Origin: Methanospirillum hungatei JF-1
GTDB lineage: Archaea > Halobacteriota > Methanomicrobia > Methanomicrobiales > Methanospirillaceae
NCBI RefSeq assembly: GCF_000013445.1
Contig: NC_007796.1
Coordinates: 3,260,936-3,324,935, forward strand
DNA: 64,000 nt
Direction of reading: 5' to 3'
Shown here: positions 1 to 64,000 of the stretch, piece by piece
Layout: every line of letters begins with the position of its first letter
Position numbering within the stretch: the first letter of the stretch is position 1
Notes under the pieces: generated by a model
Databases searched by the model: none
What the model was told of the DNA's origin: nothing
Seen by the model: only the letters and a program-made list of their open reading frames with translations
Translations under genes and position numbers: made by a program

Positions 1-1
1 G

Positions 2-565
2 AACATCCTTACCAGGTTTATCAGGACGGCAACAGACCTGCTGAACGGGACTCCTTCTATCGTTTTCGGGCTGTTCGGGTTCACCTTTCTTGTTCTCTTC
101 CTTGGATTTGGTATATCACTCCTTGCCGGCATGATTACCCTTGCCCTTATGGTCCTCCCAACGGTGATCAGAACGACGGAGGAGGCATTAAAGAGTGTTC
201 CGGACAGTCTTCGTGAAGGATCGTATGCCCTTGGAGCGACCAGGTGGCAGACGGTCCGGCGGGTTGTCCTCCCCCCGTCGGTCCCCGGTATTATCACCGG
301 TGCCATCCTCTCTATCGGGCGTGCAGCAGGTGAGACGGCCCCGATTATGTTTACAGCCGTCGTATTCATGCAGCGACGCCTTCCGGATTCGTTTTTTGAT
401 CCGGTCATGGCTCTCCCCTATCATCTGTTCATTCTGGCAACCAATGTCCCGGGCGCCAGAAATAACCAGTATGCTACGGCAGTCATCCTTCTGATCCTCG
501 TAATCATGATATATGGAGGAGCGATTCTCATTAGAAATCATTATGATAAAAAAATCAGGTGGTAA
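2..565 (+). CDS. pstA: Phosphate ABC transporter permease PstA (5' end outside window)
   Basis: This is the C-terminal part, about 187 residues, of an inner-membrane permease of the high-affinity phosphate importer. The reading frame is open from the first bases of the window, so the true start lies upstream. Visible features are the cytoplasmic EAA loop that contacts the ATPase (EEALKSVPDSLREGS, then GATRW), the GRAAGETAPI segment typical of PstA, and hydrophobic stretches at both ends. pstB follows after 3 bases. The partner permease pstC is expected just upstream. The shorter version starting at the internal ATG at 131 would lose membrane helices and is not favoured. Confidence 0.93.
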   Translation, partial: NILTRFIRTATDLLNGTPSIVFGLFGFTFLVLFLGFGISLLAGMITLALMVLPTVIRTTEEALKSVPDSLREGSYALGATRWQTVRRVVLPPSVPGIITGAILSIGRAAGETAPIMFTAVVFMQRRLPDSFFDPVMALPYHLFILATNVPGARNNQYATAVILLILVIMIYGGAILIRNHYDKKIRW

Positions 566-568
566 CCT

Positions 569-1330
569 ATGAATGAAGAAATTATCATCGATGTGCAGGG
601 TTTAAACCTCTGGTACGGGGAGAATCATGCTCTGCACAATGTAACTTTGCCAATCCCGAACAGAAAGGTCACTGCCCTCATTGGTCCCTCCGGATGTGGA
701 AAATCAACCCTTATCCGATGTTTTAACCGGATGAATGATCTGGTTTCAGGTTGTCGTGTCACGGGGGATATTCTCTATCATGGACAGAATATTAACGGGA
801 CAGGCGCAGACCCGGTAGATCTTAGAAGGAAGATCGGAATGGTCTTTCAGAAACCGAACCCGTTTCCAAAATCCATCTACGAGAATATTGCATACGGTCC
901 ACGGATTCATGGAATAAAAAACAAGAGAGATCTTGACGAGATCGTGGAGTCATGCCTTCATAAGGCTGCACTCTGGGAAGAAGTAAAAGACCGTTTGCAT
1001 GATTCAGCAATGAGCCTATCCGGAGGTCAGCAGCAGCGTCTGTGTATTGCAAGAACACTGGCCGTCAATCCTGAGATCATCCTCATGGATGAGCCATGCA
1101 GTGCTCTTGATCCGATTGCAACTTCAAAGATCGAGGATCTTATTGAGGAACTGAAGAAAGAATACTGTGTGATCATCGTCACCCATAGTATGTCCCAGGC
1201 TTCCCGCGTTTCAGATTATACTGCATTCATGTACCTTGGTGACCTCATAGAATTTGGGGAGACCAGACAGATATTTGAGAACCCACACAAAGAATTGACT
1301 GAGAACTACATCACCGGAAGATTCGGATAA
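569..1330 (+). CDS. pstB: Phosphate ABC transporter ATPase PstB
   Basis: This 253-residue cytoplasmic ATPase powers phosphate import through PstC and PstA. Walker A is GPSGCGKST (about residues 39-47), the signature is LSGGQQQRL, and Walker B runs into [12 protein letters not shown]. The FNRMNDL segment after Walker A is characteristic of PstB among ABC ATPases. The length is normal for the family. It lies 3 bases after pstA and 4 bases before phoU, so the three genes are very likely one transcript. Confidence 0.96.
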
Positions 1331-1334
1331 GACC

Positions 1335-1985
1335 ATGACTGAGAAAGAACGTTCTGAACTCTCACAAATCCACACCGATGCATGTGATTTAGGAACATAT
1401 GCTATTACCATGCTCCGGGACAGTATTGATGCTTTTGAGCGGGGAGATACACAACTTGCCCAGGATGTCTGTAACCGGAAGATTGAGCTGAAGAAACGAT
1501 TTATTGCCACAGAAGAGACCATGTTCAGACATCTGGCTTTGTATCAGCCGGTTGCACGGGATATGCGGGAGATTGTCGCTTCGCTTCGTATCATCTATAA
1601 CTTTGAGCGTATCGGCAGGATGGGATATGATATCGGGGATACCATCAAAACCCTTTCACAATGCTGTGGTCTTGCAGATCCTGATAAACTCATCATTGTC
1701 GGGAGAAAAGTACTCTCAATGATTGAAGATGCATTTGATGCATTTGAGGATCGTGACGTGAACCGTATCAGGAATATGCGAGAGCGGGATTCAGAGATTG
1801 ATCGTCTGTATTGTGAAGTTATGCGGGATCTCATCAAAAGAATGGAACAGAAAAAAGATGATGTTCCTATCCTCGCACGGTATGTCATCATTGACCGGTA
1901 CCTGGAGCGATGTGGTGATCAGGCATGTAATATTGCCGAGATGACGATATATATGGTCACCGGCGAACGAGTAGAAATAACCTGA
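1335..1985 (+). CDS. phoU: Phosphate signalling protein PhoU
   Basis: This 216-residue helical protein has the two-repeat PhoU layout, each repeat a three-helix bundle. Both repeats carry acidic metal-binding patches (for example ERGDTQLAQDV and EDRDVNRIRNM), and the first ends in ARDMREIVASLRI, a hallmark of the family. PhoU proteins restrain Pst transport and phosphate-response signalling. Closeness to pstB supports that role. In archaea the partner kinase is usually not a PhoR homologue, so the output pathway here is unknown. The gene ends in an oligo-T stretch. Confidence 0.94.
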   Translation: MTEKERSELSQIHTDACDLGTYAITMLRDSIDAFERGDTQLAQDVCNRKIELKKRFIATEETMFRHLALYQPVARDMREIVASLRIIYNFERIGRMGYDIGDTIKTLSQCCGLADPDKLIIVGRKVLSMIEDAFDAFEDRDVNRIRNMRERDSEIDRLYCEVMRDLIKRMEQKKDDVPILARYVIIDRYLERCGDQACNIAEMTIYMVTGERVEIT

Positions 1986-1999
1986 TTTTTCCCTTTTTT
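1986..1999 (+). terminator. Oligo-T terminator after phoU
   Basis: Directly after the phoU stop come five T, three C and six T. U-rich tracts without a hairpin are the usual archaeal terminator. The rest of the 228-base gap to pstS holds no gene that I can see. Confidence 0.6.
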
Positions 2000-2185
2000 A
2001 TCATATTTTCATACTGATTTTTTCTGAACTTTGGTATTGGTTTCGTATCAGTATGAAATTGTACACCCATCTCGAACGGCTCTCTGACCAGAAAAATAGT
2101 AATGAGCCGGATGTCTCCATAACACCTGTTATATGAATATCAAAGGGAGAAATGAGAGGCAATAGACAGTACAGTCAGCGATCGT

Positions 2186-2207
2186 AAAAAAAGGAAAAAG
2201 GAAAAAA
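2186..2207 (-). terminator. Oligo-T terminator after pstS
   Basis: On the minus strand, runs of six, five and seven T follow the pstS stop within 30 bases. This mirrors the phoU terminator on the other strand, as expected for convergent genes. Confidence 0.6.
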
Positions 2208-2213
2208 GGGGGC

Positions 2214-3125
2214 TTAATTGGTAAGGGGAACAAACCCTTCTTCAGTAACGATCTTCTGCCCTTCAGGACTGTCGATGAAGGCAATGAATTCAGCAATAAT
2301 TCCGGATGGCTCACCATTGGTCAGGAAATTAAGCGGACGGGCAATCGGATATGATTTGTCCTTTACCGATTCAATCGAGGGGATTATTGATTTTCCATCA
2401 ACAAGGATCGGCACTGCGTGGATGGTCTCATCGATGTAGCCAAGACCTACATACCCGATTGCTGCAGGAGTCTGTGCAACACTCTGTTTTACCGCACCAT
2501 TTGAGTTCTTTTCAAGCTGAGTCGGAACAAAATCCTCTTTGTTCATAACCTTCTCATGGAAGAACTCTCTTGTCCCTGATGCACTGTCTCTGCCGATGAC
2601 AACAATTGATGCATCATTCCCTCCAACTTCTTTCCAGTTGGTAATATTTCCGTTGTAAATAGCTTTTACCTGATCAAGAGTAAGAGAAGCGATCGGGTTT
2701 GTCTTGTGAGTGATGATGGCTATTCCATCAATGGCAATCTGATGCTCAAGTAACTCAGGATATTTCTCTTTCTCTTCTTTCTTCAGATCACGGGAGGCCA
2801 TTCCGATCATGGCGGTCCCTTCTCCAGCCGACTGGACTCCAGCCCCGGAACCCCCACCATTGACCTGCACATCAACACCCGGATGAGTATCCATATAGAT
2901 TTCTGCTGCCTGCGCTGCGACCGGAAGCACAGTGGTTGAACCGGTAATCGTCAGAACACCGGCTGCTCCGGGCTGAACCTTTGTTTCTTTCAGCGGGTTT
3001 TCACCGGTTGAAACCGGGGTGGTTTTTTCAGTTTCAGTTGTCCCTGTACATCCGCAGAGGAGCACGGCACAAATAAATAGTCCAATCAGGATAATTCCTG
3101 ATACAATTGTAGTCTTACCAGCCAT
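2214..3125 (-). CDS. pstS: Phosphate-binding lipoprotein PstS
   Basis: This 303-residue extracellular receptor delivers phosphate to PstCA. The N-terminus has a positively charged start, a hydrophobic helix and a lipobox-like LLCGC (Cys about residue 26), followed by a Thr-rich linker. The fold markers are GSTTVLPVA, GSGAGVQSA and GRDSASGTREFF, which in this family line the phosphate pocket. It is convergent with pstAB-phoU rather than at the head of that operon, so it has its own promoter. That promoter is preceded by an unusual inverted-repeat region, suggesting separate control. Confidence 0.95.
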   Translation of the reverse strand: MAGKTTIVSGIILIGLFICAVLLCGCTGTTETEKTTPVSTGENPLKETKVQPGAAGVLTITGSTTVLPVAAQAAEIYMDTHPGVDVQVNGGGSGAGVQSAGEGTAMIGMASRDLKKEEKEKYPELLEHQIAIDGIAIITHKTNPIASLTLDQVKAIYNGNITNWKEVGGNDASIVVIGRDSASGTREFFHEKVMNKEDFVPTQLEKNSNGAVKQSVAQTPAAIGYVGLGYIDETIHAVPILVDGKSIIPSIESVKDKSYPIARPLNFLTNGEPSGIIAEFIAFIDSPEGQKIVTEEGFVPLTN

Positions 3126-3159
3126 GGTAACTCACGTATCAACACCTATAACGAAACCA

Positions 3160-3170
3160 GATATTAAACT
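3160..3170 (-). promoter_or_regulatory. Probable TATA box of pstS
   Basis: The minus strand reads AGTTTAATATC here, about 40 bases upstream of the pstS ATG. That places transcription start roughly 10-15 bases before the start codon. It was read by eye and is not proven. Confidence 0.45.
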
Positions 3171-3175
3171 GATTA

Positions 3176-3246
3176 TCTCCAGAGAATATAGAGACATCAG
3201 ATATCTCTATAGTGCCATAGAGATATGAATGTCTGACATCTGGAGA
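3176..3246. promoter_or_regulatory. Nested inverted repeat between pstS and the divergent sensor gene
   Basis: The core is a perfect 10-base inverted repeat, ATATCTCTAT (3201-3210) and ATAGAGATAT (3217-3226), with a 6-base spacer. Around it lie GACAT (3193-3197) with ATGTC (3229-3233), and TCTCCAGA (3176-3183) with TCTGGAGA (3239-3246), all nearly concentric. The short word ATAGAGA recurs again at about 3251. The structure sits just upstream of the pstS TATA box, where an archaeal activator would bind. It is a candidate phosphate-response operator. Confidence 0.5.
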
Positions 3247-3355
3247 CTTATTTATAGAGATAGACGGTACTTTTACTATTCACTGGTCATTTTCAGGATC
3301 AGAATCTTCAATTATAATTTGCATAATTTTCATAACTCAATAATCTGGACCTCCC

Positions 3356-4780
3356 ATGTATCGCGTGCTGTATGTAGATGACGAACCAGGTATCCTAGAA
3401 CTGGTCAGGATGTACCTGGAAAGTTATGGATCAATGCTTGTTGATACATGCCCTTCTGCAGATGAAGCAAAAGATCTTGTCAGAAAGACAGGGTATGATA
3501 CCATCGTTCTTGACTACTACATGCCTGATGTAAATGGTATTGATTTTTTAAAAGAGGTAAGACAGAGCGGACTTGACTGCCCGATCATCATCTATACCGG
3601 CAGAGGCAGGGAAGATGTTGTTATCGATGCTCTCAATAACGGTGCAGACTTTTACCTGCAAAAGTCAGGAGAGCCGGGCAGGGAATTTGCAGATCTTTAC
3701 TCAAAGATCAACCTTGCCATTCAGAAATATTATGCGGAAAAACGGGTGAAAGAGACCACTGCGTTACTTCGTTCGACCCTTGAATCCACCGCGGATGGTA
3801 TCATCGTCGTTGACAGCGAAGGAAAGATTTGCGCTTGGAACAGGAAATTTGTTCAGATGTGGAATATCCCCTATCATCTTGTGGAAGGAGGGGACTATTC
3901 TGCGATTCTCAGTTATATCCTCCCGCAGATAACAAACCCGAATCATTTTTTCAACCGCACCGATTACCGGATCAGAGAAGGAATCAGACCGGGGATAGAT
4001 ATTATTGAACTACGGAACGGGAAGATGTATGAGCGGTACTCCCAGCCCCAGATGATTGATGGGGAGATAGTCGGGAAGGTGTGGAGTTTTCGTGATATTA
4101 CTGCGAAAAAAAGTGCAGAGGATGCACTTCGGGAGAGTGAAGAGCGGTTTCGTCTGCTCTTTGAACAGGCCCCGGTTCCGTACCAGTCTTTGAATGAAAA
4201 AGGGGAGATAATCGAGGTGAATGAGGCCTGGGTAAGACTGATGGGATATGAGAGGAACGAGGTTATTGGCAGATCGTTCATGACCTATATTCCTGAAAAG
4301 TGTCTCAATGATTTTCAACGGTTCCTCCTTGATATCTCTGAATTTGGATCAATGTATGAATCCGAACTTATCATCCTCCACTCGACCGGAAGAGAGATCC
4401 CGGTCATACTATCAGCAAAGATGCTGACAGGAGGGCCTGATATGGGAGTGCGGACGTTGTGGACGTTCACCGATATTTCAGAGCAAAAACGTATCGAATC
4501 CCAGAAAGAAGAAGTTATCATTCAGATTCAGAAAAATCTTGCCGAATTAGCCATATTAAATGACGGGGTCAGAAATCCTCTCACCGTTATCGCAGGACAG
4601 GCAGAACTGACTCTTGGTGATAGAGCTGGACCGATACTCGCACAGGTGAGGGAGATCGACCAGATGATAGACCAGCTTGACCAGCGATGGCATGAGTCCA
4701 CGAAGATACTCAAATACCTGCACCGTCATCACGGAGTCTTTCTGATTCACCCGGATGGGGACCTGGATGGTGAATTATGA
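3356..4780 (+). CDS. REC-PAS-PAS signalling protein with degenerate histidine-kinase stub
   Basis: The 474-residue protein begins with a response-regulator receiver domain (about 2-118; acidic DDE near the start, phosphoacceptor Asp in VLDYYMPD, switch Thr in IIYTGRG, Lys in LQKSG). Two PAS domains follow (about 130-250 and 258-385). The last 80 residues resemble a histidine-kinase dimerisation helix (LNDGVRNPLTVIAGQAEL), but the usual phosphorylated His is replaced by Asp and there is no ATPase domain. It cannot be a working kinase on this evidence. It could instead receive phosphate and pass a conformational signal. It is divergent from pstS across the inverted-repeat region, so a link to phosphate sensing is possible but unproven. 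Confidence 0.85.
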   Translation: MYRVLYVDDEPGILELVRMYLESYGSMLVDTCPSADEAKDLVRKTGYDTIVLDYYMPDVNGIDFLKEVRQSGLDCPIIIYTGRGREDVVIDALNNGADFYLQKSGEPGREFADLYSKINLAIQKYYAEKRVKETTALLRSTLESTADGIIVVDSEGKICAWNRKFVQMWNIPYHLVEGGDYSAILSYILPQITNPNHFFNRTDYRIREGIRPGIDIIELRNGKMYERYSQPQMIDGEIVGKVWSFRDITAKKSAEDALRESEERFRLLFEQAPVPYQSLNEKGEIIEVNEAWVRLMGYERNEVIGRSFMTYIPEKCLNDFQRFLLDISEFGSMYESELIILHSTGREIPVILSAKMLTGGPDMGVRTLWTFTDISEQKRIESQKEEVIIQIQKNLAELAILNDGVRNPLTVIAGQAELTLGDRAGPILAQVREIDQMIDQLDQRWHESTKILKYLHRHHGVFLIHPDGDLDGEL

Positions 4781-4875
4781 CCCATAAAGACGCTTGATGT
4801 TCCTGATCATATTTTTTATCCCTGATTCCGGTATGGGAAACCCTATTGCCCCGGAGAGGGAACAGATCCGCAGAT

Positions 4876-5583
4876 ATGGACGTAACCCTCATTGATCTGA
4901 TTCTTCATATTGATTCATCACTTGAGCAGATGGCCGGCGAATTAGGACTCCTCATCTATGCCGTCCTCTTTCTCATCATCTTTTGTGAGACAGGACTTGT
5001 CGTAACCCCGTTCCTGCCAGGAGATTCGCTTCTCTTCGTGTCAGGAGCCCTTGCCGGAACCGGGATCCTTAATATCTGGGTTCTGCTTCTTATTATCGGG
5101 CTTGCTGCAATCATCGGAGATACGGCAAACTTCTGGATCGGCAGATATGCCGGGTGTAAGATCATGGAGGGTCGGCTTTCTGCATTCATTCATAAAGAAT
5201 GGCTGGAAAAGACACATCACTACTTTGAGAAATATGGGGGGGCAACCATCGTTATCGCACGGTTTGTCCCGATTGTCAGGACTTTTGCTCCGTTCCTGGC
5301 TGGGATCGGGAAGATGCACTACCAGTGGTTTCTGTTCTATAATGTCACCGGTGCAATACTCTGGACCGGAGGGCTTGTCGGAGGCGGATACCTGATTGGA
5401 AATATTCCGGTCATATCTGACCATGTCTCACTTCTGATGTGGGTCGTGCTGGGAATATGTATCTTCTCAATAGCCATGGTAATAAAAGCCATCCTTTCAG
5501 CCGCCCTCTATGACAAAAAGAAAGAAAAAACAACAGGAGATTCTGCTGCTGACTACTGTTACCGCCTTGAAGTGGAGAAATAA
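4876..5583 (+). CDS. DedA/SNARE-associated family membrane protein
   Basis: This polytopic membrane protein of about 235 residues belongs to the DedA (VTT domain) family, linked to lipid flipping and envelope maintenance. Family marks are FCETGLVVTPFLPGDSLLF, GDTANFWIGRYAG and the motif RFVPIVRTFAPFLAGIG. The ATG at 4876 gives the typical start (MDVTLIDLILHID). A TTG at 4846 would add ten charged residues and is less likely. The C-terminus is a short Lys-rich cytoplasmic tail. Its place between the pst genes and the polyphosphate genes may be coincidental. Confidence 0.9.
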   Translation: MDVTLIDLILHIDSSLEQMAGELGLLIYAVLFLIIFCETGLVVTPFLPGDSLLFVSGALAGTGILNIWVLLLIIGLAAIIGDTANFWIGRYAGCKIMEGRLSAFIHKEWLEKTHHYFEKYGGATIVIARFVPIVRTFAPFLAGIGKMHYQWFLFYNVTGAILWTGGLVGGGYLIGNIPVISDHVSLLMWVVLGICIFSIAMVIKAILSAALYDKKKEKTTGDSAADYCYRLEVEK

Positions 5584-5695
5584 CCCCTGACTTCAGTTCA
5601 CACGACGGATGGCAGCAGGATCAAAGGAGTGAAATAGGCTCCCCCATATACCATACATACCAGGTTGCCTACTGCTCCAGTACGGGAGGAAATTG

Positions 5696-7606
5696 ATGAG
5701 ATGTGATCACAGACATACACAGGATCCTGCTTTTTCCCGGTATGCTGCTCTGACGATGCTTCCGCTCCTCCGATCATTACAGCAGGAGTTATCAGGAGTC
5801 AAAACGGCAGATGATATCGAATATGTCCATCGGGCACGGGTTGCAACCCGACGGCTCAGGGCATGCCTTACCATATTCTCCCCCTGCCTCCCGTCTCATA
5901 ATGTTAAAAGATGGAGACGCACCATCAGAAACATTACGAGGTCACTTGGTGAGGCTCGTGACCTGGATGTCCAGACTGATTTTATCAGTTCATTTATTGC
6001 GAAACAATGCAGGGACTCCTGTCAGGGAGAGGTATTCTACTATTCCTCCCCATTAGCAGACAATAAACCTGATAATGAAGGGAATGAACGTTCGTATCAC
6101 CCGCTCTTTTTCAGAGTGACAGAAGGGAAAACCGGTGAGGAATCCGTATCTGAGAGCCTTCTTTCATGCACCTCATTTGATATACACAGACCAGGTCTGG
6201 AATGTCTGCTCCACCGATTAAAAACCCGGCGTCAACAGATACAACCGGATCTTGTCAGCGCCGTCGACCAACTGGAAAAGACAGCGGTTCTTGAATCAAT
6301 AACGACCTGCCTGCATGAACTGAAGGTCAGAGCAGAGATTGAGGATGGTGGAGACGTTTCTCCATTCTCCTATGAACAGGCGTTTGTCAATATCATGACC
6401 GCCATCTCCGATCTCTTCTGGTATGAACCCTGGCTTTTAGAACCTGATAATATCCATCGTCACCATGAGATGCGGATCGCTGCAAAACGACTTAGATATA
6501 CCCTGGAGTCGTTCGCAGGTCTGTTTGAATGCGGATTGAAAACCGAGATTAAGACATTTAAAAATCTTCAGGATGTTCTTGGTGACATGCATGACTGCGA
6601 TGTCTGGATTGAGAAAATCCCCCTCTTCATCAGGGATGAGAAGAAACGAGCACTCAGGTATTTTGGAAATTCTGACTTTTTCTCTATCCTCCAGGAGGGG
6701 TTATATAAACTCCTTGATAACCGGAAGAAGAAAAGGGCAGAACTTTTTTCCGAACTGCATACCCTCTGGGACTCACTCAAACAGGAGGGATTCTGGGACG
6801 AGCTGATGGAAAAGGTATCAATTCCTGTCCATCATTCATTCCAGGAACGTTCAGACCAGTGCCATGACGGGCCGGTTACGATTGCCCTGATATCAGATGT
6901 TCATGCAAATCTTCCTGCCCTTGAGGCGGTACTTGCTGATGCACGGCAGAAGGGTGCTACGGCAGTACTCAATGCTGGTGATAGTATTGGATATGGTGCA
7001 TTTCCTGACGAGGTCATATCATCTCTTCGTTCATCACATGTCCTCTCGGTTATTGGAAATTATGACCAGGCAGTCCTTGTGAAAAAATGGAAGACAGGAA
7101 GGCCCAGGTCACGAGACAAGCAGATCGCGATGCGGTTTGCATACCATCATCTCTCAAAGGAGAATCGTGCCTACCTCGCAGGGCTTCCGAGGGAATATAG
7201 ATTGAGGGTAAAAGGAACTACCATTCTGGTCACCCATGGAAGCCCTGATTCGCTTACTGAATATCTTGTCCAGGAGACGCCGGAGTCAAGGTTTCGTGAG
7301 ATTGCACAAAAGACAAAGGCAGATATTATTGTAACCGGTCATTCCCATCTCCCGTCCATCAGGGAGATTGATAATGTGGTATTTGTGAACTGCGGGAGTG
7401 TCGGGAGAACAGAAGATGGCGATCCCCGTGCTTGCTATGCCCTGCTGACATTAGACCCGCTCTCAATCGTTCATGTACGGGTACCGTATGATATTGACCG
7501 GGCAATTGATGCCATCAGAAACCGCCACCTTCCTGATTCATTTGCCAGGATCGTCTCCGAAGGAAAGCCCCTGGATATCGTATCCGAACCGGAGGATTCG
7601 GTCTGA
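5696..7606 (+). CDS. CHAD domain-metallophosphoesterase fusion
   Basis: The 636-residue protein has an N-terminal CHAD domain (about 15-380), a helical domain that binds polyphosphate. It shows the paired conserved His/Arg helices (YVHRARVATRRLRACL and HHEMRIAAKRLRYTLESF). A calcineurin-like phosphoesterase follows (about 390-630), with metal ligands in SDVHANL, NAGDSIGYG, GNYD, THG and GHSH, the YfcE/MJ0936-like order. I infer that CHAD recruits a polyphosphate substrate to the esterase. GGAGGA lies 5 bases before the ATG at 5696, which decides the start over the TTG at 5693. The stop overlaps the next start (TGATG). Downstream are an HD-domain protein and an exopolyphosphatase. Confidence 0.88.
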   Translation: MRCDHRHTQDPAFSRYAALTMLPLLRSLQQELSGVKTADDIEYVHRARVATRRLRACLTIFSPCLPSHNVKRWRRTIRNITRSLGEARDLDVQTDFISSFIAKQCRDSCQGEVFYYSSPLADNKPDNEGNERSYHPLFFRVTEGKTGEESVSESLLSCTSFDIHRPGLECLLHRLKTRRQQIQPDLVSAVDQLEKTAVLESITTCLHELKVRAEIEDGGDVSPFSYEQAFVNIMTAISDLFWYEPWLLEPDNIHRHHEMRIAAKRLRYTLESFAGLFECGLKTEIKTFKNLQDVLGDMHDCDVWIEKIPLFIRDEKKRALRYFGNSDFFSILQEGLYKLLDNRKKKRAELFSELHTLWDSLKQEGFWDELMEKVSIPVHHSFQERSDQCHDGPVTIALISDVHANLPALEAVLADARQKGATAVLNAGDSIGYGAFPDEVISSLRSSHVLSVIGNYDQAVLVKKWKTGRPRSRDKQIAMRFAYHHLSKENRAYLAGLPREYRLRVKGTTILVTHGSPDSLTEYLVQETPESRFREIAQKTKADIIVTGHSHLPSIREIDNVVFVNCGSVGRTEDGDPRACYALLTLDPLSIVHVRVPYDIDRAIDAIRNRHLPDSFARIVSEGKPLDIVSEPEDSV

Positions 7607-8187
7607 TGAAGAGATCGGTCTGGCCGGTTATCCAGGACTATTCAGACAGGCTGGACCCGGATCCTCCTCATGCACAACAGGTATGCCGGTTATCAGGTAT
7701 GTTATTTGACGATTTACGCCCCCTGCACCATCTGCCCCCTGATACCCGGGATTTATTAAAAGCGGCAGCTCTTCTCCACGATATTGGCTGGAGTATAGCA
7801 GATAAGCCCCATCATAAAGCATCACGGGACATAATCCTCAATGATACAACAATGAACCTGACATCCAGGGAGAGAAAGATAATTGCGTTAATTGCACGAT
7901 ACCACCGGAAGTCTCATCCAAGGCCTGATCATGCCGTCTTTAAAGAACTCTGTGAGGATGATAAGCAGATTGTTTCCTGGTGCTCCGGCATCCTCCGGGT
8001 AGCTGACGTCCTTGATCGGGCACATCAGAATCTGGTCAGAGAAATTCGCTGCTTTATTGCATCAGAAGAGATTGTACTCTCCTGTACCTGTAAAACCTCA
8101 TTCTACTATGATTTACCAGTCTTTGCAGAGAAAAGCATGCTTTTACAAGAACTTACCCATCGCAGGATTTGTCTTTCATGCACCTGA
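7606..8187 (+). CDS. HD-domain phosphohydrolase resembling the C-terminal domain of Ppx
   Basis: This 193-residue protein has the HD metal-site motif (LLHDIGW near residue 57), then HHKASRDII, and a stretch IIALIARYHRKSHP. The same stretch recurs almost word for word in the C-terminal HD half of the exopolyphosphatase encoded next (LIARYHRKKLP). It looks like a free-standing paralogue of that domain. It is coupled to its neighbours, overlapping the upstream stop by one base and the downstream ATG by ten bases. Substrate is unknown; polyphosphate, or a nucleotide such as pppGpp, is suggested by context only. Confidence 0.8.
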   Translation: MKRSVWPVIQDYSDRLDPDPPHAQQVCRLSGMLFDDLRPLHHLPPDTRDLLKAAALLHDIGWSIADKPHHKASRDIILNDTTMNLTSRERKIIALIARYHRKSHPRPDHAVFKELCEDDKQIVSWCSGILRVADVLDRAHQNLVREIRCFIASEEIVLSCTCKTSFYYDLPVFAEKSMLLQELTHRRICLSCT

Positions 8188-18482: not shown

Positions 18483-19088
18483 TTAGAACTGAACATGGTA
18501 GTTTAAAAACTCACTCCAATTCCAAAGATGATCAGTAATACTTTCTAACATTGCTGGAGACTTGTGACTACTTTTTACTTCGATAAAATTATGCACAAAT
18601 TGAAAGATATTTAGCGCTGAAATGAATCTATTGAGTTTTTTTGAAAAAGAGGCAGTTTTCCTTCCAAAACGGCTCAATCGTTGTCTGATTTTATTATTGT
18701 AGCCCTCAATGACTGAGGTAGAGATTGCTTTACTATCTGGATTTCCCATAATTTTCTCTCGAATGACATAAACAAGTTTATTCTTCTCTTTTACTTTGAT
18801 CACCTGACCATAATCCAAGCATGGCTCACAATATAATTCAGGTAAACAAATGCTATATTGGACGTTTCCATCAGTAAAAATCGATATTTTGTTTTCTGGC
18901 GTTGGAAGTTCCATTCGGTTAAAAAATCGAACTAACATATCTGCACAAGTATCAATATTTCTTTTTCCAGATTCAAATGCTAAAAATAATCCAGAATCCC
19001 TTTTAAAACAAGTATAGGACCAACAATCACCTAATTCTTCAGAGTCAGTTGTTAGGAGATTCTTGTTTTTTTTTGAACAAACTCCCAA
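18483..19088 (-). CDS. IS1-family transposase, second frame (catalytic part)
   Basis: This frame carries most of the DDE catalytic domain: the second Asp in IFTDGN and the Glu in VIEGYNNKIRQRLSRFGRK, which is typical of IS1 InsB. Its first codons overlap the upstream frame. It is probably made only as a fusion, by a -1 shift at 19065-19074 giving about 328 residues (134 from the first frame, 194 from this one). The stop TAA lies 14 bases inside the left end of the element. A separate start at 19088 is unlikely. Confidence 0.85.
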   Translation of the reverse strand: MGVCSKKNKNLLTTDSEELGDCWSYTCFKRDSGLFLAFESGKRNIDTCADMLVRFFNRMELPTPENKISIFTDGNVQYSICLPELYCEPCLDYGQVIKVKEKNKLVYVIREKIMGNPDSKAISTSVIEGYNNKIRQRLSRFGRKTASFSKKLNRFISALNIFQFVHNFIEVKSSHKSPAMLESITDHLWNWSEFLNYHVQF

Positions 19089-19468
19089 ATTTCATCCATC
19101 TCACAATCCCCCGCGGAAATGTCATGAATAAAATAATCGTTGAGTTTTTCAGCATGTTCACCGATTAAGTGATAATATCGAGATATAGTGTCGCGATGGT
19201 GTCCGGTAACTCGAGATACTCCTCGAATTGAAGTTTTTTCAGTCGAGTGTTTCGCAATTATGAGAACAGCAGTTCGTGGTAAACGAGAATCATACAGAGG
19301 AGTATTTTTAGTTTCAATAAAAAAACGTCGACAGTGATGGCAATAGTACTGTTGATTGCCTGCAGAATTATGCCCATTTTTAGTAATATTCTTTCCATCT
19401 TCAATTTGAAAATAAGTACAATCCGGATTTTGACACGTAATCAATATAGGACCACGTTTTCCAACCAT
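19052..19468 (-). CDS. IS1-family transposase, first frame (InsA-like)
   Basis: The 138-residue frame has a zinc-ribbon (CQNPDC and CHHCRRFF with NGHNSAGNQQYY between) and an HTH region (SIRGVSRVTGHHRDTISRYY) that in IS1 binds the terminal repeats. It ends just after the first catalytic Asp (EMDEIWEFVQKK). Alone it would act as a DNA-binding repressor, as InsA does. The fused form is the transposase. Confidence 0.85.
   Translation of the reverse strand: MVGKRGPILITCQNPDCTYFQIEDGKNITKNGHNSAGNQQYYCHHCRRFFIETKNTPLYDSRLPRTAVLIIAKHSTEKTSIRGVSRVTGHHRDTISRYYHLIGEHAEKLNDYFIHDISAGDCEMDEIWEFVQKKTRIS
19065..19075 (-). other. Programmed -1 frameshift site (A9C) in the transposase
   Basis: The minus strand reads C, nine A, C. 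In the first frame this is CAA-AAA-AAA-ACA. A one-base backward slip yields CAA-AAA-AAA-AAC and continues into the catalytic frame. IS1 uses the related A6C slip. Confidence 0.7.
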
Positions 19469-19565
19469 GAAAATAATTATATCTAAACTTATATTAATTT
19501 TTAGTACATAAAATTTAATACTTTATTTGCACTTAGTATTACCAGCTTGCTAACAGGGCACTACC

Positions 19566-19573
19566 GAAGTTTT
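19566..19573. repeat. Target-site duplication, right copy
   Basis: GAAGTTTT, identical to 18461-18468, abuts the right terminal repeat. It contains codons 3-4 of the interrupted regulator gene (read on the minus strand). Confidence 0.85.
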
Positions 19574-19589
19574 TCCATGTCATATCTCC
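19574..19589 (-). pseudogene. 5' stub and ribosome-binding site of the interrupted HTH gene
   Basis: On the minus strand GGAG (19589-19586) is followed after 7 bases by ATG (19578-19576) and the first codons GAA-AAA-CTT, where the IS begins. The stub has a proper Shine-Dalgarno, so the ancestral gene started here. It would now make only a few residues before entering the IS. Confidence 0.75.
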
Positions 19590-19695
19590 GGTGAGAACAT
19601 GTTTCACGCCGTGAATTATCAATATGTGTATCTGGATGACACAGAACTGCATCGCATTGCAGTAACTATATCGGATACTACCCCAACTCATTCTT

Positions 19696-21498
19696 ATGGC
19701 ACCACTCCGGTTATGGATACTCAGCTCCCTGTTAATATTGGCATTGACAGGTGTTGGGATCTCTGAAGAACTCTCCAATCAGGCAGAACCAACCGGGTTT
19801 ATTCCCGATGGCTATGAAGATGACAATCCCCCGTATTATCCGACTGACTACCCGACCAATTCCCCCACCTATATCCCGACAGATATACCCACAGAATATC
19901 CAACTATTACCATTGAACCAACACCACAGGAGCAGTATGGATGGGTTTTAATAAACTCGGTCCCGTCTGGTGCCATGGTCACCTTTGATGGATCATATCA
20001 GGGTCTGAGTCCGGTAACGGTGCAGGTCTCACTGACTGAATCCAGGTTCCATCAGATCTACATCTCAATGGACGGATACCAGGACTGGAGCACCTCCCTT
20101 TCAGAACTCCCCGCACCAGGCCAGACAATTCCGGTCAATGCAATCCTTGTGCCGATGGAACCGACAATAACCCCTACGTATACCCCGACCTGGACTCCTA
20201 CCGAGACACCAACATGGACCCCGACGCCAACCCCCACTATGATCGGTTCTGATTATGGATGGGTGTATATTGAGTCAGTGCCCTCCGGTGCTGAAGTAAC
20301 CTTTGATGGTACCTACCAGGGCTCTGCCCCGGCTCTTGTCAAAGTGTATACGACTGGCACCCCATCACACCAGATCCTCGTCAGAATGACCGGATATTAT
20401 GACTGGACCTCGTCCCTGAGAGAGAATCCGCTTCCGGATCAGACCATCCCCATTACTGCCACTCTGGTCCCGAAGGCACAGTATGGGAGTATCCGGGTGA
20501 CGTCACATCCGACGAAGAGTATTGCAATCCTTGATGGAGGAAACCAGGATCTGACACCCTGCACGTTCTCAGACCTGATGCCCGGGCTTCATACAATCAA
20601 AGTTATCAAAGACGGATATCAGCCATTCATGTCGCAGGTCCGGGTAAACGCAGGATCACAGTCACAAATCCAGGCTCAGCTGAATCAGATAATCCAGACC
20701 GGAACACTCTATGTTTCCAGCACTCCTTCCGGTGCAGACATCCAGCTTGATGGCATATACTACGGACAGACACCATATACCCTCTCTGCATCTGCCGGCA
20801 GCCATAGTCTCATGCTCAGGCTGGCGGGATATAACACCTGGAAATCCGGTGTAACAATTTCTGCAGGTCAGCAGAACCAGATTTCAGCCAGCCTTGAACC
20901 ACAGGGACCGCAGTTAGGGGCAATCCAGGTTGCAAGCATGCCCGGATCCTCACAGATTTTCCTGAATGACAATTATGAAGGGAAGACGCCCGATATCGGA
21001 TACCTGGATATCCCCATGCTCAATCCGGGTATATATGCAATCAGGATTAGCCATCCCCAGAACCAGGATTACCAGGGAACGGTTGCTGTTAATGCAGGAC
21101 AGGTGAGTACGGTCAATGTTGCCCTGCAGGCAGCACCTGTTCCGGCAACTGTTAATGGGACCCTGATGGTGCAATCCAATCCTTCAGGGGCAGCAATATT
21201 CCTTGATAACCTGTTTAAAGGGGTCACACCACTGAACCTTCCTTCAGTACCCCCTGGTGAGCATGCCCTGACCCTTCGGATAAATGGATATGATGATGCT
21301 GTCAGGCAGGTCAGCATAACTGGTGGGAATACCACGGATGTTGTTATTGAGATGGTACCGACTGCACCTTTGACTCAGGAACCGACACAGACCTCTGAGC
21401 CGACGCAGACAAAGTCACCCGCACCAATGTTTGCACTCTGTACCGGAATCGGCCTTGCTGCAGTAGCTCTCGTATTGTCCCGACGATCTGATCGGTGA
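19696..21498 (+). CDS. Surface protein with six PEGA domains
   Basis: The 600-residue protein has a signal peptide (about 1-22) and two Thr/Pro linkers (PTDYPTNSPTYIPTDIPTEY and PTYTPTWTPTETPTWTPTPT). Six PEGA beta-sandwich units run from about 78 to 553; examples of the core word are SVPSGAMVTFDG, SVPSGAEVTFDG, STPSGADIQLDG and SNPSGAAIFLDN. A membrane anchor with a basic end (ALCTGIGLAAVALVLSRRSDR shortened: SRRSDR) closes it. The first two units are close copies, suggesting recent duplication. It is likely displayed at the cell surface or sheath. Its ATG is 117 bases from the ancestral start of the divergent IS-interrupted regulator. Confidence 0.9.
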   Translation: MAPLRLWILSSLLILALTGVGISEELSNQAEPTGFIPDGYEDDNPPYYPTDYPTNSPTYIPTDIPTEYPTITIEPTPQEQYGWVLINSVPSGAMVTFDGSYQGLSPVTVQVSLTESRFHQIYISMDGYQDWSTSLSELPAPGQTIPVNAILVPMEPTITPTYTPTWTPTETPTWTPTPTPTMIGSDYGWVYIESVPSGAEVTFDGTYQGSAPALVKVYTTGTPSHQILVRMTGYYDWTSSLRENPLPDQTIPITATLVPKAQYGSIRVTSHPTKSIAILDGGNQDLTPCTFSDLMPGLHTIKVIKDGYQPFMSQVRVNAGSQSQIQAQLNQIIQTGTLYVSSTPSGADIQLDGIYYGQTPYTLSASAGSHSLMLRLAGYNTWKSGVTISAGQQNQISASLEPQGPQLGAIQVASMPGSSQIFLNDNYEGKTPDIGYLDIPMLNPGIYAIRISHPQNQDYQGTVAVNAGQVSTVNVALQAAPVPATVNGTLMVQSNPSGAAIFLDNLFKGVTPLNLPSVPPGEHALTLRINGYDDAVRQVSITGGNTTDVVIEMVPTAPLTQEPTQTSEPTQTKSPAPMFALCTGIGLAAVALVLSRRSDR

Positions 21499-21534
21499 GA
21501 AGAACTATCCCTTTTTTTTACCTATAGTACCAGT

Positions 21535-21849
21535 GTGAAGCATCCGATCACGCTCATATGCATCATCATCCTACTCGGGTTAGGTAGCATGGTTCTGGCA
21601 GAAGAGGATGATGTCACGAATTCATCACCCGTGATTTTTTCCTTTTCCGCTGCAAGTCCCGTGAAGGAAGCCCAGATCAATTTCACGCTCAATACCACCA
21701 GTCATTACTCAAAAAACGAGTCAATTGAAGCGTATTATAATAACCTCAGCATGGAAACCGACACAAGCCTTCCAAAATTAGTGCTGCTTGGGATACCAAT
21801 GGAATGTCATTTCTGTATGATAATCCCATCAGTCATTCTTACAGGGTAG
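21535..21849 (+). pseudogene. Frameshifted, truncated secreted-protein remnant
   Basis: It starts at GTG with a signal peptide (MKHPITLICIIILLGLG) and continues as an extracellular-looking domain (VIFSFSAASPVKEAQINFT). After about residue 80 the frame turns into unlikely sequence. One base over, from about 21771, the DNA reads SKISAAWDTNGMSFLYDNP, which continues the domain naturally and fits loss of a single T at CTTCC. That second frame then runs into the end of the convergent methyltransferase gene, so the 3' part is missing. It follows the PEGA gene after an oligo-T stretch. A short functional peptide cannot be excluded. Confidence 0.55.
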
Positions 21850-21858
21850 TCAGCAGAG

Positions 21859-22776
21859 CTATCCATCACCACGAACAATATCATATACCACGTGAAACCG
21901 GTCCGGAGAATAGGATCTGACATACCGGTGTTCGACGTTTTTTGCAGGAAATGTCCGTAGAGTATCAATATATTCATCCTCCCGGCTCACCAGGGCATAC
22001 AGGTGTATCGTACCACCCGGCCGTGTCATCCTGAACGCTGCTGTAAGAAACGGGATCGAATGGAGGGGCAGGTTCATGATAATCCGGTCTGCAGGGTGCA
22101 TAATGATGTCAGGAAGATTGATGGCATCCGAAAGGATGGGAACGACATTGGTCAGGCGGTTTCGTGCAATATTTCTGACCATGAGAATGACTGCTTCAGG
22201 ATTGATATCTCCCGCATAGACAATGGAGGCTTTTTTTGCAAGGGGTATCGCAAAAGGCCCGACCCCGGCAAACATGTCAATGACACGCTCTCCTTCATTC
22301 ATCAGTGAGAGAATACGCTGGCGTTCGCCGGACAGACGGGCCGAGAAGTACGCGAGAGCGAGATCAATGGAGAAATGATGACCATATTCGATGTATTCAG
22401 TCGCTGTGGTATCTCTTCCGGCAAGCACTTTGAACTTTTTTGTCCGGAACGGCCCTTCAACCGCACTCTCCGCAAACAGAACGGTATGATACGTCTTTTT
22501 TGACGCAAGAATATCAGCGGCACCAGAGGGATCATCATCCTGCATAATGGCAATTCCACCTACCTGTTCAAACCGGGGGAGATCTTTTTTCTCCTGTTCA
22601 CAGGTGAATTCCTGACAAACCGCGCCCTCAATTTTTCTGATAACCGGGATGAGCAGATACTCCCCATCCGACCTGATCCGACACAGACGATCAAGCACCC
22701 CCTCTTCAAGAAGCCTTTTTCTGGTCTTCTCCCCTTCTGACCGGTGCACCTGAAGGCACCAGCGTTTTGTCTGCAT
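21859..22776 (-). CDS. Trm5-type tRNA (guanine37-N1)-methyltransferase family protein
   Basis: This 305-residue class I methyltransferase has the SAM loop DMFAGVGPFAIPLA, then DINPEAV, and the catalytic-region motif IIMNLP, with TEYIEYGHHFSIDLALAYF before it. This order is that of archaeal Trm5 enzymes, which form m1G37 (or wyosine intermediates) in tRNA. The N-terminal domain is shorter than in full Trm5a, closer to Trm5b/c or Taw2-like variants, so the exact tRNA product is uncertain. It faces HMG-CoA reductase divergently across 39 bases. Confidence 0.85.
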   Translation of the reverse strand: MQTKRWCLQVHRSEGEKTRKRLLEEGVLDRLCRIRSDGEYLLIPVIRKIEGAVCQEFTCEQEKKDLPRFEQVGGIAIMQDDDPSGAADILASKKTYHTVLFAESAVEGPFRTKKFKVLAGRDTTATEYIEYGHHFSIDLALAYFSARLSGERQRILSLMNEGERVIDMFAGVGPFAIPLAKKASIVYAGDINPEAVILMVRNIARNRLTNVVPILSDAINLPDIIMHPADRIIMNLPLHSIPFLTAAFRMTRPGGTIHLYALVSREDEYIDTLRTFPAKNVEHRYVRSYSPDRFHVVYDIVRGDG

Positions 22777-22815
22777 CCCTCATGTGTTATGGCCGGGCCG
22801 GTATAACAGGTATGC

Positions 22816-24021
22816 ATGGATGAGTACCTCCGCAGACTGCGGGATGGAACACTGAAATTATATGCGCTTGAGAAAGAACTTGCCCCCGCTGATGCTGTTT
22901 CCATCCGCCGGAAGTTTATCGAAGAAGAGACCGGAGTTCCGCTTGACCGGATTGGTGACTGTACCATCTCTCTTGACGCAGTGGTAAAGAAGAACTGCGA
23001 GAATATGATTGGCACGATCCAGGTACCACTCGGGGTTGCAGGACCTGTCAGGATAAAAGGAGAGTATGCAGACGGAACGATGTATCTCCCGCTTGCAACC
23101 ACAGAAGGGGCACTTATTGCATCAGTGAACCGGGGCTGCAGCCTTATTACAGCAGCAGGAGGAGCCGATGTCAGAATATTAAAGGACGGTATGACCCGTG
23201 CCCCCGTTTTTGCTGCTGACAGCATTGTCCATGCAAAGGCCGTGTGTGACTGGATACATGCTCATGAGGGAGAGATCAGGGCGGAGGCCGAGTCCACGAC
23301 CCGGTTCGGGAAACTGACCGGGATAGAGATGACAACCGCAGGAACATCTGTTTTTGTCAGACTCTCCTTTGTTACCGGCGATGCAATGGGGATGAATATG
23401 GTTACCATCGCATCAGCAAAAGCAGCAGATCTTATCAGCCGGGAGACCGGGGCACGCCTTATCGCCCTGTCCGGTAACTGGTGCACAGATAAAAAGCCGG
23501 CAGCGGTAAACGTTGTCATGGGGAGGGGCAAGACCGTCAGTGCCGGAGTTTTACTCTCCCAGGAACTGATAAGCAAGGTATTAAAGACCGATGCAGCCTC
23601 CCTCCTTGAAGTCAATACCAGAAAGAATCTGGTTGGATCAGCCCGTGCCGGTTCATTCGGGTTCAATGCTCATGCAGCAAATATCATTGCAGCGATGTTT
23701 ATTGCCTGTGGACAGGATCCTGCCCATGTGGTGGAGGGATCACTCTGTATAACCACCGTGGATCCAGCTCATGAGGGGGTCTATGTTTCGGTCACACTCC
23801 CGGCTCTTCCAATTGGGACAGTCGGGGGCGGAACCAGTGTTGAAACCCAGGCAGAGTGCCTCCGGATGCTTGGCGTATCCGGCAGTGGTGACCCGCCCGG
23901 CTCACATGCCAGAAAGTTAGCAGAGATCGTTGCATCTGGTGTTCTTGCCGGAGAATTATCCCTCCTTGGAGCACTCGCGGCTCAGCACCTTGCCCGTGCC
24001 CACAGTACTCTCGGAAGATAA
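22816..24021 (+). CDS. hmgA: Hydroxymethylglutaryl-CoA reductase (class I, NADPH)
   Basis: The 401-residue enzyme reduces HMG-CoA to mevalonate for archaeal isoprenoid lipids. It shows the substrate motif ENMIGTIQVPLGVAGP, the catalytic Glu in TTEGALIASVNRG, the Lys/Asp region, the cofactor loop DAMGMNM, GTVGGGTSVETQ, and the C-terminal catalytic His in LAAQHLARAHS. The length is typical of the archaeal, membrane-free form. The start is ATG 40 bases from the divergent Trm5-like gene. Confidence 0.96.
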   Translation: MDEYLRRLRDGTLKLYALEKELAPADAVSIRRKFIEEETGVPLDRIGDCTISLDAVVKKNCENMIGTIQVPLGVAGPVRIKGEYADGTMYLPLATTEGALIASVNRGCSLITAAGGADVRILKDGMTRAPVFAADSIVHAKAVCDWIHAHEGEIRAEAESTTRFGKLTGIEMTTAGTSVFVRLSFVTGDAMGMNMVTIASAKAADLISRETGARLIALSGNWCTDKKPAAVNVVMGRGKTVSAGVLLSQELISKVLKTDAASLLEVNTRKNLVGSARAGSFGFNAHAANIIAAMFIACGQDPAHVVEGSLCITTVDPAHEGVYVSVTLPALPIGTVGGGTSVETQAECLRMLGVSGSGDPPGSHARKLAEIVASGVLAGELSLLGALAAQHLARAHSTLGR

Positions 24022-24077
24022 TCTGTATTAACCTCTATCTCAGCAACTCTTTCTTTTCATATGGTACACCCTATCAT

Positions 24078-25061
24078 ATGACAGATTACGGGTGTATCAG
24101 ACACCCTGCATTATGCAGGATTTTTCTGTTTGGTCTTCTCATTGCAGGACTTGTTCTGTGCATGATTCCGACGGTGAGTGCGGATTTTCCTGAGACACAC
24201 TCATGGAACCCATACGAGGGATGGGATATTGAACTTTCATCAGTAGCAGGAATCGGACTATTTCCAACTGTAGAGGTTGACTGGACGCCAAAACCAACAG
24301 CAGGACCTCTCCCGAAAGTATCCAGCGACACCTGGGTGAAACTGGCCTACTATCCGCCCGGAACTGAGGCAGGTCAACCCGCAATTCTTGCAGGATATGT
24401 GGGTGGCAGGAACTACAATGCAGAGGTTACCATCACCGGCAAGATGAAGGCCGATGATGAATTTCATGATATTGTAACCACTAAAGCCCAGGAGAATGGT
24501 GTTTTTGTCTGGGCGGTACCAGATGAACTGAAATCAGTACCCTACTTCCAGGCTGTTGCGAAAGTAAGTGGGGCGATGGCAAAATCAGAGATTGTCCAGA
24601 CCAGCGGGCTTTCCGGGTATGTTCCGGCTGAGTCATCTGTTCCGACATCACCATCACCCGGGCCTGTCATTGCAGCCTCAACACAGGTACCTGCACCGGC
24701 ATCTGACCTTCCAAAGATTACCAGCATGACTCTTTCTGCGAATAACCTCCGCCCCACAGTGGGAACAGACGTGGAGCTCACCGGCCGGCTTGTTGATAGT
24801 TCAGGAAAAGGAGTGCCTGGTGTCAGCATCACAATAGAGGTCCCGGATTATGGAACTGATTTCCTGCCGCTGCTTACCACGTCTACCGATGGTGATGGAC
24901 GATTCTCTGCAACCATCAGTACCTGGGAAGGCGGAGGCGTTCCGGTCAGGGCAGTATTTGAAGGAAATGATAAATATCTTGCCTGTACCAGTAACACTCT
25001 GACGTTTTACGCATCAGATAAAAAATCCACAGGTTTAACCGGTGGCGGGACAACACTCTAA
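24078..25061 (+). CDS. Secreted protein with C-terminal Ig-like domain
   Basis: The 327-residue protein has a cytoplasmic start, a hydrophobic signal (about 12-33, ending TVSADFPE), and an unfamiliar N-terminal domain (about 40-180; YYPPGTEAGQPAILAGYVGG). A Ser/Pro/Thr linker (about 185-210) leads to an Ig-like domain (about 215-315; GTDVELTGRLVDSSGKGVPG, DGDGRFSATI) of the kind seen in large archaeal surface proteins. No C-terminal anchor is visible, so it is probably released or held by other proteins. Function is unknown. An oligo-T run follows. Confidence 0.8.
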   Translation: MTDYGCIRHPALCRIFLFGLLIAGLVLCMIPTVSADFPETHSWNPYEGWDIELSSVAGIGLFPTVEVDWTPKPTAGPLPKVSSDTWVKLAYYPPGTEAGQPAILAGYVGGRNYNAEVTITGKMKADDEFHDIVTTKAQENGVFVWAVPDELKSVPYFQAVAKVSGAMAKSEIVQTSGLSGYVPAESSVPTSPSPGPVIAASTQVPAPASDLPKITSMTLSANNLRPTVGTDVELTGRLVDSSGKGVPGVSITIEVPDYGTDFLPLLTTSTDGDGRFSATISTWEGGGVPVRAVFEGNDKYLACTSNTLTFYASDKKSTGLTGGGTTL

Positions 25062-25080
25062 AACGATAAATAAACCTTTT

Positions 25081-25398
25081 TTACGGATTTAAAAATCCGA
25101 CATCAGGGAATGGCACGGTCTGATCCAGAAGCAGAAAGACGATCTGCGGGACGAAGAGCAGAATTACAACCAGCACTCTGAGTGGCGCATGCTCTATCTT
25201 CCGGTAGGCATATATAGTAACCACGAGCAGGAGCATCATTGCCAGGATCCACATGTATGTATATGGGGCAGCTTTTCCCAGACTTATCGTGAGCACTGCA
25301 TAGCTGACCAGCGAAGTAAAAGCCATGGTTCCGCATACAAGTGCAACTATTGCGAAGAATAACTCTACCAGTATCAGCGCTCTGTTCCGGGCAGTCAC
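25081..25398 (-). CDS. Small integral membrane protein, four predicted helices
   Basis: The 105-residue protein is almost wholly hydrophobic, with helices at about 8-30, 35-55 (partly amphipathic), 55-68 and 76-95. It starts at GTG. I do not recognise the family. It lies 50 bases downstream of the xseA-xseB-lipoprotein run on the same strand and may be its last member. Confidence 0.65.
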   Translation of the reverse strand: MTARNRALILVELFFAIVALVCGTMAFTSLVSYAVLTISLGKAAPYTYMWILAMMLLLVVTIYAYRKIEHAPLRVLVVILLFVPQIVFLLLDQTVPFPDVGFLNP

Positions 25399-25448
25399 GA
25401 TGAATCATTCCCGCTCTTTTTATAAAATAATTGTGATGAGTTCTTCAT

Positions 25449-25871
25449 TTACCCCATGATATTGGAACTGACTTTGATTACCTTGGCTTCCACCTCAGCC
25501 TGTCGTTCACCTGATGAGAGTTTTCTGAAATTATCAGGTGTCATCTGAAGTGACAGCGTTCTTTTTACCGATATCGTGCTGCGTTTTTCAACCGTACCGA
25601 CCGGAATATTCTCATGAATAAACCGGTACTCAGGGAGGTCCTTTGGTGTACTTACAAGAGCCATGATCTCAACATCATATGCATTATTTCCCCCGGCATT
25701 CTCTATATCAAGGCTGACCTCATAGGTGATGGTATTCGTTTCAGGCGATATATTCACCTGCTGTATGGCAGGGACGATATTGAGTTCAGGAGGAGCATAA
25801 CTGCTACATCCGGCACACAGGACAAACCCGGCAAATAGAATAAATATTGATACAATGAGGATTCGTTTCAT
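25449..25871 (-). CDS. Predicted lipoprotein
   Basis: The 140-residue protein has a signal sequence with a lipobox-like LCAGC (Cys about 22) and a single beta-rich domain that may be LEA/WHy-like or Ig-like (NTITYEVSLDIENAGGNNAY and the tail RQAEVEAKVIKV). Function is unknown. The ATG overlaps the xseB stop by four bases, so it is co-translated with exonuclease VII genes although the two have no obvious shared role. Confidence 0.75.
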   Translation of the reverse strand: MKRILIVSIFILFAGFVLCAGCSSYAPPELNIVPAIQQVNISPETNTITYEVSLDIENAGGNNAYDVEIMALVSTPKDLPEYRFIHENIPVGTVEKRSTISVKRTLSLQMTPDNFRKLSSGERQAEVEAKVIKVSSNIMG

Positions 25872-26053
25872 GATTCGCGCCCCAGTTCTGTAATCTTTAC
25901 TTCAGCTTCAGCCAGCCGGTCCTCACATTGCCTGACCAGAATCATCCCCTGTTCATACAGGGTAATCATCTCATCAAGACTCGTGTTGCCGTCTTCCATC
26001 TTTCGTACAATCTCTTTTAACTCGCCTATCAGTTCTTCATACTTTTTTGTCAT
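25868..26053 (-). CDS. xseB: Exodeoxyribonuclease VII small subunit
   Basis: The 61-residue protein matches XseB: YEELIGELKEIVRKMEDGN, then SLDEMITLYEQGMILVRQC and a short helical tail. It forms a helical bundle on XseA. It overlaps xseA by 17 bases, as in bacteria. Confidence 0.92.
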   Translation of the reverse strand: MTKKYEELIGELKEIVRKMEDGNTSLDEMITLYEQGMILVRQCEDRLAEAEVKITELGRES

Positions 26054-27455
26054 GATACACCTGCGTTATTGCTGCATCTGCGGTTCCATCCCTCAGTCGT
26101 ATCGTCACCATCTTACCAGGGGTAAGTTCAGTACAGGATCTGATTACCGTCCCTGCTGAACTGACCATGCAGTACCCGGCCTGAAAGAGGGCTTCAGGAC
26201 CCCGTGCTTTGAGAATGGCAGACAATGATGTGAGTTCGGCACGCTCTGCCTGAAGTCTGACCTGAACTGCACAGGAAAGCCGCCCCTTTATTTCAGCAAG
26301 GAAATTTTTTCGTTCCGGAAGTTCGCGCCTGAGATACACCAGCGGGTTTCTCCCCTCAAGGCGGCCACGAAGTTCAGCAAGTCTGGATTGTGCTCTATCT
26401 TTTAATCCCTGAGCTCCCCGTTCCATGCGGTCGGTCAGATCTGCGAGAGCCTCCTGCCGCATCCTTACTTCACGAAGTAATCGTGGGGAGGAGAGGCGAT
26501 CTCTGATCCCATTCAGGTCTTCCTGTGCTGATTCCAGCCGGTTCATGAGCTGTAAAAACATCCGCTTTCTCATATGTATGAGGGCATCGAGCTCACTCTC
26601 CCGGTCGGGTACGCACTGCTCTGCTGCATGTGAGGGGGTAGAGGCACTCACATCAGCGGCAAGGTCGGCAAGCGTGATATCCACTTCATGACCGATTGCG
26701 GCAATCACCGGCACCGGGCACGTGACGATGGCTTCGACCACACAGGGGTGATTGAATGCGAAGAGATCCTCATAACTCCCTCCTCCCCGACCGACGATGA
26801 TAACATCCACCATATCCTGTACCCTGATGATTGCCCGGGCGATCTCCTCATGAGCAGATGCTCCCTGCACCATGGTTGGTGAAAGGATTATTTCAGCAGG
26901 AAACCGCTTCGAGATGACATTCCTGATGTCATGGATCACCGCACCAGTCGAGGAGGTGACTACTCCAATCCTGACCGGATACCTCGGTGGAATGCGTTTT
27001 CTATCAGGGCTGAACCATCCTTTCGCGGCCATCTCACGCCTCCACCCCTCAATTAGGAGTGCCCGCTCTCCGGCACCTGACGGCCTCATCTGGGTTATCT
27101 GAAAGGAGTACCGGCCTCCTGGTTCATAATGAGAGATAGAGCCATAGGCACGGACCTCCATCCCGTCATCGGGTGTAAAATCCAGGTATCGTGCGGCACT
27201 TTTCCATATGGCACATGAAACCACAGACTCCTTTCCGGCAATCTGTTCGGACAGGGAGAAATAGAGATGACCAGAACTGTGTCTCTTAAAATTGGTAATC
27301 TCCCCGATTATCCAGATATTCTGCAGGGATGGATCCTCCAGGAGCCGGGTAATCATTCTGGAGACTTCTGAAACCCGGAGTGTCACGGGGCCGTCCTTTT
27401 TCGTCCAGTTGTCGAGTGTTGCCTGGTCCATGATCACCTGATCGATTATCTTCAT
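26037..27455 (-). CDS. xseA: Exodeoxyribonuclease VII large subunit
   Basis: The 472-residue nuclease degrades single-stranded DNA from both ends. The N-terminal OB domain (about 22-125; LRVSEVSRMITRLLED, WIIGEITNFKRHSSGHLYF) is followed by the catalytic domain (about 130-330) with GVVTSSTGAVIHDI, IIVGRGGGSYEDLFAFN and AIGHEVDITLADLAADVSAS. Coiled-coil helices follow (about 330-420). All the family's conserved blocks are present. The enzyme is mainly bacterial, so presence in a methanogen suggests an old transfer. It is divergent from the TIM-barrel gene across 21 bases. Confidence 0.94.
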   Translation of the reverse strand: MKIIDQVIMDQATLDNWTKKDGPVTLRVSEVSRMITRLLEDPSLQNIWIIGEITNFKRHSSGHLYFSLSEQIAGKESVVSCAIWKSAARYLDFTPDDGMEVRAYGSISHYEPGGRYSFQITQMRPSGAGERALLIEGWRREMAAKGWFSPDRKRIPPRYPVRIGVVTSSTGAVIHDIRNVISKRFPAEIILSPTMVQGASAHEEIARAIIRVQDMVDVIIVGRGGGSYEDLFAFNHPCVVEAIVTCPVPVIAAIGHEVDITLADLAADVSASTPSHAAEQCVPDRESELDALIHMRKRMFLQLMNRLESAQEDLNGIRDRLSSPRLLREVRMRQEALADLTDRMERGAQGLKDRAQSRLAELRGRLEGRNPLVYLRRELPERKNFLAEIKGRLSCAVQVRLQAERAELTSLSAILKARGPEALFQAGYCMVSSAGTVIRSCTELTPGKMVTIRLRDGTADAAITQVYHDKKV

Positions 27456-27476
27456 CCGGATAGATAATGTCTGGTA

Positions 27477-28322
27477 ATGGATATTTCGTTCTCAAGTATG
27501 TTCTTTCATGATGCACCTCTTGAGGATATCTTTCGTTCCCCTGAACAATCAGGGGCAGACTGCCTAGAGTTCTGGCTTGAAACGCCTGACTTCTGGCTGA
27601 AAGGTCTCTGTCTTGATGAATTGAAAAGACAGGTAAAAGCCAGTCCGACCAGATCTCCTCTGTCAGTTCATGCACCGGTACTTGACCTGAATCCCTGCTC
27701 AATCAACCCGGATGTGCGGGAAGTCTCAATCAGGTGGATTGAACGATCAATCGAACTTGCTGAGCAGATCGAAGCATCTGTCTGCACCATCCATCCTGGT
27801 CGGAGAACAGCAAAACGGCCTCCGAGTATCACCGATTATCAACGGCTCGGTTTTATGCTTGACCGGATTGAACGGATTGCAGACGAGGTCAGGGTGAAGA
27901 TCGCCATAGAGAATATGGAGCCTGCAGTAAATGCCCTGCTGACCACTCCGGATGAGATAATAAAAGTTCTGGATGAGCGATCCTGGCTCTATTTCACCTT
28001 TGATTATGCGCATGCGGTTGGGAGCGGACCTCAGGTGGTCTCGTCCTTTCTTGATGGAGGTGCCGGAAAAATAGTAAATATCCATATTTCAGGAGCAGGA
28101 AATGGACAGATGCATGGTCCGGTCAGCTCAGATGAAAATGCCACTCCTTTCCTTAGAGAGCTCAGGGATAACAGGTATGACGGGCAGATAACCCTTGAGA
28201 TCAATGACCTGGTTCTGCCATCGGCATTATCATACCAGGAAAAAATTTCGTTGCTGAAGCAGGAGATAGCAGTGATAAGAAAAGCGTTCAAAGGGGAGGT
28301 GGAATTGACAGGGGCGATATGA
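27477..28322 (+). CDS. Xylose isomerase-like TIM-barrel protein (sugar-phosphate isomerase / AP endonuclease family 2)
   Basis: The 281-residue protein follows the AP_endonuc_2 barrel pattern: FSSMFFHDAPLEDIF at the start, SVHAPVLDLNP, CTIHPGRR, IAIENMEP, FTFDYAHAVG, NIHISGAG and ITLEINDL. The His/Glu/Asp positions are metal ligands in the superfamily. Members are sugar isomerases or endonuclease IV-like repair enzymes and cannot be told apart here. Closeness to exonuclease VII gives a slight hint of DNA repair but is not strong. Confidence 0.8.
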   Translation: MDISFSSMFFHDAPLEDIFRSPEQSGADCLEFWLETPDFWLKGLCLDELKRQVKASPTRSPLSVHAPVLDLNPCSINPDVREVSIRWIERSIELAEQIEASVCTIHPGRRTAKRPPSITDYQRLGFMLDRIERIADEVRVKIAIENMEPAVNALLTTPDEIIKVLDERSWLYFTFDYAHAVGSGPQVVSSFLDGGAGKIVNIHISGAGNGQMHGPVSSDENATPFLRELRDNRYDGQITLEINDLVLPSALSYQEKISLLKQEIAVIRKAFKGEVELTGAI

Positions 28323-28431
28323 ATCATATTATAATGAATATTCTGTCAGTGCTGGAGTATACCTGTTTCATTGTGAGATCAGGGGGTATCTTTTTGTCTC
28401 TGGTTACAATATCATGTAGGAACAGTGAGGC

Positions 28432-28460
28432 AGAGGTATAATCTGTCAGGTCATACCTCT
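28432..28460. promoter_or_regulatory. Inverted repeat upstream of the CNNM/CorC gene
   Basis: AGAGGTAT (28432-28439) and ATACCTCT (28453-28460) form a perfect 8-base inverted repeat with a 13-base spacer, ending 42 bases before the ATG at 28503. It may be an operator or an mRNA hairpin. The surrounding 180-base gap has no gene. Confidence 0.4.
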
Positions 28461-28502
28461 CATACCACAATTGTCTATGCCGTATTCCGGCGTGATCGCT
28501 GA

Positions 28503-29792
28503 ATGATAGAATACTACCTTTATATAATCATCTTCATATTATGCCTCATTTTATCCGGTTTTTTCTCCGGATCGGAGGTGGCATTGTTCTCAATTACGAG
28601 AGCCAAAGTCAGAACTCTTGTCAACGAAAAAGAACCAGGATCAGAAGCTCTTGCTACCCTGAAAAAAAATCCGGACCGCTTTCTCATCACCATCCTTATC
28701 GGGAACAATATTGTCAATATTCTTGCGGCATCAGTCGCAACCGCAGTGGCAATCGGATTTCTTGGAGAGACGGGCATTGCTGTCACAGTATCAACCATCA
28801 TTGTGGTATTACTGCTGCTTGTGTTTGGAGAGATTTGGCCCAAGATGTATGCATCCAGGAATGCAACCAGTTTTTCATTACGGTTTTCGCCGATCATTCT
28901 ATTTTTATCCCGGATCTTCTCCCCGGTAATTTTCATATTTAATAAAATAGCCGGGAAGATGACCATGGCCGGAGCTTTTGCCCACCATATGATAACAGAA
29001 GAAGAGATCAAGGAATGGATTGATGTAGGACAAGAAGAAGGAACGATAGAGAAGGATGAACAGGAGATGCTTCATTCAGTCTTTGAGTTCTCTGATACCC
29101 GTGTGCGCGAAGTTATGACACCCCGGATTGATGTCGTTATGCTTGAGGATACATCCAGCTCTGATGAAGCCTTGGAGATCTTTAAAAATACCGGATTTTC
29201 GCGTCTGCCAATATGGCATGGGAATATCGATACTATCAAGGGGATTCTGAATGTCAAAGATGCCATCTTCTCAGTCCTTGAGACGCATGAATCCATTCCT
29301 ATCGTAGAACTCCTGTCTGAACCACTCTTTGTTCCTGAAACAAAGAATATTGATGATCTTCTTCGGGAGTTACGGGCGAAAAAGACCCATATGGCCATTG
29401 TCCTTGATGAGTATGGGAGCTTTGTAGGGATTGTGACCGTGGAAGATATCCTTGAGGAACTCGTAGGGGATATCCTTGATGAGTTTGATACCGAAGAGCA
29501 CGAACTTGTCAGAGTGGCAGAGGATGTCTACTCAGTTGATGCACGCATGTGGGTGGAGGACCTGAACAAGCACTTGGATCTGCATCTGCCAACGAGTGAG
29601 ACGTATGAAACCATTGCAGGTCTTGTCATTGAACGGCTCGGTAATATCCCCCGGATTGGGGATGTATGTGACCTGACCGAAGAGGGAGTTCGCCTGGTGA
29701 TTATCCAGATGACCGGAAAACGAATCAACCGCCTGAAACTTATCAGGATACACCCGCCAGAACCCTCTGATGAACAGGAGATGACAGGTTGA
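28503..29792 (+). CDS. CNNM/CorC-HlyC family membrane protein with CBS domains
   Basis: The 429-residue protein has an N-terminal CNNM transmembrane domain (about 1-190; FSGSEVALFSITRAKVRTL, LIGNNIVNILAAS, FGEIWPKMYA). Two CBS modules follow (about 205-330; VREVMTPRIDVVMLE, GFSRLPIWHGN, HMAIVLDEYGSFVGIVTVED), then a C-terminal CorC_HlyC domain (about 345-420). The family is called hemolysin-like but is now linked to Mg2+/Co2+ export or resistance. CBS domains usually bind adenine nucleotides. An 8-base inverted repeat lies upstream. It is followed directly by purN. Confidence 0.92.
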   Translation: MIEYYLYIIIFILCLILSGFFSGSEVALFSITRAKVRTLVNEKEPGSEALATLKKNPDRFLITILIGNNIVNILAASVATAVAIGFLGETGIAVTVSTIIVVLLLLVFGEIWPKMYASRNATSFSLRFSPIILFLSRIFSPVIFIFNKIAGKMTMAGAFAHHMITEEEIKEWIDVGQEEGTIEKDEQEMLHSVFEFSDTRVREVMTPRIDVVMLEDTSSSDEALEIFKNTGFSRLPIWHGNIDTIKGILNVKDAIFSVLETHESIPIVELLSEPLFVPETKNIDDLLRELRAKKTHMAIVLDEYGSFVGIVTVEDILEELVGDILDEFDTEEHELVRVAEDVYSVDARMWVEDLNKHLDLHLPTSETYETIAGLVIERLGNIPRIGDVCDLTEEGVRLVIIQMTGKRINRLKLIRIHPPEPSDEQEMTG

Positions 29793-30406
29793 ACCAGGGA
29801 AGGTTTGTAGTCCTTGCATCAGGCAGGGGATCCAATTTTCAGGCGATCATCGACCGAGTACATGATGGATATATCAATGCTGAATGTTCCGGGCTGATCA
29901 CTGACAACCCGGATGCATATGCGATAAAGCGAGCTCATAATGCGGGAATTCCTGCGGAGGTCGTCCCGTACCGTAATTTTCCGGATAAAATCCAGTATGA
30001 GAATGCCCTCATGGAAGTTCTTGCGCGGTATAATCCTGACCTCGTGGTGCTGGCCGGTTACATGCGGCTTCTCGGTGAGCGGATCGTTGATGCATACACC
30101 GGGAAGATGATGAACATTCATCCATCTCTTCTCCCTGCATTTCAGGGTCTTCATGCGCAGAGACAGGCCCTGACCTACGGAACAAAGGTAGCCGGATGCA
30201 CCGTCCACTTTGTCACCCATGACATGGATGCCGGACCGGTGATCATACAACGGACAGTCCCGGTCCTTGATGATGATGACGAGGAGACACTCGCTGACCG
30301 GATCCTTGTTGAGGAGCATCAGGCATATGCAGAGGCCATCAAACTCTTTTTTGAAAAGAGGCTCCGGATTGAGGGTCGGAGAGTACGGATTCTTCCCGAT
30401 TCATGA
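29789..30406 (+). CDS. purN: Phosphoribosylglycinamide formyltransferase
   Basis: The 205-residue enzyme transfers a formyl group from 10-formyl-THF (or the methanopterin analogue) to GAR, the third step of purine synthesis. It shows [15 protein letters not shown], the folate-pocket [10 protein letters not shown], and the catalytic Asn/His/Asp set in [27 protein letters not shown]. The start is TTG, embedded in the TGA of the upstream gene; a GGAG lies about 10 bases before. An archaeal purN is usually of the PurN or PurT type, and here it is clearly PurN. Confidence 0.93.
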
Positions 30407-30741
30407 GCAGGAAGGGGACGCGTTCAGATAGAAAGCATATTGCCATGGAACGGATCTCCATCCTGTTCTCCCAGGCAGAATCTTTCTTTTCTTGGAACCA
30501 GGAATACAGTCACCACTGTGTCAGATCCGCCCGCCTGATAGCCATGAAGGAGCGGGTAAGAATCCCCCCATGGCTGAGAAGAAGATATTGCAGAAGATGT
30601 AATGCATACCTGGTACCCGGTGTAACCGGACGAGTGAGAATATACCGGGGAAGGGTGATCATCACCTGTCTTACCTGTGGCTGGCATCGAAGAATACCAA
30701 CTACCAGGAGTACCACTACCAATGGAAAAGAAAAGAAGTGA
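30403..30741 (+). CDS. rnp4: Ribonuclease P protein component 4 (Rpp21/Rpr2)
   Basis: The 112-residue zinc-ribbon protein is the archaeal Rnp4 subunit, which with Rnp1 stabilises the RNase P specificity domain for tRNA 5' processing. The four zinc cysteines are in [12 protein letters not shown] and [11 protein letters not shown]-terminal helices ([15 protein letters not shown]) and a basic segment ([11 protein letters not shown]) are typical. It overlaps purN by 4 bases and the next gene by 20 bases. Confidence 0.92.
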
Positions 30742-30970
30742 TTCGGGATTTCATGACCTGAAACCCACGATATGGATCGGCAAACAGGGCATGAGCGATA
30801 CCATACTGGACGAGATACAAAACCAGATCAAAGTCAGAAAAGTCATTAAAGTGAAGTGGCTTTCCAGTGTTGAGATAGATCCTGAATCGGTTGCAGCACA
30901 AAGCAGGACAAAACTCCTTCAGGTCCGCGGAAGAACGATGGTACTTGGAGATTCCAAACTCTACCAGTGA
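30722..30970 (+). CDS. YhbY / CRS1-YhbY family RNA-binding protein
   Basis: The 82-residue CRM domain has [18 protein letters not shown], the GxxG-type RNA-binding loop, and RKVIKVKW. In bacteria YhbY associates with pre-50S ribosomes. Position between RNase P and S19e fits ribosome assembly. The ATG at 30722 with AGGAG upstream is preferred to an earlier frame start at 30677. Confidence 0.88.
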
Positions 30971-30983
30971 TCGAAACCTCGAA

Positions 30984-30992
30984 ATATATATG
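30984..30992 (+). promoter_or_regulatory. Probable TATA box of the ribosomal super-operon
   Basis: ATATATATG preceded by CGAA (BRE-like) lies in the 78-base gap before S19e, placing a start site about 35 bases ahead of the ATG at 31049. This is the only sizeable gap in the run and a good place for a main promoter. Confidence 0.5.
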
Positions 30993-31048
30993 TACACTCC
31001 ACGCGAATAAGTAGAGACTACGATCCGTATTGAGAGTGTGGACTATCG

Positions 31049-31471
31049 ATGACTACTGTATATGATGTTCCGGCCGACAAGCTCATCGCGAAAGCGGCAA
31101 TGGAACTGAAGGAAAAAGCCGAAATAACCGCGCCTGAATGGGCACCATTTGTAAAAACCGGTACACACCGTGAGATGCCTCCGGAAGATCCTGAGTGGTG
31201 GTATACCCGTGCAGCAGCAGTTCTCAGGCGTGTATATGTTGATGGACCGGTCGGTGTTGAGAGAATGCGTTCGGTTTATGGCGGTAAGAAAGACCGTGGT
31301 TCCAAGCCGAGCAAGTCGGTAAAAGGAAGCGGCTCTATCCTCCGTAAATCACTGCAGCAGCTTGAAGCAGCGGGATTTGTTGCAAAACAGAAGAACGGAA
31401 GAGTCATTACCCCTGCAGGCGCTTCATTCCTTGATGGGATCGCCTATACCGTCAGCAAAGAGAACCAGTAA
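31049..31471 (+). CDS. rps19e: Ribosomal protein S19e
   Basis: The 140-residue small-subunit protein shows the family words [49 protein letters not shown] and [14 protein letters not shown]. It is present in archaea and eukaryotes only. It heads the dense translation cluster. Confidence 0.97.
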
Positions 31472-31489
31472 ACAGGAGTGGTGAAACAG

Positions 31490-31822
31490 ATGGCTGAAGA
31501 TGAACTGGCTGAGATCCGCCGGAGAAAAATGGCAGAGATGCAGCAGCACGCTGCAATGCAACAACAGGATATGGAGCGTCAGCAGCAGTACGAAGCTCAG
31601 ATGCAGATGGCACTCATGCAGATTCTTGAGCCGGAAGCCAGGGAAAGACTCAATACCATCAAACTCACCAAACCGGATTTTGCCAGGGCTGTTGAGCAAC
31701 AACTGGTAATGCTTGCACAAAGTGGCAGAATCAAGAACAAAATATCAGATGATCAGCTGAAGGTCATCCTCCAGCAGGTGACCCCGGCGAAACGGGAATT
31801 CAATATCAGGCGGAAGGGATGA
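31490..31822 (+). CDS. PDCD5-family DNA-binding protein
   Basis: The protein of about 110 residues begins MAEDELAEIRRRKMAEMQ, continues with a Gln/Met-rich helix, then ILEPEARERLNTIKLTKPDF and ISDDQLKVILQQVTP, the PDCD5 helical bundle. Archaeal members such as MTH1615 bind nucleic acid. Their neighbourhood with S19e and L39e is conserved and suggests a ribosome-linked role. AGGAG lies 12 bases before the ATG at 31490. An in-frame GTG at 31478 directly abuts it and is rejected. Confidence 0.92.
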   Translation: MAEDELAEIRRRKMAEMQQHAAMQQQDMERQQQYEAQMQMALMQILEPEARERLNTIKLTKPDFARAVEQQLVMLAQSGRIKNKISDDQLKVILQQVTPAKREFNIRRKG

Positions 31823-32412
31823 GGGCAGCCGTCCTCTTTTCAGGTGGAAAGGACAGCTCGCTTGCTGCCATTCTCCTCTCCACCTGGTACGAGGTCGAAC
31901 TGAATACCTATCTCTTCAGCCAGGATACGAACATCGACGCGGTCAGGAAAGCCGCAGGATCACTCGGTTTTCCGCACCATATCCGCCAGTTCAGGGAAGA
32001 ACTCCTTGGTGAAATGGTAGATCTCATCATCAGGGAAGGATTTCCAAATAATGCAATCCAGCAGGTTCACCGTGAGGCTATCCGGTGTTTATGCGATGAG
32101 TATGAAGTGATTGCAGACGGAACCAGGTTTGGTGACCGTGTCCCCCTCCTCACCGATGATGAGATTCGAAGTATCGGGGACCGGTACGGATGCTCCTATA
32201 TCAGGCCCCTGATTGGATTTCCAAAAAAAGAGGTTGAACGACTGGTTTCCCGACACCTGATCATCACAAACGGAGTAACCGGTGAGATAGAGAACGGGGA
32301 TTATGAAACCGGGATTCGGAGAGAACTCGTACGAAGAGGTCTTTCTCCTGAATCATTCTTCCCGCCTGCACACCAGCAGTCGCTTGTCACCGGGAGAAAA
32401 ACCAATTCATAG
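31819..32412 (+). CDS. PP-loop ATP pyrophosphatase family protein
   Basis: The 197-residue protein has the PP-loop [14 protein letters not shown] at its start, then [11 protein letters not shown] and [15 protein letters not shown], a layout of N-type ATP pyrophosphatases that adenylate a substrate during tRNA thiolation, lysidine or diphthamide synthesis. It lies inside the ribosomal cluster between PDCD5 and L39e (4-base overlap upstream), so an RNA- or translation-factor-modifying role is plausible. There are no clear cysteine pairs for sulfur transfer. The exact function is unknown. Confidence 0.8.
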
Positions 32413-32419
32413 GTGTATC

Positions 32420-32572
32420 ATGAGCAAACTGACAAAATGCCGTAAGATTCGGTTATCAAAAAAGACCACACAGAACCGCCGGGTTCCCCAGTGGGTTATG
32501 GTAAAGACAGCCAGAGCAGTAATGGCCCATCCACAGCGTCACAGCTGGCGGCGGAGCACCCTTAAGGTGTGA
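32420..32572 (+). CDS. rpl39e: Ribosomal protein L39e
   Basis: The 50-residue basic protein begins [16 protein letters not shown] and ends [10 protein letters not shown], with the family word NRRVPQWVM. It lines the nascent-peptide exit tunnel. The ATG at 32420 gives exactly the family length. Confidence 0.96.
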
Positions 32573-32577
32573 GAGAT

Positions 32578-32841
32578 ATGGTAGAGAAACTTCAGGAACA
32601 GATGTATGTGATTCCCCTCGGGGGAGTGAAGAGAGTACCGAGATGGCGCCGGAGTGCAAAGGCGATGAAGGATATCCGTGCATTCTTAAGCCGTCATATG
32701 AAGAGTGATGATGTCCGCCTTGGCCAGGATATCAATGAGAAAGTCTGGTCCAGGGGTACAGAAAAGCCTCCTGCACGGGTCCGCGTCCGGGCTATGAAGC
32801 TCGAAGACGGGCATGTACAGGCAGAGCTGGCTGAGGAGTAG
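32578..32841 (+). CDS. rpl31e: Ribosomal protein L31e
   Basis: The protein of about 87 residues carries [21 protein letters not shown] and [16 protein letters not shown], the L31e core, near the tunnel exit where SRP and nascent-chain factors dock. The ATG at 32578 is preferred; a GTG at 32569 in frame, overlapping the L39e stop, is possible. aIF6 follows immediately. Confidence 0.95.
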
Positions 32842-33507
32842 ATGGACCGTTTTGTCTCGATAGCCGGCGATCCCCATATAGGCGTTTTCACCCGCGTATT
32901 TGATGATATCGCGGTTGTTCCACCAGATGTACCTGAAGAGGTTACCACCAGGTACGAAGAGGCATTAAAGGTTGAAATTGTCAGGACCACCATCCAGAGA
33001 AGTCCGATCATTGGTTCACTTCTGGTCGGAAACAATAACGGACTGGTAATCACGGGAATGGCAACCGAAGAAGAAATAGCAACCCTCTCAGAATATCGTG
33101 ACCTGATGCTGCTGGAAGAGGGTATGAATGCTGCCGGGAATATTATTCTGGCAAACGATCACTTTGCGGCTGTTCATCCTGAAATGGATGAGGAGTTCAT
33201 GGATGCCTTGAGTGACTTTCTGAAAGTTCCGGTCATTCCCCTGACCCTTGGTGATGTCAAGACAGTCGGGATGGCGGCAGTCGCAACGAATTCAGGTGTT
33301 GTTGTCAGTCCCCGGACTACCCCTGGAGAAATACAGAGACTGGAACAGGTATGTTCCCTGCCTGTCGGGAAAGGGACTGTTACCATGGGGAATGCAATGG
33401 TCGGGACAGGCCTCGTTGCAAACCGTTACGGGTATCTGGCCGGAGTCGGGACAAGCGGATATGAACTCGGCAGAATTGAAGACATTTTAGGTTTTGAGGA
33501 GGAATAA
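32842..33507 (+). CDS. eif6: Translation initiation factor 6 (ribosome anti-association factor)
   Basis: The 221-residue pentein-fold protein binds L23/L24e of the large subunit and prevents premature joining. Fivefold repeats are visible as DPHIGVFTRVFDD, SPIIGSLLVGNNNGLV, NIILANDHFAAVHP, MAAVATNSGVVVSPRT and GLVANRYGYLAG. The length is standard. It is adjacent to L31e and L18Ae as in many archaea. Confidence 0.96.
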   Translation: MDRFVSIAGDPHIGVFTRVFDDIAVVPPDVPEEVTTRYEEALKVEIVRTTIQRSPIIGSLLVGNNNGLVITGMATEEEIATLSEYRDLMLLEEGMNAAGNIILANDHFAAVHPEMDEEFMDALSDFLKVPVIPLTLGDVKTVGMAAVATNSGVVVSPRTTPGEIQRLEQVCSLPVGKGTVTMGNAMVGTGLVANRYGYLAGVGTSGYELGRIEDILGFEEE

Positions 33508-33509
33508 AG

Positions 33510-33704
33510 ATGGATGAGAAGAAATTCGAAGTAAAAGGAACGTACCAGGAGAAGCGTGACTTCTGGAAACCATATACAAAAGTTCTCTCTGCACCAAATG
33601 CCACCCAGGCAAAAGAGCGGATTTTTGCAATCATTGGAAGCAAACACCGCCTTGCACGTCCTTACATCAAGGTTGAATCTATCTCCGAACTGAGTGGAGA
33701 GTGA
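33510..33704 (+). CDS. rpl18a: Ribosomal protein L18Ae (LX)
   Basis: The 64-residue protein matches archaeal LX: FEVKGTYQEKRDFWKPYTKV, then AKERIFAIIGSKHRLARP and IKVESI. It overlaps the prefoldin start (GTGA). Confidence 0.93.
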   Translation: MDEKKFEVKGTYQEKRDFWKPYTKVLSAPNATQAKERIFAIIGSKHRLARPYIKVESISELSGE

Positions 33705-34159
33705 TACCCGTGGCTGCCCCCGTTGACCCCAGGGAAGTTCAGTCTCTTCAGACCTATCTGAACCAGTACACCCAGCAGGCAGAGGTATACTCCAGGCAGC
33801 TTGGGATGATGGAAGAAGGTATTCGTGAGGCAAACGCTTCAATTGAGACGCTGAAGGCCCTTGCAGAGGCAGGGGAAGCACCGGTATTCATGCCGATAGG
33901 TGGCGGACTGAATATCAGGGCTACCATCATTCAGCCAGATGAGGTCTTTGTCAGTATTGGCTCGGATATCATTGTTCAGAAGACGAATGAAGGTGCAATA
34001 TCGTACCTGCAGGACCGGATTAAGGAGATGGAGGCAACAGCCAAGAATCTGACTGAGGTGCTGCAGAAGATTGATGCACAGGTAAAAGACATTCAGAAAC
34101 GTCTTGAACAATTATACCGACAGGCCCAGGCTGAACAACAGGGTGCAGGTTCCCTCTGA
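33701..34159 (+). CDS. pfdA: Prefoldin alpha subunit
   Basis: The 152-residue protein is two long coiled-coil helices (about 10-60 and 95-140) around a beta hairpin (FMPIGGGLNIRATI, VFVSIGSDIIVQKT), the alpha-prefoldin plan. With six-copy assembly it holds unfolded proteins for the thermosome. The start is GTG overlapping the L18Ae stop. The cluster order LX-pfdA-ftsY is common in archaea. Confidence 0.94.
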   Translation: MIPVAAPVDPREVQSLQTYLNQYTQQAEVYSRQLGMMEEGIREANASIETLKALAEAGEAPVFMPIGGGLNIRATIIQPDEVFVSIGSDIIVQKTNEGAISYLQDRIKEMEATAKNLTEVLQKIDAQVKDIQKRLEQLYRQAQAEQQGAGSL

Positions 34160-34194
34160 ACTCCTGCCTTTTGTTTGGCAGCAGGTGACGGAAC

Positions 34195-35256
34195 ATGTTC
34201 AAAGCACTGAAAGAAAAACTCTTTTCTGCCAGAAAAAAACTGGAACATTCTATCGAAGTAAACACTCCGGCCCAGAATGAAAAACCTCAGGGCATATCCA
34301 GAGCAGAGCAGATACACCCTCAGCAGGAAGTAGAGACCCCTGCTCCTGAACAGGTGAAGAAGGCTTCCCCAAAGATCACTGATAAGATCGTCTCTTTTGT
34401 CAGGGATCGTGAGTTTATCATCTCTGAAAAGGATGTCAATGATATCCTTGATGAGCTTGAGATGGGGCTGCTCGAGAGTGATGTAGCCTTTTCTGTAACT
34501 GAAGCGATTCTTGCAAGAATTAAGGCTGATCTCTCCGGATCGAAACGGAAGATAGGAACATCCGTTGACTCGATCGTCCGGAACGCACTATCTGATGCAC
34601 TTCTTGGAGTCCTTGGAGAAGGGGTTGATATCTGTGCATTTATCAGGGAGCATGAACGTCCGGTCAAGATTCTCTTCACCGGCGTAAATGGCACAGGAAA
34701 GACCACCTCGATTGCAAAAGTCACCCGGTTTTTACAGAAAAACGGATTTTCTGTTGTTCTTGGTGCCGGGGATACCTTTCGGGCCGGTGCCATCGAACAG
34801 ATAGATGTTCATGGTGAGCGGCTTGGAGTGAAGGTCATTCAGCACCAGGAGGGATCAGATCCGACCGCCGTCCTCTTTGATACAGTGGAATATGCCCGGG
34901 CACATAAGATTGATGTGGTTCTTGGTGATACCGCCGGACGGTTCCATAACCGGGCAAACCTGATGAACCAACTGGCAAAGATACGGAGAGTTATTAATCC
35001 TGACCTCATCGTGTATGTTGATGAGGCAGTTGCCGGAAATGATGCCGTCATCCGTGCTGAAGAGTTTGCAAAATCTGTCGGGATGGATGCCATCATGCTC
35101 ACCAAAGTCGATATGGATCCAAAAGGAGGGGCTGCAATATCTGTTGCATATGCCGTTGGAAAACCTCTCCTCTTTATCGGAACCGGACAGGGGTATGATG
35201 ATGTCATGGCATTCAACCCCCGTCTTGTTGTTGCTGACCTGCTGGGTGATGCATAA
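34195..35256 (+). CDS. ftsY: Signal recognition particle receptor FtsY
   Basis: The 353-residue GTPase docks SRP-ribosome complexes at the membrane. A charged, variable N-terminal region (about 1-60) precedes the N domain (helical, about 60-140) and the G domain with [33 protein letters not shown] and [12 protein letters not shown]. All GTP-binding motifs are intact. It is followed at once by srp54, its partner. Confidence 0.96.
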
Positions 35257-36569
35257 TGCTTGACAACCTGGGATCGAACCTGAAGGATGCATTGCGAAAA
35301 CTTGCCGGCAAGACCGTTATTGACCGGGCTGCAGTGGAAGAACTGGTTAAGGATCTCCAGCGGGCGCTGCTTCAGGCGGATGTGAACGTCAAGCAGGTGA
35401 TGCAACTCTCACAGACTATCAAAAAGCGGGCCCTCGATGAGCAGCCGCCAAAAGGTGTTACCGCACGGGAACATGTTCTCCGGATCGTTTATGAGGAACT
35501 GGTCGCCCTTGTCGGTCAGAAGGTTGAGGTAACCCTTGGAAAGCAGATCATCCTGATGGCCGGTCTGCAAGGTTCAGGTAAGACCACAACGACTGCAAAA
35601 CTAGCCCGGTTTTTCAAGCGAAAGGGGATGCGGGTTGCAGTCATCTGTGCCGATACCTTCCGTCCTGGTGCCTACACTCAGATAAAAACCCTCTGTGATA
35701 AGGTACATGTTCCCTGTTATGGCGATCCATCTGAACATGATGCCAGAAAGATCGTCAGGGAAGGCCTTGCCCAGCTGAAGGAAGAGGTCATCATTGTTGA
35801 TACCCAGGGTCGTCATGCCCTTGAAGATGATCTTATAACCGAGATCATCGACCTGAACGAGATTACCAAGGCAACACACCGGTGGTTGGTTCTGGATGCT
35901 GCACTTGGTCAGCAGGCACGCGAACAGGCCAGGCGCTTTCACGAGGCGGTCTCCATTGACGGTGTCATCATCACCAAGATGGACGGTACCGCAAAAGGTG
36001 GTGGTGCTATGTCGGCAGTTGCCGAGACCGGATCCGGTATCGTCTTTATCGGTCAGGGTGAGACAATTGAGGATCTTGAGTGGTTTGATCCGAACAGCTA
36101 CATCTCCCGACTTCTTGGCATGGGTGATCTCAAGGCTCTTGCCGAGCGGGTTCAGGAGTCGATCGATGAGCAGGACATCGATGTGAATGCCATGCTCTCC
36201 GGCAAGTTCACACTCCGGGATATGTACCGCCAGCTTGAAGCGGTCAATAAGATGGGGCCGTTAAAACAGGTCCTTTCCATGCTGCCACTCGGCGGGATGG
36301 ATCTCCCCACCGAAGCGCTTGATGTGACCGCTTCAAAGATGGGTAAGTACCGGGTTATCATGGACTCGATGACCGCGACTGAACTTGATGACCCAACCGT
36401 CCTGAATGGATCACGTATCCAGCGGATCGCACAGGGTGCAGGTGCCCAGCTTGAAGAAGTCCGTGAGTTGATCAAATACTATAAGATGATGAAGCGGACA
36501 TTCAAAGGCCTGAAGGGAGGAGAAAAGGGAATGCAGCGACTGATGAAGAAGTTTGGGAAAATGGGCTGA
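35256..36569 (+). CDS. srp54: Signal recognition particle protein SRP54
   Basis: The 437-residue GTPase binds signal peptides and SRP RNA. The N-G domain shows [35 protein letters not shown] and [12 protein letters not shown]. The Met-rich M domain (about 305-437) ends in [20 protein letters not shown]. Overlap of one base with ftsY (TAATG) and with trmY (TGATG) indicates co-translation. Confidence 0.96.
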
Positions 36570-37153
36570 TGACATCCTTTACCGTCATCGGCCATACCGC
36601 ATGTACAGATGCATCGTTCCCGCTTGATGATCTTCCCGGAAAAGGGGGGCGAATGGACCTCCTCTGCCGGGCCGTCGCATCCTCCCTTTTTTTGTCTCAT
36701 GGCATCCGTGAGGATACCACCTGTGATATCATGCTTCTTGGTCAGCCGCATCCTGGCCGGATTATCCGGTTTGATGGCTCAGCACTCAGAAGCCTCTCTC
36801 CTGATGAACGGAATATCGCGTCGTCAATTAAGAGAGCATTAGCGATCCCTGCCGGAAAAACCTTCCGCGAAGCAGGACCAGGTCTTCTGACCAGAAAAGG
36901 AACCTTGGCAGACCAGCTTTCAGAGAAACATTATGCCGTTCTTGATGAGTCCGGAGTTGATATCAGGAAGGTGGCCACTGAAGAACTGCCTGATGCATTT
37001 CTCCTCTCAGATAACCGGAACTTTTCAGATGACGAGATGGAACTTATAAGGGATATCCCCAAATATTCTCTCGGACCGGCTATTGTGCATGCAGACCATG
37101 CGATTGTTCTTATCCTCAATGAAATCGACCGAAGGAGATCAGGATGGATCTGA
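36569..37153 (+). CDS. trmY: tRNA (pseudouridine54-N1)-methyltransferase TrmY
   Basis: The 194-residue SPOUT-fold enzyme converts pseudouridine-54 to N1-methylpseudouridine in archaeal tRNAs. It begins FTVIGHTACTDASFPLDDLP, includes GRMDLLCRAVASSLF and ends with the knot region FLLSDNRNFSDDEMELI and YSLGPAIVHADHAI. It overlaps pus10 by ten bases, and Pus10 makes the pseudouridine that TrmY methylates. Confidence 0.93.
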   Translation: MTSFTVIGHTACTDASFPLDDLPGKGGRMDLLCRAVASSLFLSHGIREDTTCDIMLLGQPHPGRIIRFDGSALRSLSPDERNIASSIKRALAIPAGKTFREAGPGLLTRKGTLADQLSEKHYAVLDESGVDIRKVATEELPDAFLLSDNRNFSDDEMELIRDIPKYSLGPAIVHADHAIVLILNEIDRRRSGWI

Positions 37154-38391
37154 CTGAATTATACCAGAAAGTAATAGAATATGGAGATATTTGTGACCAC
37201 TGTCTTGGTCGGATGGTCGCGAAACGATCCTTTGGCCTCTCAAACGATCAGAGAGGGAAAGGCATCCGGATTGCAGCTGCACTGACTTTGAACCAGCCAT
37301 ATCAGGAACAGAAGGAACCCTGCTGGATTTGTGGAGACTTTTTTAAGTCCGCAGATGCATGGGCTGACCGGGTCATTGACGCATTTTCAGGCATTGAAGG
37401 AAAGACATTTGTCATCGGATCAAAGGTTCCTCCCCTCATGAGTGAGTCTGAAGAGATGGTGTGGAGTGATCTCGTCCTCTCTGATCCTGAACCACTCAAA
37501 TCTGAGATAAACCGTGAGGTAGGAAAACGTGTTGCAGCAAAATCCTCCCTTGTTGGTGATACGAAGAACCCGGATCTGATTGCAGTCCTCAACATCAGTG
37601 ATGGCACCATTGAGGTACAGATTCGTCCGCTCTTTCTCTATGGAAGATATTTTAAATACGAACGGGGGATCCCCCAGACTCATTGGGCATGCAGAGCCTG
37701 TAAGGGCGCCGGGTGTGAAGCGTGTGACGGGACCGGAAAACAGTACCGGGACTCGGTGGAAGAACTCATCGGTGCACCTCTGCTCCCCATTTTTAAGGCA
37801 GAACGGGTGTTTCTTCACGGCGCAGGACGAGAAGACATCGATGCGATAATGGTAGGGTCAGGAAGGCCGTTTATCCTGGAGATTGTGAATCCCCGGATCA
37901 GGGATGCTGATCCAAAAGCCCTCGAAGATGCCATTAATAAGTATAATGAAGGCCGGGTAGGAGTAACTGACATCAGATGGAGTGCCCGATCAGAGGTGGA
38001 AACCTTAAAGAGTCACAAAGGGCATAAAAAATACAGGATTCTGGTCGATATAGACGGTTCCGTCCCGGATACTGCCCTTCAATCAGCCGTACAGCAACTA
38101 TCGGGGGCTTTAATTCGTCAGCGCACGCCGACACGAGTAGCCCACCGGAGAGCAGATAAAGTACGTGAACGGGGCGTTCTCGATATCAGATATACAGGAA
38201 AAGAGGGAAAGGACTTCGTACTTGAGGTCACCGGTGAAGCCGGCCTGTATATTAAGGAGCTGATATCCGGTGACCAGGGACGGACGACGCCTAGTCTGAC
38301 AGAGGTCCTGAACACTCCTGCACGTGTTGTACAGCTCGATGTCATTCACGTAGAAGGAATAGATCAGGTGAAATCTCATGGCACTTCATAA
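37144..38391 (+). CDS. pus10: tRNA pseudouridine synthase Pus10 (positions 54 and 55)
   Basis: The 415-residue enzyme has the N-terminal zinc/THUMP part (CDHCLGRM, CWICGDFF) and a further four-cysteine knot (CRACKGAGCEACDG). The catalytic domain carries the motif-II region, here FLHGAGREDIDAIMVGSGRP with the expected Asp. The C-terminal part shows QRTPTRVAHRRADKVRER and AGLYIKELISGDQGRTTP. In archaea it replaces TruB at position 55 and also acts at 54. Its pairing with TrmY is functionally coherent. It overlaps L21e by 14 bases. Confidence 0.94.
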   Translation: MDLTELYQKVIEYGDICDHCLGRMVAKRSFGLSNDQRGKGIRIAAALTLNQPYQEQKEPCWICGDFFKSADAWADRVIDAFSGIEGKTFVIGSKVPPLMSESEEMVWSDLVLSDPEPLKSEINREVGKRVAAKSSLVGDTKNPDLIAVLNISDGTIEVQIRPLFLYGRYFKYERGIPQTHWACRACKGAGCEACDGTGKQYRDSVEELIGAPLLPIFKAERVFLHGAGREDIDAIMVGSGRPFILEIVNPRIRDADPKALEDAINKYNEGRVGVTDIRWSARSEVETLKSHKGHKKYRILVDIDGSVPDTALQSAVQQLSGALIRQRTPTRVAHRRADKVRERGVLDIRYTGKEGKDFVLEVTGEAGLYIKELISGDQGRTTPSLTEVLNTPARVVQLDVIHVEGIDQVKSHGTS

Positions 38392-38671
38392 CGGTCCACG
38401 AAAAAAGACTCGGTATAAATTCAAGAAAGATCTCAGATCACGTGGTGTTCTTCCGGTAACCCGGGTCATCCAGCAGTTTGAACTAGGACAAAAGGTTCAT
38501 ATCGTTTGTGAACCGAGCATTCAGAAAGGAATGCCTCACCGCAGATTCCATGGCAAGACCGGCTCAGTAGTCGGTCAGCGGGGCCGTGCCTGGCTGGTTG
38601 AGATCCGTGACGGTAACAAATTCAAAACGGTCATCTCACGCCCCCAGCACCTTCGTGCACAGCAGTTCTAA
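38378..38671 (+). CDS. rpl21e: Ribosomal protein L21e
   Basis: The 97-residue protein has the family start GPRKKTRYKFKKDLRSRG, then GQKVHIVCEPSIQKGMPHRR and FHGKTGSVVGQRGRAW. It is an archaeal/eukaryal large-subunit protein. It is followed by rpoF, a conserved pairing. Confidence 0.96.
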   Translation: MALHNGPRKKTRYKFKKDLRSRGVLPVTRVIQQFELGQKVHIVCEPSIQKGMPHRRFHGKTGSVVGQRGRAWLVEIRDGNKFKTVISRPQHLRAQQF

Positions 38672-38692
38672 AGGAAATAGAGGAAGATTGGC

Positions 38693-39046
38693 ATGAAGAT
38701 AAAAGGAATCCTGCAGGAAAAAGCAATTACTCTCCCCGAATTGAAAGAAGAGCTCCTGAATGTGGAAGCTGCACGACTTGAAAAGGGCAAAGAGATGTCA
38801 TATGAGCTTCGGCGCAGTATTGAACATGCCAATCAGATCTCAAAAACATCTGCAGAGAAATCCAAGGAACTCGTGCAGGCACTACTGCAGCTGGATAAGG
38901 TAAAACCTGACGTGGCATACCGCATTGCAAATGTTATGCCACGGACACGGGATGAAGTGCGGGCAGTATTTGGCAGGGATAAATTTTCTCACACCCCCGA
39001 AGAACTCGATGCAATCATTGATCTGGTGATTTCTCACTTCAGATAG
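38693..39046 (+). CDS. rpoF: RNA polymerase subunit Rpo4 (Rpb4/RpoF)
   Basis: The 117-residue protein forms the stalk with Rpo7. It shows ITLPELKEELLNVEAARLEK, helices in the middle, and the HRDC-like tail KPDVAYRIANVMPRTRDEVR and FSHTPEELDAIIDLV. The L21e-rpoF-DUF655-ksgA order is a widespread archaeal operon. Confidence 0.94.
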   Translation: MKIKGILQEKAITLPELKEELLNVEAARLEKGKEMSYELRRSIEHANQISKTSAEKSKELVQALLQLDKVKPDVAYRIANVMPRTRDEVRAVFGRDKFSHTPEELDAIIDLVISHFR

Positions 39047-39056
39047 GCTGGTACTC

Positions 39057-39617
39057 ATGAAAGAGGAAAAAAAAGAGATCAATGCAGTAGTTCTGGATAT
39101 CCTTCCCAAAGGATACCCTGATGATCCCAGACCGATGTATAAAAGGGAGCCGGTTGTTCAGGCAGTCGGTGTAGAACAGTTCAAACTTCTTGAACTGATC
39201 CCAAAAAACCTGACTCTTGACATCGGTGAACTGGTTTACATCGGGGGTGGAGAGCGGCCCAAGATCGAACGGGTGAAGCGTCGACTCAGGTACGATGAAC
39301 TGACCCATAGTGCAGTTCAGGAGCTCTCTTTTGCAATTGAACGGATAGTAAAGGATCGGGAGAAAGACTTTGTCGACTTTTACAACCGTGCAATTCCGAT
39401 CACTCCGAAACTGCATATGCTCCACCTGCTCCCCGGTATCGGGAAGAAACTGATGTGGGAGATCATCGAAGAGCGCGAGAAGAAACAATTTGATAGCTTT
39501 GCAGATATATCTCAAAGAATCAAAACCATCCCGCACCCTGATCGGATGATCCTGAACAGGATACTGGAAGAGATTCAGGATCCGAACGTAAAATATCATC
39601 TCTTTACGTCACGATGA
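39057..39617 (+). CDS. DUF655 RNA-binding-like protein
   Basis: The 186-residue protein has an N-terminal OB-like part (YPDDPRPMYKREPVVQAVG and GELVYIGGGERPKI) and a helix-hairpin-helix end (LLPGIGKKLMWEIIEEREKK). This is an archaeal family whose function is not established, always near rpoF and ksgA. Its stop overlaps the ksgA ATG (ATGA). Confidence 0.9.
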   Translation: MKEEKKEINAVVLDILPKGYPDDPRPMYKREPVVQAVGVEQFKLLELIPKNLTLDIGELVYIGGGERPKIERVKRRLRYDELTHSAVQELSFAIERIVKDREKDFVDFYNRAIPITPKLHMLHLLPGIGKKLMWEIIEEREKKQFDSFADISQRIKTIPHPDRMILNRILEEIQDPNVKYHLFTSR

Positions 39618-40384
39618 GAGCATACCGGGACCAGCATTTTCTGACTGATCCCCGGATTGTTGCCCGGATAGCAGATATACTTGACATTTCCGGCCGGATT
39701 GTCCTTGAGATAGGTCCGGGCGAAGGCATTTTAACAGAGGCCCTTCTTGAACGGGGTGCCAGAGTCATATCTGTTGAACTTGACAGAACCCTTATCGAAC
39801 GATTATCACGGCGGTTTGCATCTGAAATTGCAGACGGATCTCTTACATTACTCCAGGGGGATGCCGTAAAGGTGCCGCTCCCGCCATTTGAGATCGTTAT
39901 GGCAAACCTTCCGTATTCCATATCTTCTCCCATAACTTTCCGGCTGCTGGACATCGGTTTTGAAGCTGCAATACTTATGTACCAGAAAGAGTTTGCAGAC
40001 CGGATGATGGCCCATCCGGGGACCCGTGACTGTGGGAGACTTTCTATTATGCTCCAGACCTATGCACGGGCGAACCGGTGCTTTGATCTTCCACCCGGAG
40101 CTTTCTCTCCACCGCCTGCCGTCAGGTCAACGGTCATGTGGATTGAACCCAGAGAACCATTATTCCCGATTCATGACCGGAAGATATATGAAGACCTCGT
40201 CCGCGAACTTTTCACCAGGCGGAGAAAGACAGTGCAGTCCACCCTGAAAGCACTGGCAGGGATGTTTGGAAAAGAGAAGATTGATTCGGTCGTCAGGGAT
40301 CTAAATCCGGAAATTCTCTCATCACGACCAGAGGCACTCTACCTTGAAGACTTTGCCACCATCTCCAACCAGCTCAGTTCCTGA
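39614..40384 (+). CDS. ksgA: 16S rRNA adenine dimethyltransferase KsgA (RsmA/Dim1)
   Basis: The 256-residue enzyme dimethylates two adjacent adenines near the 3' end of 16S rRNA. The SAM loop LEIGPGEGILTEALL, the acidic VELDRTLIERL, and the catalytic NLPYSISSPITF are all present. The C-terminal substrate-recognition domain includes FSPPPAVRSTVMWI and FTRRRKTVQSTLK. The 3' end overlaps the next methylase frame by 41 bases. Confidence 0.96.
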   Translation: MRAYRDQHFLTDPRIVARIADILDISGRIVLEIGPGEGILTEALLERGARVISVELDRTLIERLSRRFASEIADGSLTLLQGDAVKVPLPPFEIVMANLPYSISSPITFRLLDIGFEAAILMYQKEFADRMMAHPGTRDCGRLSIMLQTYARANRCFDLPPGAFSPPPAVRSTVMWIEPREPLFPIHDRKIYEDLVRELFTRRRKTVQSTLKALAGMFGKEKIDSVVRDLNPEILSSRPEALYLEDFATISNQLSS

Positions 40385-40928
40385 TGAGGGGCAGATATAC
40401 CCGCCCAGAGAAGATACCTTTTTTCTGCTCAGAATGGCTCAGGCGGAGGTAAAACCAGATGATATCGTCCTTGAAGTGGGGACCGGGAGCGGGTATGTTG
40501 CCTCATCCATTCAGGACTGCCGGATGGTCTTTGCAACCGACATAAACCCTCATGCCGTGCTCTCTGCTCATGAAAGAGGAATCCAGGTTGTAAGAACAGA
40601 CCTTATCGCAGGACTTCGCCGGATTTTTTCTCTTATTCTCTTTAATCCCCCATACATACCTACGAGACCTGATGAACGATGCCACGACTGGCTTGAGTAT
40701 GCCCTTGACGGAGGGCCGGACGGGAGAGGACCACTTACCCGGTTTCTTGATCAGGTTGCCGATGTTCTGATACCCGGTGGGCGGGTTTTGATTGTAATCT
40801 CCTCACTCCAGTATTTTGAAAAATGCGAGGAGATCTTTAAAAAAACCGGGTTTTCATATACTATCGCCGATCATGAGATCCTTGAAGATGGCGAGGAACT
40901 GAGAATATACCGCCTGAAAAGAGATTGA
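40344..40928 (+). CDS. HemK2-type protein-glutamine methyltransferase
   Basis: The 194-residue enzyme carries YPPREDTFFLL, the SAM loop LEVGTGSGYVASSI and the NPPY catalytic motif (LILFNPPYIPTRP). This pattern is that of HemK2/PrmC relatives that methylate the GGQ glutamine of release factor aRF1. It lacks the N-terminal helical domain of bacterial PrmC, as archaeal forms do. The start appears to be TTG within ksgA at 40344 (or 40353), with no ATG available before the conserved region. Confidence 0.88.
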   Translation: MKTLPPSPTSSVPDEGQIYPPREDTFFLLRMAQAEVKPDDIVLEVGTGSGYVASSIQDCRMVFATDINPHAVLSAHERGIQVVRTDLIAGLRRIFSLILFNPPYIPTRPDERCHDWLEYALDGGPDGRGPLTRFLDQVADVLIPGGRVLIVISSLQYFEKCEEIFKKTGFSYTIADHEILEDGEELRIYRLKRD

Positions 40929-40933
40929 GGAGA

Positions 40934-41566
40934 TTATTGCATATTGGTATACCGGTGCATAATCTCTTCAATGGAACAATGTTTCATCTCAATCAGGGCA
41001 CTGATAACAGAATCTGCAAATATCATGGCAGTAGTCTCAAACAGGGTTCCGAGGGGGGTACAGGCAGCTGATATTGACCGGTGTTCACCACGGAGCTGCC
41101 TGAGGTCAAAATGATCAGGACCGACATGGCAACTCTCTTCTTCGGTATCCAAAAGAACCACGCAATCCGCAAGCTCTGCCATTGGTGAGACCCTGGTCCC
41201 GGTTATCAGACAGATCTGACCGCCTATCTGACGGGTGGTCTCACATGCCTCCATGACTGATTTTGTCTTTCCTGAGCCGGAAAATGCAATGAGGGTGTCA
41301 TTCTTGTGAAATGAGGGGGTGACGGTCTCTCCTACCACATAGGAGGTCAGGCCCAGATGCATCAGGCGCATTGCAAAGGATTTTGCTACAAACCCTGACC
41401 GGCCGGCACCGATGACAAATATCCGGTCTGCCGACATCAATGCAGATATAAAACAATCAACCTGATCCTGCCTGAGAGTCTCGGCAATCTCACCGATGCG
41501 GGAGATCATCATGGACATGATATCCCGGAGGGGGATACATGGTTCAGTTGTGGATGGTGAAGACAT
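40934..41566 (-). CDS. hxlB: 6-phospho-3-hexuloisomerase (SIS domain)
   Basis: The 210-residue SIS protein has GAGRSGFVAKSFAMRLMHL, VGETVTPSF, FSGSGKTKSVMEA and the His/Asp-rich tail FDLRQLRGEHRSIS, matching archaeal PHI. It interconverts 3-hexulose-6-phosphate and fructose-6-phosphate. Archaea without the oxidative pentose route run this backwards to make ribulose-5-phosphate. The partner synthase (Hps) is not in the window. Nearby purH gives a plausible link to ribose demand. Confidence 0.9.
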   Translation of the reverse strand: MSSPSTTEPCIPLRDIMSMMISRIGEIAETLRQDQVDCFISALMSADRIFVIGAGRSGFVAKSFAMRLMHLGLTSYVVGETVTPSFHKNDTLIAFSGSGKTKSVMEACETTRQIGGQICLITGTRVSPMAELADCVVLLDTEEESCHVGPDHFDLRQLRGEHRSISAACTPLGTLFETTAMIFADSVISALIEMKHCSIEEIMHRYTNMQ

Positions 41567-41613
41567 GAAATATGCAATATTTTTTTTGGTTTTGGAAGTT
41601 CATGTTCCTTTGC

Positions 41614-43101
41614 TTAATGTCTGAAATACCTGATTCCGGTAAAGACCATTGCCATCTTCCTCCGGTTTGCCTCAGCAATGACTTCGTTGTCCCGGATTGA
41701 TCCTCCTGGCTGGATAAGGGCGGTGGCCCCTGCTTCGGCGGCGACTTCAAGGGTATCAGAAAATGGGAGGAATGCATCTGATGCAACAACAGAACCCTTC
41801 AAGGAGAACTGCGCCTTCGAGATGGCTATCTTTGCACTGTCAACTCTGCTCATCTGGCCGGCACCAATGCCAAGGGCCCTGTTTTTATCTGCAAAGATGA
41901 TAGCGTTACTTTTCACATGCTTACAGACCTTCATGGCAAGCATCATCGCCGCCTCTTCATCAGCGGTCGGATCCCGGTCAGTTACCACCCGCCATTCCTC
42001 TCTCTGAACCGGTGTCACCTGAACGAGAGCACCACCATCAATGGTTCTTATCGCTGCATGTCCTGCAGGATCGGTGAGATGAAGAAGCCGGAGGTTTTCC
42101 TTGGTCTTAAGAATCTCTCTCGCCTCTTCAGAGAAAGATGGGGCAACAAGCACTTCTATAAAGGTCGAGGCTATCTCTTTGGCTAGATCTGGGGTAACCT
42201 CCCGGTTAACCGCTACAATGCCACCATACGCGGAGACGGGGTCCACATCCCTGGCTGCAATATAGACATCGCGGATGATCTCCCCGGTCGCAACCCCGCA
42301 GGGATTATTATGTTTGACAATAACTGCTGCACATTCATCAAATTCACGGAGAAGCCCGACTGCAGCATCGACGTCAAGATAATTATTATATGACATGGCT
42401 TTCCCCTGGAGCGGAAGACTGCCACCAATCCCACTCTCACCATAGACTGCAGCAATCTGATGAGGGTTTTCACCATACCGCAGCATCCGGCCATTCCTGA
42501 ACTGAACCGAATAGACAGAAGGCAACTCTTCTTCAAGACCATACAGATAGTTGCTGATGGCTCCGTCATAAGCGGCCATACGTGCAAAGACTTTCCTGGC
42601 ATAGGCAAGTCGCTCTTCCTTGGAGAATGACTTTTTAGATGATACAGCATTCATGAGAGCAGGATAATCTGCCGGATCAATCACGACAAGGACATCCTGA
42701 AAATTTTTAGCTGCAGCACGTATCATTGCCGGCCCGCCAATATCGATGAATTCAATCAGTTCATCGAGGGGAAGAGACTGCTTTGTCATCTCCTCAAAGG
42801 GATAGAGATTGACCACGACGAGATCTATCGGCCCGATATTGTGCTCTTTCATTATGGCATCGTCAGTACCTCTCCGGCCGAGAATCCCTCCATGAATTTT
42901 CGGGTGTAATGTCTTGACCCGCCCGTCCATCATCTCAGGAAACCCGGTATATTCTGATACTTCGATGATGGGAATGTTTGAGGCAGTGAGTACTTTTGCG
43001 GTTCCCCCGGAGCTCAAAAGTTCAATCCCGGCCTGGTGCAACGTCCGGGCAAGGTCGATGATGCCGTCCTTGTTCCAGACTGAAAGGAGTGCACGCTTCA
43101 T
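41614..43101 (-). CDS. purH: Bifunctional AICAR formyltransferase / IMP cyclohydrolase
   Basis: The 495-residue enzyme catalyses the last two steps of IMP synthesis. The cyclohydrolase domain (about 1-190) starts RALLSVWNKDGIIDLARTLH and includes SEYTGFPEMMDGRVKTLHPK. The formyltransferase domain holds KHNNPCGVA, SAYGGIVAVNREV, VCKHVKSNAIIFA and GIGAGQMSRVDS. Many archaea instead use PurP and PurO, so a full PurH is notable but known in this order. It faces no clear operon partner, with hxlB 48 bases downstream. Confidence 0.95.
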   Translation of the reverse strand: MKRALLSVWNKDGIIDLARTLHQAGIELLSSGGTAKVLTASNIPIIEVSEYTGFPEMMDGRVKTLHPKIHGGILGRRGTDDAIMKEHNIGPIDLVVVNLYPFEEMTKQSLPLDELIEFIDIGGPAMIRAAAKNFQDVLVVIDPADYPALMNAVSSKKSFSKEERLAYARKVFARMAAYDGAISNYLYGLEEELPSVYSVQFRNGRMLRYGENPHQIAAVYGESGIGGSLPLQGKAMSYNNYLDVDAAVGLLREFDECAAVIVKHNNPCGVATGEIIRDVYIAARDVDPVSAYGGIVAVNREVTPDLAKEIASTFIEVLVAPSFSEEAREILKTKENLRLLHLTDPAGHAAIRTIDGGALVQVTPVQREEWRVVTDRDPTADEEAAMMLAMKVCKHVKSNAIIFADKNRALGIGAGQMSRVDSAKIAISKAQFSLKGSVVASDAFLPFSDTLEVAAEAGATALIQPGGSIRDNEVIAEANRRKMAMVFTGIRYFRH

Positions 43102-43198
43102 GTAGTACTACGTGAGTCATCAGGTATAATGAGGATACTGGGACATCCGGTCTGACGACCAGAACCGGATCAAAATCAAAAAAGTTGGGATATTTGTA

Positions 43199-44254
43199 TT
43201 ATCTTCTTTTTGCTGCCATCGTCATCATCACTGCCACAAGAGAAAGAAGGCAGACTACAACGCCAAGCGGCTGTTTTTGTGCTGATGGTTTTTCTTTGGG
43301 TGGAGAGGGAAGCGGAGGTTTCGTCGGTTTTGCGGTCACATCGATAGAGGACTGAGTGATGATTGGAGTAATATCAAGGGTCAGTTCTGGAACCGGTGTT
43401 TCAGTCGGAGTAGGGGTCGGTGTCGGGGTGGGAATATCGGTTTCTTTCTCTGAATTATCTGAATCAGTATCTTCAGATTCAGTTCCGGATTTTTTATCTG
43501 AACCATCTTTCTCTGACTCCTTCTCCTTTTCTGGTTTTATCTTGCTTAACACAAAGGTCGTTTTCAGACTGGTTGTCACGCCGTCACCTGAGTTCTTCTC
43601 GGCGATATCATTTGCCAGAATGGTGGCCCATGCGGTATATTCTCCTTCAGGATACTTGTCATCATCCTTAGTTTCCCAGACTGCACCGGTATCAAAGGGA
43701 CTATAGTAGATGAATATTTTCTCTAAATTATATGTCCCGGTTGGTGACTGAAGCGTCGTGAATGTCGTCTCATTCGGACCGGTCAGATTAATCCTGACTG
43801 GAACTCCTGCTGAACCTGGCCGCTCCTGTAACAGATACATATTGGATGATATCTTAAATGAAACGAGGTTCCCCTTTTTGATCCATTCCGGCTCGTGATC
43901 AATCCCCTGCTCTACCACATCAAGCTGAATCCAGGGATCTTCAACCTTGAACACGGGTTTTTTACTGATGAGCCCGTACCATGTTCCGGTTTTACCGGAA
44001 AAGAATGCAGGATCCACAAAAAAATGCCGGGTATCCATTACTTTCGCACGGGAGTCAGGTGTTCCCTCAGGGGAGCCTGAACTCCAGAATGCGATCTCAT
44101 CCCCGGCCCTGACATTACAATCTGATATATCAAGGTCATTTTCTCCGACAAATACCGTCCCTTCCTTTGGAATTTTTGAATCCAGTGCATATGCCCCGGT
44201 CCCGAAGAGCAGAAGAGTGAGTATGAGTATCAGGAAAAATCTGGACAAATCCAT
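43199..44254 (-). CDS. DUF3821 surface protein with Pro/Thr linker and C-terminal anchor
   Basis: The 351-residue protein has a signal peptide (about 1-23), the DUF3821 region (about 28-240; GTVFVGENDLDISDCNVRAG, SPFDTGAVWETKDD) and an acidic Ser/Asp/Glu linker (about 245-270). A PTPTPTPTPTE stretch, a low-complexity Lys/Pro region and a terminal hydrophobic helix with KRR complete it. This domain is largely restricted to Methanomicrobiales and Methanosarcinales surface proteins. Function is unknown. The tail is like an anchor or sorting signal. Confidence 0.85.
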   Translation of the reverse strand: MDLSRFFLILILTLLLFGTGAYALDSKIPKEGTVFVGENDLDISDCNVRAGDEIAFWSSGSPEGTPDSRAKVMDTRHFFVDPAFFSGKTGTWYGLISKKPVFKVEDPWIQLDVVEQGIDHEPEWIKKGNLVSFKISSNMYLLQERPGSAGVPVRINLTGPNETTFTTLQSPTGTYNLEKIFIYYSPFDTGAVWETKDDDKYPEGEYTAWATILANDIAEKNSGDGVTTSLKTTFVLSKIKPEKEKESEKDGSDKKSGTESEDTDSDNSEKETDIPTPTPTPTPTETPVPELTLDITPIITQSSIDVTAKPTKPPLPSPPKEKPSAQKQPLGVVVCLLSLVAVMMTMAAKRR

Positions 44255-44333
44255 AATAAAGTATCATTTTCGCTTTTTTTAGATATTTGCGTGCTGAAGG
44301 ACTTTGGTAAGGCGAGAGCATCATATTCCATGA

Positions 44334-45593
44334 AGGAAGAGTACTATCACGCAGTTCGCTCTTGTTATTCTGGGTCTTGTCTTTGTCCTGATTGCAATCC
44401 GTCAGGTCGGCCGGTTTTCCTTCTCGATATGGCAGGTTATGCTGGCCGGGGCAGTTCTGACTCTTATTACCGGACAGATATCACCGTATGATGCGATCCT
44501 GGCCATCAACCCCGGAGTCATGCTCTTTTTGTTTGGCATGTTCATCGTTGGAGAAGGGGTAAAAAACAGCGGACTTTTGGAAGACTGTATCACGTGGATC
44601 TGCCGGCATGCATCATCAGGTACCATGCTTCTGGTTCTCATCATCGGGACCATGGGACTATTATCAGCAGTTTTGATGAATGACACCATCGCTATTATCG
44701 GAGCACCCCTCATCCTGATTCTGGCCGGGCGACTTGGGGTCTCAAAACCCGGAGCAATGATTGCCCTCTGCTTTTCGGTTACAACCGGAAGTGTATTCAG
44801 CCCTATCGGAAATCCCCAGAATTATCTCATCGCCTCATATGTTCCAGATCTGTCCCCGTATCTCCTCTTTTTTTCAGGCCTTTTTATTCCGACTCTCCTC
44901 TCCCTCGGTGTGATCTTCCTCTTCCTGCGTCCGCTTTTCAGGGAAGTCAGTAACCCTGCTGAAGGATGCAGATTCGGGGAGATATCTCCGGATACCAAAC
45001 CATGGCCGGTGTATCTCTCCTTTCTTTGTATATTCACCGGTATCGGACTGCAGATTATCAGCGGGCTTTTTCAGATGGGGTGGGCAGTTCCTATCGAGTG
45101 GATTGCAATCACCGCCGCCATTCCGGTTCTGGTTTTTTCAAAAGAGCGGATAAGACTTCTGAGAAATATCGACTGGCACACCCTCATCTTCTTTGCAGCG
45201 ATGTTTGTCCTGATGCAGAGTGTGTATAATACCGGGTTCTTCCAAGGGCTGATACCGGAGACAGGAGGGACGGACATTCTGCTTGTGTTGGTTGCAGGGA
45301 TTCTGTTCTCACAGGTTATTTCAAATGTCCCTTTTGTAGCTCTCTTCCAGCCGCTCCTGTTATCATCGGGAGTTTCCCCATCAATCGTTCTGGCTCTTGC
45401 GTCAGGAAGCACCATCGCAGGAAACCTTACCATTCTCGGTGCAGCCAGCAATGTCATCATCGTCCAGCAGGCAGAGCGACAGGGAGTTCATATTTCCATG
45501 AGATTATTCTGCAGATATGGTATTCCGGTGACATTCTTTCAGATGTGTATCTATGCGGTTTTTCTGATGGCAATACCCTACGAAAGCATCTGA
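44334..45593 (+). CDS. ArsB/NhaD-type (SLC13-like) anion permease, irregular 5' end
   Basis: The membrane protein of at least 384 residues shows DTIAIIGAPLILILAG, SVTTGSVFSPIGNPQN, and SNVPFVALFQPLLL, the paired motifs of the ArsB/NhaD/CitM superfamily. About ten helices are predicted. The same frame upstream of the ATG at 44439 encodes a clear first helix (ITQFALVILGLVFVLIAI, then RQVGRF) back to a stop at 44331-44333, yet contains no ATG, GTG or TTG. The ATG at 44330 is in another frame. Deleting one A at 44336-44338 would give MKESTITQFALVIL. So there is either a frameshift or a non-standard start. Substrate is unknown. Confidence 0.8.
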   Translation, partial: RKSTITQFALVILGLVFVLIAIRQVGRFSFSIWQVMLAGAVLTLITGQISPYDAILAINPGVMLFLFGMFIVGEGVKNSGLLEDCITWICRHASSGTMLLVLIIGTMGLLSAVLMNDTIAIIGAPLILILAGRLGVSKPGAMIALCFSVTTGSVFSPIGNPQNYLIASYVPDLSPYLLFFSGLFIPTLLSLGVIFLFLRPLFREVSNPAEGCRFGEISPDTKPWPVYLSFLCIFTGIGLQIISGLFQMGWAVPIEWIAITAAIPVLVFSKERIRLLRNIDWHTLIFFAAMFVLMQSVYNTGFFQGLIPETGGTDILLVLVAGILFSQVISNVPFVALFQPLLLSSGVSPSIVLALASGSTIAGNLTILGAASNVIIVQQAERQGVHISMRLFCRYGIPVTFFQMCIYAVFLMAIPYESI

Positions 45594-45672
45594 CTGGGCA
45601 CACGCAGGTATTGCAGGGCATATCTTTAAATATGACAAATAAAAGACGATGATTTATTCCCAGGATTGTCCC

Positions 45673-46056
45673 ATGTCAGGAATACTGGTCGTTGATGACA
45701 AGCCCGCGCACCGGGATCAGATTGCGGAGATACTCACCAATGCCGGATATCTGGTAACCGGTAAAGCCTCGTCAGGGGCTGAAGCGATAACCATGTTTCA
45801 TCAGATGGAACCAGACCTGGTAACACTGGATCTTATCATGCCTGATATGAACGGTATGGATCTCCTCAGGATCATGAAGGGGACAAGTCCAATGGTATCA
45901 TTTCTCATCTGCACGTCCATCTGCCATGAGATGATTGCAGACCTTGCAAAGCGATCCGGTGCTGATGCTCTTTTTCACAAACCTATCTCTGATTCATCAC
46001 TTCTTGCAGCAGTTTCCAAAATCCTGGGAGCACCGCACCAGGAAAAGGAAGCTTAA
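45673..46056 (+). CDS. CheY-like response regulator
   Basis: The 127-residue stand-alone receiver has the acidic pair in LVVDDKP, phosphoacceptor in VTLDLIMPDMNGMDLL, switch Thr in LICTSI and Lys in LFHKPIS. There is no output domain. It resembles the two tandem receivers at 50858 and 51281. The ATG at 45673 with AGGA upstream is preferred to an in-frame start at 45649. Confidence 0.88.
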   Translation: MSGILVVDDKPAHRDQIAEILTNAGYLVTGKASSGAEAITMFHQMEPDLVTLDLIMPDMNGMDLLRIMKGTSPMVSFLICTSICHEMIADLAKRSGADALFHKPISDSSLLAAVSKILGAPHQEKEA

Positions 46057-46418
46057 TTTAAAATTTCATGAGTGATGATCCGGGAGGGGATCCCGGACCT
46101 GAAAACAAGGTTTATGGGGTGTATCCATTTCCGGTCCAGTGCAGTTTATTGTGCGGGGAGTGCTGGATGGGGGGTTTTTTGGATTGCCTGAACCGGTCAT
46201 GTCTCTTCTGGTTTTGTATTATCCTCTGGTGAGGATGGCATACCGGATGGGTAGGTGTGGGGCTTTTTGCGTTCCAGCTTTGGTATCACCTCCGAACCAT
46301 TCGTGCAGGACAGTTCCTGCGCATGTATAGTTATATTTACATTCTGTTATATCTACTTTCCTCATGGACAAGGACTCTCAGCTTTTTGTCAGCAATTATG
46401 CGCATTTTCAACCCATAT
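46057..46418. other. Gene-free 362-base stretch
   Basis: Short open frames here have no protein-like pattern. It holds a 7-base-pair hairpin (46079-46097) just after the receiver gene, a G-rich stretch (about 46155-46180) and an AT-rich part near 46330-46360. It may contain promoter and untranslated sequence. I see no tRNA and no clear remnant. Confidence 0.4.
46079..46097 (+). terminator. Possible hairpin after the receiver gene
   Basis: TCCGGGA and TCCCGGA pair around the loop GGGGA, starting 22 bases after the stop. It lacks a following T run, so it may be a 3' structure rather than a terminator. Confidence 0.35.
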
Positions 46419-46622
46419 TCAAGGAGAAGATTCTTCAAATACAAATATCTCTTCGATGGTAACATGGAACCGGCGTGCCATTTTAAAGGCTAACTCAAGG
46501 GAAGGATCATATTTTCCCTTCTCTATTGCAAGAATGGTCTGTCTTGTCACGCCAACTTCCCGTGCAAGGTCTTCCTGAGTCATGTCATGCATAGCTCTGA
46601 AAACCTTGATCTTATTCTTCAT
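46419..46622 (-). CDS. XRE-family HTH regulator
   Basis: The 67-residue protein is a single Cro/C1-type HTH (FRAMHDMTQEDLAREVGVT, RQTILAIEKGKYDPSLELAF). The start MKNKIKVFRAMHD at 46622 is the usual one for this small family. It overlaps the membrane-protein gene upstream by 11 bases. Such pairs often form a stress-sensing unit in archaea, with the regulator controlling the pair. Confidence 0.9.
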   Translation of the reverse strand: MKNKIKVFRAMHDMTQEDLAREVGVTRQTILAIEKGKYDPSLELAFKMARRFHVTIEEIFVFEESSP

Positions 46623-47034
46623 CCTCCCCTCCGGCACCAAATTTCCGCTCGTACCAGGAGATGAAAAGGATGTACACGATGATCATCAGAAAGACAATGA
46701 ACATGAGGAGGAATGAAAACCGGGCAATCTGGTACGAGAATGGTCCAAACGTGTCTCCCCCGAGACTGATTACCACGCCACCAAGGGCATATGAAAAAAG
46801 CGTTATTCCCATAACCTGCAGGGTTCGCAGGGAAGCTTTCTCAGTGATCAGGTGTGAGCGTTCATCAGTAATCACATCATCAACCATCTGCCTTGAAATC
46901 CAGGCTGCCAAAACCCCGATTATAACCGCTCCTGTCATAACCAGGGGTTCAAGGTTCTCTACCGACCAGAAAAATATCCCGACTTCAAGAATTGCGATGA
47001 CACCAAGGAGAAGGAAATATGTGTATTGCTTCAT
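46612..47034 (-). CDS. DUF2178-like four-helix membrane protein
   Basis: The protein of about 140 residues has helices at about 5-22, 28-46, 75-95 and 105-125, and the loop VDDVITDERSHLITEKASLRT. This loop with DER is the mark of the DUF2178 type that travels with an XRE regulator. Function is not known. The ATG at 47034 (MKQYTYFLLLG) is chosen because the 58 codons ahead have no family resemblance. Confidence 0.8.
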   Translation of the reverse strand: MKQYTYFLLLGVIAILEVGIFFWSVENLEPLVMTGAVIIGVLAAWISRQMVDDVITDERSHLITEKASLRTLQVMGITLFSYALGGVVISLGGDTFGPFSYQIARFSFLLMFIVFLMIIVYILFISWYERKFGAGGEDEE

Positions 47035-47129
47035 AATGCTTTGTAACGGATTAGTGTATCTACGCCGGAGAGGATAAGTATATTTGTCACGATAACTGGC
47101 AAAATCCCAATCGGGCTGTTGGATGCAGT

Positions 47130-49781
47130 ATGCTAGGTAAAAATATGGTTTCTGATCCTCCGATACGGGTGCTCTTTGTGGATGATGAACCCGGGATGCT
47201 CCAGGCAATCCGGGATTATCTCTCCATAGTTCATTCCATCGGGGTTGATATCTGTAATTCCGGTGCTGAAGCCCTTACCAGGGAGGATCTTTTTGGATTT
47301 GACTGCTTGATTATTGATTACGAAATGCCGGACATCGACGGAATTGTTCTTTTAAAAGAGATTCGTCAGATGAATACTGATATTCCCATCATCATCTTCA
47401 CCGGAAAGGGACATGAAGATGTTGCGATGGAGGCCATCAACGCCGGGGCTGATTTTTACATCAAAAAGGGTGGGAATCCAGAGGAACTCTTCACTGAACT
47501 CGCGCATTTTATCCGCACAGGTGTCAGCAGACACCGGGCTGAGCAGTCACTTGTGGAAAAAGAACGCCGGTACAGGGCGGTTGTTGAGGATATGACCGAA
47601 TTCGTCTGCAGGATGAATGCAGAAGGAGTCATCCTTTTTGTCAACTCGGCCTTTCCAAAAAGTCTCCAAATACCATTTGATACTCTGAACGGAGTGACAT
47701 TTTACTCACTCTACCCGGACCATAAGCGGGAGATAGAAGAGGTCATCTCCCTCTGTGACCCGGACAATCCTTCAGCCCAACTGGAACTGCCATTTCAGGG
47801 AAGTCATGGAAAGACCATCTGGCACAGCTGGGTAATCAGAGTCATATTCGATGATCGGTTCGATATCCAGGAGATACAGGCAGTTGGCAGAGACATATCA
47901 AGACAGAGGGAGCTTGACAGGCAGGGAACCATACTCAGAGAACTTGGGATCTCACTTGCCAGTAGTTCAACCCTTGAATCTGCTCTCAGTTTCTCTCTGT
48001 CTGCAGCGATAGAGATAGGCGGTCTTGAGACCGGTGCAGTCTATCTGTATGACCATACCTCTGGCAAACTCTCCCCGTTCCTTGACCAGGGGCCATACCG
48101 GGCAGCATTACACAGACTCTACGAGGAATTTTCCAGGATTGGAGATGAAATGATCCTCAATACCGGAGATCCGCTCTATATGAGCATGACTGACCTGCAC
48201 CGGTATGAAAGCAGGTTTACTGCACTTGCATTCATCCCAATTATCAGATATGAAGAGGTAACCGGCTGGTTCATCCTGGCCTCAGACAACCTGATCGAAG
48301 TCCCATATGAGATAAGAAGTCCTCTTGAGGGAGTTGCGTCACAGATAGGAAATGTTATCTCACGAATTGAGGCTGAAGAAGCACTTCGGGATGCTCTTAT
48401 TGAAAGTGAGGAGCGATATATGCAGCTCTCAGAGACATCTCCTGATGCCATTGCAATTTTATCAGGTAATTCTGTAGTCTATCTGAATCCTGCTGCGAAT
48501 GCACTCTTTGAAGTGGACAGCCCTGATGTCTTTATCAAACAACCACTCCATGATTTTCTTGATACTGACCTGCAGAACTGGTTTCATGAGATCCTGAAGA
48601 CCAAGGCCAGAGAGAAGAGTCCAAGAGCAGGCGAAGGATTTCTCAAAACGAAAAATGGCCGACAGATATATGGTGAGCTCATCAGCGTTCCTATCTCCCA
48701 TGCAGGAGAAGATGCAATCCTTCTGCTTATCCGTGATAAAACAAGTCAGCGGATGCAGGAGCAGGCATTGATTGAGAGCGAACGCCGGTTTCGTGAGATG
48801 GCTGATCTCCTGCCCGAACCACTTTTTGAAGCTGATACAAACGGAAAGCTAACCTTTTGTAACCGTGGCGTTTTCGCTCTTCTTAGTGCATCACATGTTC
48901 CGGGTACCGATATCACCATGGCATCAGAACTGGTTTCCGCGCAGGAGCAACTCAGGTTTTCCACCATTCTGAAAAAGGTCGCAAATGATCTGATGCCGGT
49001 TTCCGGGGACTTTATTGCTGCAGGAGACCCTTCGGATCCGCGAATTATTCATCTTTCCCTTGCCCCCATCCTCCGTGACGGGGTTTTCTCCGGCACCCGG
49101 GGTATCCTCATTGATATTACCGAGAACAAGCGGTATCAGGAGAAACTCCACCATATGATCGAGGAGAAGGATGTGCTCTTTCGTGAACTGCACCACAGGG
49201 TAAAGAACAACATGCAGATCATATCAAGCATGCTCCAGCTGCAGGAAGAGTACATCACCGATGAAGTCATCCTCTCAGCCCTCCATGATTGTGAACAGCG
49301 GATCGACTCAATGGCCCTTGTCCATGAGACATTATACCGGACCGAGTCACTTGCAGGCATTCCCTTCGGGCAGTATCTTGAGGATCTTGCACAGGCAGTG
49401 ACCGAGGGATTTGCAACCGTAAGGGATATCAGGACTGATATCGATGTCGGAAGTATCATGCTCAATCTGGATACCGCTGTCACCATCGGACTTATCGTAA
49501 ATGAACTGATGGTAAATTCCATGAAATATGCCTTTGTGGACCGGCCTTCAGGGCTTATCACCATCAGGCTGACGTGTGAGGATGAGGGATGCAAGATGCG
49601 GTATTCGGATGACGGAGTTGGTCTCCCACCAGGATTTGAGATTGAAAAGATCTCCAGTCTTGGGATGCGACTTGTGCGTATCCTTGCAAGGCAGATACGC
49701 GGATCATTATGTATTGAGAGTGAACCTGGTGCAGGAATGATCTGCACCGTTACCTTCCCGAAACAGGCAGGAAATATATGA
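47130..49781 (+). CDS. Hybrid sensor: REC, PAS, GAF, PAS, PAS and HisKA_2 histidine kinase
   Basis: The 883-residue cytoplasmic protein starts with a receiver (about 8-125; FVDDEP, LIIDYEMPD, IFTGKG). Then come a PAS (about 140-265), a GAF-like (about 275-430), and two further PAS domains (about 432-560 and 565-690). The kinase core has the HisKA_2 box LHHRVKNNMQIISSMLQLQ (phospho-His near residue 688) and HATPase motifs VNELMVNSMKYAF and DDGVGLPPG. No transmembrane helix is present, so it senses internal signals. An ATG at 47145 is a possible alternative start. It overlaps the next kinase by four bases. Confidence 0.9.
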   Translation: MLGKNMVSDPPIRVLFVDDEPGMLQAIRDYLSIVHSIGVDICNSGAEALTREDLFGFDCLIIDYEMPDIDGIVLLKEIRQMNTDIPIIIFTGKGHEDVAMEAINAGADFYIKKGGNPEELFTELAHFIRTGVSRHRAEQSLVEKERRYRAVVEDMTEFVCRMNAEGVILFVNSAFPKSLQIPFDTLNGVTFYSLYPDHKREIEEVISLCDPDNPSAQLELPFQGSHGKTIWHSWVIRVIFDDRFDIQEIQAVGRDISRQRELDRQGTILRELGISLASSSTLESALSFSLSAAIEIGGLETGAVYLYDHTSGKLSPFLDQGPYRAALHRLYEEFSRIGDEMILNTGDPLYMSMTDLHRYESRFTALAFIPIIRYEEVTGWFILASDNLIEVPYEIRSPLEGVASQIGNVISRIEAEEALRDALIESEERYMQLSETSPDAIAILSGNSVVYLNPAANALFEVDSPDVFIKQPLHDFLDTDLQNWFHEILKTKAREKSPRAGEGFLKTKNGRQIYGELISVPISHAGEDAILLLIRDKTSQRMQEQALIESERRFREMADLLPEPLFEADTNGKLTFCNRGVFALLSASHVPGTDITMASELVSAQEQLRFSTILKKVANDLMPVSGDFIAAGDPSDPRIIHLSLAPILRDGVFSGTRGILIDITENKRYQEKLHHMIEEKDVLFRELHHRVKNNMQIISSMLQLQEEYITDEVILSALHDCEQRIDSMALVHETLYRTESLAGIPFGQYLEDLAQAVTEGFATVRDIRTDIDVGSIMLNLDTAVTIGLIVNELMVNSMKYAFVDRPSGLITIRLTCEDEGCKMRYSDDGVGLPPGFEIEKISSLGMRLVRILARQIRGSLCIESEPGAGMICTVTFPKQAGNI

Positions 49782-50845
49782 CCCAGGTGCTTATCGTTGA
49801 AGATGAGGCAATTGTGGCTGAATCTATCGCATCCAAACTTCGCCGGTACGGATATGAAGTGGTTGATACTCTTCCGACCGGAGAAGAGGCAGTAGATAAA
49901 GCTGGAAAAACGAGGCCTGATGTGATCCTCATGGATATTCATCTGGCAGGAAAGATGGACGGGATACAGGCCGCAGATCGGATCTCAAGCCAGTATCATA
50001 TCCCGGTGATTTTCCTAACTGCCTATGCTGACGAACAGACCATAGCCCGTGCAAAAGAAGCAGGTCCCTTTGGATACCTTGTAAAACCATTCAGAGAACG
50101 GGACCTGTACGTAACAATTGAGATGGCACGGGAGCGATCCAGGCTTGAAGCAGAACTTGAGGCGGCAAACCGGGAACTTGATTCGTTCAGTTACTCAGTA
50201 TCGCATGATCTGCGGGCACCACTCATTGCTATTGATGGATTCTCCCGTATCCTTGAAGAGACCTATGCCGGGTACCTTCCCCCTGACGGTGTTGAATGTC
50301 TGTCCAGAATCAGGCAGGCAGCAAACCAGATGGACCAGCTTATCGAGGACTTTCTGCGGCTCTCACGAGTAACCCGGGCACCACTCCAGATGGAGAAACT
50401 TGACATCTCCCGTATAGCACGTGATATCCTGGGTCAGCTGGCAACGCATGATCCTGACCGGAGGGTTCACTGGAGGGTTGAGGAAGGACTGGCAGCATAT
50501 GGAGATCCTGGCTTGTGTGAGATTGCCCTTAAAAATCTTATCGGAAATGCATGGAAATATACGATGCATACTAATAATGCACAGATCCAGGTAGGTAGCC
50601 TGATGCAGGGTCAGACACGGGTGTTCTTTATCAAAGACAACGGCGCAGGTTTTCCATCCGAGAAAGCAAACCTCCTCTTCATCCCTCTGCAACGGCTTCA
50701 CTCCCACCAGGAGTTCCCTGGAAATGGCATCGGCCTTGCAACAGTACAACGGATAGTGCACCGGCATGGTGGACGGATATGGGCAGAAGGGGCTACCGGT
50801 GAAGGAGCAACCTTCTTTTTTACCCTTCCGGAAGAGGCGGGATAA
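49778..50845 (+). CDS. Receiver-histidine kinase hybrid
   Basis: The 355-residue protein has an N-terminal receiver (about 2-120; LIVEDEA, VILMDIHLAGKMDG, FLTAYAD, YLVKPF). A coiled linker leads to a HisKA box (SVSHDLRAPLIAIDGFSRIL, His near 143) and HATPase (LIGNAWKYT, IKDNGAGFP, GNGIGLATVQRIVHRHGG). Phosphate may pass from the upstream kinase to this receiver. Coupled by an ATGA overlap to the larger sensor, then followed by two receivers: a probable four-gene relay. Confidence 0.92.
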   Translation: MTQVLIVEDEAIVAESIASKLRRYGYEVVDTLPTGEEAVDKAGKTRPDVILMDIHLAGKMDGIQAADRISSQYHIPVIFLTAYADEQTIARAKEAGPFGYLVKPFRERDLYVTIEMARERSRLEAELEAANRELDSFSYSVSHDLRAPLIAIDGFSRILEETYAGYLPPDGVECLSRIRQAANQMDQLIEDFLRLSRVTRAPLQMEKLDISRIARDILGQLATHDPDRRVHWRVEEGLAAYGDPGLCEIALKNLIGNAWKYTMHTNNAQIQVGSLMQGQTRVFFIKDNGAGFPSEKANLLFIPLQRLHSHQEFPGNGIGLATVQRIVHRHGGRIWAEGATGEGATFFFTLPEEAG

Positions 50846-50857
50846 ACTGGAGGATAT

Positions 50858-51253
50858 ATGCCAACGGTACTTATTATTGACGACGAGGATCTTGATCGGA
50901 AAGTCCTTCACTCCATTCTGCTTTCTGCAGGGTATGAAGTAGTCGGGACAGCACGAAGCGGAGAAGAGGGGATAAAACTCAGTCGAACACTCAAGCCTGA
51001 TCTTATCACCATAGATCTTATGATGCCGAAGATGAACGGGATGGAGGTCCTCATAAAACTGATGAAGGAGAATGCCAAGACAAACGCTTTGATCTGCACA
51101 TCAGCCCATTCTGACCCGGTTGTTGATCTGGCCATGCGATATGGGGCAAAGGGATATATCATCAAACCATTCCAGGCCAGATCCCTCCTCGCAACCGTAA
51201 AGGAAGTAGTCGGAGCACCTGACCCTGCACGGATGAATGTGTGGAATTTTTAA
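50858..51253 (+). CDS. CheY-like receiver, first of a tandem pair
   Basis: The 131-residue receiver shows IIDDEDLDRKVLHSILLSAG, TIDLMMPKMNG, LICTSAH and GYIIKPFQ. It lies 12 bases after the kinase with a GGAGG-like site. It has no output domain. It is similar to the next gene and is probably a duplicate. Confidence 0.92.
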   Translation: MPTVLIIDDEDLDRKVLHSILLSAGYEVVGTARSGEEGIKLSRTLKPDLITIDLMMPKMNGMEVLIKLMKENAKTNALICTSAHSDPVVDLAMRYGAKGYIIKPFQARSLLATVKEVVGAPDPARMNVWNF

Positions 51254-51280
51254 AGATTCAAAAGCGAGGGATAGATACAG

Positions 51281-51658
51281 ATGGGAATCCTGATTGTAGA
51301 CGATACAGACTTTGATCGCAATCTCCTCAGATCCATTCTGCTCTCTGCGGGGTATGAGATATCAGGCCTTGCTACCTGTGGTGAAGAGGGAATCAGGCAA
51401 TATCATGCATTAAAGCCAAATCTGGTCATGCTCGATCTCATTATGCCAGACATCAACGGAATTGAGGTCCTGCGAAGGATCAGGATCGATGCCCCTGATG
51501 CAAAGGTAATGATGTGTACATCAGTCGGTGAGGAGAGCATGGTAGACCTTGCCAGGCGGATGGGTGCACGGGGATATGTAGTAAAGCCCTATATCGCGGA
51601 TAATCTTCTTGGTGCAGTTCAGAAAATTCTCGGTCCGCCGGGAAAATCCAGAACCTGA
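51281..51658 (+). CDS. CheY-like receiver, second of a tandem pair
   Basis: The 125-residue receiver shows IVDDTDFDRNLLRSILLSAG, MLDLIMPDING, MMCTSVG and GYVVKPYI. Same length and order as the previous protein, with identical SILLSAGYE at the end of helix 1. Acceptor and switch residues are intact. A T-rich tract follows the stop (from about 51,659). Confidence 0.92.
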   Translation: MGILIVDDTDFDRNLLRSILLSAGYEISGLATCGEEGIRQYHALKPNLVMLDLIMPDINGIEVLRRIRIDAPDAKVMMCTSVGEESMVDLARRMGARGYVVKPYIADNLLGAVQKILGPPGKSRT

Positions 51659-51713
51659 TACTTTGCATTTTCTTTTGCTCCTTTTTACCGGTTATTTGAC
51701 AAATATTCAAAGG

Positions 51714-53000
51714 CTATAAAGAAGGAACAATGATACTATGTACTACGGTTCCTTTCCCATGCTTTCCTGACAAGGTCAGACCGACTTTATAGGTTCCCGG
51801 ATTCTGATACCGGTGAACAGGATTCTCCTCCCACGAGGTATATCCATCACCAAAATCCCAGAACCAGACGTCAGGATCCCCACCGGATGTGGAATGAAAC
51901 CTGATGGTGGCTGGATCATTGGGATCATCTTCCCAGGTATATGATGCACGATACACATCAACGACCCCCGTATCCCGTGCCTGGCTGCAAAGATTTGAGA
52001 CCGTATAACTGACGAGATATCGTCCGGGGTTTTCATACCGGTGAAAGAATGGATCTGATTCTGACGTTGTTGTTCCATCTCCGAGATTCCATGTCCCTGA
52101 CAGGGGATTGTTCGTCACCGACCCGGTTGAGCGCTGGCTGAATCTGACCTCAAGTGGCGCATATCCTGATACTGGTTCGATAGTAATTATGGTATTTACT
52201 TCAGGGACCGTCCCGACTGATACTTGTTTATTCATCAAAGACCAGGCCTGGTTGGTTGCATCAGCAGGGTATGTGATCGTGAAGACATCGTGGTGAATTC
52301 CAGGCAGAAAAACAACCGGCTGACCCCTGTCTGCAGAACCGGGATGAAACATATTTAATTCCCCGACCGGAAGGGAAACCGGGTGATCATGTCTGGATAT
52401 ATACCCGAATCTGGCAGTATAAGAACCATCGGCATTTCTGCATACCACTCCGGATTCAGGAATCAGCATCCCCGGAACCGGTGTCCCGGATGGAACAGGA
52501 GTCTGGGTAGCGAGAGGGGTGGCAACCGGCAGAGCTGACAGGGAAGCCATCAGGCTGTATCGGTTCAGGACAGATGTTACCATCTCCTGGTCCATGATGT
52601 AGCGCGCTCCCTGTGTTCGTTCAGTACTCCCGTCCCAGGAGAGAAACCGGATCATGGCTGCCTCTGCCCCGGGAGGAGGATCTCCTTGAAAGGTATACAC
52701 ATCAGGATCCGGTCTTGTTTCTTGTGGATAATCCTGAAAAGAGTAGGTTCGGTTCTGGTGATCGACCCATAAAATTCGTACAATCCAGCTATCAGCAGAA
52801 CTCAGGTCCTGTCCGGAACTGTCGGAAATGTGAGGAAGAAGCGATGTATTGCTGCTCTGTTCCGGACCTGGTCCAGCGGTAAATAAAACAGATATTCCTG
52901 CAGCGATAATGAGTGATATAACAATGATGATAAGAACGAAATGATAGTGGTTATCAGACGGATCCATTGCAGTTCTTACATCTTTCATGTCATAAGCCAA
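51714..53000 (-). CDS. Membrane-anchored PKD-domain surface protein
   Basis: The 428-residue protein has one N-terminal membrane helix (about 23-44), an unknown region (about 60-265), and two PKD beta-sandwich domains (about 265-345 and 350-428; GTWNLGDGTTTSESDPFFHR and FWDFGDGYTSWEENPVHRY, with PGTYKVGLT). PKD domains mediate contacts outside the cell. An ATG at 52967 may be the true start. It is divergent from the M13 peptidase gene. Confidence 0.85.
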   Translation of the reverse strand: MAYDMKDVRTAMDPSDNHYHFVLIIIVISLIIAAGISVLFTAGPGPEQSSNTSLLPHISDSSGQDLSSADSWIVRILWVDHQNRTYSFQDYPQETRPDPDVYTFQGDPPPGAEAAMIRFLSWDGSTERTQGARYIMDQEMVTSVLNRYSLMASLSALPVATPLATQTPVPSGTPVPGMLIPESGVVCRNADGSYTARFGYISRHDHPVSLPVGELNMFHPGSADRGQPVVFLPGIHHDVFTITYPADATNQAWSLMNKQVSVGTVPEVNTIITIEPVSGYAPLEVRFSQRSTGSVTNNPLSGTWNLGDGTTTSESDPFFHRYENPGRYLVSYTVSNLCSQARDTGVVDVYRASYTWEDDPNDPATIRFHSTSGGDPDVWFWDFGDGYTSWEENPVHRYQNPGTYKVGLTLSGKHGKGTVVHSIIVPSL

Positions 53001-53043
53001 GAGGGCTTCCCATCAGTTCATGTTTTATAAGGAATATCCGATT

Positions 53044-55164
53044 ATGAATTCCAATACTATCATCTTTCAGAATACATCGCGCGAAAAACATTCAGTAATT
53101 ACTATCAGGATGATGTCACACTCCACCGTAGTTCCCGTATCAGTCCTGATCACTATTCTGGTCCTGACCGGTCCGGTGCTTGGCACTCCGATCTCCACAG
53201 CAACGCCGCCAGGTATGAACCTGTCAATTGATCCAGGAGAGGATTTCTTTTCATACGCAAATTACCACTGGATTGCCGACCATCCGGTCCCTGAAGATCA
53301 AAAATTCTATACTGCTTTTGAAGAAGTAAAAGAGTTGGTTGACAGCCGGGTGAGAACGCTTGTAGAAGAAGCAGCATCAGATTATGATGCAGAAAAGGGA
53401 ACCCCCCGGCAGTTACTCGGATCATTTTACCGTGCAGCCCTGAACGATGAGTCAAATGCAAGGACAGGACTTACCCCGGTCCAGGATGAACTTGAGGAAA
53501 TTGCACAGGCATCGGATCGGAGTGAGATTCGCATTGTCACATCAAATCTCACCGCACGGGGACTTGACCCATTTTTTATCCTGTATATTGATGAAAACCC
53601 GGAGAAGAGAAAGGAGCTTATCGCGACCATAGAGACCGGTGATTTCACCATCCGGTTCCCTCCATTCTATGAACTTGAATTTGATGAGGCCATCAGGGTT
53701 CAGAATCTGATGAAAGAGTATGTCACTACAACCTTCATGGAACAGGGAATGGATCGTGAAAAAGCCCTCCATGCAGCCGATGTGGTATTCAGGATTGAAC
53801 GACGGATGGCTCAGGCCGAGATGGGTATGAATACTTCCCATGCAAACTCCTCTGAAGAACTCAAAGCCGGAACATACCAGGTAGCGGATCTGCGTACCCT
53901 CTTTCCAGGTATCAGCTGGGATGCTCTTCTGGAGAGATCAGGAAGACCTGATCTTCAGGAGATTTACATTATGAACCCGCATTACCTTCGGGAAGTGGGC
54001 AGGATACTCTCATCAGAACCGGTTGAAGATCTGAAACTCTTCCTGACCTGGCGGGTTCTCCAGTATGCAGCACCTTATGCCACCCCTGAAATGCAGGAGC
54101 GGTATTATGAATTTTATGATGTGAAACTCTCAAAAGGGGAGATAACACCTCAAAAGGATCGGATTTTTGGCATCATGAACCTCTACCTGGGAAACCCGAT
54201 CGCCCATCTGTATGTGGATCGGTATTTTAGTGCTTCTGACAAGGCAAAGGCAGAAGAGATCGTCCGGAATATCAGGGAGGTAATGAGGGAACGGGTGCAG
54301 AACCTCTCCTGGATGAGTCAGGAGACGAAGGATATTGCCCTTTTAAAGATGGATTACCTGAAAGAGCAGGCAGGATATCCGGAGGAGTGGGGGCAGTACC
54401 GGAACCTGACCATCGAAGACACGTCATACCTTGAAAACATGCTGGCCCTGACTGAATACTTCACCAACGGGAGCCTGCAGCTCTCTGGTGAGCCCTCCGA
54501 CCCGGATGTCTGGTATGTATCCCCGCATGGTGTTGAGGCACACTATGATCTTGTCCATAACCGGATCATTGCCCCGGCTGGATTTTTAAACCCGCCCTTC
54601 TTTGATCCGAAGATCGATGATGCCTGGAATTACGGTTCATTCGGCTGGGTGTACGGCCATGAACTCATTCACATGATCGACATTGGTGGCCAGCAGTATC
54701 ACCCTGATGGTAAAAAGGAGAATTGGTGGACAGACAGCGATGCTAACGAATATTTCCATGCGGCATGGCCTCTGATAGTGCAGGTTAATTCAACGCAGGT
54801 TCAAGATAACCTGACCCTGAACGGGACACAGATGCTGATAGAGAGTTCAGCAGATCTTGGAGGCCTTACGCTTGCATATAATGCATTTCTCAAATCCCGA
54901 TCAGATCCCGATACACTTGATATACCGGGAATTGACGGCCTGACTGATAGGCAGCGGTTCTTTGTTGCATTTGCCCAGGCCATGCGGGGGAATATTACCG
55001 ATGAGAATCTGCGTAATGTTACCGCCACAGAGGATCATCCCTGGAATAAATTCAGAGTAAATACAATCCCTTACCACCTGGATGCATTCTATGAGGCATT
55101 TCCTGATATCAATCCTGGTGATTCACTCTACCTGAACGAGACTGAGCGGGCACGACTCTGGTGA
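53044..55164 (+). CDS. M13-family zinc metallopeptidase (neprilysin/PepO-like), exported
   Basis: The protein of about 706 residues has a signal peptide (about 24-48 in this frame; STVVPVSVLITILVLTGPVL) and the M13 N-terminal region (DPGEDFFSYANYHWIADHP). The catalytic HELIH lies at about residue 539, with the third ligand in ESSADLGGL about 60 residues later. VNTIPYHLDAFYEAF and the terminal Trp follow family habit. These enzymes cut short peptides outside the cell. M13 is mainly bacterial and animal, so transfer is plausible. AAGGA precedes the ATG at 53044. An upstream ATG at 53020 is possible. Confidence 0.93.
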   Translation: MNSNTIIFQNTSREKHSVITIRMMSHSTVVPVSVLITILVLTGPVLGTPISTATPPGMNLSIDPGEDFFSYANYHWIADHPVPEDQKFYTAFEEVKELVDSRVRTLVEEAASDYDAEKGTPRQLLGSFYRAALNDESNARTGLTPVQDELEEIAQASDRSEIRIVTSNLTARGLDPFFILYIDENPEKRKELIATIETGDFTIRFPPFYELEFDEAIRVQNLMKEYVTTTFMEQGMDREKALHAADVVFRIERRMAQAEMGMNTSHANSSEELKAGTYQVADLRTLFPGISWDALLERSGRPDLQEIYIMNPHYLREVGRILSSEPVEDLKLFLTWRVLQYAAPYATPEMQERYYEFYDVKLSKGEITPQKDRIFGIMNLYLGNPIAHLYVDRYFSASDKAKAEEIVRNIREVMRERVQNLSWMSQETKDIALLKMDYLKEQAGYPEEWGQYRNLTIEDTSYLENMLALTEYFTNGSLQLSGEPSDPDVWYVSPHGVEAHYDLVHNRIIAPAGFLNPPFFDPKIDDAWNYGSFGWVYGHELIHMIDIGGQQYHPDGKKENWWTDSDANEYFHAAWPLIVQVNSTQVQDNLTLNGTQMLIESSADLGGLTLAYNAFLKSRSDPDTLDIPGIDGLTDRQRFFVAFAQAMRGNITDENLRNVTATEDHPWNKFRVNTIPYHLDAFYEAFPDINPGDSLYLNETERARLW

Positions 55165-55165
55165 T

Positions 55166-55615
55166 ATGATGCGAAATTTTTCAATCCTCTATGAAATAAC
55201 TGCGATGATGATGGTCATTGCCATCCTCATCCCTTCGATACCCGCAAACCCGGTACGAGGAGCTGATGATCAATTCCTGAATATTCAGGCAAAAACAGAT
55301 CGGAGTTATTATAGTCCGGGTGATATTATCAGGATAAAAGGGACGGTTTCAGGAGAGGAAAATATCCCGGTGCAGTCACGACTATTGTTTCAGTTTCAGG
55401 GCATGAATACAACAGCAAACACAACATCTAATGGATCATTCTCTGCACGAGTTCCTATCTCGCTTATTGAACCTGAGAGCATGTATCGCCTTATTATTTC
55501 TGCTCATGCGGACGGGTATGAAGAAAAAAATCTTTCAATCCCCATTATAATTATGGGGGAGCCCTCTTCTCTTGCTCCCGCTCCTGTTATTCCGGATGAA
55601 TTCTCCTCTATCTGA
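55166..55615 (+). CDS. Secreted Ig-like domain protein
   Basis: The 149-residue protein has a signal sequence (about 8-32) and one Ig/MG2-like domain (KTDRSYYSPGDIIRIKGTVS, TSNGSFSARVP). It begins one base after the peptidase stop, so it is likely co-transcribed with it, but no functional link is evident. No anchor is seen. Its end overlaps the convergent TPR gene by 8 bases. Confidence 0.75.
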   Translation: MMRNFSILYEITAMMMVIAILIPSIPANPVRGADDQFLNIQAKTDRSYYSPGDIIRIKGTVSGEENIPVQSRLLFQFQGMNTTANTTSNGSFSARVPISLIEPESMYRLIISAHADGYEEKNLSIPIIIMGEPSSLAPAPVIPDEFSSI

Positions 55616-57161
55616 TTTTAACCAGGGAGACATCCACATTTCTAGCCTTGTATGGGTACTGCCGTTCAAGGGTTGAACGAAGTACAGGGGTATTCTGCCC
55701 ATCCCTAACCCATCCTCCATCATATGAACGGCGGATGATATCCGTACCATACTCTCCGGTCTTCGGATTGTAAGAGAGGATGAGGAGCTGTGCGGCATCT
55801 GCACCCCGGTCGCGGGCAACGATATCACCTTCCCGATATTTGGGCTCTGTACCCGGAGGAGAGGAGTCTGCCCCTATTCCTATCTGGCTGAGAGCGATCC
55901 GGTTTACTCGGGCAGGATAGGTGTGTTCAAGATCGGCCCTACTCATCCATTCGGCAGTGGTATCAGGACGGTATCCCCATTCTCCCGTGTAGTACCTGCT
56001 GATTGTATCAATTGCATATTCATCGGTTGCCGGATCATATCCCAGGACAACACGTACCTCCTGGGTGGATCCTGATGACCGGGAGATGAGATCACCGGGA
56101 ACATAGAGAGGGTTTTTTCCTGCTGCAGAGGTCGTGGTGCTTCGTGCCTGATAGGGAGTTGCAGGTTTGAAGACTGAATCAGCCGGTACCGGCAGCTCTG
56201 CAGTTTTCTGATAGAGCAACTCGTACTCCTGCATGCTTCCATTCCTGGCAAGGCCTGGCTGAACTACAAAATACCCGTCATTTCGTCTGATTAATTCCTC
56301 AATCCGGTACTGGTTATCTGGCAGAAGTTCAGAGATGAGCAGGTAGGTCCCATTCTCTTTTCTGAGCAGAACATCCCCGGGTTTAAACAGCGGATCATGG
56401 GGGATGAATACCGGTTCTTCGATAACCGGTTCTTCCTCTATCACCGGGAGGGTCAGGGTCTTTGTTATTACCTCACGGGAAGATTCATCCTGGAACAGTG
56501 CAGTCACCCGGAATGTGACAATATTATTATCAGAGACAGGATAGAGGTCATCAATAGGTATTGCCAGGGTTGAGGGAGGATATGGATTCAATATCCGGGG
56601 GACGGGGCCGAGTGAGTCCATGCTCTGATTGTTTACTGTTATCTCAAATTTCTGCACCTTTTCTAAACCAGGGCCACCGGGATTATTGATGATCACCAGA
56701 TCTTCGGTGATATCAATGATCACCGGGATCTCTCCAGATGATAGTGCTTGTGGAGGAGGATTGAGAACAGGAGGGAGAACCAGGGCTAGCATGACGATAA
56801 GGGCGATAATGCCGACAATCCCGATGGCACGATATAAAACAGGAATTTCTGAAAGCTGAGGGAGTTGTAATGCGGAGAGGTGATCCTTCACACTTTTTTT
56901 CATATGGCCTTGATTCTTCTCCCTGTTTCTCATGTATACTTCATTGGAGGGGTCAAGAGTAAGGGCATTCTCAAAGCACACTTCGGCATCTTCATATTTT
57001 TTCATCCTGGTAAAGACCACCCCCAGGGCATTCCAGGCACGATGATCTTCTTCTGATGCCTCAACCACCTGCATCAGGAGATCGGATGCCTTTTGTAATT
57101 CTCCTCTCCGATATGCCTCAATTCCATTTTTATACAGTATCTGAATATCATCATCCATCAT
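55608..57161 (-). CDS. TPR protein with transmembrane helix and threefold repeated outer domain
   Basis: The protein of about 517 residues starts inside the cell with two TPR units (about 5-75) and has one membrane helix (about 110-132; GIVGIIALIVMLALVLPPVL). An outer beta-rich domain follows (about 140-250), then three copies of a 60-70 residue unit (KPGDVLLRKENGTYLLI, VPGDLISRSSGSTQEVRVVL, REGDIVARDRGADAAQLLIL). The second and third also share EYAIDTISRYYTGEWG and EYGTDIIRRSYDGGW. I do not recognise this repeat. It may bind sugar or protein at the surface. The start at MMDDDIQILYK has AGGTG upstream. Confidence 0.82.
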   Translation of the reverse strand: MMDDDIQILYKNGIEAYRRGELQKASDLLMQVVEASEEDHRAWNALGVVFTRMKKYEDAEVCFENALTLDPSNEVYMRNREKNQGHMKKSVKDHLSALQLPQLSEIPVLYRAIGIVGIIALIVMLALVLPPVLNPPPQALSSGEIPVIIDITEDLVIINNPGGPGLEKVQKFEITVNNQSMDSLGPVPRILNPYPPSTLAIPIDDLYPVSDNNIVTFRVTALFQDESSREVITKTLTLPVIEEEPVIEEPVFIPHDPLFKPGDVLLRKENGTYLLISELLPDNQYRIEELIRRNDGYFVVQPGLARNGSMQEYELLYQKTAELPVPADSVFKPATPYQARSTTTSAAGKNPLYVPGDLISRSSGSTQEVRVVLGYDPATDEYAIDTISRYYTGEWGYRPDTTAEWMSRADLEHTYPARVNRIALSQIGIGADSSPPGTEPKYREGDIVARDRGADAAQLLILSYNPKTGEYGTDIIRRSYDGGWVRDGQNTPVLRSTLERQYPYKARNVDVSLVKIR

Positions 57162-57190
57162 GGAACACACCTGACCCCCAATCAAACCTT

Positions 57191-57202
57191 ACTTATTATA
57201 TG
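57191..57202 (-). promoter_or_regulatory. Probable TATA box of the TPR/repeat gene
   Basis: The minus strand reads CATATAATAAGT, about 35 bases before the ATG at 57161. Confidence 0.4.
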
Positions 57203-57338
57203 GTTTTCTCACGAAGAAAGGGTATCCCCAATCAATACTGCTTGTTTACGCTCTGTCATGCCATATGGCCGGAACGATGACATAAAACGTCGACGTGAGG
57301 GAGGTATTACGGACTGAACAGGGAGGCTGGTGAAGAAC

Positions 57339-57347
57339 CTTTATATT
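57339..57347 (+). promoter_or_regulatory. Probable TATA box of the dockerin-cohesin operon
   Basis: CCTTTATAT lies about 27 bases before the ATG at 57370. With no Shine-Dalgarno before that ATG, this spacing fits a leaderless transcript beginning at or next to the start codon. Confidence 0.45.
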
Positions 57348-57369
57348 GACTTTCTCCGAATATTTCAGA

Positions 57370-58971
57370 ATGGGGGAGAGAATCGTGCTGAGGCATTACT
57401 CGTTGATACTTTTCGGTGTCCTTGCAATACTCCCGGTAATGGTATGTGGGGCAGCGCCAGGAGATATACTGAAAAACCAGGTATTCGGACTTCCGGAGGG
57501 GGCTGAATGGGGGTATGGCCTGGATACCTCACCTGATGGGAATACAACCGTATGCGGTGTAGCATATCCGGATCAATCAATTAATCTTGAGCACCTGGGG
57601 AATGGCGATGCCTGGGTCCTCAGATTTGATACGAACGGGTCTATCATCTGGGAGAAACTCTTCGGGGGAAATGAGACCGATTATGCGTTGTCTGTGAGGA
57701 ATCTTCCGGATGGGGGGGCGGCAGTCATCGGTACCACCGGTTCATACAATGGTGATGTAACCGGCTATCATGGAAACGGAGATCTATGGTTCATTAATCT
57801 TGGACCAGACGGAAATATCCGCTGGGATCGGGCCCTTGGTGGCAGTCTGACTGATGAGGGATCGGACGTTGTTTTACTGCCGGACAGAGGATATGTTCTG
57901 TGCGGGTATACCATGTCTTCAGACGGATATACCAGACGACAACTCGGGGGGGGAGATCTCTGGCTTATCAGACTGGACAGGAATGGAACCGTTTTGTGGG
58001 AGCAGACCTATGGCGGGAGCAGACGTGACAGCGGGGCCAGTATTACCCTGACCGGAGACAATAGCCTCGTTGCGTGTGGAAATACCAACTCAACCGACGG
58101 TATGGTATCCGGAAACCGGACCAGCAGCGATGTATGGGTGATAAAAACCGATCTGAACGGGACCGTGATCTGGGAGCGTTCCTTTGGGGGTTCGGGACTG
58201 GAATGGGGCCATTCGGTCATCGAACTTACATCAGGAGACCTCATGGTTGCTGCAGTCACTGCATCGGGGGATGGTGATGTCGGGAAAAACCATGGAGCAG
58301 GAGATGTCTGGCTGATGCGGATTACCCCTGATGGAACCCTTGTCTGGAAACAGACCTATGGCGGAAGCTTTAGTGACAATGTCTGGAAACTTGAGCCGTC
58401 ACCGGGAGGAGGAGCATACCTTGTTGGAGACAGCTACTCAGTTGATGGTCACTTTACCGGTAATCATGGTGAGTCGGATCTGCTGATAGCTGAAGTGGAT
58501 GGAGACGGGAACCTGCTCTGGTACAGACAGATCGGAGGCTCATCAGTTGATCGGGGATCCTGGGTGAAACATACCAACGCCGATACCCTGATGATCACCG
58601 GTATGACTGCATCATCAGATGGTGATATATCAGGGGATCATTCGAGTGGTGATCTCTGGATCCTTGAGGTGGAAGGGAGTACTGCCCAGCCGGTTTCAGA
58701 GTCTGAACCACTGCCAGCAATGACGATTCCGGCAGAACCTGCGATCGGCCCACTGGGTGGAGACGGCCCGGTTCCGACCGATCCTGATGGTGATGGCAGA
58801 TATGAGGATATGAACGGAAATGGCAAGACGGACCTGCAGGATCCAACGGTATTCTTCAAGTATTTCTCCTGGCTGCAGAGTCAGGGATATGTATCTGCAT
58901 TTGATTTTAATGAGAACGGAGCCCTGGATCTGAGCGATGTCCAGGCACTATTTACGGAGATTCAATCATGA
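57370..58971 (+). CDS. Seven-repeat propeller-like protein with C-terminal dockerin-like module
   Basis: The protein of about 533 residues has a signal sequence (about 8-30). Seven similar units of about 52-57 residues follow (about 38-445), each ending like GDLWLIRLDRNGTVLWEQTYGGS. Seven copies are the number needed to close a beta-propeller. After an acidic/Pro linker come two EF-hand-like loops, DMNGNGKTDLQD and DFNENGALDLSD, spaced as in dockerin modules, which grip cohesins. No membrane anchor is visible. The next gene, in ATGA overlap, encodes a cohesin-like protein, so this could dock onto it outside the cell. Confidence 0.85.
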   Translation: MGERIVLRHYSLILFGVLAILPVMVCGAAPGDILKNQVFGLPEGAEWGYGLDTSPDGNTTVCGVAYPDQSINLEHLGNGDAWVLRFDTNGSIIWEKLFGGNETDYALSVRNLPDGGAAVIGTTGSYNGDVTGYHGNGDLWFINLGPDGNIRWDRALGGSLTDEGSDVVLLPDRGYVLCGYTMSSDGYTRRQLGGGDLWLIRLDRNGTVLWEQTYGGSRRDSGASITLTGDNSLVACGNTNSTDGMVSGNRTSSDVWVIKTDLNGTVIWERSFGGSGLEWGHSVIELTSGDLMVAAVTASGDGDVGKNHGAGDVWLMRITPDGTLVWKQTYGGSFSDNVWKLEPSPGGGAYLVGDSYSVDGHFTGNHGESDLLIAEVDGDGNLLWYRQIGGSSVDRGSWVKHTNADTLMITGMTASSDGDISGDHSSGDLWILEVEGSTAQPVSESEPLPAMTIPAEPAIGPLGGDGPVPTDPDGDGRYEDMNGNGKTDLQDPTVFFKYFSWLQSQGYVSAFDFNENGALDLSDVQALFTEIQS

Positions 58972-59945
58972 AAATTTCCCCAGTATGTATTATCCTGATT
59001 ATTATGATCGGGTTTGTTATTTCAGGAGTTGAGGGCGCGACAGTATCCATACAGCCTGCAACACTTTCGCCTGGAAATACAGGTACGGTAGATATCCTGC
59101 TTGACTCGGCATCAACAGGAATATCCGGGTACCAGATGACCGTGCAGTCTGACAATGCTGCAGTAGCTGTGGTGACCGGAGCAACATTTCCTTCCTGGGC
59201 TGCTCTCTCAGAAGCAGTACCTGGTGACGGGGGATCGTATGCTCTCCGGGCTATTGATCTGAACAGCGGAGTAGAGGCGGGTGCAACACAGGTCACCCTT
59301 GCCACCCTCTCAGTACAGGCGGCCGGTAGCGGGACTGCACAGATTACGATTCAGAACCTCCAGATCGATGATGATGCAGGAAATCCCCTTCAGGCAGAAG
59401 CAAAGAGCGGGACGGTAACGGTATCCGGAGGCGCACCTCCGACAGAACCATCAACCCAGGAGATCCCGGTTACTCTTCAGACCGGATGGAACCTTATCAG
59501 TATCCCCATGCAGCCTGCTGCCGGTTTTGAGTACGCGGATATTTTCAAAGATGTTCAGAGTGCCGGCCATTCGATTCTGACATATGATCCTTCAGCCGGG
59601 TGGATAACTATAGGGAAAGGCGACCGGCTGATCCCCATGACGGGATACTGGATATACACAACCAGTCCGGTCACCATCCCTCTGACCGCTCAGGGATCAC
59701 CAACCGGACCGAAGAACCTGAACGCAGGTTGGAATCTTGCAGGGATCAGCGGCACCTCAACGCAATCTGCTGAAACTGCCCTGTCAGGAATCTCATCATG
59801 GTCATATGTTGTCTCGTACGACGCTGGCAGGCAGCAGTACCGGGATGCAGGCATAAAAGGGGGACAGAACCAGATTATGCTGACTCCGGGGGAGGGGTTC
59901 TGGATTTATCTTGATGCACCCGGCACCCTCAGCCCAGGTACGTAA
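58968..59945 (+). CDS. Secreted cohesin-like protein
   Basis: The 325-residue protein has a signal peptide (about 1-24) and a cohesin-type domain (about 25-160; VSIQPATLSPGNTGTVDILL, GISGYQMTVQSDNAAVAVV, GTAQITIQNLQIDDDAGNPL). A second region has two repeats of a WNL motif (GWNLISIPMQPA and GWNLAGISGTS) with a GYWIYTTSP/GFWIYLDAP pair. Cohesins bind dockerins. The upstream gene encodes a dockerin-like tail and overlaps it by four bases. No C-terminal anchor is visible; it stops at PGT. A following 47-base gap precedes a third secreted protein. Confidence 0.82.
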   Translation: MKISPVCIILIIMIGFVISGVEGATVSIQPATLSPGNTGTVDILLDSASTGISGYQMTVQSDNAAVAVVTGATFPSWAALSEAVPGDGGSYALRAIDLNSGVEAGATQVTLATLSVQAAGSGTAQITIQNLQIDDDAGNPLQAEAKSGTVTVSGGAPPTEPSTQEIPVTLQTGWNLISIPMQPAAGFEYADIFKDVQSAGHSILTYDPSAGWITIGKGDRLIPMTGYWIYTTSPVTIPLTAQGSPTGPKNLNAGWNLAGISGTSTQSAETALSGISSWSYVVSYDAGRQQYRDAGIKGGQNQIMLTPGEGFWIYLDAPGTLSPGT

Positions 59946-59992
59946 AACAAACCCTATATTTTTATACTCCCTTTTCTTAGGACATATTCAGA

Positions 59993-60535
59993 ATGGAGAC
60001 TTGGAACATGATGTACAAAACCGGATTATGCTTTCTGTTTATTATCCTTCTCGCCGCAGGAGTATCAGCAATTCCTCCGCTGCCATACGAATTCTATGGT
60101 AATGTATCAATAAACGAAACACCCGCAGAAGTTGGAACAATAATTATCGCGAAAGTAAATGGGACCGAAGTTGGTAACATCACCACTACTGCTCCTGGTG
60201 CATATGGGGGAGCGGGGACTTTTGACCGCCGTCTGGTAGTCAATGGAGCTGAAGACCAGATAGGTGAGTACATCACCTTCTGGATTGGAGAGAAGCAGGC
60301 TGCCCAGAAGGTCAAACTCTATGCAGGTGAGTCTCAAAAACTTGATCTGACCTTCACCCCTGGAAAAGAGGGGAGCATCGATGCATCAGTCACCCCGTCC
60401 CAGTCTGGAACCATTGCCAATGTCCCGACCGGTGAAGAAACACCGGTAGCAACAGAGACACAGACGAAGGCACCGCTCTTTATCGCCCCGATAGCAGCAG
60501 GACTTGCATTAATCATTCTTGCCCGCAGAGACTAA
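59993..60535 (+). CDS. Secreted/anchored small surface protein
   Basis: The 180-residue protein has a signal sequence (about 8-27), a beta-rich domain (about 30-125; YGNVSINETPAEVGTIIIAK, GTFDRRLVVNG), a Thr/Ser/Glu linker (about 126-155) and a C-terminal membrane helix (FIAPIAAGLALIILARRD). It is a probable surface subunit of the same locus as the dockerin and cohesin genes. A TATA-like TTTTTATAC about 35 bases upstream may give it a separate promoter. Confidence 0.8.
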   Translation: METWNMMYKTGLCFLFIILLAAGVSAIPPLPYEFYGNVSINETPAEVGTIIIAKVNGTEVGNITTTAPGAYGGAGTFDRRLVVNGAEDQIGEYITFWIGEKQAAQKVKLYAGESQKLDLTFTPGKEGSIDASVTPSQSGTIANVPTGEETPVATETQTKAPLFIAPIAAGLALIILARRD

Positions 60536-60584
60536 TGCTGCACCCCGCTTCTTTTTTTACGTGACCGACACATACCTATCTCAT

Positions 60585-61736
60585 ATGCCAGAGGTCACGG
60601 TCTATTCAACTCAGAACTGTCCATACTGCCGGCTTGCAAAAGCGTTTTTAGACAGAAATAATATTCCATACCGCTCGGTAGATGTGGGAATTGACCGGAA
60701 AGCAGCCAAGGAGATGGTTGAACTCTCAGGACAATATGGGGTTCCGGTCATCGTTGCAGGTGAGGAGGTCATCGTCGGATTCGATACAGACAAACTCAGG
60801 GCCCTGTTTACCACCGGAAAAAAGCCGGATATGTTTGATGTGATTATTGTCGGTGCAGGCCCTGCAGGCCTGACTGCTGCGTTATACTGTGTCAGGAAGA
60901 ATCTGAAAACGCTTATGATATCACCGGACATCGGAGGTCAGGCTCTTGAGAGCTGGAATATTGAGAATTACATGGGATACCGGATGATCACCGGTGATGA
61001 CCTGATGGCGAAGTTTGAAGAGCAGATCCGGGAACTGGAGATCAGGATTGAACTTGATCAGGTCAACTCTCTTCTCCCGACCAGTGGCGGATTCTCGGTG
61101 AAAACCGTATCAGACCAGGAATATAAAGGAAAAACAATAATCCTTTCCCAGGGAAAAAAGCCAAGAAAACTCGGTGTGGCAAGAGAAGAGGAGTTCATCG
61201 GAAGGGGTCTTTCAGTCTGTGCAACATGTGACGGGCCGATCTTTAAAGAGAAGGTGGTTGGAGTTGTCGGTGGGGGGAACTCAGCGCTTACGACTGCACT
61301 TGAGATGAGTGGTATTGCAAAAGAAGTGCATCTCATTGTCCGGAGCAGCATTCGGGCTGATGCAGTGTACACCTCACAATACGCGCAAAAGCAGAACATC
61401 ATCACCCATACCGGATATGAAGTGACCGAACTTATCGGAGATGACCGGCTTTCAGGCATTATTATTACAAACCGGGAGACCGGTGAGAAGAAGACCTTAA
61501 AGCTTGACGGATTGTTCACGGAGATAGGATGGATTCCAAATACTTCCTTTGTTGAGGGATTGCTCAAATTAAATGATCAGAAAGAGATTGTGATAGATAT
61601 TAACTGCCGGACCAGTGCTCCTGGTATATTTGCTGCCGGGGATGTCACCTCAATTGCAGGAAAACAGATCATCATTGCCTGTGGTGAAGGGGCAAAAGCA
61701 GCTCTTTCAGCATTTGACTATCTGATGACACAGTAG
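60585..61736 (+). CDS. Glutaredoxin-thioredoxin reductase fusion
   Basis: The protein of about 383 residues joins a glutaredoxin-like domain (about 1-78; active site NCPYC, VPVIVAGEEVIVGFD) to a thioredoxin-reductase flavoprotein (about 83-383). The latter has the FAD loop IIVGAGPAGLTAALYC, redox pair CATCDGP, NAD(P) loop GVVGGGNSAL and FAAGDVTS. It could shuttle electrons from NAD(P)H or F420-linked donors to disulfides through its own glutaredoxin. The ATG at 60585 is preferred; the earlier in-frame start at 60519 lies inside the preceding gene. The 3' end overlaps the ATPase gene by 19 bases. Confidence 0.93.
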   Translation: MPEVTVYSTQNCPYCRLAKAFLDRNNIPYRSVDVGIDRKAAKEMVELSGQYGVPVIVAGEEVIVGFDTDKLRALFTTGKKPDMFDVIIVGAGPAGLTAALYCVRKNLKTLMISPDIGGQALESWNIENYMGYRMITGDDLMAKFEEQIRELEIRIELDQVNSLLPTSGGFSVKTVSDQEYKGKTIILSQGKKPRKLGVAREEEFIGRGLSVCATCDGPIFKEKVVGVVGGGNSALTTALEMSGIAKEVHLIVRSSIRADAVYTSQYAQKQNIITHTGYEVTELIGDDRLSGIIITNRETGEKKTLKLDGLFTEIGWIPNTSFVEGLLKLNDQKEIVIDINCRTSAPGIFAAGDVTSIAGKQIIIACGEGAKAALSAFDYLMTQ

Positions 61737-62989
61737 TCAGACTGATAGGTAAACCATTCCCATGCAGGGATCACCTGAATTTCTTTTTCCATATTTCCTC
61801 CGTAATCTGGAATTGTCCTCTGATTCATCGTGAGAAGAATTCCTGCTTCTGCTCCAGTTTTTTCCAGCGCTTCCGTAAGGCCGTTGATTTCCCGGGAAAA
61901 ATTATCTGGCGTAACTTCATAGCTGACCTGGATGGCGAGCATTGAACCGGGTCTTCGGGCGATAAAATCGCATTCACCCTTATCCCGAAAATACCAGACC
62001 TCATATCCCCTCCGGATGAGCTCGATATACACCTGGTTTTCAAATGACTTTCCAATATCCTGTGAAAATTTCAGGGATATGGCATTTCTCATCCCGGAAT
62101 CTATTGCGTAGATCTTCTTTCCTTGGGTAAACTGCCGTTTTAACGAGTAATCGTATTTCACACATTCAAACAGGAGATATGCATCTTCAAAAAATCGAAT
62201 GTAATTTCTGACTGATGTATCACTTTTCAGTCCTGACACCTGAACAAGTGAGGTATACGCATATTCACGGGTGAAATTTGTCATCAGGTAATGAGCAAGA
62301 AGTTTCACCGCACTGACATCGCGGATTCCATACCGTGCCACAATATCCCGATAGAGAATATCCTCATATGTCCGGATTACAAATTCTGGTTCCTGGTAGT
62401 GGATAAACTCAGGAAATCCCCCGTCACTCAGAAATGTTTCAAATTCTTTCAGAACCAGGGCGAGGTTTTGCGTTGTTTTATCACTCGGATCAATTTTTTT
62501 CCCTTGGAGGATCTCCCTGAATGAAAAGGGAAATAATTCAATCTTCACATACCGGCCGGTCAGGTGAGTGCCCAATTCTGAACTGAGGAGATATGCATTT
62601 GAACCAGTGATGAAAATTTTATAACCCTCATCATGAAGTCTCCTGACAAAACGTTCCCATCCCGCAATATTCTGGATTTCATCAAAGAAAAAAGCATCAG
62701 CATTTGGATTTAACTTCAAGAGCAACGTAAGGAGCGTCTGAAAGTCATCATGCGTGAATCTGATAAACCGATCATCATCAAAATTCACATAACTGACGTG
62801 ATTATAAAAATCTTTGAATTGTAAGAGCAGGGTTGATTTTCCACACCGGCGGATACCGGAGATGATTACTATCCCCTGGTGGGCAGAATATTTTTGAAAA
62901 TCGATGTCTCTCTGAATTCCAGGGTCTTTATTGAAAAACCTGTATTGTTGATCCTGGATAGCCTGATCAAGAGAGAAGAGATCTATCAT
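61718..62989 (-). CDS. DUF4143 AAA ATPase
   Basis: The 423-residue protein has Walker A GIRRCGKSTLLLQF, Walker B AFFFDEIQNI, a sensor ITGSNAYLLSSELGTHLTGR and the DUF4143 C-terminus (GECDFIARRPGSMLAIQVS), which has a PD-(D/E)XK-like acidic pattern. This is the common archaeal/bacterial ATPase family often thought to act in DNA, defence or toxin-antitoxin roles, without a firm function. It has no obvious partner in this window. A DNA methylase lies 58 bases beyond it on the same strand. Confidence 0.9.
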   Translation of the reverse strand: MIDLFSLDQAIQDQQYRFFNKDPGIQRDIDFQKYSAHQGIVIISGIRRCGKSTLLLQFKDFYNHVSYVNFDDDRFIRFTHDDFQTLLTLLLKLNPNADAFFFDEIQNIAGWERFVRRLHDEGYKIFITGSNAYLLSSELGTHLTGRYVKIELFPFSFREILQGKKIDPSDKTTQNLALVLKEFETFLSDGGFPEFIHYQEPEFVIRTYEDILYRDIVARYGIRDVSAVKLLAHYLMTNFTREYAYTSLVQVSGLKSDTSVRNYIRFFEDAYLLFECVKYDYSLKRQFTQGKKIYAIDSGMRNAISLKFSQDIGKSFENQVYIELIRRGYEVWYFRDKGECDFIARRPGSMLAIQVSYEVTPDNFSREINGLTEALEKTGAEAGILLTMNQRTIPDYGGNMEKEIQVIPAWEWFTYQSDYCVIR

Positions 62990-63047
62990 CCCATTACTAA
63001 TGGGAATTTAATGCTAATTATTCTTTTTACTAAACCGAACGCATACC

Positions 63048-64000
63048 TCATTCAGGGTTCTTAAAAAATAAAACAATCCGGTTGGTATTCGTCCCTACGG
63101 ACATGTTATTCACGCCCCAGATATTCGCAGTCTTGGTAAAATCCTGCTGATTGATGATAACGGCAGTACAGGTAAACCCTGCTGTGATCCCAAGGGGGAT
63201 GACATGTTCATCAAGTCTGACAGAACCATTCCTGACTTCACCCACCTCAAATGCCACATATCCGCCAGGTCTGGTAATCCTGAATAACTCCCTGAATACT
63301 TCCCCCATAACCGCTTCCCAGTCGGCAAGTTTTCTGGTGATGGTGATCTGTTTTCCTATCTCCTCTGCATCAAGACCATTAAACCAGCACCGCAGCCAGT
63401 TGTCGGTGGCATATTGCACGATATCAAGGAAGGGAGGAGAGGTTACAGTCAGAGATACCGTATTATCCGGGATTTCAGGAGTACGTCGTGCATCACCAGT
63501 GATGAAGAGTGAGGAATCTGCCGCACGGATGAGGTTCTCCCGTTGTTTTTGATCAATCCCCTGGAGTAATGACCGTGACTTTTTCAGAATTATCTCTCTG
63601 ACATCCCGATAGGGAGGTATCTGGTTCCGGTCACGGTTGATGGTAATCTGACGTTCCGGTGATACCGCCTGATTGGGTGGAAGAGTGTAGACTGAGAAAA
63701 AACCTGGTGAATGACCGGAAAGCCGGTTTGTTGCTACCATCCTGATCCATGCATCGGTTCGATCCAGCTCCCCTCTTTTCTCCCGGTCAAGCAGGTAGCC
63801 ACGGATACTGCACAAGGTGCGAAGGGTATCAGGATGATAGAACATCGAGAGATCGATCTCGCTGGTTTCTTCCGGATTGTCAGGGATTGCATACAGGCGT
63901 GCTTTGATCTCTTCATACACCGGCAGAAAAAGCCGGGGTTCAGTCAGGATGCGGGAGAGCGGATTGATATCATTAGAGATGATCTGACGGCCAAGCAGTG
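63048..64000 (-). CDS. DNA methyltransferase (SPPF type), N-terminal end outside window
   Basis: At least 317 residues are visible, ending at the 63048 stop. The frame stays open through the window edge. The outermost part reads LLGRQIISNDINPLSRILTE, the cofactor-proximal segment of N4/N6 methylases, and LTVTSPPFLDIVQYATDNW holds the SPPF catalytic motif. The segment RITRPGGYVAFEVGEVRNG and IIVNQQ-like tail follow. The SAM motif therefore comes before the SPP motif, a permuted order (the FxGxG part itself lies upstream, outside the window). It may belong to a restriction-modification or defence island continuing beyond the window. Confidence 0.85.
   Translation of the reverse strand, partial: LLGRQIISNDINPLSRILTEPRLFLPVYEEIKARLYAIPDNPEETSEIDLSMFYHPDTLRTLCSIRGYLLDREKRGELDRTDAWIRMVATNRLSGHSPGFFSVYTLPPNQAVSPERQITINRDRNQIPPYRDVREIILKKSRSLLQGIDQKQRENLIRAADSSLFITGDARRTPEIPDNTVSLTVTSPPFLDIVQYATDNWLRCWFNGLDAEEIGKQITITRKLADWEAVMGEVFRELFRITRPGGYVAFEVGEVRNGSVRLDEHVIPLGITAGFTCTAVIINQQDFTKTANIWGVNNMSVGTNTNRIVLFFKNPE

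Follow-up and report, generated by a model that had tools for sequence, protein, structure and literature searches.

Three neighbouring genes of Methanospirillum hungatei JF-1, here named A, B and C, probably constitute a non-cellulosomal cohesin-dockerin cassette for surface display. The genes lie in the window, which is the whole stretch of 64,000 nucleotides that was analysed (G000:C1:3260936-3324935 of the 3,544,738-base, single-contig genome), and their features are collected in Table 1. In the proposed arrangement, the products of A, B and C would all be exported via signal peptides. We infer that the propeller protein A docks through its dockerin onto the one cohesin of B, with calcium presumably occupying the two dockerin loops, that the C-terminal GW module retains B in the cell envelope and that the membrane-anchored protein C probably provides the point of contact within or close to the membrane. 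In this way, the propeller would be displayed as one among several cargoes, with the cargo being exchangeable while the dockerin-cohesin couple stays.

Table 1. Features of the A-B-C locus, with positions counted in the window
Feature	Position	Strand	Basis or remark
TATA-box-like promoter element TTTATATT	57340..57347	+	candidate element of the operon, with a putative function
Ribosome binding site GGGGGAG, gene A	57372..57378	+	conserved ahead of GTG in L119, L121, L122 and L123
Gene A, secreted 7-bladed SBBP-type propeller with C-terminal dockerin	57385..58971	+	528 aa, GTG start
Seven-bladed beta-propeller	57466..58674	+	gene A residues 28-430; AlphaFold model m2b0126f33438, CylK match Z 50
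Dockerin with upstream PTDPDGDGRYED segment	58774..58968	+	profile A4 match, E 1.7e-32 in its own genome, the window's own row being included in the profile; pLDDT about 90-95
Dockerin calcium loop 1, DMNGNGKTDLQD	58807..58842	+	sequence
Dockerin calcium loop 2, DFNENGALDLSD	58903..58938	+	sequence
Loop aspartates of the gene A dockerin			residues 475, 486, 507 and 518, numbered from the GTG start
Gene B, secreted cohesin with C-terminal GW module	58968..59945	+	325 aa
Cohesin domain	59031..59432	+	gene B residues 22-155; Pfam PF00963, Foldseek, structure alignment
GW module, tandem GWNLISIP...GYWIY repeat, C-terminal, ~160 aa	59460..59942	+	second half of gene B
Gene C, secreted PPLPYEFYGN-type domain with C-terminal membrane helix	60008..60535	+	third gene, conserved in L119-L124

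The sequence-only reading had described two open reading frames, and both A and B are present in the sequence. Its start for gene A, an ATG at 57370, was corrected to the GTG at 57385 by comparison with the corresponding loci of relatives. The upstream ATG is absent in L122 (M. stamsii) and reads into a TGA in L121, while the TATA box, the GGGGGAG and the GTG are conserved; the TATA-like box is kept together with its flanks in L119, L121, L122 and L123. The product of gene A contains, in order, a signal peptide (read from the sequence), a propeller and a dockerin. The seven near-repeats described previously correspond to seven four-stranded blades in the AlphaFold prediction, and these blades together with the SBBP-like repeats mark the domain as a 7-bladed propeller of the SBBP type. 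The repeats match the NCBIfam model Lepto_SBBP_lipo at E 3.5e-13, under the cut-off of that model. In structure alignment, the propeller is closest in type to that of CylK (7ron, 7fh6-8), with an rmsd of 2.0-2.2 and 24% identity. In CylK, an alkylating enzyme, a further domain is attached to the propeller; that of gene A adjoins a dockerin, and the domain search of the locus protein recognised no enzyme domain in this cargo, in agreement with the earlier view of a propeller cargo lacking an enzyme.

The tail of gene A has the make-up of a dockerin. Each of the two loops, which the sequence-only reading had already picked out, is 12 residues long with Asp or Asn at positions 1, 3, 5, 9 and 12, and each is followed by a helix in the model (pLDDT around 90-95), giving two segments of calcium loop plus helix with no preceding E helix. 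The structural match list of the whole-protein model was taken up by propeller entries. Pfam Dockerin_1 gave 18.2 bits (E 0.0029) against a curated cut-off of 22.9, which is a score threshold and not a structural trait. A dockerin profile built from relatives matches the family at E values down to 1e-36, and profile A4 joins the gene A dockerin to other dockerins of the same genome, some of which pass the Pfam cut-off. In this archaeal group, the dockerin lies six residues or fewer from the C-terminus in all 56 unique cases, and a PTDPDGDGxYED segment precedes loop 1 in 49 of them. Profile A4 matched the solved dockerins 5lxv_B, 2y3n_B and 1ohz_B at E values from 8e-4 to 0.08, with some EF-hand proteins, e.g. 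1jfj, scoring better. Clostridial cellulosomal type I dockerins carry a Ser-Thr recognition pair at loop positions 10-11. This pair is absent in the gene A dockerin, which has Leu-Gln and Leu-Ser there instead.

Gene B overlaps gene A by ATGA, as noted before, and the overlap is kept as CAAYCATGAA in five relatives (L119-L123). In its product, a signal peptide (read from the sequence) and a cohesin are followed by a second half about 160 residues long. The match to Pfam PF00963 is marginal, with 24.6 bits for the whole protein at a cut-off of 24.1 and 22.5 bits in the genome search. The fold is predicted with high confidence. A cohesin-like fold had been proposed for residues 25-160 of a secreted protein, and the model bears this out with a nine-stranded jelly-roll at pLDDT 91-98 over the domain. 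Foldseek returned the cohesin 2xdh of Archaeoglobus fulgidus as the best match (E 4.2e-9). With a second aligner, all 50 listed structural matches, which cover residues 20-155 only, were cohesins, with Z values of 11.6-17.0 and an rmsd of about 2.

Gene C had been omitted from the sequence-only reading and is part of the A-B set. Its product begins with a signal peptide, continues with a small domain and ends in a membrane helix. The signal peptide and the helix were read from the sequence; the helix is not accompanied by PGF, and there was no NCBIfam match. The open reading frame has an alternative start at 59993, and a relative in L038 suggests 60008, so that the gap between B and C is 47 or 62 bases, respectively. 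A, B and C occur in identical order in seven genomes, namely the window and L119-L124, with the L121 contig ending inside C. Module by module, the set is 92-97% identical to that of an M. hungatei MAG (M59, L119). The modules are under purifying selection, with Ka/Ks of about 0.05-0.2 for each one where measurable. The set is adjoined by thioredoxin-reductase-like and DNA-methylase-like genes. These neighbours recur close to the set in L038 and L039 as well, so vertical inheritance of the locus appears likely.

How common is such a pair? The sequence-only reading had placed it among scattered archaeal examples and had suggested a search across Methanomicrobiales. In 150 genomes of the order, where the counts from genome searches are lower bounds, the cohesin family was found in at least 53 genomes and the dockerin family in at least 67, which does not agree with rarity; both families also occur outside the order within the phylum. 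Of the 153 dockerins listed, 53 lie no more than 2 kb from a listed cohesin. In 29 of these the cohesin lies downstream in the next gene or genes, and all 29 have the dockerin first and on the same strand. In the other 24 the cohesin, mostly part of the same protein, precedes the dockerin, either N-terminal to it or just upstream, and is read in the same direction. None of the 53 pairs has its members on opposite strands. At least one dockerin-cohesin pair is present in 34 of 38 genomes. In near-closed genomes, 11 next-gene pairs were observed as compared with 0.06 expected, and the maximum in 5000 circular shifts was 4. An isolated or chance pairing of A and B is ruled out by the circular-shift test and the conservation of the locus. 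Proteins with several cohesins occur in some relatives; one methanogen relative, for example, encodes three cohesins in a single 749-aa open reading frame (G033:C1:272371-273573, in L100), a scaffoldin-like arrangement.

The genome of M. hungatei contains, among the matches listed, six dockerins and five cohesins, arranged as three paired loci and three lone dockerins. The cargo of these dockerins comprises propellers, subtilases and a beta-helix, with two dockerins besides that of gene A being carried on subtilases; in relatives, NHL, SBBP and PD40-type propellers are found as other cargo. One of the M. hungatei loci (L054, G000:C1:2768000-2781000, genes 2724-9938) encodes a protein of 1531 aa with SBBP, PKD, cohesin and dockerin parts in this order and, behind it, two cohesin-PKD proteins. 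The exchange of cargo is seen best at a further locus. In M. hungatei (L104:5744-8050), an S8 subtilase-PKD-dockerin protein is followed by a lone cohesin. At the syntenic locus of M. stamsii (L105:4725-6828), a papain-like C1 protease replaces the subtilase, while the PKD-dockerin tail is 66% identical and the cohesin 72% identical. That the cargo was swapped and the dockerin tail and the cohesin were kept suggests that the dockerin-cohesin couple is the conserved unit.

Do the dockerin of A and the cohesin of B then work chiefly with each other? With six dockerins and five cohesins in one genome, cross-pairing is possible, and both modules may function in free pairing across the genome, with adjacency reflecting shared regulation. 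The divergence of dockerins and cohesins is correlated (Mantel r 0.70 over 33 pairs). When a same-protein cohesin served as the control for shared history, however, the partial correlation with the next-gene cohesin was 0.01 (13 loci). The control thus left no surplus co-divergence with the next-gene cohesin, and the mirror-tree argument for A-B pairing was dropped as support. In addition, G069 and G117 have more than 40 dockerins each as against five or six cohesins among the matches listed, which suggests that one cohesin serves many dockerins. We nevertheless regard predominant cross-pairing as unlikely for A and B, given the strict order and strand of all 29 listed next-gene pairs, the translational overlap of the two genes and the joint retention of dockerin tail and cohesin at L104 and L105.

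The display reading, in which B binds A and holds it at the envelope, also depends on the GW module. No Pfam family matched this module in the Pfam search, and a profile search of PDB sequences found no solved relative. Of 48 proteins with the module, 47 have 0-3 residues between its end and the C-terminus. In M. hungatei, the genome search placed it in about 15 proteins, among them subtilases, PKD proteins and two S-layer paralogs. The latter are adjacent DUF3821 proteins encoded at 484665-492240, both of which end in a GW module. Two S-layer paralogs, Mhun_0424 and Mhun_0425, are present in sheath preparations, and Mhun_0425 has an N-terminal extension of ~100 residues (PMC11641113). The second protein of the pair at 484665-492240 has about 137 residues ahead of DUF3821. 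Since the order and the N-terminal extension in the second protein agree, the pair probably corresponds to Mhun_0424 and Mhun_0425. The co-occurrence of the module with such proteins suggests that it attaches proteins to the envelope. From the sheath role that the sequence-only reading had put forward, we retain a location of the cassette in the sheath or S-layer as plausible.

A more extended version of the display reading is possible, and we offer it tentatively. In it, a three-link relay of Methanomicrobiales would lead from the cargo-dockerin protein to the cohesin-GW protein and from there to a C-type membrane protein or into the S-layer and sheath. On this view, the GW module would represent a new and widespread means of envelope attachment, which also fixes the S-layer paralogs, and the C-type protein would be its receptor. 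At 69 of the 150 places listed, a C-type domain starts 15-184 bases behind the GW match, on the same strand in every case.

A different view of the GW module would leave B unattached; the module would then aid secretion or folding or bind a ligand, and A and B would be released as a complex. Sequence inspection revealed neither a PGF motif nor a C-terminal membrane helix in the products of A and B. Release would fit the lack of a PGF-CTERM tail in B and a GW module that contains no membrane helix and has no solved relative by sequence. The strictly C-terminal position of the module in about 15 M. hungatei proteins, with two S-layer paralogs among them, and the frequent occurrence of a C-type gene directly after a GW gene argue against it, and we consider release improbable, to about the same degree as predominant cross-pairing. 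That the tail of A is an ordinary EF-hand and the domain of B an Ig-like cohesin lookalike, with no interaction between them, is very improbable: the weak Pfam scores of both modules and the EF-hand proteins such as 1jfj scored by the dockerin profile are outweighed by the structural matches of the B domain, all of them cohesins with 2xdh first in Foldseek, by the match of profile A4 to solved dockerins and by an adjacency of A-type and B-type genes far above chance.

Compared with known systems, the cassette is closest to the archaeal ones. Binding has been demonstrated for archaeal versions of cohesins and dockerins (PMC9012536, PMC9705933), and the two A. fulgidus modules, which bind each other with high affinity, have already served as an orthogonal pair (PMC9705933). 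The A. fulgidus cohesin 2xdh, like that of B, is archaeal and non-cellulosomal and aligns to it at Z 16.4. The identity over the cohesin, however, is 16-17%, and the M. hungatei locus has a three-gene set with fusions of cohesin to GW module and of propeller to dockerin. For the cohesin and dockerin proteins of ANME archaea, no cellulose role was seen and a connection to the S-layer was suggested (PMC9012536), a likeness that extends to the present locus on both counts. In the ANME systems, a protein may have up to five cohesins, the cargo consists of substrate-binding proteins and S-layer domains occur on dockerin proteins (PMC9012536), whereas here there is one cohesin at the locus, on the GW protein, and the cargo consists of propellers and proteases. 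The cassette is distinct from both the Archaeoglobus and the ANME systems in three respects: the pair is bound to its locus and has one cohesin, the cargo can be exchanged, and the cohesin is fused to a C-terminal module that is shared with S-layer paralogs.

The clostridial cellulosome employs the same pair of interaction modules, and B resembles a single-cohesin anchoring scaffoldin in its logic. The M. hungatei locus differs from it in having no SLH domain, and a cellulosome was rejected because there is no cellulase, no carbohydrate-binding module and only a single cohesin. Within M. hungatei itself, the nearest parallel is the family of DUF3821 S-layer paralogs (Mhun_2263 family, PMC11641113), two adjacent members of which share the GW module of B. 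The main S-layer protein differs in ending in PGF-CTERM instead of a GW module, and B has no DUF3821.

The cassette makes the role of archaeal non-cellulosomal cohesins and dockerins testable in a cultured model methanogen. If the display reading is true, many archaea would fix surface proteins by an exchangeable plug and not by one anchor each, and the GW module together with its C-type partner would represent a new route of attachment. The cassette also offers further binding pairs for engineering. Upstream of the locus, positions 53020-55164 of the window encode a metallopeptidase of the M13 family (neprilysin-like) that probably has a signal peptide.
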